A stretch of 64,000 bases of DNA, from positions 388,043 to 452,042 of the forward strand of contig NZ_LR027850.1 of the NCBI RefSeq assembly GCF_900607235.1, in the 5' to 3' direction. A model generated the notes under the pieces. The model was not told the origin of the DNA, made no database searches, and saw only the letters and a list, made by a program, of their open reading frames with translations. A program made the translations under genes and the position numbers. The DNA comes from Olivibacter jilunii. Its GTDB lineage: Bacteria; Bacteroidota; Bacteroidia; Sphingobacteriales; Sphingobacteriaceae. Positions 1 to 64,000 of this stretch are shown one piece after another (the stretch's first letter is position 1; each line of letters opens with the position of its first letter).

Positions 1-1
1 A

Positions 2-1552
2 CACATCATATCCTATGGCAGCAACGATATGCTCCTTGAACGCGCAAATGAGGTGTCGTTCAAGATCAAGTTCTATACGTACAAGATTGGTGCGACGTGG
101 CAATTGGCACCCCGTCATCAGCTATCGGCCAATTATCATGGGTATACGGACGACTTCACGGCACCGAAAACATCTTCGATTACCATGCGTGATCGATCGG
201 GCACGACCGTGGAGTCGATATATTCCACCGTCAATATTATCGAGCCCTATTACTTCGATGCCTTTAATGCCGGCTATCAGTTCGATATTGATACTTTGGG
301 CAAGAAGATTACTGCTGATGTACAGCTAATTTCTTATCGTAACTTTTCCAACAGCGAGATGGAAACCCGTCGCTATCGCAAAACGGGCAACCCCGATGGA
401 GATCTGGATATACTCCGGTCTAATCAACCCGGTTTTATCCGTGTTTCGGCCTATAAGGTGGATGCCCTGTTACCTTATTCCGGAGTCGATCTGAAGGCTG
501 GACTAAAGTATGCGGTAGCAAGCAATGATAATAATGCCCGTTTTGATTCTTTGCTGAACGGACAGTATGTTGAGGCACTGTCGCTTTCCAATAATTTTAA
601 CTATCGGGAAACGATTTCGGCAGCCTATGTGTCTGCATCTAAAATATGGAAAAAAACAACCTTCAATGCGGGCCTACGCCTGGAACATACCGATGCAAAA
701 AGCTGGTCGGTATTGTCGTCCGGAAGCAATCAATGGAACTATACCCGTTTGTTTCCATCGCTGTCTATCAATACGGAAATCAATAATGATAACCAGATCG
801 ATTTTTCGCTAAGTCGGCGGATTGAACGGCCTCCATATGCCGCACTGAATCCGGTACGTTGGTATAACGACCCCTATTATATGTTTGCCGGCAATGCCAA
901 TCTACAACCCGAAACGAGTTGGCTATATGCTGTAACTTATACGTTGAAACGAAAGTATTTCTTTCTATTCAATTATAGCGCTAGGAGCAATTATCTTTCC
1001 CGAAACATGATCAAAGACACTCAATCGGAGGCATTGATAAGCCAACGGGCTAATTTCGACCATTTCAGGCGTTTGGATCTAAATGTTGCAACTACGCTGT
1101 TGCCTAGCAGCTGGTGGCAGATGCAATGGAGTGGGGGAATCAACTTTACCACCTATCCGGTAGATCAACATCTTCAGGCGGATAATTTATCACAATGGGC
1201 AGGTAATCTGCAATGTATTAATCAACTTAAGCTTCCAGGGGATGTCAACATGGAATTGGCCGCTTACTGGTATTCCCGGGAATTATTTGGGATTTTTCAG
1301 AAGAGCAGTTACTTCTATGTAAATGCAGGTTTAGCTAAGTCATTTTTCGATAAACGGCTGGGGGTTAGAATTACCTTAAATGATGTTTTCTTTACGAATA
1401 ATTTTAGCGCACACTCCCTCGCAGCAATTACCGACTATCGATATTTCGATAAGCCGGACACCAGAAGGGCAATGTTTTCACTCACCTATAGTTTGGGTGG
1501 TAAGCTACAGTCGGCAAAAGAGCGCAGAACGGAAGAGCAGGACCGGCTCTGA
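2..1552 (+). CDS. Outer-membrane beta-barrel protein, TonB-receptor-like (OMP_b-brl_3 type), 5' end cut by window
   Basis: The frame is open from the first bases, so the N-terminus (signal peptide, carboxypeptidase-like repeat, plug) lies outside; 516 residues remain. The visible part is a run of alternating aromatic/polar beta-strands. The family signature of the barrel is present: an SRRIERPPY-ALNP motif near residue 270, followed by the GNANLQPE turn near residue 297, as in the OMP_b-brl_3 family of Bacteroidota. It should sit in the outer membrane. The C-terminus ends in a charged tail (KERRTEEQDR) instead of a terminal aromatic residue, which is common in this family. Substrate unknown; no SusD partner is visible downstream. 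Confidence 0.85.
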   Translation, partial: HIISYGSNDMLLERANEVSFKIKFYTYKIGATWQLAPRHQLSANYHGYTDDFTAPKTSSITMRDRSGTTVESIYSTVNIIEPYYFDAFNAGYQFDIDTLGKKITADVQLISYRNFSNSEMETRRYRKTGNPDGDLDILRSNQPGFIRVSAYKVDALLPYSGVDLKAGLKYAVASNDNNARFDSLLNGQYVEALSLSNNFNYRETISAAYVSASKIWKKTTFNAGLRLEHTDAKSWSVLSSGSNQWNYTRLFPSLSINTEINNDNQIDFSLSRRIERPPYAALNPVRWYNDPYYMFAGNANLQPETSWLYAVTYTLKRKYFFLFNYSARSNYLSRNMIKDTQSEALISQRANFDHFRRLDLNVATTLLPSSWWQMQWSGGINFTTYPVDQHLQADNLSQWAGNLQCINQLKLPGDVNMELAAYWYSRELFGIFQKSSYFYVNAGLAKSFFDKRLGVRITLNDVFFTNNFSAHSLAAITDYRYFDKPDTRRAMFSLTYSLGGKLQSAKERRTEEQDRL

Positions 1553-1653
1553 TGTCAAAAATTGCTAGTGCGAAACAATATGGGCTCAAATTTTTTTTCG
1601 TAATCTGTAAGGTTTCCCCTATAAAATGCAACTAACCTCCAAAAATTATTAAT

Positions 1654-1848
1654 ATGAAAGCACTAGCCATGATTTTTCTTTTCGCAATAAGCGCATGTGG
1701 CCGCGAATCTTCTCCAGAAGGCAGGTCGATTATTCGAGACAAACAGATCGTCGAACAGCTTGACTCATTGAAACGGCAGAACCACGTACTTCTTGATAGC
1801 ATTGGAGCCCTTAATAAAAGAATAGAAAAGCTAGAAAGGATAAGGTGA
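1654..1848 (+). CDS. Small putative lipoprotein with coiled coil
   Basis: A 64-residue protein. It begins MKALAMIFLFAISAC, a short signal peptide ending in a lipobox with the lipidated Cys at residue 15, then a charged region and a C-terminal heptad-like stretch (about residues 33-63, with L/I at regular spacing) that could form a short coiled coil. No family recognised. It lies 100 bases after the barrel gene and 53 bases before the sigma factor, all on the same strand. Short length keeps confidence moderate, but the lipobox makes chance unlikely. Confidence 0.55.
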   Translation: MKALAMIFLFAISACGRESSPEGRSIIRDKQIVEQLDSLKRQNHVLLDSIGALNKRIEKLERIR

Positions 1849-1901
1849 AAAGGAAACAGTCGCAAAAGTATTGATATCTTAGCAGAACGCATGCCCACAG
1901 T

Positions 1902-2393
1902 ATGAATGAAGACCAATTTTTACAACTTGTTTCAGTCCACCAGGGAATCATTCATAAGGTCTGTCGATTATACCGGGACACGCCGCCTGATCGAGAAGAT
2001 CTATTTCAGGAAATCGTTTTTCAACTATGGCGTTCTATTGATGATTTCAGGGGGCAGTCAAAAATCAGCACATTTATCTATCGTATTGCTCTTAATACCG
2101 CTATTGCAACATTCAGGACTGATCGAAAAAACGTGATAAGCTATGTGGATCAAGTGCCGGAAATGTCGCCCCAAAACGAGGATGGAGCTTTAGCCGATCG
2201 TAAGGACCGCTTGATGGCTGCAATTAAACTGTTGGCAGAAGGAGATCGTGCCATTATAGCTTTAGTCCTCGATGAGTATAGTTATAGAGAGATCGCAGAG
2301 ATCATAGGCATAACAGAGAACAATGTTTGCGTGAGGGTTTCCCGGATAAAAGATAAAATCAGAACACTATTAACTAGCAATCATGAGAATTGA
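1902..2393 (+). CDS. RNA polymerase ECF-type sigma factor
   Basis: A 163-residue protein with the two-domain ECF layout: region 2 (about residues 8-75, including the DLFQEIVFQLWRS core and the IYRIALNTA helix) and region 4 (about residues 108-158, with the YREIAEIIGITENNV helix-turn-helix). It should direct RNA polymerase to a small regulon. Its stop codon overlaps the start of the next gene by 11 bases, so the two are translationally coupled. No classic FecR or zinc anti-sigma follows; the 4-TM neighbour is the obvious candidate regulator, which is inference from position. Confidence 0.9.
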   Translation: MNEDQFLQLVSVHQGIIHKVCRLYRDTPPDREDLFQEIVFQLWRSIDDFRGQSKISTFIYRIALNTAIATFRTDRKNVISYVDQVPEMSPQNEDGALADRKDRLMAAIKLLAEGDRAIIALVLDEYSYREIAEIIGITENNVCVRVSRIKDKIRTLLTSNHEN

Positions 2394-2943
2394 AGAAATG
2401 AAAAGCCTTTGGGCAGCACAGCCCATTGAAATAAAGCCGAATGAAGCACTGGCAGAAATGCTTACAGAAAAATCTCATCCAATCCTTAAAGGAATCAGAA
2501 AACAGCTGTTACTGGAAATCGGCTCGTGGCTAATTATCTTATGTGTATACTACAATATGTTTGACGGTGAAAAGCGACCTTTGGCAGCTAACCTGGTACT
2601 TATAATCTGTGTGCTGCAAGCAATTGCCTTTAATTTTACCGGCTATTTGGCCGCAAGAAATCTTGTATATGGTGATAATATAATAACTTCAATAGCCGTA
2701 TATCTAAAAAAACTCAAGCGATTTAAATGGGGCTCTTTATGCTCGAGAATAATCTTCACGGGTGGCATGCTGTTTTTTTTCTTTTACGGATTGGATGTGG
2801 CTATTTTTAGGATATTATCTATTGCTTTTATCGGCCTTGTATTTATAGGTCAACTCTGGTTACTTCAAAGACAGTGGTCTCAAAGAATTAAAAAGCTCGC
2901 GGAGTTAAAGTTCGAACTGATAAATACCAACGAAAAAAACTAA
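2383..2943 (+). CDS. Four-TM membrane protein coupled to ECF sigma factor
   Basis: A 186-residue protein whose start ATG lies inside the last codons of the sigma gene. The first 30 residues are soluble and begin MRIEEMKSLWAAQP, a short amphipathic N-terminus. Four hydrophobic segments follow at roughly residues 43-60, 68-90, 121-140 and 145-165. Proteins of this build commonly follow ECF sigma genes in Bacteroidota and may tether or sense for the sigma factor, but I see no known anti-sigma domain. Role as membrane anti-sigma is inference from coupling only. Confidence 0.75.
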   Translation: MRIEEMKSLWAAQPIEIKPNEALAEMLTEKSHPILKGIRKQLLLEIGSWLIILCVYYNMFDGEKRPLAANLVLIICVLQAIAFNFTGYLAARNLVYGDNIITSIAVYLKKLKRFKWGSLCSRIIFTGGMLFFFFYGLDVAIFRILSIAFIGLVFIGQLWLLQRQWSQRIKKLAELKFELINTNEKN

Positions 2944-2981
2944 ATCGGTGAGCACTCCCGGGAAAGGGATAGACTAAACAA

Positions 2982-5372
2982 TTATTCATTTCTCAGGCTT
3001 TTTGCCGGATCAGCCATGGCAGCTTTCATCGATTGAAAACTAATAGTGATTATTGCTATGAGGAATGCCACGATACCCGCTACTAAAAACATCCACCAGC
3101 CAATATGAATACGGTATGAATAGCTTTGCAGCCAATTGTGCATGATCCACCCCGCACAGGGAAAAGCAATTAGGCAGGAGATACCAACAAGTTTTAAAAA
3201 GCCTATAGATAGGAGGGATACAATGCCCGTGATACTTGCACCCAGCACCTTTCTGATGCCGATTTCCTTGGTTTTTCTTTCGGCGATATAAGCAGAAAGC
3301 CCAAACAGACCAAGACAGGAAATCAAGATGGCAAGCACGGCGAATACGGTAGAAACTTGACCGGTGAGCGCTTCGTTTTTAAATAGCTGATCGAACTGGT
3401 CATCTACAAATCTGACGTCTAACGGATAATTGGGATTATTCTTCTTCATAACGGTTTCTATCGTTGAAACCGCTTGTCCGATATCGGCGCTGTTTTTTAT
3501 CCGTGCATAAATAAAACTTTGAAATTCAGGTTCCTTGCAGAAAAGAACCATTGGGTCTGCCTGTCCATAAATATTGCCATAGACGAAGTTGCTTACAACT
3601 CCTATTACGGTCATGTCAGTAAAAACTCCATCCGGATTACCGCGGGGCGATTGTATTATTTTTCCAACAGCAGACCCTTCGCCTATCAGGTCTGCCATGG
3701 ATTTATTAATAATAACGTTCGCTCTTTCAGCCAACGTGTTTCCGCCAAAATCTCTCCCCTCCAAAATTTTCATACCGGAGGTGGAAATAAATTCAGGGCT
3801 TACATGCCGTTGCGCTACCGGTATTTTCTGATCCGCCGGCTTGTTCGCCCACCTGAATCTGTCGTCGGTATCACCTCCATAAAGCGTTACATGACCGGCA
3901 AGGGCTGCATTTTCTATCAGGCCCGTATGCAATAAATCCTGCTTTATAATAGGAAATATAGCAGAAACGTTATGCTGCGGATTGATTTCAATGAGATTGC
4001 TTTTGTTGAAGCCCAGGGGTCGGTTCTTCACATGCTGTATCTGCGCATACACCACAATTGTACTGATTGTAAAAATGATAGAAATAGCAAATTGGGTGAC
4101 CACCAGCCCTTTCCTTACAAGAGCGGCACCATGCGTTTTAATTTTAGCCCCCTTTAAAACTGCAAGCGGATCGAAGGACGATAGATAAATGGATGGGTAA
4201 CTTCCCGCTAACAATCCGCAAATACCTGTAACTGTGATAAGGAAAATAAGATGATTAGTATTGAGTATATTCAGCACAAGATTCTTTTGCATAATTGTAT
4301 TGAATGCAGGCAGTGAAATATACATGAAGAGCACTGAAAAAATTGCAGCAATAGCAGCCATCATAAAAGCCTCGCCCATGAATTGTGCCAGCAGTCGCTT
4401 CTTTCCCGATCCTAAAACTTTGCGCACGCCGACTTCCTTTGCTCTTTTTTCACTTTGTGCGGTCGCAAGATTCATAAAATTAATACAGGCAATTAGCAAT
4501 ATGATCCACGCAATCATTGAAAGCATGCGGACTTGCGCGATACGACCGCCACCGGTGGGCTTTCCATTGGCAAATGCATCGTATAACCGCCACTTTTCCA
4601 TAGGAAAGAGAAAAACCTCGCTTTTTTCAGCAGGTGCTTTTTGTTTAATGTAATGCCTTAGTTGATTGTTGACAGCTGCAAAGTTTGCATTTTTATCCAG
4701 TTCAACGTAAGTAAAGGGCCCATAACTGTCCCATTCATCGATATTTTCTGACCGATTTTCCATGGTGATGTCATAGGGAGCTAGCCATTCAAACTGAAGT
4801 GATGAGTTTTCGGGCATATCTTCTACCACACCTGTGATAACATAGTTCTGTTTGTTATCTATCCGTATAGTTCTACCAATGGAATTTTCATCGGTACCAA
4901 AGAATTTCTTTGCCGTACGCTTTGTGATCACAAGTGAATATAATTGTGGGAATGGATTGGATGCATTTCCCTGCAAAAAGGTAAATGTAAACATACTAAA
5001 CAAAGATGCATCTGTATAACGACCTGTTGCATATACGGATGTGTTATCGAAACTGAAAAGTAGTTTTTGATCTCCGTCTGAGTATCTTGCTGTATTGGCT
5101 ATACCCGGGATGTCAGCTTTGATAGTTGCAGCTAGGGGACGTGGTGTAGACTCCATCGTAAAGACACTTTCGTTAAAAGGTGCATTCACTTTCAGCTGAT
5201 AGAGTTCGTTTTTTTTACTGTTAAAATGGTCAAATGTCAGTTCACTTTCACCCCATAGAAAAATTAAGCCCGCACAGGTAATGCCAAGGGCTAAGCCAAA
5301 GATATTGAGAAAGCTGTAGGCTCTGTTCTTCCAAAGATTGCGCCAAGCGCTTTTGATATAACTTTTAAACAT
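2982..5372 (-). CDS. FtsX-like ABC transporter permease (MacB_PCD-FtsX, duplicated)
   Basis: A 796-residue permease with the Bacteroidota double layout. A cytoplasmic start and first TM (residues ~20-42), a MacB-type periplasmic core domain (~45-260), a first FtsX block of three TMs (~285-400) carrying the EVGVRKVLGSGK loop, a central TM (~430), a second periplasmic domain (~455-650), and a second FtsX block (~670-785) with the matching EIGIRKVLGAS loop. No ATPase gene adjoins it, so the nucleotide-binding subunit must be encoded elsewhere. Such permeases usually couple cytoplasmic ATP hydrolysis to periplasmic work such as lipoprotein or peptide export. Substrate unknown. It converges on the sigma/4-TM pair. 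Confidence 0.9.
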   Translation of the reverse strand: MFKSYIKSAWRNLWKNRAYSFLNIFGLALGITCAGLIFLWGESELTFDHFNSKKNELYQLKVNAPFNESVFTMESTPRPLAATIKADIPGIANTARYSDGDQKLLFSFDNTSVYATGRYTDASLFSMFTFTFLQGNASNPFPQLYSLVITKRTAKKFFGTDENSIGRTIRIDNKQNYVITGVVEDMPENSSLQFEWLAPYDITMENRSENIDEWDSYGPFTYVELDKNANFAAVNNQLRHYIKQKAPAEKSEVFLFPMEKWRLYDAFANGKPTGGGRIAQVRMLSMIAWIILLIACINFMNLATAQSEKRAKEVGVRKVLGSGKKRLLAQFMGEAFMMAAIAAIFSVLFMYISLPAFNTIMQKNLVLNILNTNHLIFLITVTGICGLLAGSYPSIYLSSFDPLAVLKGAKIKTHGAALVRKGLVVTQFAISIIFTISTIVVYAQIQHVKNRPLGFNKSNLIEINPQHNVSAIFPIIKQDLLHTGLIENAALAGHVTLYGGDTDDRFRWANKPADQKIPVAQRHVSPEFISTSGMKILEGRDFGGNTLAERANVIINKSMADLIGEGSAVGKIIQSPRGNPDGVFTDMTVIGVVSNFVYGNIYGQADPMVLFCKEPEFQSFIYARIKNSADIGQAVSTIETVMKKNNPNYPLDVRFVDDQFDQLFKNEALTGQVSTVFAVLAILISCLGLFGLSAYIAERKTKEIGIRKVLGASITGIVSLLSIGFLKLVGISCLIAFPCAGWIMHNWLQSYSYRIHIGWWMFLVAGIVAFLIAIITISFQSMKAAMADPAKSLRNE

Positions 5373-5534
5373 AAAATGGTTTCTATTCTACAAGACGCAG
5401 CGATTCAATAGATGTTGCATTTTACCGGAAATTGATAGCGGTATAAGCGAACCAGATCCGCCAATTCTTGCGATATTTGTATCTTTAATCTACAGTGTAC
5501 CGAATTTCTGAAGGCAAACTTATCATGCTATCAT

Positions 5535-6029
5535 ATGCTATCAATTACCTCATCGGCAAAGCGTATTTATTTAACGGGAATGTCCGGAACCGGTAAATCT
5601 TCGATAATAACCAATTTACGAAATCGCGGTTACCGCGCAGTTGACACCGATTACAATAATTGGAAAGTATTTTCTGAATCCGATAGAGAGTGGATATTAA
5701 ACGAAGAAAAGATGTATGATTTTTTGGAGTCAACAAAAGAGGACGCTCTTTTCATTTCCGGATGCTGTAGCAATCAATCCAAATTCTATAAATTTTTCGA
5801 TTACATTATTTTACTATCTGCTTCAATTGAAACTATACTTAAAAGAGTTTCCGAGCGGCAATCGAATGCTTACGGGCGGACCGTAGCAGAACGGAACGAG
5901 ATTATCCGGAACTTTAAAAATATTCAACCACTATTGAAAGAGACAGCGGACATTGAGTACGACACAGAAAAGCTAACGATCGAACAGATCACCAATAACT
6001 TAACGAGTCTTCTGCGCCACTGCAAATGA
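5535..6029 (+). CDS. P-loop nucleotide kinase-like protein (AAA_18/shikimate-kinase-like)
   Basis: A 164-residue protein with a Walker A motif GMSGTGKSS at residues ~15-23, then RGYRAVDTDYNNW, where the aspartate sits where small kinases bind substrate. A hydrophobic strand ending in DYIILLSA (~95-102) and an arginine-rich lid (RVSERQSNAYGRT, ~110-122) complete a small-molecule kinase fold. An overlapping ATG at 5525 is out of frame, so 5535 is the start. It stands alone, divergent from the FtsX permease. The phosphate acceptor cannot be told from sequence. Confidence 0.75.
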   Translation: MLSITSSAKRIYLTGMSGTGKSSIITNLRNRGYRAVDTDYNNWKVFSESDREWILNEEKMYDFLESTKEDALFISGCCSNQSKFYKFFDYIILLSASIETILKRVSERQSNAYGRTVAERNEIIRNFKNIQPLLKETADIEYDTEKLTIEQITNNLTSLLRHCK

Positions 6030-6175
6030 TAGCTATTATGTCTATAGGGGGAATAAATGGTATTTGCGTATCATTCAAGGGATTATTCTAACGGTTTTAT
6101 TTTTACGTTCATGTAGCGAATCAACTATAAAAAGTGTTTGATTCTAAGAAATTGCTAACGATTAAGACCATAAAT

Positions 6176-6682
6176 ATGAAAAATCAACCGCTACTTAGGC
6201 CATCAGTGTTTATGCTCGCTTTGTTTTCAGTATTTTTTTTCAGTTGCGGAAAGGCGAACAACGAAACGCATATTGAAGAGCCATATAAATTGGAAACCAA
6301 CCTCTTCGTAGGGAACCAGCTGTTCATCAACACGATGAAGGCTCGAAATTCGGAAAACGTTTTCGAAATTTTGCAGGTAGTCCGGAAGAATGATATGTTG
6401 GATGTCACAGTAAAAGGCGGGGGTGCCGCAGCGTCATTTCAGTTCATTTGGGATGGTCTCGTACAAGAGTCATATCCAATGGGAGTGCGGTTGATAATGC
6501 TATACGATAATACGAATAAAGATTTCGACCGAAATAAGGAAATATCCGTATCTGTGAACCTTCAAAAAATTGTTGGTGAACGAAATAATGTGAATGACTA
6601 TCACTTCAATGTGATTAATGGATCAAAAAAACAGACAGTAATATTGAATCCGGACGGCAGCACGTCCAAAGAAGATAAATAA
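6176..6682 (+). CDS. Hypothetical lipoprotein
   Basis: A 168-residue protein beginning MKNQPLLRPSVF, with a hydrophobic core and a lipobox FFFSC placing the lipidated Cys at residue 24. The frame is open upstream to a GTG at 6134, but the ATG at 6176 starts exactly at the signal peptide and is preferred. The mature part is rich in beta-strand patterns and contains an Ig-like hydrophobic alternation (YPMGVRLIMLYD). No family recognised. It lies alone between the P-loop kinase and the acetyltransferase. Confidence 0.65.
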   Translation: MKNQPLLRPSVFMLALFSVFFFSCGKANNETHIEEPYKLETNLFVGNQLFINTMKARNSENVFEILQVVRKNDMLDVTVKGGGAAASFQFIWDGLVQESYPMGVRLIMLYDNTNKDFDRNKEISVSVNLQKIVGERNNVNDYHFNVINGSKKQTVILNPDGSTSKEDK

Positions 6683-6783
6683 TCAGTAGTCGGCATTATA
6701 TCAGTTATGTAGATTTTGAAGGGCACTGTACAACCGGTGTTGCTGCATTAATTCGATATTTAAGTTACTAAAAATAAAAGAAT

Positions 6784-7239
6784 ATGATGAATGATTTGCA
6801 TATCAAGAAGTTGTCAGTCAACGACCTATCCTGTTTCGAAAATCTTATTATCATGTTTGAAGAAGTTTTCGAAATGAAAAAATTTTCTATGCCAACAAGT
6901 GAATACCTCGGTGAGTTGCTGGGGAAGGAAAACTTCCATGTATTTGTAGCTCTGAAAGAGGATTCCGTAATAGGAGGTTTAACCGCTTACACGTTGAATC
7001 AATACTATTCCCAGAAACCGTTGGCCTACATTTTTGATTTAGCAGTCGCCAGCCTATGGCAACGGCAAGGCATAGGAAATGCCCTGATTATGCATACAAG
7101 ATCTTACTTCCAGCAGAATGGTTACTCGGAGGTCTTTGTACAGGCCGACAAAATAGACGATTATGCTGTCGATTTTTATAGGAAAACAAAACCTACGGAA
7201 GAAGAAGATGTGCTTCACTTTTACTATACATTGGATTAA
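6784..7239 (+). CDS. GNAT N-acetyltransferase, AAC(3)-I-like
   Basis: A 151-residue GNAT protein. The core acetyl-CoA segment reads YIFDLAVASLWQRQGIGNALI (~residues 79-99), followed by VFVQADKIDDYAVDFYRK and a closing DVLHFYY strand. These blocks resemble the aminoglycoside 3-N-acetyltransferase type I family, which has YIYDLAV, RRQGI, YVQADYGDDPAV and VMHF at matching positions. The family acetylates the 3-amino group of 2-deoxystreptamine aminoglycosides such as gentamicin. The YxKLGI turn of characterised enzymes is replaced here by KTKPTEE. Actual substrate is unproven. Its stop overlaps the convergent flavin-fold gene by four bases. Confidence 0.8.
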   Translation: MMNDLHIKKLSVNDLSCFENLIIMFEEVFEMKKFSMPTSEYLGELLGKENFHVFVALKEDSVIGGLTAYTLNQYYSQKPLAYIFDLAVASLWQRQGIGNALIMHTRSYFQQNGYSEVFVQADKIDDYAVDFYRKTKPTEEEDVLHFYYTLD

Positions 7240-7739
7240 AGGTCCAAATTGCCATGTCTTCCAATATCCGATTGACTGTCTGTTAGGGCATTTGCCGCGA
7301 CTTTAAAGAAAGTTACCAATTTATTGGTTTTATTATCCCAATAATGGGCTGCTAAGGGTGTAACTTTTAAAATTCGGATGGTCGGATCATCTTTTCCCTT
7401 TTCAAACCAGGCCTCCATCATTTTATTCCAATACCTATCAATCCGAGCCCTATCGCTGGAAATTTCAGCTGTACCGTTAATACTAAGGAAATTATAATTT
7501 TTAGTGTCTGAATATAAAAGGCTTACATTTTTATTTTTTTGGACGTTTTGATACGTATCGCTTTCTGACGAAAAGAGAAAATAGATGGCACCGTTTTCAT
7601 CTACTTCTTGTCGGCTCATAGGGATAGCATGCAATGCTTCCTCTGCTGCATTAGAACATAACATACCAATATCAATTTTATCCACCATCTTGCGTAATTT
7701 TTGAACAGCGTTTTCTCCGTGCAAATTTTCAGTGCTCAT
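7236..7739 (-). CDS. Pyridoxamine 5'-phosphate oxidase family (general stress protein 26-like)
   Basis: A 167-residue split-barrel flavin-binding-fold protein. The start is set at ATG 7739 (MSTENLHGEN), because upstream extension would need a TTG at 7805. The pattern IPMSRQEVDENGAIYFLFSSESDTYQNVQKNKNVSLLYSD (seen at ~40-80, quoted in parts) is the typical core, and the later RILKVTPLAAHYWD block is the usual C-terminal signature of stress-type members. These proteins bind FMN or F420-like cofactors; general stress protein 26 homologues are the closest match. It converges on the AAC(3)-I-like gene. Confidence 0.85.
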   Translation of the reverse strand: MSTENLHGENAVQKLRKMVDKIDIGMLCSNAAEEALHAIPMSRQEVDENGAIYFLFSSESDTYQNVQKNKNVSLLYSDTKNYNFLSINGTAEISSDRARIDRYWNKMMEAWFEKGKDDPTIRILKVTPLAAHYWDNKTNKLVTFFKVAANALTDSQSDIGRHGNLDL

Positions 7740-7977
7740 ATTGTTTAAATTTTGGTATTCACTGCCGTCTATGTATTTATCGTTCTGATTTATCAAGACT
7801 GACAAATCCTGCTTCGTTAATTTATTTAGGATAATAACTTACAGGCCCAATAAAATGTTTTATTGATTTGCGATGATTCCGGTTAGCACGTAGAATATGC
7901 GGATTCATCCTTTGATAAAATTTCCGAAACAAAATAGCCTTAAAGATTATTACTAGTTAACACAAAACGAAAACACT

Positions 7978-8128
7978 ATGGGGAATTTACTTATATCATT
8001 ACCGTGATACTGGTAATCAGTTGGGCAATTAGTTTTTTGGCGGTTATGCAGATGGTGGAATTATTCACGCGTTGTTGGTTATTGCCATCATTGCGATATT
8101 GCTGAGAGTGATTAGGGGGGCGACTTAA
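7978..8128 (+). pseudogene. Frameshifted lmo0937/DUF5670-like small membrane protein
   Basis: Reading from ATG 7978 gives MGNLLISLP and a stop. If one T is restored near 7993 and one in the T-run near 8035, a continuous ~50-residue protein appears: MGNLLYIITVILVISWAISF, then FGGYADGGIIHALLVIAIIA and ILLRVIRGAT. This is the common lmo0937-family small membrane protein of Bacteroidota, usually linked to stress loci. Both lesions are in T homopolymers, so sequencing error is an alternative to real decay. The 3' end overlaps the convergent BKACE gene by 17 bases. Confidence 0.7.
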
Positions 8129-8855
8129 TTTGATGCAGGAATAGCGCTTTCTTAATAAGTTCCGCATTGGTTTCTGCTTTGGTAGTTTCGTCTATGTACA
8201 GGGTATCCTCAAATCCAACCCTCGTACTATAATTTCGCTCGAATGCTTTTTCAATCAAAGGCCAGCAAGTCTCATTTAAACCGTGTAGAAGAATCTCCTG
8301 TTCGAATACGACCGGCAATATAGCTTTTTCAATTGCATAAAGGTTTTCCAGCGCTCCTGAAAGTGCATGCTCCTGCGGTTCGATCAAAATTCGGAAACAA
8401 TATTTATGGAGACCCGAGTTTATCAATTTCTTTGCGTCGGTTACATTCGAAATTCCTGCTTCAATAGAAACACCTTTATCTAAAAGCATTTTTACGACTT
8501 GCTCACAGTTATCTTCGCTAAAATTAACAGAAACAAAATCTGGAAAAATCGTCCATCCGTTTATTAAATTCTTTCTCAATTCGAAATCTGGTTCTATCCA
8601 GCTACCGGTACTGATACCTACCGGAATATTTAATAAATGCTGCCTCACTAACGATATTTGTTCGGCCACAAATTTTCCATCCAATGTTTCTCTACCATTG
8701 TCGTCCCTAACATGAAAATGAATTTGTTTGGCACCGGCAATTACCGAACGCTTAGCCTCCTCTAGAATTTCCTCCTTGCTCGTTGGTATATTTGGACTAT
8801 CCAACTTAGTTCTAGAGCCGTTTATAGCTGCCTTAATAATCGGTGATCGCAACAT
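8112..8855 (-). CDS. 3-keto-5-aminohexanoate cleavage enzyme family (BKACE, DUF849)
   Basis: A 247-residue TIM-barrel protein. The N-terminal PIIKAAINGSRT strand, the zinc-binding HFHVRD motif (~residues 47-52), the GISTGSWIEPD segment (~80-90) and the EAGISNVTDA block (~133-142) are the marks of the BKACE family, which cleaves beta-keto acids with acetyl-CoA. It is shorter than most members (usually 270-310 residues), with the loss at the C-terminal side. It stands alone, divergent from an acetyltransferase, with no lysine-fermentation genes near, so the natural keto acid is unknown. Confidence 0.85.
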   Translation of the reverse strand: MLRSPIIKAAINGSRTKLDSPNIPTSKEEILEEAKRSVIAGAKQIHFHVRDDNGRETLDGKFVAEQISLVRQHLLNIPVGISTGSWIEPDFELRKNLINGWTIFPDFVSVNFSEDNCEQVVKMLLDKGVSIEAGISNVTDAKKLINSGLHKYCFRILIEPQEHALSGALENLYAIEKAILPVVFEQEILLHGLNETCWPLIEKAFERNYSTRVGFEDTLYIDETTKAETNAELIKKALFLHQIKSPP

Positions 8856-8963
8856 AATGTTTGTTAACCATTTTTATCGTGAATAAGTTTGTTATCAATT
8901 CATATTTGTCGTTATTCGGGATTACAAGAAGTCAAAACTTGTAGTACCTTTACATCGGGGACT

Positions 8964-9482
8964 ATGAAAATAACTAAACAAGAGGAACATCCGAAACTCC
9001 AAGATGAGCATGTACTGTTAGTGCCTCTGCAGCTGGCCGACGCAGACAGCTATTTCAGCCTGTATTTAGCGTTGGACGCTCTTGATATATATGAAGAAGC
9101 TGCTATCCTTCCAAAGGAAACGAAATGTGATTTTACCGGCAGAATCGCCTCCCTTTGCACCTACATCTGGACGATTCGATTAGCCGACGACCCAGACCGC
9201 ATAATTGGTGACTGTGCATTGCACCATTGGAATAAAACGAAGCATGAAATAGAAATCGGAGGTGCTTTATTTCCAGCCTACTGGGGGCGAGGGATCATGT
9301 CGCATGCTTTTCAACTGGTAATGAAATTTGCAGCGATGACCCTTGAAATAAAAACCATTGTTGGATCCACTCAGACCAACAATGTAAATGCACAACGAAT
9401 GGCTCATAAACTGGGGTTTAATACCGCATATGCGGACGGCAAGAATACAGTATTGAAATTGAATGTTTCCAAGAGCATTTGA
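8964..9482 (+). CDS. GNAT N-acetyltransferase, RimJ/RimL-like
   Basis: A 172-residue protein from ATG 8964 (MKITKQEEHPKLQDEHVLL); upstream in-frame ATG 8889 would add a non-homologous tail. The layout is that of RimL-type ribosomal or small-molecule acetyltransferases: an N-terminal VLLVPLQLADADSYF helix, a GDCALHHW strand, the acetyl-CoA loop FPAYWGRGIMSHA (~103-115) and the TNNVNAQRMAHKLGF C-terminal signature. Substrate is not predictable. It stands alone. Confidence 0.8.
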   Translation: MKITKQEEHPKLQDEHVLLVPLQLADADSYFSLYLALDALDIYEEAAILPKETKCDFTGRIASLCTYIWTIRLADDPDRIIGDCALHHWNKTKHEIEIGGALFPAYWGRGIMSHAFQLVMKFAAMTLEIKTIVGSTQTNNVNAQRMAHKLGFNTAYADGKNTVLKLNVSKSI

Positions 9483-9747
9483 TGGGCTTTACTGATGGCC
9501 GCCCGACTTATCATGTAGTTCGATGTCGCCATTAGCAAGGTGCAGTTCCGTATCTGTTGATAAAGATGATGATTCTATTAGACAAATAGATACATCCAAT
9601 GCATGAATCTTATTTTGGTATCAGGTCGTTCAGCTATCTATAGCCATAATAAAGTTGAGCGGATTTGCATGAGATTGAACAGCTTTGAACCTTTAAAATC
9701 CACTAAATCTACCCATGTTTGTGCCAGTGTTTCTCAATAATCATTTT

Positions 9748-10782
9748 ATGAGTAAATTATTTATCGGCCTATTTTTCGTCTCCCTGTTTCCTTTAATGAA
9801 TATGCAGGCCCAAACCTTATTTGTTGATCCTGTAAAGGGAAAGGATACCGGTACGGGGACCGAGCATGATCCGTTATTAAGTCTTGGCAGAGCGGTTACC
9901 GTGGCTAATACTTTTACAGGTAAAAATCCCATAAAAATTAAACTGTACCCGGGGCTCTATATGCTCACCGATCAGCTGGAGCTGAAACCACCTGCAGGAA
10001 ACGGATATGCTACAGATTATACCATTGAGGCCGTAATTCTGCCAGATGATAAGGGTTGGATGCCTTCGGCCATGCCGGTTATTCAATCTATTTCTCCGAA
10101 TAATAAGAACTGGGCAAATTTTGACCATTGTACCGGCCTGCAGGTGGAACGAAACAATACCCATTTCAGGGGACTTAAGTTTGTAGGCAATACCAATCCT
10201 GCCGTGGTTTACTATTACGCCATTGAGCGCCACTTCCCGGAATTGAAAGGAATGGAGATCTCCCAATGCATTTTTGCAGGGAGTAGAAATACAGCACCGA
10301 TCCAAGGCGCCGTATTTGCACAGGGAAATGACATTAAGGTTGATCACTGCATATTTTACGAGTGTAAGAATGCCCTTTTACTATTCCTTTCAGTAAATGG
10401 TTTTTCCCTAACCAATTCCATCATCTACGGTTCTTATGAAGGTGCTATATGGTTCGGTAAGTATTCTGATTTTGATTTTCGCAACAACATTATAGCAAAC
10501 AACAAAGCTTTTTGGATAGGTATGAAAGATTACACACCGCATTATACCTTCGCCAACTCTCTTATTACCGATAATGAGATTTTTATGGGTTTGAATAATA
10601 ATGGCTCTATCGAGCTGGACAGTAGGAGCAAGCCCGGAACAAAAAATGTCCAACGGTCTGGAAAGGTTGTATTAAATGTAGCGAGTTCGGATACTATTCC
10701 CGCAAATTATCTCCAGCCATCCGCTGTTTCAGCTGGTAAGAATATCCCCGCAGGAATTTTTAACACTAATAAGCGGGACTGA
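9748..10782 (+). CDS. Secreted right-handed beta-helix protein (DUF1565/pectate-lyase fold)
   Basis: A 344-residue protein starting MSKLFIGLFFVSLFPLMNMQAQ, a clear Sec signal peptide; ATG 9715 would add eleven residues before it and is less likely. The mature N-terminus, LFVDPVKGKDTGTGTEHDPLLSLGRAV, is the usual opening of DUF1565/right-handed parallel beta-helix proteins. Later repeats such as FRGLKFVGN, KVDHCIFYECKNA, SLTNSIIYG and FRNNIIANN are rungs of the helix. Proteins of this build bind or cleave polysaccharides, but no catalytic residues can be assigned here. It is probably periplasmic or surface-exposed. Confidence 0.8.
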   Translation: MSKLFIGLFFVSLFPLMNMQAQTLFVDPVKGKDTGTGTEHDPLLSLGRAVTVANTFTGKNPIKIKLYPGLYMLTDQLELKPPAGNGYATDYTIEAVILPDDKGWMPSAMPVIQSISPNNKNWANFDHCTGLQVERNNTHFRGLKFVGNTNPAVVYYYAIERHFPELKGMEISQCIFAGSRNTAPIQGAVFAQGNDIKVDHCIFYECKNALLLFLSVNGFSLTNSIIYGSYEGAIWFGKYSDFDFRNNIIANNKAFWIGMKDYTPHYTFANSLITDNEIFMGLNNNGSIELDSRSKPGTKNVQRSGKVVLNVASSDTIPANYLQPSAVSAGKNIPAGIFNTNKRD

Positions 10783-10861
10783 CCGGACGATCGCTTATAT
10801 ATCATTTCATTTAATTTTATCGAATCGTTGCATTGAGGACAATAGCAATGTGCTTATATGA

Positions 10862-11059
10862 ATGAGGAAAATGATGGCGCTAATTGCCACTCCAGTAGCA
10901 GATCTTTATACATTTAAAATTGGTGAAGTATTGGAAATCCCACTTTTCATTTGGTGCTACCTAATATTCCTTATTACCCTCGTGTTGATCATACTGAAAA
11001 CCGCTAAAGACATCAACAGGGAAAAGGAGCTGCTCATTTTCGTTCCGAATATTGTTTAA
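10862..11059 (+). CDS. Hypothetical single-TM small protein
   Basis: A possible 65-residue protein with one strong hydrophobic segment (PLFIWCYLIFLITLVLIIL, ~residues 27-45) followed by a basic stretch. No family recognised. It sits immediately upstream of an exonuclease III gene that has lost its N-terminus, so it may be part of a rearranged segment and not a genuine gene. Confidence 0.35.
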   Translation: MRKMMALIATPVADLYTFKIGEVLEIPLFIWCYLIFLITLVLIILKTAKDINREKELLIFVPNIV

Positions 11060-11079
11060 ATATCTTATTGCCGATTAGC

Positions 11080-11772
11080 ATGGAGCTGTTCACGATTGTT
11101 CTTAGTGAGACTTTACATGTTCAGGTATGTCCGAACCAAGAGGCCGGTTACCAAGCTACCTGGCATGGGCACAAAAGCTGGACCGGGGTGGCAATTTTAT
11201 CGAAATCGAAAGAGATCACAGAGGTGACCCGCGTGCTTCCCGGTAACGTGGAAGATAACCATAGCCGGTACCTCGAGGCGATCATTGATGACACGCTTAT
11301 CTGCTGTTTGTACCTGCCCAACGGCAATCCCTATCCCGGGCCTAAGTTTGACTATAAGATGGCCTGGATCAAACGCTTTAAAAAGCGAGCTGCCCAGCTG
11401 ATAAAAATGGATATTCCCACCATTCTGATCGGTGATTTTAACATTATCCCTACAGAGCTGGACGTATATAAACCCCAAAAATGGGAAAACAACGCCCTGT
11501 ACCGCATGGAGGCAAGAAAGGAATTTAAATCCCTGCTCAAACAGGGATGGACGGATTCCGTCCGTAGGCTATTTCCCGATCAGGCCGTCTATACCTTTTG
11601 GGATTACCTGTGGAACGCCTACGGCCGAAATGCCGGTCTCCGATTGGATCACATTTTATTGAGCCCCAAGATTGCGCCCCGATTGATCGAGGGTGGTATC
11701 GACCGGCATGTTCGTGGCTGGGAAAAGAGCAGTGACCATGCACCTGTATGGATCCGCTTGAAAGCAAAGTGA
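11080..11772 (+). pseudogene. xthA: Exodeoxyribonuclease III (xth) lacking its N-terminus
   Basis: The frame encodes most of an exonuclease III/AP endonuclease: WHGHKSWTGVAIL, GDFNIIP (metal/catalytic Asp and Asn), RLDHILLS and the closing KSSDHAPVW with the catalytic His are all there. The match starts late: IVLSET near the start aligns with the IVCLQE strand that holds the metal-binding Glu, but the preceding ~30 residues (MKI-TWNVNGI strand with its conserved Asn, and first helix) are absent, and the same frame hits a stop at 11005 without any such sequence. The nuclease core would therefore lack one catalytic residue. The best start is ATG 11080. Confidence 0.7.
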
Positions 11773-11890
11773 ATCGGTTAGATTTTCTGCTGCAGAAGGT
11801 TCTGTAAAGCACATTTTATTAGAGCTATCCTACGACTGATTGCATCATTTTCCGGCAAGTATATAACCCGACGTAAAGTCGTTTATGTGC

Positions 11891-12250
11891 TTAGCAAAGC
11901 ACGCTGCTTGCAGTAATCACCTTCCGGTCCCCGTTAAATAACTTCCAGACTCTGGTAAACTTAACACGGCTTTCAAATGGCTGGTTCAGGTAAACGCCCC
12001 TAATCTCCTTAGTGACCACCACTGTGCAGATATCTCCGAATAGGTGCAACTGCCGGTCTGAGGCAGCCAGTTCGGTAATCTTTAAATCCCCGCTGATATG
12101 AGAGGCCATATCATCCTTTTTGGAAAGCACCATTCCCAGGTGATTAACAAATAGCAACTCATCGTGAAGCAACTGATCCAGTACCTCTACATTGCTGTTT
12201 AAGATGGCTGTAATAAGTTGTGCTTCTAACTTTAAAATTTCGCTCTCCAT
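11891..12250 (-). CDS. Nuclear transport factor 2 / DUF4440 family protein
   Basis: A 119-residue cone-shaped NTF2-like protein: an opening helix LEAQLITAILNSNVEVLDQLLHDELLFVNHLG (in parts), then the DRQLHLFGDICTVVVTKEIRGVY strand pair and the FTRVWKLFNGDRKVITAS closing sheet, as in the DUF4440/SnoaL-like group. Members are small enzymes or ligand-binding proteins; no catalytic residues can be named. It lies downstream of the aldo/keto reductase remnant on the same strand, possibly once one operon. Confidence 0.75.
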   Translation of the reverse strand: MESEILKLEAQLITAILNSNVEVLDQLLHDELLFVNHLGMVLSKKDDMASHISGDLKITELAASDRQLHLFGDICTVVVTKEIRGVYLNQPFESRVKFTRVWKLFNGDRKVITASSVLC

Positions 12251-12330
12251 GGCGGTTTGTTTTATAGATGATACCGCTAAAAATATAAAATTAATCTCTA
12301 AAACACCACGCGAAACGTCAGTTGGATATT

Positions 12331-12916
12331 CTAGGATAAATTTCCAGTGAGTTTTGCTAACTCCTCTGTGGTAAATTCATAATCTGCCGACCACATATTT
12401 TCCTGTAAGTGTGCCAATTTGGTTGTACCTGCCACTGGAACAACAAATGGTTTCTAAACCAATAACCTAGCTATACCAACCTGTGCTACGGTTAACTTTT
12501 GTGGTGGCCAAATTCTTTAAAAACATCTATTATGCCCCAATTAGCAACGATGTTTTCGGGCTCATACCGAGGTAATGAAATCCTGTTATCATTAGTTGGA
12601 TTGTATTTTGTCCGCTCATTGATATATTCCGAAATAAAACCACGACTTAACGGGCTATACGTTTACCTTTCCCTCAGCAATAAGGTCTTTTACTGTTCCC
12701 GCTACAACTTCCATTGGTACGTTCGGGTCGATATAATAGGTCTATGTAGTCTGTCCTTAGACTTTTAAGCGAATTTTCAACAACCTGTCTAATCCGTTTC
12801 GGACTACTATCAAGACAGATTTCCGGTTTTTCCTCCTCAAAGCCGAATTTTGTGCAAATGATTATGTCTTTACGGATAGGTTCGATAGCCTCTCCAACTA
12901 ATTGCTCATGACAAGG
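12331..12916 (-). pseudogene. Aldo/keto reductase remnant
   Basis: On the minus strand the sequence reads, in changing frames, EQLVGEAIEPIRKDIIICTKFGFE, then RQVVENSLKSLRTDYIDLLY, then DPNVPMEVVAGTVKDLIAEGK, then NWGIIDVFKEFG, then TVAQVGIARLL and a C-terminus WSADYEFTTEELAKLTGNLS ending at 12331. These are consecutive blocks of an AKR-family NADPH oxidoreductase. At least three frameshifts or small deletions (after LLY, after EGK, after EFG) and several stops break it, and the N-terminal catalytic Asp/Tyr part is missing. Confidence 0.75.
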
Positions 12917-12940
12917 CGTTAGTAAATCAAGGCAAATATG

Positions 12941-13222
12941 TCAACTTGCAACCCATTGCCGGAACTCAGAAGCACGGTTTTTACTGACGTAGAGACTTTC
13001 CGGGGTTTCGGTGTCCAGGGAAACCAGCAACCTGTTATCGAACCAAATGGTAATGCCTTCGATGGCCCGTTTGGCGATAATGAATTGCTTGTTTGCCCGA
13101 AAAAAGCTATTGGGGTCAAGGGCTAGCATAATATTTTCCAATCGCTTATTGTAGGGCAACTTTTTTCCATCTTTGGTAAGGATGGATGTATCGCCGAAGG
13201 CATTAATACGACCCTCGGCCAG
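12941..13222 (-). pseudogene. LytTR DNA-binding domain fragment
   Basis: The minus strand encodes SILTKDGKKLPYNKRLENIM, LDPNSFFRANKQFIIAKRAIEGI and ESLYVSKNRASEFRQWV, i.e. most of a LytTR DNA-binding domain that normally closes an AlgR/AgrA-type response regulator. The receiver domain is absent and the frame runs into a stop at 13223-13225. The recognisable LytTR sequence seems to end near 13190, where it meets the headless DUF5675 gene on the other strand. Confidence 0.65.
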
Positions 13223-13603
13223 TTATACATTGACAATCTCTTCCAGTGCTATATCTTGGAAGATAAAATACGGGATGAAAAAATCCCCGGTGAAACGGCC
13301 ATCCCGGCCGGAACGTATCAATTGGGTTTGAATAAGCTGGCGGGTATGAACGCGAAATATCAGAGCCGATACAGTTCCATGCATAAGGGAATGGTGGAAA
13401 TCAGAGGTATCCCCAATTTCAGTTTGGTGTTCTTCCATATCGGCAATTACCACACCGACACCCGTGGTTGCCCCTTAACCGGAAGTTATTATCAGCTTAT
13501 TGACGGAGACTATCGAGTGCTGCATTCGGCAGATGCTTATAGAAGGGTGTATCCTTTATTAGCAAAGGCCGCTGCCGCGGGGAGTAGTTTAGTTGTCGAG
13601 TAG
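13181..13603 (+). pseudogene. DUF5675 family gene without a start codon
   Basis: The frame 13127-13603 encodes IAEGINTTLGQLYIDNLF, CYILEDKIRDEKIPGETAIPAG and RGCPLTGSYYQLI, the full core of DUF5675 (phage- and T6-island-linked, with an amidase-like or NlpC-like suspected role). No ATG, GTG or TTG occurs in frame before TTG 13256, which lies inside the conserved core, so the natural start is gone. The 5' end merges with the LytTR fragment near 13190. The 3' end and stop codon lie inside an 8-bp repeat array. A small membrane protein follows. Confidence 0.6.
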
Positions 13604-13634
13604 TTAAGTAGTTAAGTAGTTGAGTCGTTCAGTA
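13583..13634. repeat. Degenerate 8-bp tandem repeat (GTTRAGTN)
   Basis: About six imperfect copies of an 8-base unit GTTRAGTN (for example GTTAAGTA, GTTAAGTA, GTTGAGTC). The array begins inside the last codons of the DUF5675 gene and supplies its stop. The same family appears at 41169 and 43124. Confidence 0.75.
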
Positions 13635-13670
13635 GATTTATTAGTGATGAATTATAAGTGATGAGTGATG

Positions 13671-13690
13671 CCTGCCTGCCGGTAGGCAGG
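13671..13690. repeat. Small palindrome, CCTGCC family
   Basis: Two 10-base arms around the centre, CCTGCCTGCC and GGTAGGCAGG, pairing with a single G-T wobble. A close relative lies at 42131. It looks like a dispersed REP-type element and not a terminator, since no T-run follows. Confidence 0.6.
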
Positions 13691-13789
13691 AATTTTGAAT
13701 GAGTGGCTTTGCGGTAGTACTGGTATTCCGAAATGCGTCATGGCGAGGAGGGGCCATGCTTTTTACTTTTTACTTTTTAATTTTCATTT

Positions 13790-14002
13790 ATGAACGAAAT
13801 AACAGAAAGAATCAAATCCCCCACACCAAAGTTCTTTAAAAAAATAAGAACCATCGGTTTAACCTTGGGTGCAGTAGGAGCGGCTTTATTAACAGCTCCT
13901 ATTACGTTACCGGCAACGGTAGTTACCATAGCCGGTTATTTGGCAACGGCGGGTATTGTAGCCTCGGCCATTTCTACAGTGGCAAAGGAAGACAAGCCTT
14001 AG
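13790..14002 (+). CDS. Small glycine/alanine-rich membrane protein, holin-like
   Basis: A 70-residue protein with a basic N-terminus (KFFKKIRTIG) and two adjoining hydrophobic segments (~24-42 and 44-63) rich in Gly, Ala and Thr. Proteins of this size commonly follow DUF5675 genes in Bacteroidota, in prophage-like or lysis-like pairs. Holin function is a guess from size, topology and neighbour. A strong terminator starts seven bases after its stop. Confidence 0.6.
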   Translation: MNEITERIKSPTPKFFKKIRTIGLTLGAVGAALLTAPITLPATVVTIAGYLATAGIVASAISTVAKEDKP

Positions 14003-14008
14003 CATTAG

Positions 14009-14040
14009 AAGCGCCCGGTGATTTTAGATGCCGGGCGCTT
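14009..14040. terminator. Rho-independent terminator, bidirectional
   Basis: A perfect 10-base stem AAGCGCCCGG / CCGGGCGCTT with a 12-base loop, followed by TATTAT. It serves the small membrane gene and the convergent SusD gene. Confidence 0.85.
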
Positions 14041-14057
14041 ATTATAGCAATTACTCC

Positions 14058-15638
14058 TTATTCGCTATCCCACCATACTCTTCCGGTTAATAAATCACCT
14101 CCGATAACGGCACCTGAAGCGGCACGATAGTTTTCGGGATTCGTATTCTCCTCTGCGATGGGGTAAGGGAATCGTCTTGGGATCGTAGCGTTGGTTGCGT
14201 TATTGATGTAATTGACCGGTGTTAGGGCAGGAACGCCCGTTCTGCGCCAATTGAACCATGCTTCATAAAAATTAAAACTGGTACAGGCGTTGGCCCAATA
14301 TTGATTGCCAATATCGTTCAGGGCATTGGCCATATTCAAGGGGTGCGCTGAAGCATACATCTCCGCGTCGCCATCGGAAATCGCCAACGCATTGCCCCAT
14401 TGCGACAAAAAGGTTAGCGAGGCCTTTAAACCATTTTTGTAATGTTCGGCGGCATTGCCCAGGCCCCATCGAACGGCCGCTTCAGCCAGCAAAAATTCTG
14501 ATTCTGCATAAGTAAAGATGAAAGTAGGTGCATTGCGCGTAATCATTTGCGGATGCGGCGATGAATAGTCGGGGAAGCCGGTATAGCTGGGATCATCATT
14601 GATCCGATACAAGGGGTTATTGCTGAGGTCCTTGCCGTTCGGCATACCCTTTTGGGACGCTCCCCCCACTATGTATCCGGGGTTCTGTTCTTTAGACCCC
14701 TCCGACATATAGATGTTGTTTACGGCAATTTTGTCCAAACGGGGGTCTTCATGCTGTCTGAGAAAATCAATAAAGGTATCCGACCACTTTACATAATAGT
14801 TTTCCTGTCCACCATCGCCAAGCAGCACCTGGCTGTTTCGGTTTTGGGTAGCCCTGCCTCCACTTTCATCATGCAACAGAAAAGCATTGTCTCCGTTCCC
14901 TTCCATGGTATTGCCGATTGCTCGCTCTACATAGCTGCGAGCCAGCGTTTCATCCACCTTGGTCAGGCGCATGGCCATGCGCAACATCAGCGAATAACCG
15001 AAGCGTCTCCATTTAGCCAGATCGCCATTGAAAACTACATCGCCGGTTACCGCATCGCCCGATGGATTGATCGCATTGATCGCTTCGTCAACTTCTTTTA
15101 GGATATCGGTATAGATGCTCTGTTGACTATCAAATTTTGGGTAAAGTATCCCGGTATAATAGGCGCCGCCAGCTTCTGTATAGGGTATATCCCCATACAG
15201 ATCCGAGATCCGTTGAAAGGCCATGGCTCGCCAGATTCTACCCACCTGATGAATATTGTTGTATTCGGGTTTATCCCTGGTGAATTCAACAATGTCCACA
15301 ATCCGTTTGATCTGCTCATCGTAGGCTCTCTCCCAGTAGGCCGAGGTATAACCGGGATTATTCTGGTACTTATCGCCGGCCCAGTAAGAAACAACCGTTG
15401 CCATGCCCTGCATCATGGTGGCCGAGTAAATGAGGTTAGCCCGCCAGGTGTCATAAGCGAAATCATTACTGCCGGTATAGGCAAGCTGCGCGGTTGTCAG
15501 CAGGTAATTCGGATTAAATCCGCTGCCCGGCGAAGCCGTGGGATCGGTATTGATTTCGTCAAAATCGCTGGTACAGCCCGCAGCAAAAAGACAGGCCAAC
15601 ACCGTTACATATAATTTATGGATTATATACTTCTTCAT
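14058..15638 (-). CDS. SusD/RagB family outer-membrane lipoprotein (SusD-like_2)
   Basis: A 526-residue nutrient-binding lipoprotein. The signal peptide ends in a lipobox with Cys 22 (LFAAGC), followed by the usual TSDFDEINTDPT opening. The IWRAMAFQRISDLYGDIPYTEA helix (~120-140), the FDSQQSIYTDILKEVDEAI block and the C-terminal EAWFNWRRTGVPAL and RRFPYPIAEE motifs match the SusD-like_2 group. It caps the barrel of the preceding SusC and captures glycans or peptides at the cell surface. It starts 11 bases after SusC and is the last gene of the sigma/FecR/SusC/SusD locus. Confidence 0.93.
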   Translation of the reverse strand: MKKYIIHKLYVTVLACLFAAGCTSDFDEINTDPTASPGSGFNPNYLLTTAQLAYTGSNDFAYDTWRANLIYSATMMQGMATVVSYWAGDKYQNNPGYTSAYWERAYDEQIKRIVDIVEFTRDKPEYNNIHQVGRIWRAMAFQRISDLYGDIPYTEAGGAYYTGILYPKFDSQQSIYTDILKEVDEAINAINPSGDAVTGDVVFNGDLAKWRRFGYSLMLRMAMRLTKVDETLARSYVERAIGNTMEGNGDNAFLLHDESGGRATQNRNSQVLLGDGGQENYYVKWSDTFIDFLRQHEDPRLDKIAVNNIYMSEGSKEQNPGYIVGGASQKGMPNGKDLSNNPLYRINDDPSYTGFPDYSSPHPQMITRNAPTFIFTYAESEFLLAEAAVRWGLGNAAEHYKNGLKASLTFLSQWGNALAISDGDAEMYASAHPLNMANALNDIGNQYWANACTSFNFYEAWFNWRRTGVPALTPVNYINNATNATIPRRFPYPIAEENTNPENYRAASGAVIGGDLLTGRVWWDSE

Positions 15639-15649
15639 ATCATCGTGAT

Positions 15650-18600
15650 TTAGAATCTAGCACTTAAGTTAAGTCCGAATGTTCTTATAGGCGGCACACC
15701 ACCCAGCTCCAAGCCCGGTATACTGGCATTGTAACTCGCTTCGGGGTCGATGTTATCCGTTCGCCTCATCAAAATAAACGGGTTGCGCGCTACCGCGCTG
15801 ATGTTCAACGACTTGATCTTGTTGTTGAACATAGCGGAAGGAAACGTATAGCCGATAACGATCTGGCGCAACTTGATAAAACTGGCATCCTGCACGAACT
15901 GTTTCGATACATTATTGGCATACTGACTGTAATATTCCGATGCTTCCACCCCGCTTTCACCAAAGCTGCCCTCTCTGTTTTCCAGCGTAGCCTGATGCAG
16001 ACCGAAGATATATCCATAGTAATCGGTAGCCGAAAAGATCTTACCTCCCCACTTGCTATCAATCAGGAAGGAAAAATTTAGATTTTTGTACCGGAACTCA
16101 TTGTTCCATCCCAACATCCATTTATGCATGGCCGAGCCGTAAGGCTTCAATTCACCCCGTACGGGTGCCCCGTTCGGTAAGTACATGATATTTCCGTTTT
16201 CGTCATAACTGAAGTCAAAGGCCATAATCTGAAAAGCTGGCAGGCCCTCGCGATGCTGGAGGAAACCGACGTTTGACCGGGAGGTGGCCACGGGCTGCAC
16301 GGTAGTCCCTTCGGCCAGGGATTTTATTTTGTTGTTGTTCAAGGTGCCGTTAAAGCTGGTGGTCCAGTTGAATCCATCCGGATTGCGGAATACATGTCCC
16401 GTTAACAAGAGTTCAACACCTTTATTTTCCATCTCGCCCACGTTAAGTACGGCACCGAGATAGCCCGTGGTGGTTGACGTGGTGACGTCGACGATCTCGT
16501 CCTTGGATTGCTTGTTGTAATAGGATACGTCCACATTCAGCCGGCTATCGAATAAGCTGAGTTCTGCGCCGAATTCTAATTCGGATGCGGAGGAAGCTTT
16601 TAAGCCTGAGTTGGGTATGGCGGTGTTGATAATATTGCCCAATGGTTTTCCGTTGAGCGTTTCACTGAGGAAATTGTACATCAGCTGGGTTCTGTAAGGG
16701 TCCGTTGCCTGTCCAACTGTAGCGTAGCCTAACCGCACTTTACCAAAGGAAAGGAAGCTCGGTTGCCACAGCTCCGAGAATACAAAGGATGCATTTACCG
16801 AGGGGTAAACGGTATTCAATTTGTTGTCAATGCCCGGTGTTGCCAGTGTAGAGAACCAATCGCTGCGCAAGGAACCGGTAAGATAGAGCATATCCCTGTA
16901 GGAAAACTCAACATTTCCGTAAACGGATTGCGTTTCCTGATCGCTTGGCACAAAGCCTAAGGTTTTATTCACGGTATTCAGAATATTATACAAGCCGGCA
17001 ACGGAAAAATCCTGTCCGTTTTGAATGGACAGTTCACTTTTCGTTCGCCGAAAGGCGGCGCCAACGGCGGGTGTAATGACAAAGTCATCCACGGAGAAGG
17101 AACCTCCCGCCAGGAAGTCTGCATTTAGATCGGAGAAAAGTGTGATCTGCTCGGTCATTGAACCCAAGGGCCTATAGGCAGTTCCGCTCGGTACCACATT
17201 GGTGTATTTATTGGAGTAGTTATCGCGTCCCACACGGCCCTGAATGAAATAACCGCTATCGAAATCATATCGGGCCGTAATGGAACCAATGGTACGTTCG
17301 CGCTTGGTATTGTTCCGGAATTCATAGGCGGCAAACCACGGGTTGGTGGCAAAGGTATTGCCTGCATTGTAAGCGCGTTCTGTTCCATCCGCGTTCACCC
17401 AAGGTTTGAGATCCGTCACATTGACGCTGGTGGGCAGGAAGGTTACATTGTAATTGGCATTTCCTGCCCCGTCTGATAGATAAGGCCTGTTTTGCACATC
17501 TTCCATGATATAATTGACCCGTGCATCAATTTTCAGGTTTTTGATCGGATCGAATACACCACTAAAGTTGAAGGTCTGCCGATCCATGCCCGAGTTAGGC
17601 ACAACCGAGCGGTTATCCAGGTTGCTTCCCGAAAGTCTGACCGTCCCGAAATCAAAGCTTTTGTTCAAAGCCAGTGTATTGGTCCAGCTGCCGCCGGTAC
17701 GGTAAAAGTTCTTGAGGTTATCGCGCTGGGCCACATAAGGCCTTTCTACCCCATCGAACTGCACTACCTGACTTCCGTCTAGACGTGCGCCCCAACTGGA
17801 ACCTCCTACTTGGGCTGCGCCCGCCTGATCGATCGGCTTGGCATTATTTGAACCCTGCCCATATACATATTGCCAATCGGTCATGTTCATGACCTGTTCG
17901 GCAACATAATTGGAGCTGAAATCAATGCTGTTTCCTTTGCCGCTTTTGGTTGTAATCATAATGACACCCGCTTTGGCACGGTAGCCATATAAAGCGGAAG
18001 CTGCTGCGCCCTTAAGCACCGATATGGTTTCAATATCGTCGGGGTTCAGATTGGAGATCGCATCACCCATATCCGGCGCGTTGTCCCACTGACTTCCTGA
18101 ATTACCGTTCGGATTCGTATTGAACCGACCGACGGGCTTGCTTTCCATCGGTACACCGTTGATAACATACAGCGGCTGATTGCCCTGGCCGATACTGGAT
18201 ACACCCCGTATAATTACGTTGCTGGCGGCACCAACGCCACCCGAGGTAGCGCCTATGTCAAGGCCCGCTACTTTTCCTGCCAGCGAATTCACGAAGTTAT
18301 TCTCTCTTGCCGTAGTTATCTCTTCACCTTTTACCTCCGTAACCGCATACCCCAATGCTTTTCGCTCCTTACGAACACCCAGGGCGGTCACTACCACTTC
18401 ATTCAGTTCATTGTTGTCTTCATTCAACTGGATATCAATCACATTTCTTCCACTGATGGGGATTTCCTGTTTCACATAGCCCGTAAAGGAAAATACCAAT
18501 GTCGCGTCCGCCGGAGCGGTGAGGCCGTAACGACCATCTTCGTTGGTACTGGTGCCTTGATTTGTTCCCTTAATCCGGACAGAAACCCCGGGCAGGGGTG

Positions 18601-18994
18601 CTTTTGTCTGGTCAGTTACCAGGCCACGGATCTGCTGTTGTTTTGTTTTGGCATTGATGACTACTTCTTTTCCCATGACGGTGTAAGAAAATAGACTTGC
18701 ATTGATCATCTTATCGAGCACTTCCCGCACAGAAATATTTTTCGCATTGATGTTTACACGTTCGGTGCGGTTGCTGAACAGATCACTGTACACAAAGGCA
18801 ATCCCGGTCTTCTCCGTTAATAAGTCCAGCGCTTCCTTGAGCGAAGCATTATGCAGGTTAACGGATATTCGTTTGTTCAGAAGCGGATCGGCATTGCGGT
18901 TAGCGAAGGACAGCAGCGGCTGAAAACCGATGAGCAGGAACATCCATGCGACCAGCCTCCATCTTTGTATTTGTCGGTATAGATAGTTATTCAT
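15650..18994 (-). CDS. SusC/RagA family TonB-linked outer-membrane transporter with STN domain
   Basis: A 1114-residue receptor. After a signal-anchor start comes an STN (secretin/TonB short N-terminal) domain (~residues 38-118), then the carboxypeptidase-regulatory beta-sandwich (QIRGLVTDQTKAPLPGVSV, ~120-200), the SusC signature ALGVRKERKALGYAV (~205-220), the plug (VIIRGVSSIGQGNQPLYVINGV) and a long barrel ending in the family's terminal FGLNLSARF. The STN domain marks FecI/FecR-type signalling: substrate binding outside is passed to FecR. With the sigma factor and FecR directly upstream this is a self-contained sensory uptake locus. Glycan or peptide substrate cannot be deduced; no hydrolase lies in this operon. 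Confidence 0.95.
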   Translation of the reverse strand: MNNYLYRQIQRWRLVAWMFLLIGFQPLLSFANRNADPLLNKRISVNLHNASLKEALDLLTEKTGIAFVYSDLFSNRTERVNINAKNISVREVLDKMINASLFSYTVMGKEVVINAKTKQQQIRGLVTDQTKAPLPGVSVRIKGTNQGTSTNEDGRYGLTAPADATLVFSFTGYVKQEIPISGRNVIDIQLNEDNNELNEVVVTALGVRKERKALGYAVTEVKGEEITTARENNFVNSLAGKVAGLDIGATSGGVGAASNVIIRGVSSIGQGNQPLYVINGVPMESKPVGRFNTNPNGNSGSQWDNAPDMGDAISNLNPDDIETISVLKGAAASALYGYRAKAGVIMITTKSGKGNSIDFSSNYVAEQVMNMTDWQYVYGQGSNNAKPIDQAGAAQVGGSSWGARLDGSQVVQFDGVERPYVAQRDNLKNFYRTGGSWTNTLALNKSFDFGTVRLSGSNLDNRSVVPNSGMDRQTFNFSGVFDPIKNLKIDARVNYIMEDVQNRPYLSDGAGNANYNVTFLPTSVNVTDLKPWVNADGTERAYNAGNTFATNPWFAAYEFRNNTKRERTIGSITARYDFDSGYFIQGRVGRDNYSNKYTNVVPSGTAYRPLGSMTEQITLFSDLNADFLAGGSFSVDDFVITPAVGAAFRRTKSELSIQNGQDFSVAGLYNILNTVNKTLGFVPSDQETQSVYGNVEFSYRDMLYLTGSLRSDWFSTLATPGIDNKLNTVYPSVNASFVFSELWQPSFLSFGKVRLGYATVGQATDPYRTQLMYNFLSETLNGKPLGNIINTAIPNSGLKASSASELEFGAELSLFDSRLNVDVSYYNKQSKDEIVDVTTSTTTGYLGAVLNVGEMENKGVELLLTGHVFRNPDGFNWTTSFNGTLNNNKIKSLAEGTTVQPVATSRSNVGFLQHREGLPAFQIMAFDFSYDENGNIMYLPNGAPVRGELKPYGSAMHKWMLGWNNEFRYKNLNFSFLIDSKWGGKIFSATDYYGYIFGLHQATLENREGSFGESGVEASEYYSQYANNVSKQFVQDASFIKLRQIVIGYTFPSAMFNNKIKSLNISAVARNPFILMRRTDNIDPEASYNASIPGLELGGVPPIRTFGLNLSARF

Positions 18995-19129
18995 ACATTT
19001 ATGGTTAAGTTTAGCATATTCGCGGGAGTAAAAGGTGAAAGGTTTCTCCCGTTGATTTATTGTCTAGGATCAATCGTCTGCTCTAAGCAGGCGATTGTCA
19101 TTTTATCTTTTCATCAGATCATATCTACA

Positions 19130-20125
19130 CTATTTAATTTGTTGAATGCTATATTGATTATCGCCCGTTTTTTTCCATGTGGCATGTACCGTCATTGCCA
19201 GTTTATCCAGAAAGAAAGATAGTCTCCCCCTTGTATCCAGATCGCCGAAGAAGAGGCGCTCTTGTAGTTCCTGCGCGCAATTGATTTGCACACCGTAAGA
19301 CCGTTCAAGATCTCGGATGAGCCTTTTAAGGCTTTCACCTTCATACACCCTAATGCCGGCATCAATCTTCGCTATCTCCTTTTTGTCGTATTTCTTCGTC
19401 TTCAGCTTTTCATGTTTGTCGTACACCAACTCTTCACCATATTCCAGCACCGCGGTCGAAGCGGGTCGCTGTGTGGCTTCCACTCTCACTTTGCCGGAAG
19501 TCACCTGTACCGTGGCCTCTTCATCGCCGGCATAATTTTTCAACCGAAAGGAGGTGCCCAGCACATCCACTTTCACCGTCTTGCCGGACACACTGAAAGG
19601 ATGTCGTTGGTTTTTTGCTACCCTAAAATAAGCGCCGCCTTCCAGCGTTACGCTTCGGTCAGACTTTCCGAATGATCTGTGGTAACTCAATTTACTGTCC
19701 GGTTCGAGAACGACCTGCGTGCCATCGGCCAAATACAGCTTCTTGGTTTCTGCTTTTGCCGTCAGTATTTCCACAGCGCCATAATTTGTTTGATAGATGA
19801 TCGTCGAGAGTATAATGAGCACAATGGCAGCAGCGTAAGGCAGATAACGCTTATATGACAGCCCGGCACTTTTATTTAATTTCCCTTTAACCCGATCGAG
19901 TGCTACCTCAACACGGAGATCGTATTTCGATCCAATGAATCTGTGCTCGCCTTTCAATTCCCTCAGCACTCTTTTAAATTGGGCACGGTTTTCGGGACTG
20001 GCTTCAAGCCATTCGGTAAGTTTCTGCCGTTCGGTCTCATTCAGCTGCTGCTGGTGGTACCTGTGCAGCAAAGCTGCCATTTCGATCGTCTTTTCTATGT
20101 TTTTCACATTCAGATTTTGAAACAT
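19130..20125 (-). CDS. FecR family anti-sigma factor
   Basis: A 331-residue transmembrane regulator: a cytoplasmic DUF4880-like helical part (~1-85, with ETERQKLTEWLEASPENRAQF), one TM (~94-110, YAAAIVLIILSTIIY), a periplasmic FecR domain (~120-220, with LADGTQVVLEPDSKLSYHRSF and the GTSFRLKNY strand) and a C-terminal DUF4974/STN-like domain (~255-331). It holds the sigma factor inactive until the STN domain of SusC signals. Sits between sigma factor and SusC, same strand. Confidence 0.93.
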   Translation of the reverse strand: MFQNLNVKNIEKTIEMAALLHRYHQQQLNETERQKLTEWLEASPENRAQFKRVLRELKGEHRFIGSKYDLRVEVALDRVKGKLNKSAGLSYKRYLPYAAAIVLIILSTIIYQTNYGAVEILTAKAETKKLYLADGTQVVLEPDSKLSYHRSFGKSDRSVTLEGGAYFRVAKNQRHPFSVSGKTVKVDVLGTSFRLKNYAGDEEATVQVTSGKVRVEATQRPASTAVLEYGEELVYDKHEKLKTKKYDKKEIAKIDAGIRVYEGESLKRLIRDLERSYGVQINCAQELQERLFFGDLDTRGRLSFFLDKLAMTVHATWKKTGDNQYSIQQIK

Positions 20126-20198
20126 TAGGGTTGCTCAACGTTTTTATATAAAAACAACACCAATGGAAAAATCTCTAAAAGCAAAACGATATTTTTGG

Positions 20199-20777
20199 TT
20201 AGGCTAATAAAATAGGGAGAAAAGAGAGTAAGCCAACCTTTGCAAGTGATTTCTTCAGCAATTGAATGCCCCGTGCCCGTTGATTGTCAACGGTGCTGAC
20301 AGATACACCCATTGCCTCGGCTATTTCTTTGGATGATTTTTCATTGTGGTAACTCAATTCAATTACCTTTTTGCATCGTTCCGGTAGGTCGGAAATTGCG
20401 CGGTCCAAGATAAGCATCATCTCCGTATAAATGATGCGATCGGTAATGTCCTGTTCCGAGAAGGGCAGTTTTTGGGAAAGCTGCTGTTCTATTTTGAGCC
20501 TGCTTTTTTCTCTTTTGAGGTGATTGAAGGCGTCATTTTTTATCACGATATACAGAAAGGCTTTTATTTTTAATAGTGAAACAAATCCGCTCCGTTTTTT
20601 CCATAATTTGATAAAAGCAGCCTGTGCGAGTTCTTCGGCAATATATTCATCGCCGATGATTCCTTCGGCGAAGGTACATAGCGGACCGTATAACTGCCTG
20701 AACAGATAATCAAAAGCAGATTCGTCCCCCTTACGGAAGCGATCGACAGAAAATTCATCAGTAGGGCGTGCTTTCAT
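20199..20777 (-). CDS. FecI-like ECF RNA polymerase sigma factor
   Basis: A 192-residue sigma factor of the Bacteroidetes FecI type: region 2 (FDYLFRQLYGPLCTFAEGII, with the EELAQAAFIKLWKKR core, ~20-85) and region 4 (LPERCKKVIELSYHNEKSSKEIAEAMGVSVSTVDNQ, seen in parts, ~125-172). It drives the downstream FecR/SusC/SusD genes. A hydrophobic tail (FLPILLA) closes the protein. Divergently placed from the molybdenum hydroxylase operon, across 280 bases that hold no clear gene. Confidence 0.93.
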   Translation of the reverse strand: MKARPTDEFSVDRFRKGDESAFDYLFRQLYGPLCTFAEGIIGDEYIAEELAQAAFIKLWKKRSGFVSLLKIKAFLYIVIKNDAFNHLKREKSRLKIEQQLSQKLPFSEQDITDRIIYTEMMLILDRAISDLPERCKKVIELSYHNEKSSKEIAEAMGVSVSTVDNQRARGIQLLKKSLAKVGLLSFLPILLA

Positions 20778-21057
20778 GACACTTGCTATTTTTACACCCT
20801 CAAAAAATGCTTATGGTAGGCTATATTGGTTTCGTCAAGTTAAATATAACCAAACTTAAAGAAATTTTCCTGTTCTCGCAAGTAGTTGTCCGGGAAGTTT
20901 CATTTTGGGTAGCAACAGAGCCAGCACACCTAGTAACCAACATATCGATTTTCTACGGTTCTGCAAATTATCCGAAACTATCGCAAAGGCAAATTGTTCA
21001 ATGGATAGCAAATGACGTGCTTTCAGGGAGCATAGGTTTTGGTTAGAATCGAATCCA

Positions 21058-21555
21058 ATGGAAAATAAAGAGCAATTCAACGGACTGCAAACGGTTCGCT
21101 TAAGGGTCAATGGGGAAGAGTATAAATTGCAGGTATTGCCCTGGGTAAGTCTCTTGGACGCCCTGCGCGAACACCTAACCCTCACGGGGACAAAAAAAGG
21201 CTGCGACCATGGGCAATGTGGTGCCTGCACCGTTCTTTGTGATGGCAAACGCATCCTAAGCTGTCTGACGTTGGCTGTGTTAAAAGATGGCGCTGAGATC
21301 TTAACAATAGAAGGCATTGCCGGTGATACGCAACTTCATCCAATGCAGCAAGCATTTATTGAACATGACGCTTTTCAGTGCGGCTACTGTACCCCCGGAC
21401 AAATATGCAGTGCAATTGGTTTGCTGAAAGAAGGAAAGGCAAAGACGCGGGAAGAGGTGCAGGAGCTGATGAGCGGAAATCTTTGTCGCTGTGGCGCCAA
21501 TGTTGGCATCATCGATGCTATTATGGAAGTAAAGGACGGAGGCCTGTATGAATAA
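21058..21555 (+). CDS. (2Fe-2S)-binding subunit of a molybdenum hydroxylase (PaoA/XdhC-like)
   Basis: A 165-residue small subunit of the xanthine oxidase family. A plant-type [2Fe-2S] site is formed by Cys 49, 54, 57 and 69 (GCDHGQCGACT and a later Cys); the second, C-terminal cluster uses the CGYCTPGQI and NLCRCG motifs. It passes electrons from the Mo centre to FAD. Unlike E. coli PaoA there is no twin-arginine signal, so the enzyme should be cytoplasmic. It overlaps the next gene by eight bases. Confidence 0.93.
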   Translation: MENKEQFNGLQTVRLRVNGEEYKLQVLPWVSLLDALREHLTLTGTKKGCDHGQCGACTVLCDGKRILSCLTLAVLKDGAEILTIEGIAGDTQLHPMQQAFIEHDAFQCGYCTPGQICSAIGLLKEGKAKTREEVQELMSGNLCRCGANVGIIDAIMEVKDGGLYE

Positions 21556-22567
21556 CTTTGCTTTTTTGCGAGCTGAAAATGCGGATGATGCCGTACGTGC
21601 CGTTAACGCCAATACCCACGCCGCTTTTATTGCCGGCGGCACTAATCTCATTGATATTTGGAAATATAACCTGAGGCACCCAGAGCTGTTGGTCGATATT
21701 AATCACTTGCCGGATTGTAGCGCGATCACCGAAACGGTGGATGGTGGACTAAGATTAGGGGCATTGGTTACCAATGCCGATACGGCTTATCATCCTTTGA
21801 TTGAGTCGCGATACCCTTTGCTTTCTAAAGCGATCCTTGCCGGGGCTTCTGCGCAGATACGTAACATGGCGACCGATGGCGGTAATTTGTTGCAGCGAAC
21901 ACGCTGCTATTATTTTTACGATGCCAATGCGCCGTGCAATAAGCGGGTTCCGGGTTCCGGTTGTGCTGCGATCAACGGATATAATCGCATACATGCCATT
22001 TTGGGAGCAAGTGAGCACTGTATCGCCGTTTTTCCTTCGGATATGTGCGTAGGTTTGGCAGCTCTCGCGGCGGTTGTGAACGTAACCGGCCCAAATGGCG
22101 AAAGGCGTATTCCGTTTGCCGACTTTCACCGATTACCCGGTGATCAGCCTGACCTTGATAATAATTTGCAGCATGGCGAATTGATTACTTCGATAGATTT
22201 ACCTCCAAAGGGATTTGAGCAAAATTATTCCTACTTGAAACTGCGCGACCGGCAATCGTATGCGTTTGCCCTCGTGTCTGTGGCAACCGGGCTTGAACTG
22301 GATGGTGATGTGATTAAGGACGCGCGGATCGCTTTAGGCGGTGTTGCGCATAAACCCTGGAGGGTTGCCGAAGCCGAAGAGTCGCTAAAAGGCAAGGCAG
22401 CGACACCTGAAAATTTCGCTGAAGCAGCAGCTGTTATTTTACGGGGCGCCAAAGGATACGAACACAATAGCTTTAAAATAGAATTAGCCAAACGGGCGAT
22501 CATCCGTAATGGTATGATGGCCACGGAACCTGAGTCACAGCGACCGGGTGCAAAACCTTCACTTTGA
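21548..22567 (+). CDS. FAD-binding subunit of a molybdenum hydroxylase (PaoB-like)
   Basis: A 339-residue middle subunit. The FAD pyrophosphate loop AGGTNLIDIW sits at residues ~31-40 and the CO-dehydrogenase flavoprotein C-terminal domain follows after ~220. The segment LQRTRCYYFYDANAPCNK through GSGCAAI and HCIAVFPSDM (~115-165) carries the four cysteines of the extra [4Fe-4S] cluster known from PaoB and 4-hydroxybenzoyl-CoA reductase. It belongs to the three-gene operon between the 2Fe-2S subunit and the Mo subunit. Confidence 0.93.
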   Translation: MNNFAFLRAENADDAVRAVNANTHAAFIAGGTNLIDIWKYNLRHPELLVDINHLPDCSAITETVDGGLRLGALVTNADTAYHPLIESRYPLLSKAILAGASAQIRNMATDGGNLLQRTRCYYFYDANAPCNKRVPGSGCAAINGYNRIHAILGASEHCIAVFPSDMCVGLAALAAVVNVTGPNGERRIPFADFHRLPGDQPDLDNNLQHGELITSIDLPPKGFEQNYSYLKLRDRQSYAFALVSVATGLELDGDVIKDARIALGGVAHKPWRVAEAEESLKGKAATPENFAEAAAVILRGAKGYEHNSFKIELAKRAIIRNGMMATEPESQRPGAKPSL

Positions 22568-22583
22568 TTTAATAGGCAAGATT

Positions 22584-24824
22584 ATGGCAATGAAACCCAG
22601 CGTAGGACAACCGCTTAGCCGCTTGGAAGGAAGGCAGAAAGTGACCGGTGCTGCCGAATATGCAGCGGATTACAAGGTGCCAGGATTACTGTATGGATAC
22701 GTAGTCAGTAGTACGATTACCAAAGGCAAAATTATTCGTATTGACACCAGCGCAGCAAAAGCGTTGCCGGGTGTGGTGGAGGTATTGACGCACGAGAACC
22801 GGCCAGGCCTTGCTTGGTTCGACCTGCAATATGCCGATATGGATGCGCCTCCTGGTACGGTCTTCAAACCATTATGCGACGATAAAATACGGTTTAACGG
22901 CCAGCCCGTGGCATTGGTTGTGGCGGAAGATTTTGAGATGGCCCGCTATGGGGCAACGCTCGTTCAACTGAATTATGAAGAGGAATCATTCGTGACCTCT
23001 GTTGAGGCCAATTTGGGTGCAGCACGAGCGGCCAAAAAAGGAATCGCTACGGCGTTGAAACCACCGCCACCGGCGCCTACGGGTGACTTTGAAAAGGTTT
23101 ATAGTGCAGCACCGATTAAAGTTGATGCTGAATATCAGCACGGCATCGAACATCACAACCCGATGGAGCTTTTCGCAACCACAACCGTGTTTGAAGGCGA
23201 TGGCAAACTGACTATTTATGATAAAACGCAAGGTACCATCAACAATCAGTTTTTCGTAGCCAATGTCTTCGGTCTTCGCTATAAGGACGTGCGTGTATTG
23301 GCACCCTATGTGGGCGGAGCCTTCGGTTCGGGCCTGCGACCTCAATATCAGCTTTTTTTATCGGTAATGGCGGCTCTTTATCTTAAACGCAATGTCCGGG
23401 TTGTGCTGGATCGCCATCAGATGTTCACCTTGGCGCATCGGCCACAAAATATGCAGCGACTACAGTTCGCTACCGACGAAAATGGAAGGTTGACGGCTGC
23501 TCGTCACGCGGCTTTTGTGGAAACGTCGTCTTATGAAGATTACACCGAAGTCATTTCATCTTGGAGCCACCGCTTGTATCCGATACCCAACACACGGTTT
23601 GAATACAAGGTGGTACCCCTTGATCTATCTACACCTATCGATATGCGGGCACCGGGCGGTGTAACCGCTATGCATGCCATCGAATGCACAATGGATCAGT
23701 TGGCATACAAATTAGGCATCGATCCGCTTGAATTAAGGCTGCGTAATTATGCAGAGGTCGATCCGTCAACCGGAAAACCCTTCACTAGCAAAGCGCTCAG
23801 GGAATGTTACCAACAGGCAGCAAGCAAGTTCGGCTGGAGCGAGCGTAACCCCGAGCCGGGCAGCATGAAACGTGGTAATAAACTGGTTGGCTATGGTATG
23901 GCAACGGGTGTGTGGGACGCTTATCAGTTTCCGTCGCGCGTGCAGGCTATGATAACAAAAGAAGGAAAATTGAAGATAAATAATGCGGTTACCGATATTG
24001 GAACCGGAACGTTTACGGTGATGACCCAGATTGCCGCAGATGAATTGGGATTGCCTATTGAAGACGTGATTTTCGGGTATGGAGACAGCAAAAAGCCTTT
24101 TTCCATGTTTCAAGGTGGTTCGTCAATGACCAGTTCTACCGGTGTGGCGATCGTTATGGCTGCGAAGGCCCTTAAGGAAAAACTGCTGAAAAAAGCAAAG
24201 GAGATGCCTGAGTCACCGCTGGTTGGCGTTGCTGAAAAAGATATAACCTTTAAAGATGGAAGTATCTCACTGCGGAACGATCCGTCTGTGCATGTCAGTT
24301 TCCGGGCGATTGTTGCGGCTAACAAGGGACAGGTTATCAAAACCACCAAAATGGGGAAGCCTCACTTGTTGAAGCTGCGAAAATATAGTAAAATGACGCA
24401 TAGCGCATCCTTTGTAGAAGTGGAGGTAGACAAAGACTTAAAAACGATTGTAGTTACCCGTGCCGTTACCGCTGTAGCGGCCGGTAAAATTATCAATCCA
24501 AAAACGGCACGCAGCCAAATAAGTGGATCGATGGTATGGGGCATTAGTAAAGCACTTCACGAAGAGTCTGTTATCGACGAAAATCTCGGTAAATATGTTA
24601 ACCCTAATCTGGCCGAATACCATATTCCCACCCATGCGGACATTCACCAATTGGAAGTTATATTTGCGGATGAAAAAGATGAGCTGATTAATGAGTTAGG
24701 CACGAAGGGAGTTGGCGAGATCGGCTTAGTCGCCATGCCCGCGGCGATTGCAAACGCAATATTCCATGCCACGGGCAAGCGCATCAATAGGCTGCCTATT
24801 CATTTTGATGAATTATTGGCATGA
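22584..24824 (+). CDS. Molybdopterin-binding catalytic subunit of a molybdenum hydroxylase (PaoC/aldehyde oxidase-like)
   Basis: About 746 residues from ATG 22584 (MAMKPSVGQPLSRLEGRQKV); a TTG at 22548 would add an unlikely tail. It holds the aldehyde oxidase a/b hammerhead (~18-140) and the Mo-binding domain, with GGAFGSGLRPQ (Mo-cofactor loop), DMRAPGGV, GGSSMTSSTG and the closing GTKGVGEIGLVAMPAA, whose Glu is the catalytic base of the family. It should oxidise aldehydes or N-heterocycles with water as oxygen source. Substrate cannot be told from these residues. The maturation chaperone (PaoD/XdhC type) is not in the window. Confidence 0.93.
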   Translation: MAMKPSVGQPLSRLEGRQKVTGAAEYAADYKVPGLLYGYVVSSTITKGKIIRIDTSAAKALPGVVEVLTHENRPGLAWFDLQYADMDAPPGTVFKPLCDDKIRFNGQPVALVVAEDFEMARYGATLVQLNYEEESFVTSVEANLGAARAAKKGIATALKPPPPAPTGDFEKVYSAAPIKVDAEYQHGIEHHNPMELFATTTVFEGDGKLTIYDKTQGTINNQFFVANVFGLRYKDVRVLAPYVGGAFGSGLRPQYQLFLSVMAALYLKRNVRVVLDRHQMFTLAHRPQNMQRLQFATDENGRLTAARHAAFVETSSYEDYTEVISSWSHRLYPIPNTRFEYKVVPLDLSTPIDMRAPGGVTAMHAIECTMDQLAYKLGIDPLELRLRNYAEVDPSTGKPFTSKALRECYQQAASKFGWSERNPEPGSMKRGNKLVGYGMATGVWDAYQFPSRVQAMITKEGKLKINNAVTDIGTGTFTVMTQIAADELGLPIEDVIFGYGDSKKPFSMFQGGSSMTSSTGVAIVMAAKALKEKLLKKAKEMPESPLVGVAEKDITFKDGSISLRNDPSVHVSFRAIVAANKGQVIKTTKMGKPHLLKLRKYSKMTHSASFVEVEVDKDLKTIVVTRAVTAVAAGKIINPKTARSQISGSMVWGISKALHEESVIDENLGKYVNPNLAEYHIPTHADIHQLEVIFADEKDELINELGTKGVGEIGLVAMPAAIANAIFHATGKRINRLPIHFDELLA

Positions 24825-24843
24825 GCCGCATTTTTACGAGCCG

Positions 24844-26160
24844 CTATAAGGCTCTTTCGATGTACACCCGAATAGAGTCTTGTTGCAAGCGATGTTGGAA
24901 CCATGTCGTAATACGTTCTTTGTTTGCAAACGTTTTTTTGATATCCCTACTTTGAAGTGTTAACGAATGATAGCGTTGCATTTTCAGCGAATCGTTGTAG
25001 AAAACTTGCTCTGCTGTAGCACATGCCTGCACTTCCGGAAATAAAGGCTTCAACTCCTTTAAAAGTTGCTGTCCTAAAAGGCTACGCTGCTGTATGCTAT
25101 CTTGGCGCTTTAGATTGAGTGACAATTCGGAGCGCAATCGGTTTATTTCTGCTTGTTGCTGGGTTAGCTCAAGCAAATCATTATCCGCATCGGCAAAGGA
25201 AAAACCCTGTTGAATAGTGATTTGTGCATCCATCAACGCATAGTTCTTTAATTTTTCCTGTAACTTTTTCTTGGTGGGTTCGGGTATGAGCTTTCCGCCA
25301 TAAGTTAAATGGATAATCTTCTGCAAAGGATCGATGTCCGACTTCAAGAGGTAATCTCCTTCGATGTACGTTTCGTTTTTTATAAAACGAGTCGCTTCTT
25401 GTTTAAACCTTTCTCGTTTGACAAGTACGTAGCCGAAGTATATACTCGGTATCATGGTTATTGTGACGATAATACTCACCCACATGTTCGCGCGTTGCTT
25501 AAGGCCTTCCTCGGTTTGATGCCAGATTGGATATTTCAGAAAGCGGACAGTTACTAAGGTTGCTGCCGCAATGAAGACTGTGTTTATAGTAAATAAGTAA
25601 AAGGCTCCAAAAAAGTATGACCAATTGGCGGTCGATAAGCCATAACCTGCTGTGCACAGTGGAGGCATCAAGGCCGTAGCGATCGCTGCCCCCGGAATCA
25701 CATTGCCTTTTTGTTTACTGGAAAGGGCTACGATACCTGCTAAACCACCCACCATAGCAATAATAACATCATAGATATTTGGTTGTGTACGTGCAAGTAA
25801 TTCAGAGTGGGCTTCACTCAGCGGGGTTAGCAAAAAGTACAAGGTGGAGGTGGCAAGACTGGCACCAACCGCGAAGCCGAAGTTTGCAAGGGCTTTTCGG
25901 AATAGCTTAAAGTCATAGGTAGCCAAGCTGTATCCCATTCCGAGAATAGGCCCCATCAGCGGAGAAATCAACATGGCACCGATAATTACGGCCGTTGAGT
26001 TGACATTCAGTCCCACACAGGCGATAACGATGGCAAAGATCAGAATCCAAAGATTCGTTCCCCTGAAGTAGATGCCTTTTTCTACGGTTTCATGGATTAA
26101 ACCATATTCCTCGCGCTCCGACGATATATTAAATTTTTCAATCAGTTTATAAATGTCCAT
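24844..26160 (-). CDS. DUF389 (TIGR00341) membrane protein
   Basis: A 438-residue protein with the DUF389 membrane core (~residues 30-240): VIIGAMLISPLMGPILGMGYSLATYDFKLF, GLAGIVALSSKQKGNVIPGAAIATALMPPLCTAGYGL are its diagnostic loops (seen in parts), and about six TMs are present. The C-terminal third (~260-438) is hydrophilic, helical and coiled-coil-like. Function of the family is unknown; it is often near stress or envelope genes. It converges on the Mo-hydroxylase operon, 20 bases apart. Confidence 0.9.
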   Translation of the reverse strand: MDIYKLIEKFNISSEREEYGLIHETVEKGIYFRGTNLWILIFAIVIACVGLNVNSTAVIIGAMLISPLMGPILGMGYSLATYDFKLFRKALANFGFAVGASLATSTLYFLLTPLSEAHSELLARTQPNIYDVIIAMVGGLAGIVALSSKQKGNVIPGAAIATALMPPLCTAGYGLSTANWSYFFGAFYLFTINTVFIAAATLVTVRFLKYPIWHQTEEGLKQRANMWVSIIVTITMIPSIYFGYVLVKRERFKQEATRFIKNETYIEGDYLLKSDIDPLQKIIHLTYGGKLIPEPTKKKLQEKLKNYALMDAQITIQQGFSFADADNDLLELTQQQAEINRLRSELSLNLKRQDSIQQRSLLGQQLLKELKPLFPEVQACATAEQVFYNDSLKMQRYHSLTLQSRDIKKTFANKERITTWFQHRLQQDSIRVYIERAL

Positions 26161-26238
26161 ATAAAAGCTTCCTTTCTTTTTCGGAAGCGCTTCTAAAATA
26201 GTAATTATCTTTTATTTTAGGAGAGTGCCTACCGCTCT

Positions 26239-26493
26239 ATGTATAATATCTTGAATAATTATTTTAAAGCGGGCTCGGCTACACCGAAAGATAGCCCTGT
26301 ATGCCATCGCATACTGAAGGTTCAGTCGGGAAGAAATAACTTAGCCTATAAGGTATATGGACGGGCTTATGTAAACGGTAATATTATGGAAGGAAATAAG
26401 CAGGTAACTGAAGATAATTGGAACGGCGGCGTGCAGGAAGAAAATAAGGCCAATGCTGAACCGTATACAGAACATAAACTCAAAAATTATTGA
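26239..26493 (+). CDS. Small hypothetical protein, doubtful
   Basis: An 84-residue frame with even, hydrophilic composition, no signal, TM or known motif. It fills most of the gap between the DUF389 gene and the AI-2E transporter and could be a small stress-type protein or a chance frame. Confidence 0.3.
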   Translation: MYNILNNYFKAGSATPKDSPVCHRILKVQSGRNNLAYKVYGRAYVNGNIMEGNKQVTEDNWNGGVQEENKANAEPYTEHKLKNY

Positions 26494-26590
26494 TACAACT
26501 TTTTATGTTATATTTTGTTTACCAAATCATGGCTATCAATAAAAGCAACAATTTAAGCCTTGAATAACTGGTTGCCGAAAAAAATACAAT

Positions 26591-27667
26591 ATGATTAAAA
26601 CCCAACTAGCAGTTAATAAATTACTCTTACTTGTACTTGTCATCGCCATATTATATGTAGGGAAACCATTTCTTATTCCCATAGCTTTGGCAGGTGTGCT
26701 TGCTACTTTGTTTGTTGGTATAGCGAAAAGGCTGGAAGGCTGGGGACTAAATAGAGCCCTGTCCTCATTAATTGGTGTATTGTTGATTGTGCTTGCATTT
26801 GCAACAATAATAGCCTTATTAGTTTGGCGTTTAAGTGATTTTTCCGAAAACCTGACCGGTATGCAGGAGCGGGTGCTTGCCCTGTTCGAAAAATTAAAGG
26901 CTTGGATGGACCAGACTTTAGGTATTTCTTCGGATCAGCAAGCAGCGTTGGTGGATAAGGCTGAGCAGTCGATCGGAAGCGACGGAGGAAGCCGTACGAT
27001 TTTGTCTTTTGCCGGCGGCACCATGAGTATTTTGGTAGACAGCTTGTTGGTACTGGTTTATACTTTTCTTTTTCTTCTTTATCGTTCTCGATTAAAGAAC
27101 TTCATCCTTAAATTGGTAGATAATACCAAGAAGAATCAGACCGAAAAAATCATCAATAAATCCGCCGATGTTTCTAAGAATTACTTAGCCGGGCTTGCAC
27201 TGATGATTGTCATGTTGTGGATCCTCTACGGCATCGGCTTTAGTGTTGTCGGTGTAAAAAATGCGCTGTTTTTTGCCATTCTTTGTGGAGTGCTTGAAAT
27301 AGTCCCTTTTGTTGGCAATATAACGGGAACTTCCCTTACGGTATTAGCTACGGTTGCTCAAGGAGGCGGAAGCGATAAGATCATTGGCGTACTCGTTGTT
27401 TACCTGGTGGTTCAATTTGTGCAAACTTATATCCTCGAGCCTCTGGTAGTAGGTGATCAAGTGAATATTAATCCCTTATTTACAATCATCGCATTGGTTT
27501 TGGGCGAATTGATTTGGGGCATAGGGGGTATGGTATTGGCTATTCCGCTGCTTGGGATCATTAAGATCATTTGCGATAATGTTCCGGCCTTACAGCCCTT
27601 CGGATATTTGATAGGCACTGATCAGAAAAAGAAAAAGTCCTTTTTCAGATCTAAACAGGCGTCATAA
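26591..27667 (+). CDS. AI-2E family transporter (PF01594)
   Basis: A 358-residue inner-membrane protein with about eight TMs. Two N-terminal TM pairs (~9-75), a soluble helical loop (~80-150), then the conserved second half: VYTFLFLLYRSRLKNFILKLV, LCGVLEIVPFVGNITG (the family's PxVG motif) and WGIGGMVLAIPLLGIIKI. Some members export autoinducer-2 or act as Na+/H+ antiporters; others have unknown roles. The C-terminal basic tail is cytoplasmic. A CsbD gene follows, which suggests a stress context. Confidence 0.9.
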   Translation: MIKTQLAVNKLLLLVLVIAILYVGKPFLIPIALAGVLATLFVGIAKRLEGWGLNRALSSLIGVLLIVLAFATIIALLVWRLSDFSENLTGMQERVLALFEKLKAWMDQTLGISSDQQAALVDKAEQSIGSDGGSRTILSFAGGTMSILVDSLLVLVYTFLFLLYRSRLKNFILKLVDNTKKNQTEKIINKSADVSKNYLAGLALMIVMLWILYGIGFSVVGVKNALFFAILCGVLEIVPFVGNITGTSLTVLATVAQGGGSDKIIGVLVVYLVVQFVQTYILEPLVVGDQVNINPLFTIIALVLGELIWGIGGMVLAIPLLGIIKIICDNVPALQPFGYLIGTDQKKKKSFFRSKQAS

Positions 27668-27731
27668 TATTATTCAAACAAATAGGCATGGGCGGCGTTA
27701 TTAAATAAACAACAAAAAGAGGAGACAGGTT

Positions 27732-27917
27732 ATGGACGATTTAAAATTAAAAGGTTCGTGGAACGAGCTGAAAGGAAAAGTGAAACAGAAATGGGGTGAA
27801 TTAACGGATGACGATTTAACCTATGCAGAAGGACAGGAAGAAGAATTGATCGGTAAGCTTCAAAAGAAGACCGGCCAAACACGAGAAGAAGTTGTCAACT
27901 ATTTAAATAGCCTTTAG
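27732..27917 (+). CDS. CsbD family general stress protein
   Basis: A 61-residue CsbD-like protein: LKLKGSWNELKGKVKQKWGELTDDDLTYAEGQEEELIGKLQKKTGQTREEV is its full core (quoted in parts: KGSWNELKGKVKQ, GELTDDDL, GKLQKKTGQ). CsbD proteins are small, basic and strongly induced by general stress in many bacteria; molecular role unknown. A paralogue lies at 50322. It shares the strand with the AI-2E gene and ends at a strong terminator. Confidence 0.92.
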   Translation: MDDLKLKGSWNELKGKVKQKWGELTDDDLTYAEGQEEELIGKLQKKTGQTREEVVNYLNSL

Positions 27918-27935
27918 ACTAGTTCACATAGAAGA

Positions 27936-27970
27936 AGAGGCCTTATTCTTCGGAATAGGGCCTCTTTGTT
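27936..27970 (+). terminator. Rho-independent terminator after CsbD gene
   Basis: Stem AGAGGCCTTATTC / GAATAGGGCCTCT with a TTCG loop and a following T-run (TTTGTTTTTAT). One internal mismatch. Confidence 0.9.
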
Positions 27971-28350
27971 TTTATTCGTAAATGTTTACCTCTTAATAAT
28001 TGTCCAAATTGATAACACTATTTCCCGAACCGGATATAAACTCCCATTATTTCTCAAACTAACACGATAAATGCTATAATCAGTGGTAAAGATCTTATAC
28101 CATGGCTATAGCTAGGCTTCTATATTTGGAGTGCTAACCCTTCGAAGGATAGTCGAAACAGCTGATCTTATTCATAAACCGAATAATGGCAAACATTAAG
28201 TTGGCATTTTATATCTGCGCTGTACTGGCAATGCAGCGAAGGGCCAGATTGCAAAAGTGACAGAAAAATATTCGGCGGATGAGAATCAGCTGACCAATTT
28301 TCTTTTTTGTGAAAAATACTGTAACATTACAAAATAATTTAACTAATACG
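27971..28350 (+). other. Non-coding stretch before stressosome operon, possible gene remnant
   Basis: No intact gene. A TATATTTG box at 28121-28128 fits the Bacteroidota -7 consensus TAnnTTTG, but no TTTG lies 19-21 bases upstream of it. Around 28185-28225 an ATG frame gives a signal-peptide-like MANIKLAFYICAVLA, and after a one-base shift 28231-28310 reads GQIAKVTEKYSADENQLTNF; this could be a decayed small secreted protein. Promoter of the stressosome operon must lie here. Confidence 0.4.
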
Positions 28351-29202
28351 ATGGCAGCAGAAATCACAAAAATCTTTAAGAAGAAAAAGGCGGCAATTGC
28401 CGATCGCTGGATGAAAAACCAGCTCGCCGATGAGTTGTTAAGGGAGGACTTAATCAGCAATGAAGAGTTACGGGAAGAGTCGGACGAATTGGTTGAGGCG
28501 CTGATAAAAAGCATAAACGAGAAAAATCTAGGCAGTCCCGAATCTTCGGATTTCGACCATGTGATTGAGTTATTAGGCGGCATATCGTTGTCTAGAGCTA
28601 AACAAGGCTTTAGCCCGAGAGAAACGGGCCTCTATATTATGAGCCTGAAGGAAGCCTTGCTGCAAGTTTTGCAGGAGGAAATTAAAGATCCTGCTGAGTT
28701 ATTAGCCGCAACATTGAATGTTAGCCGTTTGGTTGACAGCTTTTCCATCGTAACCTTCGAAACTTTTATAAAAGGCCGTGAGGAGGTAATTCTACGCCAG
28801 ACAGACGAAATCAGCGAAATATCGACGCCGGTTATTCGTGTTTGGGATGGCATATTGGCCTTGCCGATTATTGGTACTTTAGACAGCGCGCGGACACAGG
28901 TGGTCATGGAAAACTTACTGACGGAGATCGTTGAGTCTGGCAGCAGCATAGCCATATTAGACATATCGGGCGTGCCCACAGTCGATTCGCTGGTTGCTCA
29001 GCATCTGCTCAAAACGGTCAGTGCGACCCGTTTGATGGGAGCGGAGTGCATCATCAGCGGGATCCGTCCCGAAATTGCGCAAACGATCGTTCATTTGGGT
29101 ATCGACTTAACCGGCATTGTTACCAAGGCGTCCCTCGCCAGTGCCTTGGCATTTGCCTTTACATCATTAAAGCTAGAAGTAAAAAAAGTGGTCAGCAGGT
29201 AA
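28351..29202 (+). CDS. rsbR: RsbR-type stressosome scaffold protein (RsbRD_N-STAS)
   Basis: A 283-residue protein from ATG 28351 (MAAEITKIFKKKK); an upstream GTG is less likely. N-terminal RsbRD_N-like helical domain (~1-150, with RAKQGFSPRETGLYIMSLKEALL) in place of the globin-type sensor of B. subtilis RsbRA, then a STAS domain (~160-275): LALPIIGTLDSARTQVVMENLL, AILDISGVPTVDSLVAQHLLKT and ISGIRPEIAQTIVHLGIDL. The VPTVDS loop holds the Thr/Ser that RsbT phosphorylates in known homologues. First gene of a five-gene stress module. Confidence 0.92.
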   Translation: MAAEITKIFKKKKAAIADRWMKNQLADELLREDLISNEELREESDELVEALIKSINEKNLGSPESSDFDHVIELLGGISLSRAKQGFSPRETGLYIMSLKEALLQVLQEEIKDPAELLAATLNVSRLVDSFSIVTFETFIKGREEVILRQTDEISEISTPVIRVWDGILALPIIGTLDSARTQVVMENLLTEIVESGSSIAILDISGVPTVDSLVAQHLLKTVSATRLMGAECIISGIRPEIAQTIVHLGIDLTGIVTKASLASALAFAFTSLKLEVKKVVSR

Positions 29203-29226
29203 TTCCGTTGGTTTAAATTATAGGTG

Positions 29227-29640
29227 ATGGATAGAATTCCAATATTGAAAATGGGCCAGTTTTTACTGGTCACAATTCAGGTAGATTTATACGATCGCTT
29301 AGCGCTGGAGTTAGAGGCCGACTTGGTAAAAATGGTAAGTAAAACCGGGGCAAAAGGGATATTGATTGACATCTCAGCCGTTAGTATCGTTGACTCCTTC
29401 ATGGGTAGAATCATTGGTAATATAGGGGTGATGTCTAAGTTGTTAGATGCGGAAACGGTTGTGGTAGGCATGCAGCCCGCAGTGGCCATCACATTGGTTG
29501 AACTTGGTTTGCCCTTGCAGGGTGTCTACACGGCGCTAAATGTGGAAAGAGGCATGGATCTATTGAGATCAAAGGTTCAGTTGACAGAAGAAGATGAAAC
29601 AGATCCTACAAATGATAACGAAGATTATCTCGCTGAATAA
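29227..29640 (+). CDS. rsbS: RsbS-type STAS domain protein
   Basis: A 137-residue single STAS protein (from ATG 29227; GTG 29224 also possible). PILKMGQFLLVTIQVDLYD opens the fold, and the DISAVSIVDSFMGRIIGNI loop carries the phosphorylatable Ser of RsbS. VVGMQPAVAITLVELGL completes it. In the stressosome RsbS and RsbR form the shell that traps RsbT. A charged C-terminal tail (EEDETDPTNDNEDY) is unusual and overlaps the RsbT frame. Confidence 0.92.
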   Translation: MDRIPILKMGQFLLVTIQVDLYDRLALELEADLVKMVSKTGAKGILIDISAVSIVDSFMGRIIGNIGVMSKLLDAETVVVGMQPAVAITLVELGLPLQGVYTALNVERGMDLLRSKVQLTEEDETDPTNDNEDYLAE

Positions 29641-30034
29641 AGACAATATGTCTATTGGTAGGGAGCAGGATGTAGTGCCCTTTCGTAATCGGGTAAAGGA
29701 GTACGCCGTAAAAATTAAGATGAGTTTGGTGAATCAAACGAAGCTCATCACGGCGGCAAGCGAGCTTGTGCGGAACATGTTACGTTATGCTAACGGCGGT
29801 GATGTACTGATCGAGATCGTCTCTTTAGGTCGACAACACGGTGTAAGGCTCACATTTAATGATAAGGGGCCGGGGATAGCGGACATCAAGCTGGCCATGA
29901 AAGATGGCTATTCTACCGGTAAAAGTTTAGGACTGGGTTTGCCGGGCGCAAAGCGGCTCGTGAATGAATTTGAGATAAAAAGTGAATTAGGAGCTGGAAC
30001 GAAGGTTACCATAACAAAATGGGCTAATGGTTGA
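29594..30034 (+). CDS. rsbT: RsbT-type serine kinase / switch protein
   Basis: A 146-residue GHKL kinase: N-box AASELVRNMLRYANGG (~58-73), G1 FNDKGPGIAD (~92-101) and the GLGLPGAKRLVNEFEI block (~118-133). RsbT phosphorylates RsbS/RsbR and, once released, switches on a phosphatase. It overlaps rsbS by 47 bases from the ATG at 29594; internal ATGs at 29612 and 29648 (the latter seven bases after the rsbS stop) are alternatives, but the family needs the strand before MSIGREQD, so the longer start is kept. Last codons overlap the next gene by eight bases. Confidence 0.9.
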   Translation: MKQILQMITKIISLNKDNMSIGREQDVVPFRNRVKEYAVKIKMSLVNQTKLITAASELVRNMLRYANGGDVLIEIVSLGRQHGVRLTFNDKGPGIADIKLAMKDGYSTGKSLGLGLPGAKRLVNEFEIKSELGAGTKVTITKWANG

Positions 30035-31034
30035 CGCTACGCATCAGCGCTTTTTTGCTGCAGACCGGAGTTATTTTTCCATCTTAAAGAAAGAGATACA
30101 CAGCATGGTGGCTTCGGCGGGCTTTGATCCGAAGAAAATTGATAAAATTGATTTAATACTGGCCGAATTAACCTCCAATCTACACAAATATACAAAAGGT
30201 GGCGAAATTTTAGCAGGCATTATGGGCGATGCTGATCTTAGCTATGTCGAACTGATTTGCATCGATAATGGGCCGGGCATGAAGGATGCTAAATCGATGT
30301 TGGTGGACGGTGTATCAACCAAAAGTACCTTGGGGCATGGTTTGGGTAGCATATCGCGCTTATCAGACGAATTTGATTTGTTTTCCCAACCAAATTGGGG
30401 AACTATCGTGCTCAGCAGAGTATATAAACATACGGTGCGGAAAAAGGAAAAGGTTGCCGTAGATGTACGACCGCTCGTGATTGCCAAGCCGAGCGAGCTC
30501 ACCAGTGGGGATGGCTTTTACAAAAAAATCATTGGAAACAACATCAAATTCATGTTAGCTGATGGTTTGGGGCATGGGCCAGACGCTAATTTAGCAATGA
30601 ACGCTGCGGTGGAAGCGTTTAAGCGTTGTCCTTTCGATTCGCCAACGGAAATTATCCAGTTCATACATCCGGAAGTACGCAAAACACGGGGCCTGGTTGC
30701 GACAGTTGCGGTACTTGACACGAAAACAAAACATTTGAAAATTTCCGGTGTTGGTAATATCTCAACGAGATTACAAGGCGCTGTACTTTCAAAAACGCAG
30801 CTTCCGTATAATGGTATTATTGGACATAACATTCCGCGAACTATGAACGACCACATATTAGATATACGCTATTATAGCAAATTGATTCTATGCTCCGATG
30901 GCATCCGGTCACGATGGGAGATTAACAAATATCCGCAAATAATCCGGCATGATCCCTCCGTTTTGGCCGCAGCTATTTATAAAGACTATGCCCGACAAAC
31001 CGATGACATGTCTGTTGTTGTTATCAATATGTAA
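30027..31034 (+). CDS. HATPase - SpoIIE phosphatase fusion (RsbX/RsbU-like)
   Basis: A 335-residue fusion. The N-terminal part (~1-135) is another RsbT-like ATPase (ILAELTSNLHKYTKGG, IDNGPGMKD, GHGLGSISRLSDEFDLFS), and the C-terminal part (~145-335) is a PP2C/SpoIIE phosphatase with MLADGLGHGPDANLAM, SGVGNISTRLQG, LCSDGIRSRW and the closing DDMSVVVI metal motifs. It resets phosphorylated STAS proteins. Gene overlaps rsbT by eight bases and precedes the histidine kinase by one base. Confidence 0.92.
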   Translation: MVDATHQRFFAADRSYFSILKKEIHSMVASAGFDPKKIDKIDLILAELTSNLHKYTKGGEILAGIMGDADLSYVELICIDNGPGMKDAKSMLVDGVSTKSTLGHGLGSISRLSDEFDLFSQPNWGTIVLSRVYKHTVRKKEKVAVDVRPLVIAKPSELTSGDGFYKKIIGNNIKFMLADGLGHGPDANLAMNAAVEAFKRCPFDSPTEIIQFIHPEVRKTRGLVATVAVLDTKTKHLKISGVGNISTRLQGAVLSKTQLPYNGIIGHNIPRTMNDHILDIRYYSKLILCSDGIRSRWEINKYPQIIRHDPSVLAAAIYKDYARQTDDMSVVVINM

Positions 31035-31035
31035 A

Positions 31036-32232
31036 ATGACTGAATTGGCCTATATTACCCTCGAAAATGAAATGGATCTGACGCTCGCTTATAAAAAGTC
31101 GATCCAAGTAGCCGAATTGATTAAATTGACGGTGGCTACGCAAACAGTTTTTGCTACGGCAGTGTCCGAGGTCAGCAGGGAAATTATGGATAAAGCTTTT
31201 GAAGGTGCCTGTACCATTGGCTTTACACAAGTGAAAGACCGCTATGCGCTCAGCGCGAAGCTGCGCTTTCGTATTGATGAAGACTTTCCAAAACATAATG
31301 AGGGTTTTGATTACGCGCGCAAGCTAGTGCCTTTAATGGAAGCGAGCTTCTCAGAACAAGAGGGTTTTGTTTTGCTACAGATGGCGATTCCAACATCCAG
31401 TAAGATGGACGAACAAAAGATGGTTCTTATTAAACGGCAGATTAGCCTTCAAGGGCCAATCAGTGCGTATGAGGAATTAAAATTGCGAAATGCCGCACTC
31501 AGTTCAACTAATCAGGAACAAGAGCTTGAACTCATACATGCGAAGTACTTAAGCGAGCAGAAGAGTGAGTTCCTATCAATAGCTAGTCATGAATTGAATA
31601 CACCAATTACAATATTGAGAGCTTTATCACAAATTTCGCTGCGGCTGGTTGATCCCAATGAGATTAAATTGTACGGTCACTTGCAAAAGGTGGAAAAGCA
31701 GGCAGGAAAACTGGTGACGCTTACGCAGCAGTTGCTCGATGTTTCTAAAATAGAACACGGCCAATTTACGTACAATAAAGAGTGGGTGCCCTTCAAGGAT
31801 TTTATGTTGTCGGTCATCGAGTCTTTTAAATTATTAGCCCCTGCCCATAAAATTTCGTATGAATTAGGTGCCGACTGTGAAATGCAAATCGATAAAAATC
31901 GCATTGAACAGGCGTTGGCTAATATTGTAGGTAATGCTATCAAATATTCCGAAAAGGGAACAACCATATCGATTAGGACAGCTGTTCAAGATGATGTCGT
32001 GCGGATTACGGTTGCAGATGAAGGTATCGGTATGTCGAATGAAACGCTAGCGAAGATCTTTGAAAAATTTTATCGCAGCGATATGGCTCATTCCCAATAC
32101 AAAGGACTGGGTATCGGTCTTTTCGTGGCTTCGAAGATTATCAGTGATCATTTTGGATCCATAAATGTTAAAAGTGAAGAAGGAATGGGGTCATCATTCG
32201 CGATCGATTTTCCAAAATTGATACTCCGATAA
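31036..32232 (+). CDS. Histidine kinase with N-terminal degenerate RsbT-like domain
   Basis: A 398-residue protein from ATG 31036, directly after the SpoIIE gene. The N-terminus (~1-130) resembles an RsbT-type ATPase N-box region (VFATAVSEVSREIMDKAFEG) but lacks the glycine loops needed for ATP. A coiled linker (~135-165) leads to HisKA (FLSIASHELNTPITILRAL, phosphorylatable His in SHELNTP) and a full HATPase (NIVGNAIKYSEKG, ADEGIGM, GLGIGLFVASKI). It plausibly couples stressosome output to a response regulator. No receiver partner is adjacent; stand-alone regulators occur at 58689 and 62862. Confidence 0.9.
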   Translation: MTELAYITLENEMDLTLAYKKSIQVAELIKLTVATQTVFATAVSEVSREIMDKAFEGACTIGFTQVKDRYALSAKLRFRIDEDFPKHNEGFDYARKLVPLMEASFSEQEGFVLLQMAIPTSSKMDEQKMVLIKRQISLQGPISAYEELKLRNAALSSTNQEQELELIHAKYLSEQKSEFLSIASHELNTPITILRALSQISLRLVDPNEIKLYGHLQKVEKQAGKLVTLTQQLLDVSKIEHGQFTYNKEWVPFKDFMLSVIESFKLLAPAHKISYELGADCEMQIDKNRIEQALANIVGNAIKYSEKGTTISIRTAVQDDVVRITVADEGIGMSNETLAKIFEKFYRSDMAHSQYKGLGIGLFVASKIISDHFGSINVKSEEGMGSSFAIDFPKLILR

Positions 32233-32333
32233 CCTATATATATTGAAATCTCCGTAACAAAATAGCTATACATCTTTTTTGATATTGTAATTGTCTATTG
32301 AAACGCAAATACGTTAACGCCGTCCTTTAAAAA

Positions 32334-32358
32334 AATCCCTCTTATGAGGGATTCATTT
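32334..32358. terminator. Rho-independent terminator, bidirectional
   Basis: Perfect stem AATCCCTC / GAGGGATT with a TTAT loop, A-run before and CATTTTT after. Lies between the convergent kinase gene and the DUF2383 gene. Confidence 0.85.
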
Positions 32359-32401
32359 TTACGACCATAACCAAAGACTAAAAGGCAATTCTGTGATGTA
32401 C

Positions 32402-32857
32402 TTACACTTCGCTGTCGCGTAAAGCTTTAATCTTATCGTGCGATAACTTTAAACTTGCTTTTTGTTTCTGAATAAGCGCAAGGGTGTCTGGCGCAAGTTC
32501 ATTTTCTTCAATTGCCATCTTGTACGCTTTCTGTGCTGCATCTTCGCCTCCTTCGCAGCTTGCCAGTACCGACTTTCGATCGCTTCCCGTAAACATGGCT
32601 TTCACATCCATCCAAGCCCGATAGATTTTTCCACTGGCGGTGGTGCCTTCTTCAATTTCAGCACCGGTCTTTTGAACTTCTGATATCAGTTCCATGTTAT
32701 AGTTCCGACTCTCCTGAATCATATCCCGAAAAAGAGCTGCCAGATCCGTATTCGCGTCATCCAATTCTTCGATGGCTCTTTCATAACCGGCGATCCGATC
32801 ATTATTGATTTCGATTAGATCATTTAATACCTCTGCTTTAACTTTCGTGTTTTCCAT
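32402..32857 (-). CDS. DUF2383 family four-helix protein (PA2169-like)
   Basis: A 151-residue ferritin-like helical protein from ATG 32857 (MENTKVKAEVLNDLI); upstream frame is open but carries no domain. VLNDLIEINNDRIAGYERAIEELDD and LAALFRDMIQESRNYNMELISEV are the family's first two helices (in parts). Such proteins of the PA2169/DUF2383 group are small stress-associated helical bundles. Terminator shared with the kinase gene at the 3' end. Confidence 0.85.
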   Translation of the reverse strand: MENTKVKAEVLNDLIEINNDRIAGYERAIEELDDANTDLAALFRDMIQESRNYNMELISEVQKTGAEIEEGTTASGKIYRAWMDVKAMFTGSDRKSVLASCEGGEDAAQKAYKMAIEENELAPDTLALIQKQKASLKLSHDKIKALRDSEV

Positions 32858-33028
32858 TGTTTTTCTTTTTTTAAGTAAATGTATGGACGCCCATGTACTA
32901 TATGGGTTCCCATAGAAGTCAACAGGTTTATTTTGAATTTGTTTTGTGTCGTCGCAAAACCGTGTAAATGACCACATCACAAAGGCGGCATGGTTTTGGT
33001 TCTTCTTTTATCGTACTAAAACAACCTT

Positions 33029-33493
33029 ATGAAAGAAGAAACCTATCAATTAATCTATACGAGCCAAGCTACGTCTTTGTTGTCGGTCGATCAGCTCCGA
33101 AAAATAGATCAAAAAGCAACCTTTTATAACCCCATCCATGATATTACCGGAATCTTGTTGTATGCCGAAGGCTTATTTTCGTCCAAGCTACAGGGAAGAT
33201 TTTTAGGCGTATTGGAAGGCTCTTTTGAAGCGCTTGAGAAGCTAGCACGGATTATTCAGAAAGACGGCCGCCATTTCAACCTTGTTGTACTGTATATGGG
33301 GCTACGCGAGCACCGAGATTATATCCGCTGGAGACTTGGTTATAGGAAGAAAGAAAATAAAAACGACATTATTAGTCTTGACGAATTTTTTGATATTGAT
33401 TTGCTTTTCGCTGAAAATGACTTAGAGAAAGAACAATATCTGTCACAGTTTATATATTTTGAGAATTACGGCAATTCAATGAGCGGAGCCTAA
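33029..33493 (+). CDS. BLUF-domain protein with altered flavin pocket
   Basis: A 154-residue protein made almost wholly of a BLUF domain. The conserved Tyr 10 (QLIYTSQAT) and Asn 34 (YNPIHDITGILLY) are kept. The strand that normally reads G-FxQxLEG and holds the flavin-contacting Gln is changed: GLFSSKLQG (48-56) and GRFLGVLEG (56-64) look like an 8-residue tandem duplication, with Ser 52 and Gly 60 at the two possible Gln places. The RH and C-terminal part (LARIIQKDGRH) is normal. A typical light switch may therefore be absent or changed. Basic C-terminal tail of ~45 residues without known output domain. Confidence 0.88.
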   Translation: MKEETYQLIYTSQATSLLSVDQLRKIDQKATFYNPIHDITGILLYAEGLFSSKLQGRFLGVLEGSFEALEKLARIIQKDGRHFNLVVLYMGLREHRDYIRWRLGYRKKENKNDIISLDEFFDIDLLFAENDLEKEQYLSQFIYFENYGNSMSGA

Positions 33494-33554
33494 TGTAAAC
33501 AAGTCCTGCTTATGGTTGTTAATTAATCATTCATAAACAGTATAAGATTACAGG

Positions 33555-34415
33555 ATGATGGAAAACACAAAAAACAATCGACCGGAAAAGCAACACCGCC
33601 AGCCGGGTATAGAAGCAGAGATGAATCCCGCGCCTGAGTACATAAAAGATAGTTATAAGGCCGCAGGTAAATTGGAGGGAAAAGTCGCTTTGATTACGGG
33701 AGGTGACAGCGGTATTGGGCGGTCTGTTACCGTTCATTATGCCAAGGAAGGAGCAGATGTTGCCATTGTTTACCTGGATGAGGATGTAGACGCGGAGAGA
33801 ACAAAGCAGTTAGTAGAGGAAGCCGGGCGAAAATGTCTATTAATAAAAGGCGACGTGAAAGACAGTGCATTCTGTAAAGATGCCGTAAAAAAGACCGTGG
33901 CGCATTTTGGCAAATTAAATGTGCTGGTAAATAATGCGGGCATGCAATTTCCACAAAAGGATGTGAAGAATATCACAGATGAGCAATTAGATATTACCTT
34001 CCGTACGAACATTTACGCGTACTTCTATTTTGCGGAAGCAGCATTGGAACACATGACCGCGGGCGATAGCATTATCAATACGACCTCGGTTACGGCTTAT
34101 CGATCTTCCCCTGCCTTGATAGACTATTCATCTACGAAGGGTGCGATTACTACTTTTACGCGATCATTGGCTACGAATCTGAGTGAAAAGAATATTCGGG
34201 TAAATGGTGTAGCGCCAGGCCCGGTATGGACACCGCTGATTGTATCGACATTCGACGAGAAAAAGATTCAGGAGTTTGGTAGTGAAACAGCTATGAAACG
34301 TGCCGGGCAGCCTTCAGAACTCGGCCCCGCTTATGTGTTTTTAGCTTCGGACGATGCTTCTTTTATAACCGGACAGGTGATCCATGTGAATGGGGGAGAA
34401 GTGATCAATGGATAA
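33555..34415 (+). CDS. Short-chain dehydrogenase/reductase, YhdF/YhxC-like general stress type
   Basis: A 286-residue SDR. The proline-rich N-terminal extension (RQPGIEAEMNPAPEYIKDSYKAAGKL, in parts) is typical of the YhxC/YhdF class. Cofactor loop TGGDSGIGR at ~52-60, NNAG at ~134, catalytic Ser, Tyr and Lys in NTTSVTAYRSS-ALIDYSSTKGA, and GPVWTPLI. It reduces an unknown carbonyl compound with NAD(P)H. Homologues belong to general stress regulons, fitting the neighbourhood. Confidence 0.92.
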   Translation: MMENTKNNRPEKQHRQPGIEAEMNPAPEYIKDSYKAAGKLEGKVALITGGDSGIGRSVTVHYAKEGADVAIVYLDEDVDAERTKQLVEEAGRKCLLIKGDVKDSAFCKDAVKKTVAHFGKLNVLVNNAGMQFPQKDVKNITDEQLDITFRTNIYAYFYFAEAALEHMTAGDSIINTTSVTAYRSSPALIDYSSTKGAITTFTRSLATNLSEKNIRVNGVAPGPVWTPLIVSTFDEKKIQEFGSETAMKRAGQPSELGPAYVFLASDDASFITGQVIHVNGGEVING

Positions 34416-34467
34416 TTGGTAGCATAATTGCAATTTTTTTGTCTGCAATTGAATGGACAAATAAATT

Positions 34468-34881
34468 ATGGCTATGACTACTGATTCCGTTGATGGATCG
34501 ATATTTTATTTCGATGACGCTAAACTTGATTTCCTCGAAGAGACGATGTGTGTGTTGAACGGGAAGTGGAAGCTACGGATTATTGTTGCACTTTCAAAAG
34601 AAGTTTGCACGTTTAAAGATATTCAGGATGTGGTTGATGGCATATCGGCCCATTGCCTAGCGAAAGAACTCAGGCATCTGCAACTGCATGGCCTTGTGCA
34701 GAAAAAAATTAACATGAAGCTACGTCCCCTGCGCATCGAATACTATCTTACCAAATATGTCGAAACGCTTCAAGATGTATTTCAAACGCTGAGCGATTGG
34801 GGGCAAATGCACCGATTTAAGCGAAGCGGTGATACAGACTGCTACGAAGACTTGGGTAGAAGAAAACAGGAAAGTTTTTAA
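34468..34881 (+). CDS. HxlR family winged-helix transcriptional regulator
   Basis: A 137-residue HxlR-type protein: ETMCVLNGKWKLRIIVAL (the family's C-x-x-x-GKWKL opening), FKDIQDVVDGISAHCLAKELRHLQLHGLVQKK (recognition helix and wing, in parts) and RIEYYLTKYVETL. Cys in TMCVL could be redox-sensing, as in HypR; this is inference. It starts 52 bases after the SDR gene and may regulate it. Confidence 0.88.
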   Translation: MAMTTDSVDGSIFYFDDAKLDFLEETMCVLNGKWKLRIIVALSKEVCTFKDIQDVVDGISAHCLAKELRHLQLHGLVQKKINMKLRPLRIEYYLTKYVETLQDVFQTLSDWGQMHRFKRSGDTDCYEDLGRRKQESF

Positions 34882-35182
34882 CGATGCGCAACGAACGGAA
34901 AAAAATAGCGGCGGTAAAACTATTTTGGCAAATAGGTGTCATGTTTAGCAAATAGTACAGGTCGTACACAAAATATTACGGTTGATGGGGTGGAAGCGGA
35001 CATCCGCCTATTATGTGTAAAAACGGGAGTGTCAAAAGGTGGTGAACACCTAGAAAACGCGTCATTGCGAGGGAGAATGACGAAACAATCTGCGGTTTTA
35101 CATCGTTGTCATCGCCTACCAGGCCAGCAGGGCGGCAATGACAACGATGATGAACTTTATACACCTCCTTTTCTAATTATGA
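34882..35182. other. Non-coding stretch with dispersed-repeat debris
   Basis: No gene. Around 35060-35094 the sequence CATTGCGAGGGAGAATGACG and CGAAACAATCTGCG resembles a widespread dispersed intergenic repeat, and a large hairpin follows (next entry). Related scraps lie near 13738 and 42105. Confidence 0.5.
35101..35149. repeat. Inverted repeat with 16-base arms
   Basis: CATCGTTGTCATCGCC and GGCAATGACAACGATG pair with one mismatch around a 17-base centre. No T-run, so it is more like a dispersed hairpin element than a terminator, though it lies just after the convergent phosphodiesterase-like gene. Confidence 0.7.
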
Positions 35183-37024
35183 TTACTTAGCGAAGTAATT
35201 CCGTAGGTTACCCTCATTTTCCGCATAATCCCATCGGATTTGATCTGCTTTTCCATCACCAGTGATGTCTGCATAATAGAAGTTGGTATTGGCGCTCTGC
35301 GAGGTGCCTCTTAGTGAATAAATAGGGCCGTCAAAAGTATTACCGGTAGTTGAATAGTAAGCTTTTATTTTGCCCAAATATAGATCCGGACGCCAGTAGA
35401 TTTTATCGGCCCGGCCATCACCATTGATATCCGCAAAATAGAAGGTAGTGGATGCCGAAACGCTGGTGGCGCCTGAATTGCTGAAGGCGCTGGATGCTGT
35501 GAAGGTACCATCACCATCGGAGAGATACACCATGGTTTTTCCGGCGTTTAAGCTTGGATGCCATAGCATTTTATCGGCTTTGCCGTCACCGTTTACGTCA
35601 GCATAATAGAAAGTGGTACCGGCGGTGGTGCTGGCGCCTTCTGAACCGTTAACTACCATACCACTAAAGTTGCCGCCCGACGTGGCAAGGTATACCCTTG
35701 TTTTACCCGAATCGAAAGTCGAGTTCCAATAAATTTTATCGGCCTTGCCGTCACCATTCACATCGGCGAAATGAAATACTGTAGTCTTGCCTGCGCTCGT
35801 TCCTTCGGGATTATCCACGACGGTCGAACTGAAATTACCGCCCGTGGTCGCCAAATAGACGCGGGTGTGACCGGCATTTAAGTTTGGATCCCATAAAATC
35901 TGATCGGCCTTACCATCGCCGTTCACATCCGCATAATGATAACGGCTAGTGCTTAGGGAGGAAGTGCCGGCGGCATGCGCAATTGCCGAAGCGGCAAAAG
36001 TGCCATCTCCATTGGAAAGGAATACTTGTGGCCTACCGCTATCATAGGTGGGGTTCCAATAAATCTTGTCCTGTTTCCCATCGCCATTTACGTCGGCAAA
36101 ATAAAAGTTGGTACCGGCACTGCTGCTTTTGCCATTGACATCGTTGTGCGGGCCGCCAAAGATGCAAGGGACATAAGTAGCTATGATGGGCCAATGATCG
36201 GAAGGCCAATAACCGTTATAGCTGGTGGTAATAACACGAGAAGAGGTGAAGGCCATGCTTCTGTCGCTCATAATCCAATCCAATTTGGAACTGCCTGTAG
36301 CATCCCAGCCGTGAAAGGTATAGTCGCCTGAGCTATCTCCCAAGGCATCTACCACGTCCAATTCATTTTTGAGATTTAAAATTTCGGTGGTACCAGGCTT
36401 TGCATTAAAATCACCAAACACAATCACCGGCAGGTTGTCCGTATTCTCTTGCTTTACCAAGGCCGCCAGCGCTTTCGCATTCTCAATTCGTATAGCTTGC
36501 GAATCATATTGCCAATGACTGTTACTGATAAAGTATCGGTTGGAGGTGATTTTATCTTGTAATACCACCCAGGTAGCGGTATTGATGATAGGTGAGGCAC
36601 CTAATCGTGAGGTGCCGCTTCGTTGAAGACTAAAACGTACATTTTTAAAAAAAATGGCTTTGGGTGTGCCGGTGATCCTTGTGTCGTAATATTCGCCATA
36701 ACCCAGATCAGCCATTTGGACTCTAAACCACGTTTCGAAGGAGTCGTCAGAAAATTCCTGTACGCCAAACACGTCGGGGGCACTGTCTACAATAATCTGA
36801 CGGATACTTCCCTTTCGCTCATCAATGCTTTGCGGATCGCTGTCATCATGATGCCTGACATTAAAGGATAAGACTTTAAAAGGGTTTCCACTGGCGAGCA
36901 AGGCAAGATTAGGCGCCGCTTGTAAGGAGGCTGCTTTAGCTGAATCATTAGGGGCGTTCATTTCTACCTGTTTGCAGGCTGCTAAACATAACACGCTTGC
37001 AACGACTAAGACTGTTTTTTTCAT
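35183..37024 (-). CDS. Lipoprotein with endonuclease/exonuclease/phosphatase domain and six FG-GAP repeats
   Basis: A 613-residue secreted protein. Lipobox Cys 17 (VLCLAAC), then an EEP (DNase I-like) phosphodiesterase domain ~55-285: VLSFNVRHHDD, GVQEFSDDSF, SNSHWQYDS, FGDFNAKPG and the closing PSDHWPIIATY hold the catalytic residues. From ~300 to the end six repeats of ~52 residues share a DVNGDGKADKIYW calcium-binding loop and a VYLATxGGNF strand: a VCBS/FG-GAP beta-propeller. It could hydrolyse nucleic acids or phospholipids on the surface while the propeller binds a ligand or partner. Both ends of the EEP catalytic set are present, so the enzyme should be active. Confidence 0.9.
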   Translation of the reverse strand: MKKTVLVVASVLCLAACKQVEMNAPNDSAKAASLQAAPNLALLASGNPFKVLSFNVRHHDDSDPQSIDERKGSIRQIIVDSAPDVFGVQEFSDDSFETWFRVQMADLGYGEYYDTRITGTPKAIFFKNVRFSLQRSGTSRLGASPIINTATWVVLQDKITSNRYFISNSHWQYDSQAIRIENAKALAALVKQENTDNLPVIVFGDFNAKPGTTEILNLKNELDVVDALGDSSGDYTFHGWDATGSSKLDWIMSDRSMAFTSSRVITTSYNGYWPSDHWPIIATYVPCIFGGPHNDVNGKSSSAGTNFYFADVNGDGKQDKIYWNPTYDSGRPQVFLSNGDGTFAASAIAHAAGTSSLSTSRYHYADVNGDGKADQILWDPNLNAGHTRVYLATTGGNFSSTVVDNPEGTSAGKTTVFHFADVNGDGKADKIYWNSTFDSGKTRVYLATSGGNFSGMVVNGSEGASTTAGTTFYYADVNGDGKADKMLWHPSLNAGKTMVYLSDGDGTFTASSAFSNSGATSVSASTTFYFADINGDGRADKIYWRPDLYLGKIKAYYSTTGNTFDGPIYSLRGTSQSANTNFYYADITGDGKADQIRWDYAENEGNLRNYFAK

Positions 37025-37339
37025 CCTATAAATATTTAAGTTTTGGTAAGCTTATTTGTACGTTGATGTAAACTGCCGCCGCTGCCTCTATCTGAAAATC
37101 TATACCGATCTCGTCAACAATAAACAAGCATAAATGAATAATATTAAAGAGACAAGATAGGTGTTTTTAAGAAAATGAAATATTATTTAATTAATAAATA
37201 AATGTTAGGAAATGATGTACAACTTGTATAAGGGGACGTCGCTACATAATCTTCTGAGCCAAATCATTAGGTAGGCGACGTGATGCTCATTTAAAAAGGA
37301 AAACATGATAAAAGTCATTTTTTTTAAAATAAAATAGCG
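37025..37339. other. AT-rich intergenic stretch, no gene seen
   Basis: About 315 bases, AT-rich, between a divergent pair (secreted phosphodiesterase-like and small hypothetical gene). No frame or known element found besides the promoter box that follows. Confidence 0.5.
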
Positions 37340-37347
37340 TAATTTTG
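37340..37347 (+). promoter_or_regulatory. Bacteroidota -7 box (TAATTTTG)
   Basis: Perfect match to TAnnTTTG, 26 bases before the ATG of the small hypothetical gene. The upstream -33 box is only T-rich (TTTT), so this is half-supported. Confidence 0.5.
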
Positions 37348-37373
37348 TCCAACTATCTTATTGAAATGCAGTT

Positions 37374-37607
37374 ATGCCCCTAAGTTTAGAATCCCTTGGA
37401 AAACTGCTCAAGGCAGAAATCCATACAATAGGCGATATTAGCCTTATTCCTTTGAATGAACATTATATCTTGACAGAAAATCCGATTAATAAAGAGGTAG
37501 AATTGGATAACTTGGAAACCTATGAATCTATTTCACTTTCGACGTATGATATTACCGATATCCTGGATTTTAAATCGATCCATCTACTCAAGAATTATTA
37601 CCAATAA
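37374..37607 (+). CDS. Small hypothetical protein
   Basis: A 77-residue acidic protein (PLSLESLGKLLKAEIHTIGD and later YDITDILDFKSIHLL) without signal peptide, TM or recognised family. A consensus -7 box precedes it. Followed 210 bases later by a response regulator on the same strand. Confidence 0.55.
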   Translation: MPLSLESLGKLLKAEIHTIGDISLIPLNEHYILTENPINKEVELDNLETYESISLSTYDITDILDFKSIHLLKNYYQ

Positions 37608-37817
37608 TAGGCTTAATAGAAGCCTGCAATAAATACCAGATTTATTTGCTTGTGATCATTGAGAATATTTCCCACAATTTCGCATTTAATCATGCCGGCC
37701 CGATAATAGTGGCTATTATACTTGATGAACCGAAATAATTTCAGTTACTTTATTCATCAATTATAAAGCTAGGAAAGCGAATCAAACCTGGTTCGATCAA
37801 CTATAATTCGGTAGCCT

Positions 37818-38474
37818 ATGAAAGCAACCATTGGCATTGTGGAGGATCACACGTTAGTGTTAAAGTCCTTGGAAATTATTATTAGCTCTTTCTCTTGTTT
37901 TGAGGTGACTTTACTGGCGGATAGCGGTTTCTCTCTATTTGAACAGTTAGACAAAGGGGAATCGGTACCGGATATTTTGTTAATAGACGTGCTCATGCCT
38001 GAAATGAACGGAGATGAGGTGGCAGCACGCGTCAAAAAAAAATATGCAAACGTTAAATTGGTTGCGATTTCCGGGCTCGACGATTCGGTCAGTGTTATGA
38101 AAATGATCCGAGCCGGTTGTTGTGCGTATTTGCAAAAAAATATAGAATTAGAAGAATTGGAAGGTGCACTTCAGGAGATATGGATGAAGGGTTATTACAA
38201 CAATTACCTGACGAACATGGGGTTTCAGGCTTCCAATACAGATTGGATGGACTTAAGAGACCGAGAATTGGAGTTTCTTCGTTTAGCTTGTTCCGACTTA
38301 AATTACCATGAAATAGCTGATTGCATGTGCCTTTCCATTAAAACAATCGACGGTTATCGGGCTTGCTTGTTTGCGAAATTTGGTGTGAAAAGTAGAGTGG
38401 GTTTAGTGTTGGAAGCATTAAAACATAATCTAATCTCTTTAACATCGCAAGCCTATTTGAAACGTAAGTATTAG
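37818..38474 (+). CDS. NarL/LuxR-type response regulator
   Basis: A 218-residue regulator: receiver (~1-120; acidic pair ED at 9-10, phosphoacceptor Asp 57 in ILLIDVLMPEMNG, Lys near 104) and a LuxR/GerE DNA-binding domain (~143-205; DLRDRELEFLRLACSDLNYHEIADCMCLSIKTIDGYR). No kinase is adjacent; the closest kinases are at 31036 and 44160. Target genes unknown. Hairpin terminator follows. Confidence 0.93.
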   Translation: MKATIGIVEDHTLVLKSLEIIISSFSCFEVTLLADSGFSLFEQLDKGESVPDILLIDVLMPEMNGDEVAARVKKKYANVKLVAISGLDDSVSVMKMIRAGCCAYLQKNIELEELEGALQEIWMKGYYNNYLTNMGFQASNTDWMDLRDRELEFLRLACSDLNYHEIADCMCLSIKTIDGYRACLFAKFGVKSRVGLVLEALKHNLISLTSQAYLKRKY

Positions 38475-38525
38475 TTTACTTGCTCCACCCTCCGCGTAAT
38501 CAAAGGTGGTAAATAATAAAAAGAA

Positions 38526-38555
38526 CAAGGCTGTCTTAAAAGCGAGACTGCCTTG
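38526..38555. terminator. Hairpin terminator between convergent genes
   Basis: CAAGGCTGTCT pairs with AGACTGCCTTG with one T-T mismatch around an 8-base loop. It sits between the response regulator and the convergent binding-protein gene. Confidence 0.75.
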
Positions 38556-38570
38556 CTCCATGACTAACTT

Positions 38571-39482
38571 TTAGTCGGTTTCAAAGCCATATTTCTTGTA
38601 GATCGCTTTTGCTTCATCGGAGGCTAAATAGTCGATAAAGTCGGCAGCCGCCCGAGGATGGGGTGCTTGCTTTAACTTACCGGCCATGTAAGTCGCGCGT
38701 ATGTTCTGTTCATCCGCTATCGGAATCAATTCAACCGGGTGGCCGATCATTTTCTGATAATAAGCTTCGGAGTACCACACGGGGGCCACATCGCTTTGTC
38801 CGTATAATATACGCAGTGGACTTTCACGATGATGGATGCGTGTTAAATAAGTACGGTTGTTTTTTACTTTTGTCTGCATGATGGTTTCATACAAAGTTTC
38901 ACCTCCGGCTTTTTTATAAGCGGCTTCAATCTGACGCCCGATTCCCTCCCAAGCCGGGTTCGGCATGCTGACCCGAATATCTTTTTTTCCTAGATCTTTT
39001 AAGGCCTTAATTTTTTTCGGATTTTTCTTTGGAACCATTAAGGCTAATTTATTGTACGCATAGACTTCCGTACGATCAAAATAGCTTGCCATCTCTGTTA
39101 TCCGATTTTTTCCTGCGGTATAGACATCGGGTTGATGGGTAATCCGTAGATTGCCCATAGTCAGCGATCCGCCTTCTATTTGCTTTGCCAATATACCGGG
39201 CGGAAGTGTTTCAGCAAAGATGCGCTGGTACTCGGGATGCTTCTCCTTAAATCCACTAAGTAGCTCATCGATGCACATAAATTGATTACCCGCGAAGAAT
39301 ACAACGAGTTGCGGATTTTCCACATCACCATATAAATCAGGTGCATTGTTTATACCAGGCACGGTAAATTGGACACTCGATTCCGGTGGCGTATTCCAAG
39401 GCGGGTCATAATGGTGCCCTTGTTGTGCCTTAGCCAAGTGAAGGGTGAGTATACTTGCCATAAAAAAGAATGTTGTCTTCAT
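38571..39482 (-). CDS. Periplasmic ModA-like substrate-binding protein
   Basis: A 303-residue secreted binding protein from ATG 39482 (MKTTFFFMASILTLHLAKA, Sec signal); an upstream in-frame ATG adds no signal. Two-lobed type-2 periplasmic fold: LVVFFAGNQFMCIDELLSGF (first lobe), RTEVYAYNKLALMVPKKNPKKIKALKDLGKKDIRVSMPNPAWEGIGRQ (hinge and second lobe, in parts) and YLASDEAKAIYKKYGF, as in ModA/tungstate and related proteins. No ABC permease or ATPase adjoins; it closes an operon after a DsrE-like and a cytochrome gene. Ligand unknown. Confidence 0.82.
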   Translation of the reverse strand: MKTTFFFMASILTLHLAKAQQGHHYDPPWNTPPESSVQFTVPGINNAPDLYGDVENPQLVVFFAGNQFMCIDELLSGFKEKHPEYQRIFAETLPPGILAKQIEGGSLTMGNLRITHQPDVYTAGKNRITEMASYFDRTEVYAYNKLALMVPKKNPKKIKALKDLGKKDIRVSMPNPAWEGIGRQIEAAYKKAGGETLYETIMQTKVKNNRTYLTRIHHRESPLRILYGQSDVAPVWYSEAYYQKMIGHPVELIPIADEQNIRATYMAGKLKQAPHPRAAADFIDYLASDEAKAIYKKYGFETD

Positions 39483-39553
39483 GTTTTGATTTGTTATTGT
39501 GTTTGTTCTCTTGATCATTGTCTTGTTTCCTGTGTGTTCTGATTGGTAAGCGA

Positions 39554-40027
39554 TCAAGGCTTAATAATCGTCCAGCCCTGGGCTGAGCGAATAACCAACT
39601 CGCCATTTCCACTGGGTACATAGGCAATAAAGTCATACAACTCTTCTTTTTTCAGTTTTCTTTCCTTTAAAGAATTTAAACATTGGGCTACAATTACGCC
39701 TTGATCGATTAAGCTTTTTAATGCGGCTTCATATTTGCCATTTTTTAGGTACGCTTCCGTACCTCCCGAGAAAGCAATCAGCTCTATTTCGATTTTTCCT
39801 TTTAGTCGCGGATCTTGCAGTACATTGTTGATGTTCCGTATGGCCTTTTCGATGGTAGCCGGAGCGTTACTATCCAGTTGATAGATGGCGCGATACCGAG
39901 GTTGGATCGCCTCGGCACCTTGATAAGCCCTGTTACGGATAATGGCTTGGCTATCTTGGGCATAAACAAAAGATGCTAGACTTAAAAATAAAGCAGTAGC
40001 GAGAATAAATGGTTTCAATGATTTCAT
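39554..40027 (-). CDS. Periplasmic DsrE/DsrF-like protein
   Basis: A 157-residue protein with a Sec signal (MKSLKPFILATALFLSLASFVYA). The mature part has the DsrE-like fold: YRAIYQLDSNAPATIEKAIRNINNVL, IEIELIAFSGGTEAYLKNGKY and LIDQGVIVAQCLNSLKERKLKKEEL, with a single Cys (~117) in VAQCLNS that sits where DsrE/DsrF proteins carry the sulfur-binding Cys. Lies between the TsdA-like cytochrome and the binding protein, 19 bases after the former. Confidence 0.82.
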   Translation of the reverse strand: MKSLKPFILATALFLSLASFVYAQDSQAIIRNRAYQGAEAIQPRYRAIYQLDSNAPATIEKAIRNINNVLQDPRLKGKIEIELIAFSGGTEAYLKNGKYEAALKSLIDQGVIVAQCLNSLKERKLKKEELYDFIAYVPSGNGELVIRSAQGWTIIKP

Positions 40028-40046
40028 GATCGATATGGTATTAATG

Positions 40047-41087
40047 TTAAAAATTAAAAGGTCCTAATTTATGTTGTGTTATGGTAATCCGATCTATATA
40101 AGGCGGATAAGGGCAATCCTTTGGCTTTTTGGTCAGATCGGGATAGTCCAATTCTTTATTTGCTTTTTGCGGTCTGCTAAAGGAATTGATATAAGCAGCT
40201 ACGTCATAGGCCTCTTCATCCGTTAAAATCGGGTCTTCGGCAGTTGCGCCCAAGGGCATATTCCCTTTGATGAATCGAGCCGCTGTCAGTAAACGGGCCA
40301 TGCCTGCTCCGTCATTGAAAGAATCGTTGCCCCAAAGCGGAGGGTATAGATAACCTTTTCCGTCGCCACTTTTACCTCGACGGCTACCCTGTCCATTTTC
40401 GCCATGACAAGTTATACAATATCTTTTGAATACAGCGGCTCCTTTTATCCTATCAGCTGCTCGATTGGGTTTGTTTAGTTGAACGAATCCTTGCCCCTCG
40501 ATACGCTTACCGATTGCGACATCTCGGCTGAGATGCTTTATGTAGCTGATCATAGCGCGCATCTCTTTACTATCAACCGGAATAGCTTTTCCATTCATGC
40601 TTCGTTCAAAGCAACCATTGATACGCTCTTCTAAAGATTCAACTTTATTTTCGCGTCCGATGTAAATAGGGAAGACTCCGGATAAACCAATATAGGGTGC
40701 AGCGTAAGCTTTGGTGCCTCCATTTAGATGGCAACTGGAGCAGGCTAGATTGTTACCGGTAACCATTCCTTCCTTTACTTCCGGACCTAGATATTTATAG
40801 GTTTCCGTGATTAATCGATGGCCGTAAGCAGCTAGTTCACCTTCTTTACTATTGTCGAAAGGTCTGATTACGGCCTCACTTACGTAGGATAGATAGTCGC
40901 CTGCTGTCGTTTTTTCCGCATTAGGGCCGACTACGGGAACCTGTACGGTCCTGCCATGGAGGATATAAATACACGACCCGATTAATAGCAAGATAAGGCA
41001 CGTAAGGATTTTCGTGTACTTTGTCAAGCGATAAACTTCCTGCCGGGCCGTCTCATCATCTGTAAAAGTTTCTTTTATCTTTTCCAT
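40047..41087 (-). CDS. Diheme c-type cytochrome, TsdA (thiosulfate dehydrogenase)-like
   Basis: A 346-residue protein anchored by one TM (~26-44). First heme motif CSSCH at 116-120 and second CITCH at 224-228. Between them ERINGCFERSMNG has a conserved Cys 159 in the place where TsdA enzymes carry the Cys axial ligand of the active-site heme. The usual TsdA features GTKAYAAPYIGLSGVFP are also present. TsdA oxidises thiosulfate to tetrathionate or the reverse in the periplasm. Activity is inferred; Cys 159 supports it. First gene of an operon with DsrE-like and binding-protein genes. Confidence 0.8.
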   Translation of the reverse strand: MEKIKETFTDDETARQEVYRLTKYTKILTCLILLLIGSCIYILHGRTVQVPVVGPNAEKTTAGDYLSYVSEAVIRPFDNSKEGELAAYGHRLITETYKYLGPEVKEGMVTGNNLACSSCHLNGGTKAYAAPYIGLSGVFPIYIGRENKVESLEERINGCFERSMNGKAIPVDSKEMRAMISYIKHLSRDVAIGKRIEGQGFVQLNKPNRAADRIKGAAVFKRYCITCHGENGQGSRRGKSGDGKGYLYPPLWGNDSFNDGAGMARLLTAARFIKGNMPLGATAEDPILTDEEAYDVAAYINSFSRPQKANKELDYPDLTKKPKDCPYPPYIDRITITQHKLGPFNF

Positions 41088-41168
41088 GGTGGCAAATCTA
41101 GGTGCTATCTGTATCAGATTTAAACGAGCTTTTTTTATAGGGTATAACCGGAAGTTATGGAGGTTTTG

Positions 41169-41231
41169 GTTGAATTGTTAAGTAGTTGAGTCGTTGAATA
41201 GTTAAGTGGTTAAGTCGTTGAGTAGTTAATT
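41169..41231. repeat. Degenerate 8-bp tandem repeat (GTTRAGTN)
   Basis: About eight imperfect copies of GTTRAGTN in direct order (GTTAAGTA, GTTGAGTC, GTTGAATA, GTTAAGTG, GTTAAGTC, GTTGAGTA). Same family as at 13583 and 43124. Confidence 0.8.
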
Positions 41232-41253
41232 TAGCTAATGTGATGATGTGACA

Positions 41254-41432
41254 ATTAGCCAATGTGATGATGAGCATGCTAGTGGCTGAAAGCTGATTTC
41301 TGATACCTAAAAGCTAATGCCTAAAGCCTATTGCCTATGGCTTATAGCTTGATTAGCCAATGTGATGATGAACAGGCTAGTGGCTGAAAGCTAAAAGCTA
41401 ATGCCTAAAGCCTATTGCCTAAGGCTTATAGC
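41254..41432. repeat. Direct repeat, two ~80-95-base copies
   Basis: ATTAGCCAATGTGATGATG begins both copies (41254 and 41352); each continues through GCTAGTGGCTGAAAGCT and GCTAATGCCTAAAGCC to a closing GGCTTATAGC. The first copy has an 18-base insertion after GAAAGCT. A third scrap TAGCTAATGTGATGATG precedes at ~41232. The 41088-41479 stretch holds only these repeats and the pncA promoter. Confidence 0.8.
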
Positions 41433-41448
41433 CTAAAAGGAAAATACG

Positions 41449-41456
41449 TATTTTTG
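41449..41456 (+). promoter_or_regulatory. Bacteroidota -7 box (TATTTTTG) for pncA
   Basis: Perfect match to TAnnTTTG, 23 bases before the pncA ATG. No clear TTTG at the -33 distance. Confidence 0.5.
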
Positions 41457-41479
41457 AAAGTAAGTGAATAGTATCTGAA

Positions 41480-42070
41480 ATGAAAGCACTAATTATTATC
41501 GATATACAACTCGATTTTTTGCCGGGAGGCGCTCTTGCGGTGGAACGAGGGGACGAAGTTATTCCGATTATCAATGAATTGCAATCGTCTTACAAGTTAG
41601 TAGTAGCTACGCAGGATTGGCATCCGGCAAATCATAAAAGTTTTTTTACTGAACATCCGGGAAAGCAGGTTTTTGAGCGAATTCAATGGAATGGCTTGGA
41701 GCAAGTGCTTTGGCCGGTACACTGTGTACAGGGAACAGAGGGAGCGGCCTTAGCACCGAAACTGTCAACGAATGCGGTCGAAGCTATTTTTAGAAAGGGC
41801 ATGGATCAACATATTGATAGCTACAGCGGCTTTTTTGATAATGGAAGGAAGAAATCGACAGGTATGGCGGACTTTTTAAAGGGAAGAGGTGTAACAGAAG
41901 TAGCAGTTTGTGGTCTTGCAGCCGATTATTGCGTCTATTATACAGCCAATGATGCCCTTGACCTGGGATTTAAAGCCGGTATTATTGAACACGCCTCCCG
42001 TGCCATTGATCCGGAACGATATCAACGGCTGAAGCTCGATTTCCAAGAAAAAGGAGGACAGATTTTATAA
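41480..42070 (+). CDS. pncA: Bifunctional nicotinamidase/pyrazinamidase PncA
   Basis: A 196-residue cysteine hydrolase that converts nicotinamide to nicotinate for NAD salvage. Catalytic Asp 8 (LIIIDIQLDFLPGGAL), metal-binding ATQDWHP, the Lys-containing FRKGMDQHIDSYSGF block and the nucleophilic Cys of VCGLAADYCVYYTANDA are all in place. The expected length for PncA is ~200. It stands alone after a repeat-rich region, with a consensus -7 box at 41449. Confidence 0.94.
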   Translation: MKALIIIDIQLDFLPGGALAVERGDEVIPIINELQSSYKLVVATQDWHPANHKSFFTEHPGKQVFERIQWNGLEQVLWPVHCVQGTEGAALAPKLSTNAVEAIFRKGMDQHIDSYSGFFDNGRKKSTGMADFLKGRGVTEVAVCGLAADYCVYYTANDALDLGFKAGIIEHASRAIDPERYQRLKLDFQEKGGQIL

Positions 42071-42130
42071 GTATTACAAATAGAATGCTTTGTCGTGCCT
42101 CCTCGCAGAAACGCTCCTATCCACGTCCTT

Positions 42131-42151
42131 GCCTGCCTACCGCAGGCAGGC
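42131..42151. repeat. Small palindrome, CCTGCC family
   Basis: Perfect 8-base arms GCCTGCCT / AGGCAGGC with a five-base centre. Relative of the palindrome at 13671. No T-run follows. Confidence 0.6.
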
Positions 42152-42247
42152 GACATGAAGAAGTGGAGTCTGGAAAGAAGTGAAGCAATCTAGGTATTAT
42201 AAGCAGGCGTCATTTCCGATAATCATATTAAAAATATCCCACGTTCA

Positions 42248-42278
42248 TTTGAAAACCACGCAAGCGTTTCTATTTTTG
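42248..42278 (+). promoter_or_regulatory. Bacteroidota sigma-A promoter TTTG-N19-TATTTTTG
   Basis: TTTG at 42248-42251, 19-base spacer, TATTTTTG at 42271-42278: both boxes and the spacing fit the Bacteroidota consensus. The MOSC gene ATG lies 20 bases downstream. Confidence 0.75.
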
Positions 42279-42297
42279 TTTACTATACTCATAGCCT

Positions 42298-43131
42298 ATG
42301 CTAAAAATTAGCGAACTCTTTATTTATCCGATCAAATCGTTGGGTGGTATTGCGCTTTCGGAGGCCGAAGTCACCGATAGAGGCTTTAAATACGATCGGC
42401 GATGGATGTTGATCGATGAAAACAATCAATTTCTTACGCAACGCGTCCACCCGCAAATGGCTTTGTTTAAGCTTGAGATGGGGGGTGATGGCTTGTCGGT
42501 AACGCATCCTGAACGGGGGAAAATGCATATACCTTTTGAGCCGGTTGAAGCTCAATTAAGCGAAGTTGTCATCTGGGAAGATACTTGTCAAGCGGTTTCC
42601 GTGAGCCGTGAGGTGGATGCCTGGTTTAGTGATGCCCTGGGCTTGACCTGCCGATTGGTGTATATGCCTGACAGTACCACGCGCGAAGTGGATCAACGCT
42701 ACGCGCCTAAAGGCATGATTACTTCTTTTTCGGATGCTTACCCTTTTTTGATAATAGGACAAGCATCGTTGGATGACTTAAACGCCCGGCTGGAGATCGC
42801 TCTTCCCATGAATCGCTTTAGGCCTAATATCGTATTTACAGGGGGCGCTGCCTTTGAAGAGGATCGCATGAACCATATACGAATTGGTGGCACGATCGAT
42901 TTTTACGGCGTTAAGCTTTGTGCGCGGTGTGTGATGACTACAATTGATCAACAAAGTGCAAAAAAGGCGAAAGAACCGTTAAAAACATTGGCCTCGTACC
43001 GTTCAAGGGAAAAGAAAATTCTATTCGGACAGAATCTTATACATCAAGGTAGTGGTTTTGTTAAGGTTGGCGACCCTTTGGAAGTGCTGAGTACCCACAC
43101 GGAGGAACGTTTTATAGTGGGAGGTAGTTGA
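42298..43131 (+). CDS. MOSC domain protein with beta-barrel N-terminus (mARC/YcbX-like)
   Basis: A 277-residue protein: MOSC_N domain (~1-115; ELFIYPIKSLGGIALSEAEV, DRRWMLIDENNQFLTQR) and MOSC domain (~125-265) with RFRPNIVFTGG and KLCARCVMTTID, whose Cys would bind the molybdenum cofactor. Relatives (YcbX, mARC) reduce N-hydroxylated compounds. The gene ends inside the 8-bp repeat array, which supplies its TGA. Promoter at 42248. Confidence 0.92.
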   Translation: MLKISELFIYPIKSLGGIALSEAEVTDRGFKYDRRWMLIDENNQFLTQRVHPQMALFKLEMGGDGLSVTHPERGKMHIPFEPVEAQLSEVVIWEDTCQAVSVSREVDAWFSDALGLTCRLVYMPDSTTREVDQRYAPKGMITSFSDAYPFLIIGQASLDDLNARLEIALPMNRFRPNIVFTGGAAFEEDRMNHIRIGGTIDFYGVKLCARCVMTTIDQQSAKKAKEPLKTLASYRSREKKILFGQNLIHQGSGFVKVGDPLEVLSTHTEERFIVGGS

Positions 43132-43246
43132 GTAGTTGGGGCTTTAAATGGTTGAGTTGTTAAATAGTTAAGTCGTTAAATAGTTGAGTAGTTAAATGGT
43201 TGGCTTGTTAAATAGTTGGGTGGTTGAATGGTTCATTCGTTGAGCA
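43124..43246. repeat. Degenerate 8-bp tandem repeat (GTTRAGTN), longest copy
   Basis: About 14 imperfect copies of the same unit as at 13583 and 41169 (for example GTTGAGTA, GTTAAGTC, GTTAAATA, GTTGGGTG). The array starts in the last codons of the MOSC gene. Beyond it, 43247-43433 holds no gene, only short repeats of the GCTTATAGCC type also seen at 41332. Confidence 0.8.
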
Positions 43247-43433
43247 GACTTATCATAGGAATGGCTGACAGTTACGATAGCAATAGCAGGAGGACGTTAC
43301 GCGTAGGGCAAACTATTCACTATTAACAATTCCCTTATTCACTGTTTATAGCTTATAGCCTATAGCGTAAAGCTTTTAGCTTTTTTAAAAAAAAATCCAA
43401 ACAAAAAAGAGACCACTATGTTATCTATATAGA

Positions 43434-43518
43434 TTTTTTTAAAGGGGTGGCTTTTAATAAGTCTGAGAATAAACCCATTGAACCTGATTTGGGTAATGCC
43501 AACGAAGGAATTAAAAAA
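43434..43518 (+). promoter_or_regulatory. TPP (thiamine pyrophosphate) riboswitch
   Basis: The TPP aptamer core is plain: GGGGTGGCTT, CTGAGA, AACCCATTGAACCTGATTTG (P4/P5) and GGGTAATGCCAACGAAGGAA (quoted in parts). P1 can form from TTTTTTTAAA (43434) and TTAAAAAA (43511); a five-pair P3 GGCTT/AAGTC is present. A Rho-independent terminator follows at 43522, so it should control by termination. The next gene is a CDP-alcohol phosphatidyltransferase, not a thiamine gene. Confidence 0.93.
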
Positions 43519-43521
43519 GTC

Positions 43522-43557
43522 AAGGCGGCCTAGGTAGAAACTTGGGCCGTCTTTTTT
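43522..43557 (+). terminator. Terminator of the TPP riboswitch
   Basis: Stem AAGGCGGCC / GGCCGTCTT (one G-T pair) with a 14-base loop and a following T-run. Placed 40 bases before the phosphatidyltransferase start. Confidence 0.88.
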
Positions 43558-43596
43558 AGTGCAAAAGGCTTGTATATGCATAAGGGAAGCTATTAT

Positions 43597-44163
43597 ATGG
43601 TTAACGGCATTACGTTTTATCGTTTAATAGCCGCTCCTTTTCTCCTGTTTCTTATTTTTTCTGAACAGCTTAACTGGTTCAAATGGTTACTAGCCTTCAG
43701 CTTTTTTACCGATGCCATCGACGGGTTTTTGGCTAGAAAGTACAAGGTTGTGAGTGTTATGGGCGCCAAGATGGACTCCATTGCGGACGATTTAACCATA
43801 TTGGTGGCCGTTATTGGGCTATTTGTCTATCACAAGGATTTCCTATACAGGGAGTATAGTTGGATACTCGTATTGCTTATTCTCTTTCTCATTCAAGTTG
43901 GCTCAGCGTTGATTCGTTACGGAAAATTTACCAGCTTTCATACCTACCTCGCTAAAGTGGCCGCCGTTGCCCAAGCACTTTTCTTAATACCGTCATTTTT
44001 TCTTACCACGCCTTCTTTACCCTTATTTTATATCGCGATCGCCTTGACGACTTTAGATCTACTCGAAGAAACCATCATGGTGTGGCTGTTGCCCAAGTGG
44101 AAAGCCGACGTCAAGGGGATAAAGGAAGCGCTGCGAGTGCGACGGAAGCAAAATCCAAGCTAG
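43597..44163 (+). CDS. CDP-alcohol phosphatidyltransferase family protein
   Basis: A 188-residue membrane enzyme from ATG 43597 (MVNGITFYRLIAAPF, the usual family opening); ATG 43576 adds a non-homologous tail. The CDP-AP motif D-G-x2-A-R-x8-G-x3-D-x3-D is complete in DGFLARKYKVVSVMGAKMDSIADD (~42-65; split here). About six TMs. It joins CDP-diacylglycerol or a similar lipid-CDP donor with an alcohol such as glycerol-3-phosphate or inositol. A TPP riboswitch and terminator precede it. Last four bases overlap the convergent kinase gene. Confidence 0.9.
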   Translation: MVNGITFYRLIAAPFLLFLIFSEQLNWFKWLLAFSFFTDAIDGFLARKYKVVSVMGAKMDSIADDLTILVAVIGLFVYHKDFLYREYSWILVLLILFLIQVGSALIRYGKFTSFHTYLAKVAAVAQALFLIPSFFLTTPSLPLFYIAIALTTLDLLEETIMVWLLPKWKADVKGIKEALRVRRKQNPS

Positions 44164-47100
44164 GCCTGTTGAATGGGTAGACTGAACCAAAACGTGGAAC
44201 CTTCGCCTGGTGAACTGACTGCGCCGATTTGACCCTGATGACGCTTAATGATGTCCGACGAAATGAACAGGCCTAAACCCAGTCCTGAAAATTGTGACGA
44301 CGATTCCTCTACGCGGAAAAAGCGGTCAAATACCAGATCGAGCTTTTCCTGTGGTATGCCGATGCCGTAATCTTTTACCGAAATCTTCACTTCGGACTCG
44401 TTCCGTTCTGTAAATAAGTCAACCTTGTCCGCTTTGGGCGAATACTTGATGGCATTGGTCAAAAAATTAATCAATACCTGCTCAATGCGGTTTTTATCGG
44501 CATATACATCGACATCTATATTGCCGTGTATTTGAATCGTATGGCCCCCCATATTTTTTACCTCGTACACACAATCTTGTATCAATTCATTGATGTTAAA
44601 CGTTGATTTCTGTAAGATAATCTTTCCTGCCTGAATCTTCGTTACGTCCAGCAGATTTTCGATTAAGAAAGTAATCTTGTCGACCTGCTGATTAGCTTTC
44701 GCTACAAATGTTTTAAGCATACCATTGGGCCCGCCTTTTTCCGCTAGTCGATCGATAAGCTGCAAGCTGGCTTTCATGCTTGTAATAGGCGTTTTTAATT
44801 CGTGGCTGGCAATGCTCATAAACTCATCCTTCTTGGTAGCTAATTCCCTGGTAGCTAACTCGGCTTCTTTTAATGTACTTACATCCATTAATGAGCTGAT
44901 TACTCGAAAAGGCATACCGGACTCATTATTCAGGATAAAACTTCTATCGAACACGTGGCAGTAAGAGCCATCCCCTTTGTGAAAACGATATTCGCCGCTC
45001 CATTGTTCGGCACCTTGGTTAATCGCTTTAAGCAAATCTTTTCGTACAGCTTTCACATCCTCGGGATGGATTTTGCTGAACCATTGATTGATTTCCTTTA
45101 AATTCTCTTCCGACTTATAGGCGAAGATGGAATAGAAATTATCGCTGTACCATACCGTATTATTAACAAGATCCCAATCGCGTATGCAGTCGTTGGTGGC
45201 ACGAGCTACCAACCGAAAACGTTCTTCGCTGAGGGCCAATTCCGCTGTTCTTTTCGCTACCTCGTCTTCCAAGCCACTATTCAGATTCTTTAACTGTTCG
45301 CGGGTAACAACCAGTTCATTATAGTTTTTGCGCAGTCTGTCTGTCGTCTCTCGTTGCAGGGTAATATCATTAAAAGTGAGCGCCAGGCCGTCTCTCATTT
45401 TAACCATACTTATCTCAAACCACTGTTCGCGGTTGTCGATCTGTAAATTACAGGCAATCTTACGAGCAGTTCCGGAAGAATAGGTGTCAAGTAGTTTTTT
45501 GGTGACCCGCTGGCCGAGGCGTTTGCTTAAATGCCCGAAAAAGGACGGATGTTCTTTATGAATAGCTAGTTTATCTAACAGATTGATTCCTGCTTCATTC
45601 TGGGTGAGCAAGGCAAATTGTTGATCGGGGCTTGAAGCGTCTTTATTGACCGCTAGCACAAATATGGCTTCTAAGCTGGCATCAAATACGGCTTTGATGA
45701 TGCTGTTCAGGTTTTCCAAAGCGGAAATATCAATGAAGCTTAATACAAGGCCATCAATCTCTTTGTCGCGCCGAACAAAAGGATAAATACGCATAAGGTA
45801 GATGCGGCTATCCTGTAATTGCACCTCTTTTTCGTAAAAGCCTTTGTCGCTTTGCGCTTTCTTAATATCTTCCAACAGGTTATCATTGGCAAGATTATTG
45901 GAAATATGGCCGATGGGCCGTCCGATGTCACCTTCTATTAAATTAATCAGGCGCATGGCTTGCGGGTTAAACTTCCGGATTTTTAAATCCTTGTCCAGAA
46001 ATACCTGACCGACCTCCGTGCTTTTGAAGTAATTGTCAAGGTCATCATTCAACTCGATGAGCTCCTTAATCTTCAGCTGGTGCTCCGTGTTTAATGTATG
46101 CAACTCCTCATTGAGCGACTGCAACTCTTCGTTGGAACTTTGTAACTCTTCGTTACTGGATAATAATTCTTCATTGGAGCTCTGGAGTTCTTCATTGGTT
46201 GTCTCCAATCCTTCTATCGCCAATTGCAAATTATTACGTGTTTCGCTCAATTGCTCTTCCAGCTCTTGAATGTAGCGCTTTTCATCCGGGGAATCGCTGC
46301 GCGGCGTAAACGTCGATAGGGGTTCATGTTCCCGCAGCGGGATGGTTGCATCAATAAAGACCAGCATGGATAAATGCTCGTGTGGAGGTGCCGCTGGGTG
46401 TATGTGAATATTTACATGATTGATCTGGTCATTCTTATGGAAGCTTAAGCCGGTTAACGATACTTTTATTCCTTCTTGTCTCGATTCACGTATGGCATTG
46501 CTCAATGGTAGTTTTACCTCCTCGGGAACCATACTGAGGATATTCAAATTCAGCTTTTTTTTGGGAAGGCTCAAATAATTGTGGTAGTTGCCGAGGGTTT
46601 CTTTGACCTCATTGTAGCCGTCTATATAGATAACGGTATAACCGAGTTCGTCCAACATGAGTTGTTGAAAATCACGACGAAGGCTTTCACTGACACTCAG
46701 TGATTCAGTGGCTTTCCTGGGAACATACGAAGTGCTGACGGTACCAAGTGCATTGCCATATTCACCCAAGTACTTTTTCAGTTGATGTGGTGATCTTTTG
46801 AAAATTTTCCATTTGCCCGATATTTGCTCAAACCCATTTTCAAGAGCCCCGGTGGTTTCACTGGGTCCTAAAAATAAGGCACCGCCCGGTTTCAGGGCAA
46901 AATGAAAGATCGACAATATTTTCTCTTGCAATACCTTGTTCATGTAGATCAGCATATTGCGACAACTGATCAGATCGTTCTTTATAAAAGCCGGATCTTT
47001 GATGACATTATGGTGAGCGAAAACAACTTGCTTTCGAATACGTGGTATAACGGTATAGTGATTATCCTCTAGCGTGAAATAGCGTTTCAATATCGAAGAG

Positions 47101-48209
47101 GGTACATCTTTTTCAATGGATAAGGGATATCGATTTCTGCTGGCAAGTCGAATGTTACTTTCATCGACATCGGTGGCAAAAATCTTTACCGGAAGCCGAG
47201 TTGCCGTCTGCTGAAGGTATTGATCCAGCGATATGGCCAATGAATAGGCTTCCTCGCCGGTACTACAGGCACAAACCCATATCTTAAAGGTCTCCCCGGT
47301 TGCTTTTTGCTTGACCAGCGATGGGTAAACTTGTTCTTCTAGGTAACGGAACGCTTCGGGGTCCCGAAAAAAACGCGTCACATTGATTAATAAATCATTT
47401 GCTAAACTATGCACCTCGTCCGCATTTCCTTCCAGGAATTCGATGTATTTTTGAACGCTTTTTATTTGCTGCAGCCGTATGCGCCGCGAAATACGGCGGA
47501 TAATCGTCGGCGTTTTATAATAATTGAAGTCGCGATCACTGTTTTCATGCACCAGCGCTAAAATACGATCCACCTGTTGATCGTTCAGCTCACCGCTCAG
47601 CGCTTCATCTTCCCCATTCATGAGCTGTATATAATCCAGCATCTGCTGAGGCATTTCCTTAGGAGACAATATCGCATCCGCATAGCCACTCATAATGGCC
47701 ATATTAGGCATGCCGTCAAATTTAGCTGTATTCGGCTCTTGTACGAGCACATAGCCTTTGTTCTTTTTTATAGCCTGAATACCTTTGGTACCATCACTTC
47801 CCGTACCGGAGAGGATGACGGCAATGGCCCTTTCCTGTTGGTCATTTGCCAGCGAGTCCAAAAAAATATCAATGGCGTTGTTGGGAACATTGTTGACCAC
47901 TTTTTCGGCTAAGCATAAGGTCCCATTATGAATGGTCATGCTCATCCGATTAGGGATGACATAAATAGCCGCTCGCTCCACCGCCATATTGTCTTTGGCT
48001 TCCAGCACTTTCATTTGGGTATGCTTGGAAACCAATTCCACTAAAAGACTCTTATAATCGGGCGATAAATGTTGTATAATGATAAAAGATAATTGTGAAA
48101 AATCCTGTACGGCATCGAAAAAGCTATTGATAGCTTCTAAGCCACCGGCAGAGGCTCCAATGGCTACTATATAATGGGCCGTTTCTCTTATATCCTTTTT
48201 TTCGGTCAT
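44160..48209 (-). CDS. CheB-CheR-PAS-histidine kinase fusion protein
   Basis: A 1349-residue hybrid from ATG 48209 (MTEKKDIRETAHYIVAIG). CheB methylesterase (~8-190): GASAGG, IIQHLSP and LSGTGSDGTKG hold the Ser-His-Asp triad. CheR methyltransferase (~205-475): NVTRFFRDPEAF, VWVCACSTGEEAYSLA, DVDESNIRLA and the SCRNMLIYM loop. A long coiled coil (~655-735) with a repeated SSNEEL heptad. PAS domains (~740-860, ~875-980, ~1010-1110), then HisKA (SIASHELKTPITSM) and a complete HATPase to the end. No receiver domain. Directly downstream (27 bases) of the bacteriophytochrome module, which suggests a kinase acting in trans. Confidence 0.93.
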   Translation of the reverse strand: MTEKKDIRETAHYIVAIGASAGGLEAINSFFDAVQDFSQLSFIIIQHLSPDYKSLLVELVSKHTQMKVLEAKDNMAVERAAIYVIPNRMSMTIHNGTLCLAEKVVNNVPNNAIDIFLDSLANDQQERAIAVILSGTGSDGTKGIQAIKKNKGYVLVQEPNTAKFDGMPNMAIMSGYADAILSPKEMPQQMLDYIQLMNGEDEALSGELNDQQVDRILALVHENSDRDFNYYKTPTIIRRISRRIRLQQIKSVQKYIEFLEGNADEVHSLANDLLINVTRFFRDPEAFRYLEEQVYPSLVKQKATGETFKIWVCACSTGEEAYSLAISLDQYLQQTATRLPVKIFATDVDESNIRLASRNRYPLSIEKDVPSSILKRYFTLEDNHYTVIPRIRKQVVFAHHNVIKDPAFIKNDLISCRNMLIYMNKVLQEKILSIFHFALKPGGALFLGPSETTGALENGFEQISGKWKIFKRSPHQLKKYLGEYGNALGTVSTSYVPRKATESLSVSESLRRDFQQLMLDELGYTVIYIDGYNEVKETLGNYHNYLSLPKKKLNLNILSMVPEEVKLPLSNAIRESRQEGIKVSLTGLSFHKNDQINHVNIHIHPAAPPHEHLSMLVFIDATIPLREHEPLSTFTPRSDSPDEKRYIQELEEQLSETRNNLQLAIEGLETTNEELQSSNEELLSSNEELQSSNEELQSLNEELHTLNTEHQLKIKELIELNDDLDNYFKSTEVGQVFLDKDLKIRKFNPQAMRLINLIEGDIGRPIGHISNNLANDNLLEDIKKAQSDKGFYEKEVQLQDSRIYLMRIYPFVRRDKEIDGLVLSFIDISALENLNSIIKAVFDASLEAIFVLAVNKDASSPDQQFALLTQNEAGINLLDKLAIHKEHPSFFGHLSKRLGQRVTKKLLDTYSSGTARKIACNLQIDNREQWFEISMVKMRDGLALTFNDITLQRETTDRLRKNYNELVVTREQLKNLNSGLEDEVAKRTAELALSEERFRLVARATNDCIRDWDLVNNTVWYSDNFYSIFAYKSEENLKEINQWFSKIHPEDVKAVRKDLLKAINQGAEQWSGEYRFHKGDGSYCHVFDRSFILNNESGMPFRVISSLMDVSTLKEAELATRELATKKDEFMSIASHELKTPITSMKASLQLIDRLAEKGGPNGMLKTFVAKANQQVDKITFLIENLLDVTKIQAGKIILQKSTFNINELIQDCVYEVKNMGGHTIQIHGNIDVDVYADKNRIEQVLINFLTNAIKYSPKADKVDLFTERNESEVKISVKDYGIGIPQEKLDLVFDRFFRVEESSSQFSGLGLGLFISSDIIKRHQGQIGAVSSPGEGSTFWFSLPIQQA

Positions 48210-48236
48210 AGAAAGATGATACTGCAATAATAATAA

Positions 48237-49739
48237 TTATTCCTGCGCATTTTTACTTAAATACTCAAATACGTAGAGTCGGATGGCGTGAGCTGCCTCT
48301 TTTTCTTCCTCTTTCCAAGGGATGGATGAGTTCTTCACCTCTTGTTTCCAAATCCGGAAGGAATTACGTGGATGATAAGTGCCGGCATCCTGCTCGAAAT
48401 TCACGGCTTCGTTTGGATTTCCTCCCCAGTCAATGGTATAAGGGTGTTCAGATCTAAAACACAACAGATAATTTCCCTTGTGTTTGTCTATTTCGATGGC
48501 CAATAAACCGCTGGCCATATTCGAGTACGCTTGCGCTTCTTCAAATTCATTTGTCATACTATTACTAACAAAAACCGGTTCTAATTGCTTTTCCTGTAAC
48601 CAAAAGACAAGGTTTTGTAATTGCTCTTCGGTTGGAACAGCGCCGGTGCTATAGTATTTATTGTCGTATATTAATACGGCCCCTTGCGCACTAAATAGTT
48701 TCAATAAATGATATTCGTTATCAAAAAGTGCTTTTTCAAGGGAAACTTCGCGGTATAGATTGCGAAGGATAGCATTTTTATGAGTTGAGATGGTGCTGTT
48801 GAAAGCAAAGGTCTCGGCATTTAACAGATTGGCAAGTTGTTTCGAAACAAAATCAGCCAGTAGCTCAAACTGACAGCAGGTTTCGAAATTCGGGTAGCGC
48901 GGTGTATTATGATGAAAGGAGATCAGCCCCCAAAGTGTATCATTTACGAGAAGCCGCACAGACATGCTGGCATCTACTTCCATATTATGCAGGTATTCCA
49001 AATGCACCGGTGCAACACTCCGTAGATGGCAATCAGACAAATCAACAAACGACATACTGAGTGGGTTGATAATCGGGTAAAGCTTTACCGGTTCATAATG
49101 GGAGGTCGGTATCAAGCGATAGGGGCTTTTTTTATAGAGTTCTCTTGCGCTCTTCGGAATATCGGAAGCCGGGAATTGTTGGCCTAAATAGCTCACCTTC
49201 CCGCTATGGTTTGCCTCCGCAACGACTTTTCCATTCCAATTTTCATCGAACTGATAAATCATCACGCGATCAAAACCTGAAAGTAGCTGGAATTGATGGG
49301 CCGTAGCTGATAAAAGTGTGGGCAGGTCATGCTTTTGTTCTAGCTCTGCAAAATTATACCGAAGCGCTTGATAAATTTCCAAAAAACTTTTTTCTTCGCT
49401 TGTGGGGCTTAATTCTACTAATAGATAAGGCCCTTTCATATGGATTAGCGCTAAAAATAAGCTGTCGGCCAAACGTAGACGAAACGGAATCTTTTGACTG
49501 CTGAAGTGGTTGCCGGTAAGCCTTTCAGTATGCAGCGGTTCGTCCAGCCAATCATTGATAGTGGTTCCGATAATGGCATCTAGGGGCTGATTGAATAGCG
49601 CTGCTATGTTTTCGCTTACTTGTACGATCTCCAAATGTTCCGGATCTAAAACTAAGAGATACCCATGAGGCTGAATTAAATTAACATTATGTAGGGGTAT
49701 TTTTCCGCAAAATTCAGCATCATAGTTTCTGATCGTCAT
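48237..49739 (-). CDS. Bacteriophytochrome photosensory module (PAS-GAF-PHY) without kinase
   Basis: A 500-residue protein with the three-domain sensory core. PAS_2 (~1-125) with Cys 11 ahead of LIQPHGYLLVLD, the spot of the biliverdin-binding Cys. GAF (~135-305) with FPASDIPKSARELYKKSPYRLI (DIP motif) and RSVAPVHLEYLHNMEVDASMSV (chromophore His). PHY (~320-500) with WGGNP and YHPRNSFRIW (PRxSF tongue). There is no histidine kinase or other output domain; the CheB-CheR-kinase gene 27 bases downstream is the likely partner. Confidence 0.92.
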   Translation of the reverse strand: MTIRNYDAEFCGKIPLHNVNLIQPHGYLLVLDPEHLEIVQVSENIAALFNQPLDAIIGTTINDWLDEPLHTERLTGNHFSSQKIPFRLRLADSLFLALIHMKGPYLLVELSPTSEEKSFLEIYQALRYNFAELEQKHDLPTLLSATAHQFQLLSGFDRVMIYQFDENWNGKVVAEANHSGKVSYLGQQFPASDIPKSARELYKKSPYRLIPTSHYEPVKLYPIINPLSMSFVDLSDCHLRSVAPVHLEYLHNMEVDASMSVRLLVNDTLWGLISFHHNTPRYPNFETCCQFELLADFVSKQLANLLNAETFAFNSTISTHKNAILRNLYREVSLEKALFDNEYHLLKLFSAQGAVLIYDNKYYSTGAVPTEEQLQNLVFWLQEKQLEPVFVSNSMTNEFEEAQAYSNMASGLLAIEIDKHKGNYLLCFRSEHPYTIDWGGNPNEAVNFEQDAGTYHPRNSFRIWKQEVKNSSIPWKEEEKEAAHAIRLYVFEYLSKNAQE

Positions 49740-50021
49740 GTTATCGTTCTCCTGTAATTTGTAGCGCTTTTTCGTAAAAGTACTATTTAATAAATTAATT
49801 GTTGTCTCTTCCGGTTTACAAAGTACCCTTAAGGGACTAAATCGGACTTAATCATCTTAATAAAACGAAGAAGCAAAACTTTTGTTTCATCCTGTTAGGA
49901 TATTTTTTTTCTTTAGACGAAACGATTTGATTGCCTATCTGCCGTTTCAATTTCGTGTAGACCGTGGTTGACGCCAAACAATAACCGGGACATTGGGTTA
50001 TCTTAAAAAAGAGCTGCGATT

Positions 50022-50276
50022 ATGGCATTGAAGGAACCGATCTTGAAGCTGCTGCGTAAAAAGTATGATCCATTATCTTTGGTGGAATTAACTTTTCAGC
50101 GTTACGATCTGATGTTTAAAACCGATGAAGAGGGGAGGCCTATTTTGCTTTTTATGGGCAAGAAGGATGCGAATGGGAATATACGGGGTGAACGATACGC
50201 TAGAAGACTTAAGTTTGACAAGGAAGGACGTCTCATTAAAGACCACTGGGATCAGAAAGGGAAAGCCACGCCTTGA
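50022..50276 (+). CDS. Small hypothetical protein
   Basis: An 84-residue basic protein (ILKLLRKKYDPLSLVELTF, then YARRLKFDKEGRLIKDHW). The repeated charged beta-turns (TDEEGRP, DANGN, DKEGR) suggest an all-beta fold. No family recognised; similar short proteins occur near CsbD genes. Terminator follows directly. Confidence 0.6.
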   Translation: MALKEPILKLLRKKYDPLSLVELTFQRYDLMFKTDEEGRPILLFMGKKDANGNIRGERYARRLKFDKEGRLIKDHWDQKGKATP

Positions 50277-50280
50277 GTGA

Positions 50281-50316
50281 AACAAGGGGCCTGGTTGCCC
50301 ATTTTAGCCCCTTGTT
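50281..50316. terminator. Rho-independent terminator between convergent genes
   Basis: Stem AACAAGGGGC / GCCCCTTGTT, perfect over ten bases with a 16-base loop. Serves both the small hypothetical gene and the CsbD paralogue. Confidence 0.85.
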
Positions 50317-50321
50317 GTTCG

Positions 50322-50537
50322 TTAAGCTCTTAATTTAAGATCGGAAATAAAGGAGAGGTGATTGAGATAGTCAACGATATCCTCTCTACTTTTTCCTGTT
50401 TTCTGCTCTAAACGATGAACCAGCTCGATCTCTTTACCTTCTTCATAGTATAGGTCATCTTCCGTGAGCTCACTCCATTTCGTTCTTATCTGATTTTTAA
50501 TCTGTCGCCATGATCTTTTTAATTTCCATTCACTCAT
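50322..50537 (-). CDS. CsbD family protein, second paralogue
   Basis: A 71-residue protein from ATG 50537 (MSEWKLKRSWRQIKNQI); ATG 50543 is an alternative two codons longer. Shares KWSELTEDDL, EGKEIELVHRLEQKTGKSRE and VDYLNHL with the CsbD protein at 27732, but has a longer C-terminal tail (ISDLKLRA). Stress-type regulation likely but not visible. Convergent with the small hypothetical gene. Confidence 0.88.
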   Translation of the reverse strand: MSEWKLKRSWRQIKNQIRTKWSELTEDDLYYEEGKEIELVHRLEQKTGKSREDIVDYLNHLSFISDLKLRA

Positions 50538-50745
50538 ATGCATTTCATGTTAGGTAAACGTATAGACGTAAATTTCACTTACTTTGTTTGCAAGCTAAGA
50601 ATTATTTATTTCTTTTTAGTGACGTATACTGTGATTATTTCAATAATTTACACAGGGAAGCGGTGTTTGCGTGGTATGAAACTGGTTGGTATACAGTTTT
50701 TTCACAATTGGGTCTCAATTTTTTCTTTTTAACTAACGAACTTAT

Positions 50746-50753
50746 TACTTTTG
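50746..50753 (+). promoter_or_regulatory. Bacteroidota -7 box (TACTTTTG)
   Basis: Perfect match to TAnnTTTG, 29 bases before the ATG at 50783. No clear TTTG at the -33 distance (T-rich instead). Confidence 0.45.
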
Positions 50754-50782
50754 TCTCAGTAGAATCAACCTAAATTAATCTC

Positions 50783-51238
50783 ATGACAAAAAATCCGCTG
50801 TTAGATGAGCAAACAATCGCCTTTCTGAAAGAGTTCGCTGAAAGTATTCGTGCCGAAATTGACGCCATACAATGTACCATTGATATCGTGCAGAAACGAA
50901 AGCAAATTTCTGTTTTTCATGAACCCAAAATGACGGATGCTGCAACAGAAGAGGCGGTTTCTTCCCCAGCGAAATGGAGGAGAGGTGTTCTGGTGCCTGT
51001 TGAAAAATTCGACCCTTTCGGTAAATTGGATAGAAAAATTGCCTATGCGCTCACACGTTTAGGAACGGGCGACCGCGATGCCATTTTAAACGAAATCCAT
51101 CAGGCGCAACCGGACCGGGATAAATACAAACTGGAGAACGCTTTGGCGGTGCGGATGAATTACCTCTTGAAGAACGGTTTTGTGGATGCGCAAAAAATCG
51201 GAAGAAAGTATCAATACCAATTGCTCAAGACGGACTGA
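50783..51238 (+). CDS. Hypothetical protein with coiled-coil start and winged-helix-like end
   Basis: A 151-residue protein. The first ~45 residues form a helix with regular hydrophobic spacing (FLKEFAESIRAEIDAIQCTI). The C-terminal half (YALTRLGTGDRDAILNEIHQA, then RMNYLLKNGFVDAQKIGRKYQYQL) looks like a winged helix. No known family assigned. Stand-alone, 200 bases before the sugar-acid operon; a regulatory link is only positional. Confidence 0.6.
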   Translation: MTKNPLLDEQTIAFLKEFAESIRAEIDAIQCTIDIVQKRKQISVFHEPKMTDAATEEAVSSPAKWRRGVLVPVEKFDPFGKLDRKIAYALTRLGTGDRDAILNEIHQAQPDRDKYKLENALAVRMNYLLKNGFVDAQKIGRKYQYQLLKTD

Positions 51239-51444
51239 AAGAAATAGCTGTATGCAAAAAGCTAATATGCTACAATAGCTTGCATACATACTACAATAGC
51301 ACTATTGTTCTCGCTGATAAATTTGTCAGTATAAATCTAATCTGTTTGACTAGTAGATAATCAATAGGTGTAAAACGGCAAAGAACCTTTTTACGCATAG
51401 CTTACTGATTATCAATCTAGCAGATTGGATTGATTCAATAGGCT

Positions 51445-52761
51445 ATGGAAAGAATTATTGCGAAATACTATATTGAAACTCCCTTTGATCCGGAAAAAGC
51501 GGCTTTGATCTTGGCGGGCGAACAATCGTCGGGTACCTTCGTGTCGGTTCCGGGTGAAACGGAAGATCTAAAGCGACGCTTTGCTGCGCGTGTGGAAAGC
51601 GTTCACCTGCTGGGATCGGTTTCACAGCCGGCCATTCCGAGCCCGAAGTTCACATCCGAACGGTATCAACGAGCTTATATCGAAATCTCCTGGTCGATAG
51701 AAAATTTTGGCTATAATTTACCGGTGCTTATTTCCACTTTGCAAGGGAATCTTTATGAGCTCAGTCAGTTCACGGGCTTAAAATTATTAGATATCCAATT
51801 TCCTACCGCCTATGTCGCTCATTTTGAGGGGCCTCGTTTTGGAGTGGCCGGTTCCCGAGCAAGTACAAAGGTGGACGGACGACCCTTGATCGGCACCATT
51901 ATTAAACCGAGTATTGGCATGAGCCCTTCGGATAGTGCTAAATTGGTGAAAACCTTGGTGGAGGCCGGTATTGACTTCATAAAAGATGACGAACTGCAAT
52001 CAGCAGCAGCTAACTCCAAGTTGGAAGATCGGGTTGACGCCATTATGCGTGTCATCAATACGCATGCGGACAAAACCGGGAAAAAGGTCATGTATGCTTT
52101 TAACATTAGCGATGAATTGGATAGCATGTTGTCTCGTTATGACTATATCGTTAGGGCAGGCGGGACCTGCGCCATGCTCAGTATCAATAGTATTGGCCTT
52201 GCCGGCGTAAAAAAAATATGTGATCAGGGTGCATTGGTTATCCACGGTCATCGGAATGGTTGGGGTATGCTGAATAGGCACCCCCTGCTGGGTATTGAAT
52301 TTACGGCCTACCAAAAACTTTGGCGCTTGGCAGGCGTAGATCAGCTACATGTAAATGGAATTCAGAATAAATTCTGGGAATCGGATGACTCGGTGGTACA
52401 GTCCATCGAAGCTTGCTTAACGCCTTTATTTTCTCGTGAAACATTATTGCCCGTGGTATCTTCCGGTCAGTGGGGAGGGCAAGCCTTTGAAACCTACAGG
52501 CGTACGAAAACCATTGATTTATTGTACATGGCAGGAGGCGGGATTATGGCGCATCCCAAAGGTCCCGGTGGGGGTGTGGTGGCCTTGCAACAGGCTTGGG
52601 AGGGCGCGGTTAAAGGACTTTCCATGGAAGAGGCCGTTCGACTATATCCTGAATTTGCCCAATCGGTTCAAAAATTTGGTCAGCAATGGACATGGATGCA
52701 ATGCAGGCCCCTTTCTTCGCCTATTATGGTGATGATTTTACCGGATCTACCGACGCCTTAG
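51445..52761 (+). CDS. RuBisCO-like protein, candidate 3-oxo-isoapionate-4-phosphate transcarboxylase/hydrolase (OiaX-type)
   Basis: A 438-residue RuBisCO-like protein with N-terminal alpha/beta domain (~1-140) and TIM barrel (~150-420). GTIIKPSIG has the Lys that starts the reaction (Lys 154); GIDFIKDDE has Lys 180 and the Asp/Glu metal ligands (181-183) in RuBisCO order. HGHRNGWG, NGIQNKFWE and AGGGIMAHPKGPGGG are the later phosphate/loop-6 sites. The second Lys of the IKPK motif is Ser here, so it is not a true RuBisCO. OiaX of apionate catabolism is the closest known role, since a DUF1537 kinase overlaps its 3' end. A C-terminal tail after KFG runs into the kinase frame. Confidence 0.85.
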   Translation: MERIIAKYYIETPFDPEKAALILAGEQSSGTFVSVPGETEDLKRRFAARVESVHLLGSVSQPAIPSPKFTSERYQRAYIEISWSIENFGYNLPVLISTLQGNLYELSQFTGLKLLDIQFPTAYVAHFEGPRFGVAGSRASTKVDGRPLIGTIIKPSIGMSPSDSAKLVKTLVEAGIDFIKDDELQSAAANSKLEDRVDAIMRVINTHADKTGKKVMYAFNISDELDSMLSRYDYIVRAGGTCAMLSINSIGLAGVKKICDQGALVIHGHRNGWGMLNRHPLLGIEFTAYQKLWRLAGVDQLHVNGIQNKFWESDDSVVQSIEACLTPLFSRETLLPVVSSGQWGGQAFETYRRTKTIDLLYMAGGGIMAHPKGPGGGVVALQQAWEGAVKGLSMEEAVRLYPEFAQSVQKFGQQWTWMQCRPLSSPIMVMILPDLPTP

Positions 52762-54089
52762 AATGTCTCAATCAGGCGGGGTTAAAAACCGTATTATTTA
52801 TTGATGTGCCGAACGTTGAACAGTTGGCACGCTATCCCGGGATACAGGCTATTGGTGTTGCCGGCATGACGCGAACCATGGATCCGGTGGCTATGGGAAA
52901 CGAGTTGTCGCAAGCCTTTGCTGCTTTAAAAGCATTGGGAGTTCGACATGTGCATTACAAAGTTTGTTCAACCTTCGACTCCTCGCCGCAAATAGGGAGT
53001 ATCGGTACGGCCGCAGAAGTTGGGATCAGTGTCTTTAATCCCCGCCTTGTTCCCTTATTGGTGGCTGCCCCGCCTTTGGGAAGATTTTGTTTATTCGGTA
53101 ACCTTTTTGCCAAAATGGGAATCGGTAGTCGAGGCGATATTTATCGCCTGGATCGCCACCCTGCTATCAGTTACCATCCCGTTACACCCATGCAAGAGGC
53201 GGATTTGCGTTTGCATTTATCCAAACAAACGGAATTACCCATTGGCTTGGTGGACATTTTATCGGTTCACCAGGGGGTGGAGGAAATTAGGATAAAAACG
53301 CAGGCATGCTTAGACCTGGGAATTCCGATGGTGCTTTTTGATGCTCTTCATCTTTCGGATTTAATGCCGATCGCCGAGGTGCTGGATGCATACGGCACAC
53401 TGGAGAAACCCCTGTTTTCAATAGGATCTTCAGGCGTAGAAATGGCTTTCGGTATGTATTGGAAGACCAGGGGGGTGGCGAAACAAACGGTGGATTGGCC
53501 AGCTTTAAACCGTGTCGGAAAGCTTTTGGTACTTTCGGGCAGTTGCTCGCCTGTAACGGCGAAGCAAATCGAGTATGCGCTTCTTCATGGTTTTCGGGCA
53601 GTCGCTGTTCCTGCTTCTGCTGTTGATCCCGCTGCCGATTTACAAACGCTTATGCGCAGCTGTATAGAACAAACGCTTGCTTTTATGGAAGCGGGCTTTC
53701 CCGTAATTCTGCATACCAGTTTAGGTCAAGAGGATGAACGAATTGCGGAAACGCGTGAATTGCTGCGTCAAAAAGGATATGCCGAAACGGAGATAAGTGC
53801 ACAAACAGCCCGCATTCACGGGCAAGTGTTAGGTGAAATTGCTCGCTATATTGCAAGGACTACTGATTTGGGACGTCTTGGCGTAGCAGGAGGCGATACC
53901 TCAAGCCTCATTGCGCGTGCTTTAGGAATAGAAGCAGTAGAGATGATTGCTCCGTTTTCACCCGGTGCACCTTTATGCCGGGCCTTCGCACCTAACACAC
54001 CCTTGGATGGAATAGAAATTAATTTCAAGGGAGGACAAGTAGGGGATGAACATTATTTTATTAAGCTATGGGGCGCGAACGCTTCTTAA
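52686..54089 (+). CDS. Four-carbon acid sugar kinase family (DUF1537), candidate 3-oxo-isoapionate kinase (OiaK-type)
   Basis: A 467-residue kinase. N-terminal sugar-binding domain (~10-235) opens with AYYGDDFTGSTDALECL; C-terminal nucleotide-binding domain (~260-467) ends with RLGVAGGDTSSLIARALGI and PGAPLCR. The start ATG 52686 lies 76 bases inside the RuBisCO-like gene; ATG 52701 is also possible. DUF1537 kinases phosphorylate C4 acids and oxo-sugar acids; next to a RuBisCO-like protein the OiaK function (3-oxo-isoapionate to its 4-phosphate) is the best candidate. No ApnO or ApnL is in this window. Confidence 0.87.
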   Translation: MDMDAMQAPFFAYYGDDFTGSTDALECLNQAGLKTVLFIDVPNVEQLARYPGIQAIGVAGMTRTMDPVAMGNELSQAFAALKALGVRHVHYKVCSTFDSSPQIGSIGTAAEVGISVFNPRLVPLLVAAPPLGRFCLFGNLFAKMGIGSRGDIYRLDRHPAISYHPVTPMQEADLRLHLSKQTELPIGLVDILSVHQGVEEIRIKTQACLDLGIPMVLFDALHLSDLMPIAEVLDAYGTLEKPLFSIGSSGVEMAFGMYWKTRGVAKQTVDWPALNRVGKLLVLSGSCSPVTAKQIEYALLHGFRAVAVPASAVDPAADLQTLMRSCIEQTLAFMEAGFPVILHTSLGQEDERIAETRELLRQKGYAETEISAQTARIHGQVLGEIARYIARTTDLGRLGVAGGDTSSLIARALGIEAVEMIAPFSPGAPLCRAFAPNTPLDGIEINFKGGQVGDEHYFIKLWGANAS

Positions 54090-54101
54090 ATATTTTATGA
54101 T

Positions 54102-54764
54102 ATGATACCAAAAACTTTAGGACTTATTCATACGTCGGCTACGTTGATTCCGGTATTTCAGCAACTATGCCAGCAATATTTGCCGGGCGTAAATCTCTTC
54201 AATATTGTAGATGATAGTTTGGTGAAGAATATTATTGCACGAGGCGGTAAACTTACGCCGTCCATCTCCAAGCGGGTGGCAGATTATGTCGCCTCAGCGG
54301 AAGATTCAGGTGCCGATTATATTCTGGTTACTTGCTCGTCCATCGGTGCTGCGGTAGAGGCGGCAGCCGACACTGTCAGGGTGCCGGTACTTAGGGTAGA
54401 TCAACCGATGGCCGACCTGGCTGTACAGAAAGGTAAACGGATAGGTGTTATCGCAACGCTCCGAACTACCCTGGAGCCAACAGCCGACCTGGTGCAACGA
54501 AGAGCTGCCTTGCTAGGAAAGGAAATTGAAATAAATGCACGATTATGTGAGGGCGCATTTGAAGCCTTAATGGGTGGTGATGCCGCTAAACACGATGAAT
54601 TAGTAGCAAAAGCATTGCGTCAACTGACGCAGGAAGTGGATGTTATTCTATTAGCCCAAGCAAGTATGGCACGAGTGGTTGATACATTAGCAGATGAAGA
54701 TAAGGGGGTACCGATCTTAGCCAGTCCTCCTAATGCCATCCAATATATTGCAAACTTAGTCTAA
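54102..54764 (+). CDS. Asp/Glu racemase superfamily protein with a single active-site Cys
   Basis: A 220-residue protein of the Asp/Glu/hydantoin racemase fold. The first active-site Cys 78 is present in YILVTCSSIGAAV, but the second Cys, normally in an LGCT(H/G) loop, is replaced in VILLAQASMARVV. One-Cys members of the superfamily may be isomerases or decarboxylases with other chemistry instead of racemases. Sits 12 bases after the kinase gene and two before the transporter, so it belongs to the same operon and likely acts on the same sugar acid. Confidence 0.8.
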   Translation: MIPKTLGLIHTSATLIPVFQQLCQQYLPGVNLFNIVDDSLVKNIIARGGKLTPSISKRVADYVASAEDSGADYILVTCSSIGAAVEAAADTVRVPVLRVDQPMADLAVQKGKRIGVIATLRTTLEPTADLVQRRAALLGKEIEINARLCEGAFEALMGGDAAKHDELVAKALRQLTQEVDVILLAQASMARVVDTLADEDKGVPILASPPNAIQYIANLV

Positions 54765-54766
54765 GG

Positions 54767-56059
54767 ATGCCCATGATGCATTTACGAAGAGCCTGTTTGG
54801 GAGTAAGTGGCATTGCCGCCCTTCTCCTATTACTTGGGATTGTGTTGCAAAACGAAGCCATCTGGCAACCTGCTGCGGTTTGTACCGCCTTGGGCCTAGC
54901 GGTGGGTATCGGAAGCATCGATATACTGAGAAATTACCAATACACAGCCTGGATTATTGTTGCAGTCGTTTCGGCCATGATTTATCCACGAGCTTTTATG
55001 CAATGGGGTGAAGTGGATTTGAGGAATAAATGGTTAATCCTAATCATTATACAGCTCGTTATGTTCGGTATGGGAATACAAATGAGCATTCGTGATTTTT
55101 CGGGTCTAGGTAGTACGGGCAGAGGAGTTTTGATTGGCTTAATCTGCCATTTTTCGGTGATGCCTTTGGTTGGGTATTTATTGACACGTTTGTTCCCTTT
55201 TGATGACGAAATCGCTGCCGGCATTATTCTCATAGGCTCTTGTTCGAGCGGTTTGGCTTCCAACGTGATGGTATACCTGGCGCGGGCAAACTTGGTTTTA
55301 TCGGTAACGGTTACGGCGATGGCCACGCTGGCGGCACCTTTTTTAACGCCTTTGCTGATGCGTTTGCTGGCAGGGACATTGATTGAAGTGAAATTTTTGC
55401 CGATGATGCTGGAAATTATACAGATCGTCATCGTGCCTATAGGAGCGGCCCTGTTACATGATTACCTCAAAACGGCCAAGCCCGCACGAAAGAAGCTTGT
55501 GGTCGTCATCGGACTCGTCTGCGCCGGTTGGCTCTTCTCGCAGGTGCTATTTTTATGGGATTTATTAGCCTCGCATTTCTCGGTGCCGGCCGGCCAATCT
55601 TTGACTGTCCTGAACTTTTTTACGGGGGCATTTATTGTGGGCGGACTATATCACCTTCTTTATCTCCGCTTTAAGCGTATTGATCAGTTAGTGCCCTATG
55701 TATCGATGTTTGGCATTGTTTATTTCACCACGGTAACTACCGCTGCCGGCAGGGAGCATCTGTTACAAGTGGGGCTGCTCTTATTTTTGGCTTCGGTTTT
55801 GCATAATGGTGCTGGTTACTTCTTCGGTTACTGGCTTGCCCGCCTTTTTAAATTAGATAAAAATTCCGCCCGCACCATTGCTTTTGAAGTAGGTTTACAA
55901 AATGGTGGGATGGCATCGGGCTTAGCAGGAAGTATGGGTAAATTGGCAACCGTAGGTTTAGCCGCTGCTGTATTCAGTCCATGGATGAATATTTCCGGAT
56001 CTTTATTGGCTAATTATTGGCGGAAAAGACCGGTCATTGATGAGAACGAAGAGAAGTAA
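54767..56059 (+). CDS. Bile-acid:sodium symporter (BASS) family transporter
   Basis: A 430-residue inner-membrane protein. Unlike most BASS proteins (~320 residues), it has an extra N-terminal pair of TMs (~10-30 and ~32-50) before the core. The core shows GIQMSIRDFSGL, LIGSCSSGLASNVMVYLARANLVLSVTVTAMAT (the sodium-site helix crossing, in parts) and AFEVGLQNGGMASGLA. Such transporters move organic acids with Na+. Two bases after the racemase-like gene, it is the obvious importer for the operon's sugar acid. Confidence 0.85.
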   Translation: MPMMHLRRACLGVSGIAALLLLLGIVLQNEAIWQPAAVCTALGLAVGIGSIDILRNYQYTAWIIVAVVSAMIYPRAFMQWGEVDLRNKWLILIIIQLVMFGMGIQMSIRDFSGLGSTGRGVLIGLICHFSVMPLVGYLLTRLFPFDDEIAAGIILIGSCSSGLASNVMVYLARANLVLSVTVTAMATLAAPFLTPLLMRLLAGTLIEVKFLPMMLEIIQIVIVPIGAALLHDYLKTAKPARKKLVVVIGLVCAGWLFSQVLFLWDLLASHFSVPAGQSLTVLNFFTGAFIVGGLYHLLYLRFKRIDQLVPYVSMFGIVYFTTVTTAAGREHLLQVGLLLFLASVLHNGAGYFFGYWLARLFKLDKNSARTIAFEVGLQNGGMASGLAGSMGKLATVGLAAAVFSPWMNISGSLLANYWRKRPVIDENEEK

Positions 56060-56133
56060 ATACCGCTAATTTCTTTTATGCAAAACTTTTAGCAAGAATC
56101 GGAGGTTTCTATTGGGAACAGCAAGGTGTGGCT

Positions 56134-57027
56134 ATGACGGCTTTCTTTAACCCCATTATTAAACATAAATATACAGCTGATCCAACAGTTATAAGTTACG
56201 GTGATCGCGTCTACCTCTACACCGGGCATGATGATCCGCCTCCTGGAGTTGATGATTATGTGATGAACGATTGGTGCTGTTTTTCTTCGAACGACTTAAT
56301 GAATTGGGAAGAGCATCCGACTCCACTAAAGGCGACCGATTTTTCCTGGGCTTCGGGTGATGCCTTCGCGTCTAATGTGGTGTGTCGTGATCACATTTTT
56401 TACTGGTATGTAGCCGTTTCCCATCGATCAATTTTCGGAAAAGCAATCGGTGTAGCGGTGTCCAATAGGCCAACAGGTCCATTTACCGATGCTAAAGGGT
56501 CGGCGCTGATTACCGGCGATATGTTACCCTGTCCCACAACGGAAAAGGCAAACCTGGATCCGAGTGTGGTCATCGATGACATCGGACAAGCTTATTTATT
56601 TTGGGGAAATACGACCTGTTATTACGCGAAGTTGAAGGCGAATATGATCGAGTTGGACAGTGACATCCAAGTGGTGAATGTCCCCGCATTTGGGGAAGGG
56701 GCACACGTCCTTAAGCGGAATGGATGGTATTACTTGATGTATGGTTATGGTTTTCCGGAAGACATAGCCTATGCCATGAGCCCCACCGTGCATGGGCCGT
56801 GGGATTTCAAAGGAGTTATCAATAAGATGCCCTATAACTGTGAAACGAATCGTGCGGCGACACTTGATTTTCAAGGAAAATCTTATTTTTTTTATCATAA
56901 TGGAGCTTTAGAAGGAGGAGGCAGTCACAGACGGTCGGTCTGCCTCGACCTCCTTTCCTACAGGCCCGATGGCACCATCGAGCCGATTATCGTGACCCGA
57001 GAAGGAATAACAGCCGATGAGGGTTGA
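56134..57027 (+). CDS. Glycoside hydrolase family 43 protein, no signal peptide
   Basis: About 297 residues from ATG 56134 (GTG 56128 possible). Five-bladed propeller opening NPIIKHKYTADPTVI with the general base Asp, LDPSVVIDD with the pKa-tuning Asp, and FGEGAHVLKRNGWYYLMY with the general acid Glu: the full GH43 set. No signal peptide, so it should cut small oligosaccharides in the cytoplasm, e.g. arabinosides or xylosides. It begins about 75 bases after the BASS transporter and probably belongs to the same operon. Confidence 0.9.
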   Translation: MTAFFNPIIKHKYTADPTVISYGDRVYLYTGHDDPPPGVDDYVMNDWCCFSSNDLMNWEEHPTPLKATDFSWASGDAFASNVVCRDHIFYWYVAVSHRSIFGKAIGVAVSNRPTGPFTDAKGSALITGDMLPCPTTEKANLDPSVVIDDIGQAYLFWGNTTCYYAKLKANMIELDSDIQVVNVPAFGEGAHVLKRNGWYYLMYGYGFPEDIAYAMSPTVHGPWDFKGVINKMPYNCETNRAATLDFQGKSYFFYHNGALEGGGSHRRSVCLDLLSYRPDGTIEPIIVTREGITADEG

Positions 57028-57034
57028 TCTGACT

Positions 57035-58405
57035 TTACTTGGCACCGTCTATTGCTGACTTTTCTACTTTTCGAGCTGCAGGTGTTTTAAACTGTGCATG
57101 CTCAATTTTTAGTACAATTGGATTGGGCCATTGGTTGTTGGTGTAGAAACGTTGCCCATTGACAGCACTCACAGCGAGGCCGGCCGGGCTTGTGCTAGCT
57201 ATTGTTTTTGCTGATAACCCTTCTTGGTACTCAACTAGCTCACTTTTGTAACCCAGTATACTCACTTTGGTCTGTTCACTTCCGATGATATAGGGAAGTA
57301 AGAAGTTTCTCCGGGCGCCATAGGCCCAATCGGATGGCTCTTCACGTGTAACGAATGCGTAAATAGTCTCGTCATTATTTGCTTGAGTAAACCAGATGTC
57401 GCCATCACGTATAGTTGGCAAGGGCTTGACCTCATAAATTGATTCTCTGTTGGCAAAGTTCCATAAGGCAATTTCACGAAGCAGGTTCTCTTGTTCTGTT
57501 TGCATGGATCCATTTGGTTTAGGGCCTACATTTAATAGAAAATTACCACCTTTCGCCCGAATTTCAATCAACATGTTGATAATCTCCGTACCGCTTTTAT
57601 GTGGATCATTGGTGGCTTTGTATTGCCAGTCGGTGCCCATCGTATAACAGGCTTCCCAAGGACGAGGTAAGGGAGCGTCAGGAATATGCTGTTCAGGTGT
57701 TTTCATCAGATCGCGCGTAATCACCAGATCAGGATTGATACTCCAGGCATATTCGCGAAGTCCATCTCCCGGGCCGTCGATGAAAAGGATATCGATATTT
57801 CCATAATGGGTTAGCAATTCCTTCAACTGCGCTTTATCATAGTCAAATAAGGCTTTGTTATTTGCCGGATAATGCATAGGATGCTGTAAGCGACCTAAAG
57901 GAAGTTTCTGGCGATGAAGGAAATAAAAATCTTCCGGCGAAAAATAAATGCCGATAGCGATGCCTTGCTTTCGAAAGGCGTCAATAAGCTGCTTCGTGAT
58001 ATCCCCTTTATAAGGCGTATTCATTACATTAAAGGGCGTTGTCTTGGTATCAAACATACAGAAACCGGCATGATGCTTTGCGGTAAATACTACATATCTC
58101 ATGCCTGCCAATTTGGCCATCATCGCCCATTCGTCGGGATTAAACTCCTTCGGGTTGAAAAAATGAGGAAGCTCTTCGATGTAGCGATTCACATAATCGT
58201 CCGATGCACCGGCTAGGGAGTGACTAATAACACCACCCAAGGAGACGTCTACGTTCCAATGAATAAACATACCGAAGGCTAAATCCTGAAACCAGGCAAC
58301 TCGCTCCGGCTTGTTGTCTTTCTGTTGGGCATTCGCGCATAAGAGGATATGAAAAATCGCAAAAGATAGATAGAAACATTTGAGGCGAAGTTTTGAAAAT
58401 AGCAT
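57035..58405 (-). CDS. Glycoside hydrolase family 29 alpha-L-fucosidase, secreted
   Basis: A 456-residue enzyme with a Sec signal cleaved near ANA-QQ (residue ~26). TIM-barrel signature: RYVVFTAKHHAGFCMFDT (~104-120), the catalytic nucleophile Asp 210 in NIDILFIDGPGD, and GGNFLLNVGPKPNG (~280). Cleaves alpha-L-fucose from glycans in the periplasm. It converges on the GH43 gene across seven bases; its promoter faces the response-regulator gene. Confidence 0.93.
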   Translation of the reverse strand: MLFSKLRLKCFYLSFAIFHILLCANAQQKDNKPERVAWFQDLAFGMFIHWNVDVSLGGVISHSLAGASDDYVNRYIEELPHFFNPKEFNPDEWAMMAKLAGMRYVVFTAKHHAGFCMFDTKTTPFNVMNTPYKGDITKQLIDAFRKQGIAIGIYFSPEDFYFLHRQKLPLGRLQHPMHYPANNKALFDYDKAQLKELLTHYGNIDILFIDGPGDGLREYAWSINPDLVITRDLMKTPEQHIPDAPLPRPWEACYTMGTDWQYKATNDPHKSGTEIINMLIEIRAKGGNFLLNVGPKPNGSMQTEQENLLREIALWNFANRESIYEVKPLPTIRDGDIWFTQANNDETIYAFVTREEPSDWAYGARRNFLLPYIIGSEQTKVSILGYKSELVEYQEGLSAKTIASTSPAGLAVSAVNGQRFYTNNQWPNPIVLKIEHAQFKTPAARKVEKSAIDGAK

Positions 58406-58688
58406 CGTGTAGCGTTTTAAGATCCCGGTTTATCTTCAGAAACTAAATTAGCAAAACTTACGACTTTTTCTATAGGAATATAGAATTACTTTTTTAGGTA
58501 TACAAACATTGGTTGGGGGAGATCATTACCTACAGCTAATTTTTTTTCGTGTAAGCTAAAACAATACGGATTTCTTCTTGTTTTTGAAAACATGAGCGTT
58601 AAGCATGTTCTTATTATTGTCTAACCTGATGAATAAGAGCCAACCCGTTCTAAGAATGAAGTCAAAAGATACTAATCAGTTTACATAC

Positions 58689-59045
58689 ATGAAACAAATA
58701 ATCGTTGTAGAAGATGACAAAGATATAAGAGAATTAGTGGAATATCTATTGGTTAATGAACAATTTGATGTGAAAAGTTGTGCAAATGTAAAAGAGTTTA
58801 GGCAACGTATACAAGGTAATAAACCGAACCTCATTTTGCTAGATATCATGTTGCCGGATGGGAATGGTGTCGATCTTTGTCGAGAGCTCTATCGGGATGA
58901 AAAAACGAAGGACATTCCAGTCGTACTCATGTCAGCACACGGTAGGCGCAATTTAGTTGAAACGGAGCATTGTGTGCGCGATTTTATCGAAAAACCTTTC
59001 GATATCGACCATTTCATTAATACCATTAATCACTACAGTGTGTAA
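58689..59045 (+). CDS. Stand-alone receiver-domain response regulator
   Basis: A 118-residue CheY-like protein from ATG 58689 (MKQIIVVEDDKDIREL). Acidic pair ED at 8-9, phosphoacceptor Asp 52 in LILLDIMLPDGNG, then VVLMSAH and FIEKPFDID with the conserved Lys. No output domain. A close relative is at 62862. It could be the phosphate acceptor of the stressosome kinase (31036) or the phytochrome-linked kinase (44160). Confidence 0.93.
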   Translation: MKQIIVVEDDKDIRELVEYLLVNEQFDVKSCANVKEFRQRIQGNKPNLILLDIMLPDGNGVDLCRELYRDEKTKDIPVVLMSAHGRRNLVETEHCVRDFIEKPFDIDHFINTINHYSV

Positions 59046-59159
59046 TTGACTTTAAACAATTCCACGGTTTTTCCCAAGTCATTTTTTTTAAAGAAAGAAA
59101 CTACAATGACTATTATTTTGTTACTATGACAGTATTTAATTGTTAGTTAAATTTGAAAC

Positions 59160-59774
59160 ATGAAGATTGCTGTCGTAGATTATAATCCGATCCATCGGGA
59201 AGGCGTAAAAAAGACCCTCGAAAAACACGATTTAGACGTTGTATTTGCCGGGCAACACTTGGATGACTTACCGAAGAGCACGGAATTACTGCTTTGTTTT
59301 GTGGATCAGTACGGAAATCAACGATGGCAAAATTGCATTCAGCAAGCGGTTGCCTCCGGATTGAAAGTAATAGTTTATGATATTGCTTCGAACCTACAAA
59401 GACCAGCCCTGTTTAAAAAACTAGGTGCGCATGGTTATCTTTCCAGTACGTTTAATTTAGATGATTTTCCGCAGGTTTTAAGGGTTGTTAAAAAAAACAA
59501 CTTTTTTATCGATCCATCTTTACCCTTTTTGTTTTTTGAACGTTTGGCACCTTACGAAAATTATTTGGATGCATTTAATCCTAACGTTGCCTTAACCGAT
59601 CAGGAAAATGAGGTACTGGATCTATTAATCGAGGGTTATACTACAAAGGAAATCTCGAAACGTTTAACAAGCAATAAAAGATTGATCGATGAGACAAAAG
59701 AAAAAATTTTTGCGAAGATAGGTGCTGTAGACAACTTGAGCCTGATATTGTATCGCATTTGTAGCCGGCTTTAG
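59160..59774 (+). CDS. LuxR-type regulator with degenerate receiver
   Basis: A 204-residue protein. The receiver-like half (~1-115) lacks the usual acidic pair (VVDYNP instead of VDDHP) and the phosphoacceptor strand reads LLCFVDQYG, so phosphorylation is doubtful. The C-terminal LuxR/GerE domain (~140-200) with LTDQENEVLDLLIEGYTTKEISKRL is intact. Probably binds DNA in response to some other signal or by dimer control. Overlaps the convergent DUF421 gene by four bases. Confidence 0.85.
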   Translation: MKIAVVDYNPIHREGVKKTLEKHDLDVVFAGQHLDDLPKSTELLLCFVDQYGNQRWQNCIQQAVASGLKVIVYDIASNLQRPALFKKLGAHGYLSSTFNLDDFPQVLRVVKKNNFFIDPSLPFLFFERLAPYENYLDAFNPNVALTDQENEVLDLLIEGYTTKEISKRLTSNKRLIDETKEKIFAKIGAVDNLSLILYRICSRL

Positions 59775-60478
59775 AAAGAACTTTCGCGACTCGGTTTTTC
59801 ACTTCGATAAATGGCTTGCACCCAACTGGACTTCCCGCAATTTTTACAGCTTGTATCTTTGCCCTGATCCAAGCCACAGTAAGCGCAGACGGTTTGATCG
59901 GTAAGCTGAAAGCGATGTAGGTAAGCCGTATCGTTCGCAGGAATAATGGATAAACCGGCGAGGTCGTCTTCATTTTCAATTAAGGTAAAGCTGCCGTTGG
60001 GCTCAATGTAAAGTCTTTTCACCTGACCTAGATGAACGATATGCTCGGAACGCAATTGTGCAAAAACGCGTTCTCGGGTCAATGTAGTGCTTCTTATATT
60101 TTGCAGGCATAGGACTCCGTTTTCAACCAACGTATCGATATTACCTTGACTAATGCGCTCGAATTTTTCGCTCTTACTGGCTCGCTTGGCGATTATACGG
60201 CCAAAAAAAACGACTACGATCGCGATAATAATGGCTGGGAGAATACCTCGTTCCGGTGACTGAATGGGAACCCCAATAGCAGCGGCTAAGGTGACAAGGG
60301 AGGCCTGTTCGGTGCGACTTAACTGGCCTGCCATACGACTGCCGATTAGACGGAAGCCGATCATAAGGATCGCATAAATAACAATGGTGCGGATAACGAT
60401 TTCAATAAAGAAGGCACCTGGGGCCTCTCCTATAAATACTCTCAGCCAGTCGCCAAGTTGAATGTCTTCTTTTTTCAT
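59771..60478 (-). CDS. DUF421 (YetF) membrane protein with C-terminal zinc ribbon, copy 1
   Basis: A 235-residue protein: three TMs in the N-terminal ~90 residues (IVIRTIVIYAILMIGFRLIGSRM, then VTLAAAIGVPIQSPERGILPAI), a soluble YetF C-terminal domain (~95-185, with LTRERVFAQLRSEHIVHLGQVKRLYIE) and an added CAYCG-CKNCG zinc ribbon (~205-220). The zinc ribbon is not part of the standard YetF family. Function unknown. Six bases from a homologue upstream. Confidence 0.85.
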   Translation of the reverse strand: MKKEDIQLGDWLRVFIGEAPGAFFIEIVIRTIVIYAILMIGFRLIGSRMAGQLSRTEQASLVTLAAAIGVPIQSPERGILPAIIIAIVVVFFGRIIAKRASKSEKFERISQGNIDTLVENGVLCLQNIRSTTLTRERVFAQLRSEHIVHLGQVKRLYIEPNGSFTLIENEDDLAGLSIIPANDTAYLHRFQLTDQTVCAYCGLDQGKDTSCKNCGKSSWVQAIYRSEKPSRESSF

Positions 60479-60484
60479 CGGATA

Positions 60485-61162
60485 TTAAATAATGGCTTGG
60501 ATAAATTCGGTAGCTCCACAGTTGGCACAGGGATCTTGTTGGGTCCTACTTACCTTGCCACAGCTGCAGCAAGCGTAATCACCGTCGTTGTATTGTGTAT
60601 CGGATAAGCGCAGGTCATTTAGTGGATAAAGGGATAGGCCCGCTCTTTTACCCTGATGTTGATAAACGCTAAAGAGTCCGCAGGCTTCTAAATAAACGCG
60701 ATCCACTTGCCCTAAATTGAATATTTTCTGATTTCGGAGTTTGGAAAATAATTGCTGCCTGGAGATATTCATTTTTTGCAGCGTTGGTAAATCGATTATT
60801 CCGTCTCTTACGAGTAGGTTTACTTTTCCTTGTATAACATCCTCCGCCTCGTGATTTTTATACGAAAGATAATTAAGGCCCCGTAGAAAAGCGACCGCGA
60901 GCAGCAGTATGATTATCCCTTGTACAATTCCTCGATCGGGGATTTGCATAGGCACAGCCACAATGGCACCCATGGTAATCATCACCGCCATTTCCGCTAT
61001 CGTCAACTGCCCCGTCATGCGTTTTCCTAATAGTTTGAGGACAAGCAATAAGGCCAAATAAATAATAATCGTCCGTATGAACACTTCTAGCATAAAGGCC
61101 GCGGGCGTTTCTCCAAATAGGATACGTTGTATGTCCGTCAATTTTATTTCTTCTTTCTTCAT
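60485..61162 (-). CDS. DUF421 (YetF) membrane protein with C-terminal zinc ribbon, copy 2
   Basis: A 225-residue homologue of the neighbouring gene with the same layout: N-terminal TMs (FIRTIIIYLALLLVLKLLGKRMTGQL, MITMGAIVAVPMQIPDRGIVQG, in parts), the YetF soluble domain (~100-185) and a CCSCG-CANCG zinc ribbon (~200-216). Tandem duplication followed by divergence. Both genes likely form one transcript. Confidence 0.87.
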   Translation of the reverse strand: MKKEEIKLTDIQRILFGETPAAFMLEVFIRTIIIYLALLLVLKLLGKRMTGQLTIAEMAVMITMGAIVAVPMQIPDRGIVQGIIILLLAVAFLRGLNYLSYKNHEAEDVIQGKVNLLVRDGIIDLPTLQKMNISRQQLFSKLRNQKIFNLGQVDRVYLEACGLFSVYQHQGKRAGLSLYPLNDLRLSDTQYNDGDYACCSCGKVSRTQQDPCANCGATEFIQAII

Positions 61163-61423
61163 AGGATCGCGCTTGTGCCCTTGGTTTACCCTCAGAAGAA
61201 ATTCAAAACATTGGCCAAATTACTGCAGTTAGTTGGCAAGCTCATGGTGCGACGGGAGCCAGCGCTCTTACTTTTTAATTGTTTTGATTTATATACAACA
61301 ATGAGGCAAGAAAGCGACAGACATCTACTTTTTGTTGTACCATCGAAATCCATATCCGAAGAGGTTTATACATTGGCGCTGTTACGCAGGTTCTACCCTG
61401 TTAGCAGCATCCGCGTTTGATTT

Positions 61424-61588
61424 TTAGCTCTTTTTATGGTGATGTGGCTGTGAATAGGAGGGTGGATCACTGGCAGGAAAGCTCTGTTCGATCTCATCGT
61501 CTAACTCTTGATCCATTTTCTTCTTCGCCTCTGCCTGTTGCCTTTTTTCTTCGTTTTCAGCGTCGACCGCTTTTTTATCCTTTTTCAT
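61424..61588 (-). CDS. Small acidic/basic protein with SFPASDPPSYS motif
   Basis: A 54-residue protein, too short for usual gene finders. It reads MKKDKKAVDAENEEKRQQAE, then a Lys/Glu-rich helix, and closes with QSFPASDPPSYSQPHHHKKS (in parts). The SFPASDPP(S/A)(Y/W) tail is a recurring motif in small stress-associated proteins of many bacteria. Role unknown. It follows the DUF421 pair on the same strand side, in a gap otherwise without gene. Confidence 0.65.
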   Translation of the reverse strand: MKKDKKAVDAENEEKRQQAEAKKKMDQELDDEIEQSFPASDPPSYSQPHHHKKS

Positions 61589-61868
61589 AACTTAATTTTT
61601 TCCGATAGCAACAATCTGCTACCCTTTAGTAACAAGCTATAAATGATACAGTTTTGGAAAAAGGATAAAGAGCCCGAACAAAAAGTAAAGGATACCTGGA
61701 GACGATGTTAGGCCTTGGAAATCTATTTGACGTCATACGGGCGAAAATAAATTCCACTGATAAGTGGTAGAACAATCGGGTTTGTTTTCTGTTTATTTAA
61801 AGCCGATCTTTTTGAGAAGTGAACGTAGGCATCGGCGGGCTAATCGTGTATGTAGCTTAAAAAAAGAT

Positions 61869-62369
61869 ATGAGCGCAAACAATGCAATTGAAAGAGTAAA
61901 CCACTCGTTAACACTCGAAGAAGATCTATCCTTGCATATAAAGGGATGGAAGACCCAAAAAGTGGGTGGTCTGCTCATCTTGATTTTAATGATTTTGACA
62001 GCTCTTGGGTTGTTCGGTGAAGGGCCCTTAAGTGCCCGAAAAATAGTAAACGGGGATATCACAGTGGAGTATGAACGTTATCTACGGTATCAGAAAGAGA
62101 TGGATGTTAGCCTTCGTCTTTCGAATCAAGCCAATGTGCAGGTAGCTATTCCAATTGAATACCTCGATTGTTTTAAAATCGAAAAGATAGTACCGGAGGC
62201 AAATGAGAGCATCATTTCCGACGGAAAGGTCGTTTATACTTTTAACGTTGATAAAACGGGGGAAACTATTCTCCATTTCTATTTGCATGCACAAAAACCG
62301 GGGAGCGCAAAGGGAACATGGGAAGTTAATCACCACAATTTTCAAATCAATCAGTTTATTTATCCTTAA
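61869..62369 (+). CDS. Single-TM membrane protein coupled to DUF421
   Basis: A 166-residue protein from ATG 61869 (MSANNAIERVNHSLTLEED). One TM (~34-52, LLILILMILTALGLFG), a cytoplasmic N-terminus and a periplasmic all-beta domain (~60-165) with YRYQKEMDVSLRLSN-like strands, ending HHNFQINQFIYP. No family recognised. Starts an operon with the third DUF421 gene, five bases apart, and may work with it. Confidence 0.7.
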   Translation: MSANNAIERVNHSLTLEEDLSLHIKGWKTQKVGGLLILILMILTALGLFGEGPLSARKIVNGDITVEYERYLRYQKEMDVSLRLSNQANVQVAIPIEYLDCFKIEKIVPEANESIISDGKVVYTFNVDKTGETILHFYLHAQKPGSAKGTWEVNHHNFQINQFIYP

Positions 62370-62374
62370 ATACG

Positions 62375-62827
62375 ATGAATCCAATTATACGAGGTATTGC
62401 CATTTATCTCTTCTTGCTGGTACTTTTTCGGGTATTGGGCAAACGTAGTTTAGCAGAGACGACAACTTTTGATTTTGTTTTGCTATTAATTATAGGAGAA
62501 GCTACGCAACAAGCGTTGTTGGGCGAAGATTTTTCAATGACGAATAGTTTGATTCTCATTACGGTGCTGATCGGGCTCGATATGATTTTGGGCAAATTTA
62601 AGGGGCGTTTTCCACGGTTGGATAAGATGCTGGAAGGGACACCCCTGATATTAATTGATCAAGGTCAACCTTTGAAAGAGCGAATGAAGCGAGCAGGTGT
62701 GGAAGAAGAAGATATTATGGAAGCAGCTCGTCTTAATCATGGGCTGGAACAGTTGAACCAAATAAAGTATGCCGTTTTAGAAAGAAACGGAAGTATTTCT
62801 ATTATCCCATTCACTGCTCAAAGCTAA
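62375..62827 (+). CDS. DUF421 (YetF) family protein, third copy without zinc ribbon
   Basis: A 150-residue protein with two or three TMs (IAIYLFLLVLFRVLGKRSLAET, then FDFVLLLIIGEATQQALLG and SLILITVLIGLDMILG), and a shortened YetF C-terminal domain. It lacks the zinc ribbon of the other two. Close spacing after the single-TM gene points to co-expression. Confidence 0.88.
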   Translation: MNPIIRGIAIYLFLLVLFRVLGKRSLAETTTFDFVLLLIIGEATQQALLGEDFSMTNSLILITVLIGLDMILGKFKGRFPRLDKMLEGTPLILIDQGQPLKERMKRAGVEEEDIMEAARLNHGLEQLNQIKYAVLERNGSISIIPFTAQS

Positions 62828-62861
62828 TTAAGTCATTCGTTGGTTTGCCACCTGATCGTAT

Positions 62862-63218
62862 TTACAACAGCTGCTTCTGAATTCGTTGTACAAAATCGTG
62901 AATATCAAATGGTTTTTTGATAAAATCCTCTGCGGGGCATTTACCATCGCCCATGAGTTGATGGTGCGCCGACATAATAATGATGGGTATATGTGAGGTA
63001 GATTGATTGGCTTTCAGTTGGTTGCATATGTCAATCCCGTTTCCGTCAGGCAACATCACATCCAACAAAAAGAGATCGGCGTGATTATCTTGAACATCCT
63101 TCCAAAAACTCTCTGCCCGTGCGTGGCTTTGAACGGCTAATTTCTCTTCTACTAAAATGTATTCGATGATTTCGCGAATGTCGGCATCGTCCTCAAGAAT
63201 AACAACTTTCTTTTCCAT
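62862..63218 (-). CDS. Stand-alone receiver-domain response regulator, paralogue
   Basis: A 118-residue CheY-like protein, clearly related to the one at 58689: EDDADIREIIEYILVEE, LFLLDVMLPDGNGIDIC with phosphoacceptor Asp 53, IIIMSAH and DFIKKPFDIHDF. No output domain. Convergent with the third DUF421 gene. Confidence 0.93.
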   Translation of the reverse strand: MEKKVVILEDDADIREIIEYILVEEKLAVQSHARAESFWKDVQDNHADLFLLDVMLPDGNGIDICNQLKANQSTSHIPIIIMSAHHQLMGDGKCPAEDFIKKPFDIHDFVQRIQKQLL

Positions 63219-63563
63219 AAAATGGGCTTTGTCTTTAGCTTATAGTTTTGCAACAATAGCTGCGCCATTATTCTCAACACAAGCCTGAATTCTACAGAAT
63301 GTGTAACAAGTGTGTAATTAAGTCGTTGACCGGTATCGGTTTTCACTTAAGATAAATAGGCTCTTAATTCATAACCGTGGCAATATTTTGGACACAATGT
63401 TCAATAAAAATGGGAGCGAGCAAAGATAGCATAGGAGCTATTTTAGTTGACGAAATGGGCGGCCCCGGGAGTTCCCTGAGCATTTGATATGCTAAATGAA
63501 ATTTTCAAAAACTTTAAGCGATTTAGGTCGTTGTTTTAATATCTACTTTAAAAACATGCAGTT
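63219..63563. other. Intergenic stretch, no gene seen
   Basis: About 345 bases between divergent genes. Short frames near 63496 are not supported by any motif. It must hold the promoters of the response regulator and the small membrane gene, but no strict TTTG-N19-TAnnTTTG pair was found. Confidence 0.5.
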
Positions 63564-63797
63564 ATGGCAAATTTTGGAACGCCCGACGAAGGGCAACACA
63601 CAAAGGAAATCGAAAATCAAACGGCAAAGATCCCATCGACAGTTTTTTTGGCAGCTGCTGTCGTTTCGATGGGCGCATCGTTAACCTTAAAATGCATGGG
63701 ATGCAAGCATAGTGCTCTTTTCGTAGGGCAATGGGCGGCTCCTTTCCTACTTTTAGGGATTTACAACAAAATCGTGAAAACGTCCGGTAATGATTAA
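63564..63797 (+). CDS. Small two-TM membrane protein
   Basis: A 77-residue protein: charged N-terminus (FGTPDEGQHTKEIENQTAKI), first TM (~26-42, VFLAAAVVSMGASLTLKC), a KCMGCKH pair of Cys, then a second TM (~51-67, ALFVGQWAAPFLLLGIY). Similar small proteins are common in Bacteroidota near stress genes; no name. Followed by a clear terminator. Confidence 0.65.
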   Translation: MANFGTPDEGQHTKEIENQTAKIPSTVFLAAAVVSMGASLTLKCMGCKHSALFVGQWAAPFLLLGIYNKIVKTSGND

Positions 63798-63805
63798 GAG
63801 ATGCC

Positions 63806-63836
63806 AAAAGGCCTGGACATTACCGGGCCTTTTTTA
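63806..63836. terminator. Rho-independent terminator
   Basis: AAAAGGCCTGG pairs with CCGGGCCTTTT (one G-T/T-G wobble) and is followed by TTTT. Serves the small membrane gene, and possibly a minus-strand frame beyond it. Confidence 0.85.
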
Positions 63837-64000
63837 TGCTCTTTAAGACCGACTCGGCCTCTACCTCGGTTATGTGGAAACGCGTGGAAACATAAGCCAA
63901 ACCCAAGCAATACTGTTCATTGCCTTGATAAATAAACACATCAATTTGCTAATTAGGACACTGCATCCATACCAAAATCGATGCGTTGTTTTTTACCTAC
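63837..64000 (-). other. Window edge; minus-strand coding fragment or remnant
   Basis: On the minus strand, ending at 63820, a frame of ~42 residues reads IDVFIYQGNEQYCLGLAYVS and then FHITEVEAESVLKSIKK. It looks like a small conserved protein, but a stop codon lies directly upstream in frame, so either it uses an internal start, is decayed, or is frameshifted. Confidence 0.35.

Follow-up and report, generated by a model that had tools for sequence, protein, structure and literature searches.

A conserved four-gene unit built around a RuBisCO-like protein in Olivibacter jilunii, its link to RG-II degradation and a proposed role in aceric acid catabolism

Aceric acid (AceA), or 3-C-carboxy-5-deoxy-L-xylose, is a rare branched acid of side chain B of rhamnogalacturonan II (RG-II). 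In the Otn pathways for four-carbon sugar acids (OtnI, OtnK, OtnC), a DUF1537 kinase acts after a ketol isomerase. In the D-apionate pathway, OiaX, a RuBisCO-like protein (RLP) encoded beside the DUF1537 kinase OiaK, acts on 3-oxo-isoapionate-4-phosphate, which carries a CH2OH group, and an enzyme of Xanthobacter couples transcarboxylation of the same compound with hydrolysis. The latter is named a 3-oxo-isoapionate-4-phosphate transcarboxylase/hydrolase (PMC6302742). RG-II is a pectin of 13 sugars whose glycosidases were worked out in Bacteroides thetaiotaomicron (PMC12282258); BT1003 of this organism, a GH127, is the aceric acid hydrolase acting on RG-II (PMC10850190, PMC5698469), in which AceA is O-acetylated (PMC11360243). 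No description of the fate of AceA after its release, or of a route for its breakdown, was found in those parts of the open-access PMC literature that were searched.

Composition of the unit in Olivibacter jilunii

The window, that is, the whole stretch of DNA analyzed, comprises 64,000 nt of O. jilunii contig NZ_LR027850.1 (GCF_900607235.1), in which five open reading frames lie on the forward strand within positions 51445-57027. Their extents and Pfam domains bear out the annotation given in an earlier, sequence-only reading, which had proposed a five-gene plant sugar-acid operon. The RLP (51445..52761, +, 438 aa; RuBisCO_large, 213 bits) overlaps by 76 bases the frame of an OiaK-like DUF1537 kinase of the four-carbon acid sugar kinase family (52686..54089, +, 467 aa; SBD_N 174 and NBD_C 111 bits, against gathering scores of 25 and 28 for PF07005 and PF17042). 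Relatives of the RLP stop near 52683, and the roughly 25 additional residues of the window frame represent read-on inside the kinase gene. Twelve bases downstream of the kinase lies a one-Cys Asp/Glu-racemase-fold protein, a putative aldose-ketose (ketol) isomerase (54102..54764, +, 220 aa; Asp_Glu_race, PF01177, 78.5 bits, cut-off 31), followed after 2 bases by a BASS-family (sodium:organic acid) importer (54767..56059, +, 430 aa; SBF 108 bits, cut-off 24), which scores 188 bits with a bacterial BASS protein in PDB and 216 bits with NCBIfam PanS, under the cut-off of 400 for that model. A GH43 gene (56128..57027, +, 299 aa; Glyco_hydro_43 132 bits; PDB gly43N 310 bits) begins 68 bases beyond the importer, and a convergent GH29-like alpha-L-fucosidase gene, which matches PDB fucosidases, occupies 57035..58405 on the reverse strand (Alpha_L_fucos, 214 bits).

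The order of RLP, kinase, racemase-fold protein, and importer on one strand was kept in 70 of 80 related loci, and the racemase-like gene was present in precisely the same 13 of 150 relatives as the RLP. Because the related loci contain no counterpart of either the GH43 or the GH29-like gene (0/80 for each), the unit consists of four genes rather than five, and both glycosidase genes were rejected as operon members, standing beside the unit without being a conserved part of it. The proposed operon thus held for its first four genes, whose order a search of related genomes found to be widely kept, and failed for GH43; the racemase-like protein and the importer, previously regarded as additions to an apionate-type pair, are core members. 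Overall, we conclude that these four genes form a real unit that is conserved beyond chance.

Comparison with OiaK/OiaX and with racemase-fold enzymes

OiaK and OiaX are the nearest named families of the kinase and the RLP, which agrees with the relationship suggested for the operon at the outset. The kinase scored 411 bits with the OiaK model (NF042436, curated cut-off 700) and 186 bits with OxoTetrKin (cut-off 350), while the RLP scored 506 bits with the OiaX model (NF042437, curated cut-off 700), on which three of its relatives reached 505 to 522 bits and a rhizobial OiaX 785. Scores with MtnW-type models were 112 (TIGR03332, cut-off 514) and 151 bits (NF007095, cut-off 409), and those with RuBisCO form III and form I models were 217 and 207 bits (cut-offs 497 and 438). 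A phylogeny, the check that the sequence-only reading had named, placed the RLPs of the unit in a clade of their own, sister to OiaX; its outgroup branches are very long, and it was relied on only for the single clade and its position beside OiaX. Judged by its sequence, the window RLP is neither OiaX nor MtnW.

Residues E26, N102, K154, K180, D182, E183, H269, R270, H302, K309, and S339 were invariant in 83 of 83 aligned RLPs, among them K154 and three residues of the KDDE motif at 180-183, both already recognized in the window protein. We take the site numbering of RuBisCO to apply to these positions; the assignment was made against one form II sequence, in which the column of K309 is off by one. 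At positions 26, 102, 302, and 339, the 83 RLPs have E, N, H, and S, whereas five rows of the OiaX clade have D, G, Q, and G or C; these five rows lack equivalents of E26, N102, N220, H302, and S339, all of which the clade of the unit retains. The full RuBisCO catalytic set, which an enzyme of the Xanthobacter transcarboxylase/hydrolase type would be expected to need, is therefore found in all 83 RLPs. In the structure model of the RLP, a weak stretch was seen at 273-279.

The unit thus resembles OiaK/OiaX in pairing an adjacent RLP and DUF1537 kinase, but it falls below both family cut-offs, contains neither a triose-phosphate-isomerase-like nor an RpiB-like partner (compare locus L109), and has a racemase-like gene and a BASS gene of its own. 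ApnO, noted early on as missing, was sought with an R. etli query that comes from the OiaX cluster, was identified by gene context, and is matched by no NCBIfam model; the query is 73 to 74% identical across three OiaX-type clusters. Among 50 RLP-bearing genomes, 48 gave no match and two gave partial matches of 20 to 21 bits, and with the O. jilunii genome included the partial matches ranged from 20 to 24 bits. NF042435, tried as a model of ApnO, proved to be QuiC and has no bearing on the question. The separate RLP clade, the missed cut-offs, and the lack of an ApnO match all agree with the original suspicion that substrate or route may differ from the apionate pathway.

The structure model of the racemase-fold protein (pLDDT 93.9) matches Glu/Asp racemases in PDB, and fold and first Cys are common to these enzymes and to arylmalonate decarboxylase (PF01177). 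The protein differs from them in its second Cys, which is replaced by A187 in an AQAS motif while C78 is kept, and in the conserved H164-D165 and Q186-x-S188. In 8 of 11 plasmid contexts, relatives of this protein had kinases, class II aldolases, or an RLP nearby. To our knowledge, no protein of the racemase fold is an aldose-ketose isomerase.

Association with RG-II degradation

A scan of the phylum returned 8 RLP orthologues in 395 (at least 658 bits; next score 204). Since this number is insufficient for testing co-occurrence, the 150 relatives were used. A BT1003-like GH127 (at least 850 bits) was present in 13 of 13 RLP-bearing relatives and in 8 of 137 others, and a full BT1020-like protein in 13 of 13 and 9 of 137, respectively (Fisher p ~1e-13 for co-occurrence with the RLP, uncorrected for relatedness). 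The 80 loci supplied 50 RLP-bearing genomes for a further test, five of them shared with the 13 relatives, and GH127 was found in every one at 713 bits or more. One GH127 associated with the unit scored 813 bits with PDB 5mqo, which we take to be BT1003, versus 386 for an arabinofuranosidase. GH127 was also the commonest neighbor: of the 57 loci with a gene directly upstream on the same strand, 27 have GH127 in that place, with GH2 second at 5; a BT1020-like gene (cluster c24) lay near the unit in 6 loci. Within the fetched flanks, which are short in 13 of the 80 loci, GH127 was absent from 43 of 80, including every locus named Flavobacterium. Eight relatives carry the GH127 and no unit, so the enzyme is also kept without it. 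The OiaX model found no match in Bacteroides ihuae, a control genome that does have a BT1020-like protein.

Together, these data demonstrate that the unit is restricted to RG-II degraders in our sample and that its connection is with RG-II degradation, above all with the BT1003-like GH127. This link escaped the sequence-only reading because the RG-II locus of O. jilunii sits on another contig. That locus (GH106-GH127-esterase-DUF5703) is collinear with locus L042, which has the unit between GH127 and esterase, and in O. jilunii this slot is empty, which suggests that the four genes move as one block.

A proposed route for aceric acid and its alternatives

We regard it as an evenly balanced proposition that the unit is a self-contained, mobile catabolic cassette for AceA, for which we infer substrate, step order, products, and places of action. 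AceA would be freed by the BT1003-like GH127, which only releases the sugar, together with an acetyl-esterase outside the inner membrane, and would be imported by the BASS protein. The racemase-fold protein would move the carbonyl from C1 to C2, yielding a beta-keto acid that bears a hydroxyl on a quaternary carbon, and the DUF1537 kinase would phosphorylate C1, an order that parallels the kinase following a ketol isomerase in the Otn pathways. The RLP would receive HO3P-O-CH2-CO-C(OH)(COOH)-CHOH-CH3, which differs from the substrate of OiaX and of the Xanthobacter enzyme solely in having CHOH-CH3 for CH2OH. Transcarboxylation and hydrolysis to 3-phosphoglycerate and lactate would be expected, since the RLP keeps the carboxylating and hydrolyzing residues of RuBisCO that the decarboxylase OiaX has lost, and such an activity would account for the absence of downstream enzymes from the unit; the other outcome would be plain decarboxylation to 5-deoxypentulose 1-phosphate. 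More tentatively, and with the balance leaning against it, this may be the first bacterial route for AceA, in which a RuBisCO-fold enzyme would shift a carboxyl within a six-carbon ketulose phosphate and split it into 3-phosphoglycerate and lactate without loss of CO2. On this reading, a new sugar isomerase of the one-Cys racemase fold would feed that enzyme, and the entire route would travel as a single four-gene cassette between RG-II degraders belonging to several phyla. Four named proteins are now available as candidates for AceA breakdown; if the proposal is true, the RuBisCO superfamily is extended to a new substrate and perhaps to a reaction that conserves carbon, the one-Cys racemase-fold branch gains a function, and bacteria using the last sugars of pectin gain a marker.

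Co-occurrence alone cannot distinguish AceA from Dha, Kdo, or apiose as the substrate, since GH127 and BT1020-like proteins are markers of RG-II degraders in general. Even with AceA as substrate, the RLP might be a plain decarboxylase, with a class II aldolase encoded elsewhere converting 5-deoxypentulose 1-phosphate to DHAP and acetaldehyde. The sister clade OiaX is named a decarboxylase (NCBIfam; PMC6302742) and aldolases accompany relatives of the racemase-like protein, but the residues lost in the five OiaX-clade rows are kept here and the unit has no aldolase, and we consider this version unlikely. Lack of an aldolase, of the OtnC type or otherwise, also weighs on a somewhat less probable scheme, in which Dha or Kdo is cleaved to a four-carbon acid and the RLP takes the place of OtnC by decarboxylating 3-oxo-tetronate 4-phosphate. 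OtnK/OtnC-type genes do occur near, or in clusters with, racemase-like relatives, and the BT1020-like protein is present in each of the 13 RLP-bearing relatives; the kinase, however, is closer to OiaK than to 3-oxo-tetronate kinase (411 versus 186 bits), and the closest tie of the unit is to GH127 rather than to the BT1020-like gene of 6 loci. A second accessory set beside the same GH127 (two CoA-transferases, MaoC, GFO/IDH, and MFS) could be the AceA route instead of the unit. Methionine salvage was rejected on model scores, and we attach hardly any probability to it or to another sulfur-sugar function, for which the RuBisCO fold alone speaks against MtnW-type scores of 112 to 151 bits (cut-offs 514 and 409) and neighbors that, where identified, include no salvage genes.

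The apionate route as such is unlikely given the lack of an ApnO match. A variant in which the unit imports apionate or a derivative, ApnO gives way to a dehydrogenase together with the racemase-like protein, and 3-oxo-isoapionate is processed by kinase and RLP in the manner of OiaK with OiaX or with the transcarboxylase is improbable too, though by a little the least so of these rivals. It draws on the nearest families of both enzymes, on GFO/IDH/MocA dehydrogenases near some units, and on apiose being an RG-II sugar (PMC6353982); against it stand the 20- to 24-bit partial matches to ApnO and the two missed equivalog cut-offs. Moreover, transketolase subunits occur near some units, accompanied in L045, L051, and L102 by a fucose-isomerase-like protein and in L025 and L101 by an FGGY kinase plus a ribose-type ABC importer. 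These sets presumably resemble the known apulose route for apiose, so that apiose may already be served in such loci, although an L055 cluster-mate of the FGGY kinase scores as a glycerol kinase and the fucose-isomerase-like protein scores weakly as a sulfoquinovose isomerase. A scan of cluster representatives and selected single genes revealed no apiosidase (PF13204) among the neighbors. The DUF2291 proteins encoded at L101 and L109 are dissimilar (19 bits), so the likeness between the importers of these loci lies in the binding protein alone. Finally, 2-carboxyarabinitol (hamamelonate) was considered as a substrate but discarded, given that in our sample the unit occurs solely in RG-II degraders.

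Layout and conservation of the four-gene unit

Open frames and Pfam matches concur for each of the five plus-strand genes that had been described at 51445-57027. The RuBisCO-like protein (RLP) gene comes first and is overlapped by 76 bases by the DUF1537 kinase gene, which is followed by genes for a racemase-fold protein (12 bases after the kinase), a BASS transporter (2 bases further on), and a GH43 enzyme (68 bases after BASS). A scan of bacterial genomes yielded at least 577 relatives of the RLP, and the neighborhoods of the 80 best were compared. The single-strand order RLP, kinase, racemase-like protein, and BASS was kept at 70 of these best 80 loci, which bears out the sequence-only reading for four genes. 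GH43, which that reading had placed fifth, does not belong to the operon, as neither it nor the window's GH29-like gene has a counterpart at any of the best 80 loci. Among the exceptions in the same sample, four Dyadobacter loci carry the racemase-like gene and BASS on the opposite strand, three loci end early at a contig edge, L049 lacks the kinase, and L038 and L039 show the RLP alone. At L039 and L049, both without the kinase, BT1020-like and GH43 cluster members come after the RLP. In a set of 150 relatives, the RLP was present in 13, and the racemase-like gene (at least 272 bits) was found in exactly those 13, the only other matches being two of 20 to 23 bits. All four unit genes also occur on a Rufibacter tibetensis plasmid, where they adjoin a pectinesterase.

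The genome of the window is 6.7 Mb, and the four unit genes have a G+C content of 47.6% versus 43.3% for the whole window. The RLP frame exceeds the end of its relatives by about 25 residues (52684-52761, within the kinase gene), likely through loss of a stop codon. Upstream of the RLP, a 151-aa frame at 50783-51238 had no Pfam or NCBIfam match. Judged from translation only, a phytochrome-like frame at 48237-49739 adjoins a 1355-aa frame at 44160-48227 that resembles a CheB/CheR-PAS-histidine kinase hybrid.

Association with rhamnogalacturonan II degradation

Neighbor clusters, named by Pfam search of cluster representatives, include GH127, GH2, GH106, GH78-like, GH141, GH88, BT1020-like, GH28, SASA esterase, DUF5703, and SusC/SusD proteins. 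GH127 forms the largest cluster, found at 37 of these best 80 loci and lying within 700 bases on the strand of the unit at 26 of them. Where an immediate same-strand upstream gene was present (57 loci, comprising gene-called ones among the best 80 together with six relatives), it was GH127 in 27 cases, with GH2 next at 5. At 43 of the best 80 loci, among them every one named Flavobacterium, no GH127 was in view (flanks are short at 13 of all 80). One neighbor GH127 member scored 813 bits against PDB 5mqo, which we take to be BT1003, versus 386 against an arabinofuranosidase. PMC10850190 and PMC5698469 call BT1003 an aceric acid hydrolase, with pectin rhamnogalacturonan II (RG-II) named in one of them.

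Among the 150 relatives, a BT1003-like GH127 (at least 850 bits; next value, 367) was present in 21, comprising 13 of 13 with the RLP versus 8 of 137 without it, counts that ignore kinship. A full BT1020-like protein was found in 22, namely the 21 GH127 carriers and one further genome, G084. GH127 was likewise detected at 713 bits or more in all 50 RLP-bearing genomes searched, which were drawn from the best 80 of at least 577 loci and overlap the 13 RLP-bearing relatives by five genomes. Because GH127 occurs in all RLP carriers searched and also in eight noncarriers, only RG-II degraders have the unit in this sample, but not all of them do.

The genome of the window carries its GH127 (58% identity to the query) on a different contig, C5. 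The run there reads SBP-like, two class III CoA-transferases, SBP-like, GFO/IDH, MaoC, MFS, GH106, GH127, esterase, and DUF5703. Desertivirga (L042) has the same genes starting with the second SBP-like one, and carries the four-gene unit between GH127 and the esterase, where the genome of the window has about 185 bases. No unit was found in the stretch around GH127 in the eight relatives with GH127 and no RLP; an esterase or DUF5703 gene directly follows GH127 in six, these genes lie on the opposite strand in L156, and L151 departs from this pattern. With the slot filled in L042 and empty in these genomes, the unit seems to be gained and lost as a whole; in the lineage of the window, it may have left this slot or may have been acquired elsewhere.

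Phylogeny and active-site residues of the RLP

Against NCBIfam, the window RLP scored 506 bits for OiaX (cut-off, 700), 217 for RuBisCO III, and 112 for MtnW, and its nearest solved structure by sequence was 3nwr (390 bits). A 45-RLP tree placed the 25 unit rows in one clade (99/96), inside which Verrucomicrobiota and Balneolota rows also fall, and this clade was joined (95/93) by a five-row clade with four rows annotated OiaX. The proposed kinship with OiaX was thus upheld, although the unit RLPs form a separate clade of their own and are not OiaX. The window RLP clusters with those of O. domesticus and Mucilaginibacter, whereas L024, from the same genus, groups with Sphingobacterium (100/99); this split points to spread by horizontal transfer.

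The catalytic residues of RuBisCO are presumably E60, N123, K175, K201, D203, E204, H294, R295, H327, K334, and S379. Their equivalents in the unit RLP (E26, N102, K154, K180, D182, E183, H269, R270, H302, K309, and S339) were identical in 83 of 83 sequences, whereas the five OiaX-clade rows have D26, G102, Q302, and G/C339, plus G220, in unit RLP numbering. We therefore read the carboxylation and hydrolysis machinery as probably lost in the decarboxylase OiaX and retained in the unit RLP. The E, N, H, and S at positions 26, 102, 302, and 339 are also retained in six other RLPs with an adjacent kinase. Among them, the Labrenzia RLP adjoins an ApnO-like gene whose product shares 73% identity with the R. 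etli protein, in a cluster without the triose-phosphate-isomerase-like and RpiB-like partners that accompany rhizobial OiaX. A review (PMC6302742) describes one RLP acting on 3-oxo-isoapionate-4-phosphate as a decarboxylase and another as a transcarboxylase/hydrolase.

Aceric acid as a proposed substrate and competing routes

OiaK and OiaX act on HOCH2-CO-C(OH)(COOH)-CH2OH and its phosphate, and rhizobia derive this substrate from apionate via ApnO. ApnO was sought with the ApnO-like protein from the OiaX cluster of R. etli, which shares 73-74% identity with the equivalent proteins of Paracoccus and Labrenzia clusters. No match was obtained in 48 of the 50 RLP-bearing genomes, the other two gave partial matches of 20 to 21 bits, and the genome of the window gave two 24-bit partial matches. 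Aceric acid is given as 3-C-carboxy-5-deoxy-L-xylose in PMC8218411. A single aldose-ketose shift would convert it to HOCH2-CO-C(OH)(COOH)-CHOH-CH3, so that importer, isomerase, kinase, and RLP together would suffice for aceric acid. This substrate and the reactions of the unit are proposed from chemistry and gene context. The esterase beside GH127 fits removal of the O-acetyl group that aceric acid carries, according to PMC11360243. In the parts of the open-access PMC literature covered, we found no description of aceric acid catabolism after release or of an RLP for it.

The racemase-like protein has the Asp/Glu racemase fold and keeps the first cysteine (C78), while the second is absent (A187 in AQAS). 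In an alignment of the window protein, three unit members, Rufibacter, and 11 plasmid relatives, H10, D37, C78, D100, H164, D165, Q186, S188, and S208 were invariant. Eight of the 11 plasmid contexts, picked from 174 matching records, have a sugar or sugar-acid kinase, class II aldolase, or RLP within about 6 kb: two from Deinococcus and one each from Chelatococcus, Neorhizobium (OtnK), Rhizobium WL3 (OtnK, OtnC, LtnD, and OtnI), Caballeronia (MtnK and MtnA), and the haloarchaeal plasmids of Haloprofundus (L146; OiaK-like kinase at 486 bits, cut-off 700, and class II aldolase) and Natronosalvus (L148; RLP and DUF1537 kinase). Croceibacterium, Rhizobium N621, and Sinorhizobium M103 had none of these within that distance. 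The eight contexts suit a predicted role as an isomerase acting ahead of the kinase. Counting against this role, Rhizobium WL3 has an annotated OtnI isomerase besides its racemase-like protein, and we know of no aldose-ketose isomerase activity for the racemase fold.

A second accessory set lies beside GH106-GH127, whole or in part, at L130 (5998-13513, on contig C5 of the genome of the window), L042, L052, L149, L150, and L155, and consists of class III CoA-transferases, SBP-like proteins, a MaoC hydratase, a GFO/IDH dehydrogenase, and an MFS transporter. This set could serve another RG-II acid; placed beside GH127, it is also an unexplained competitor for aceric acid itself, in place of the four-gene unit.

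Near the unit, transketolase subunits occur with a fucose-isomerase-like protein at L045, L051, and L102, and with an FGGY kinase and a ribose-type ABC importer at L025 and L101. These five gene sets resemble the apulose route for apiose and may represent a Bacteroidota apiose route, which would leave apiose to genes other than the unit. The L101 binding protein shares 47% identity with its counterpart next to rhizobial OiaX and ApnO, and the DUF2291 proteins of L101 and of that rhizobial cluster are unlike. The route is a lead only, since a cluster-mate of the FGGY kinase, at L055, scores as a glycerol kinase.
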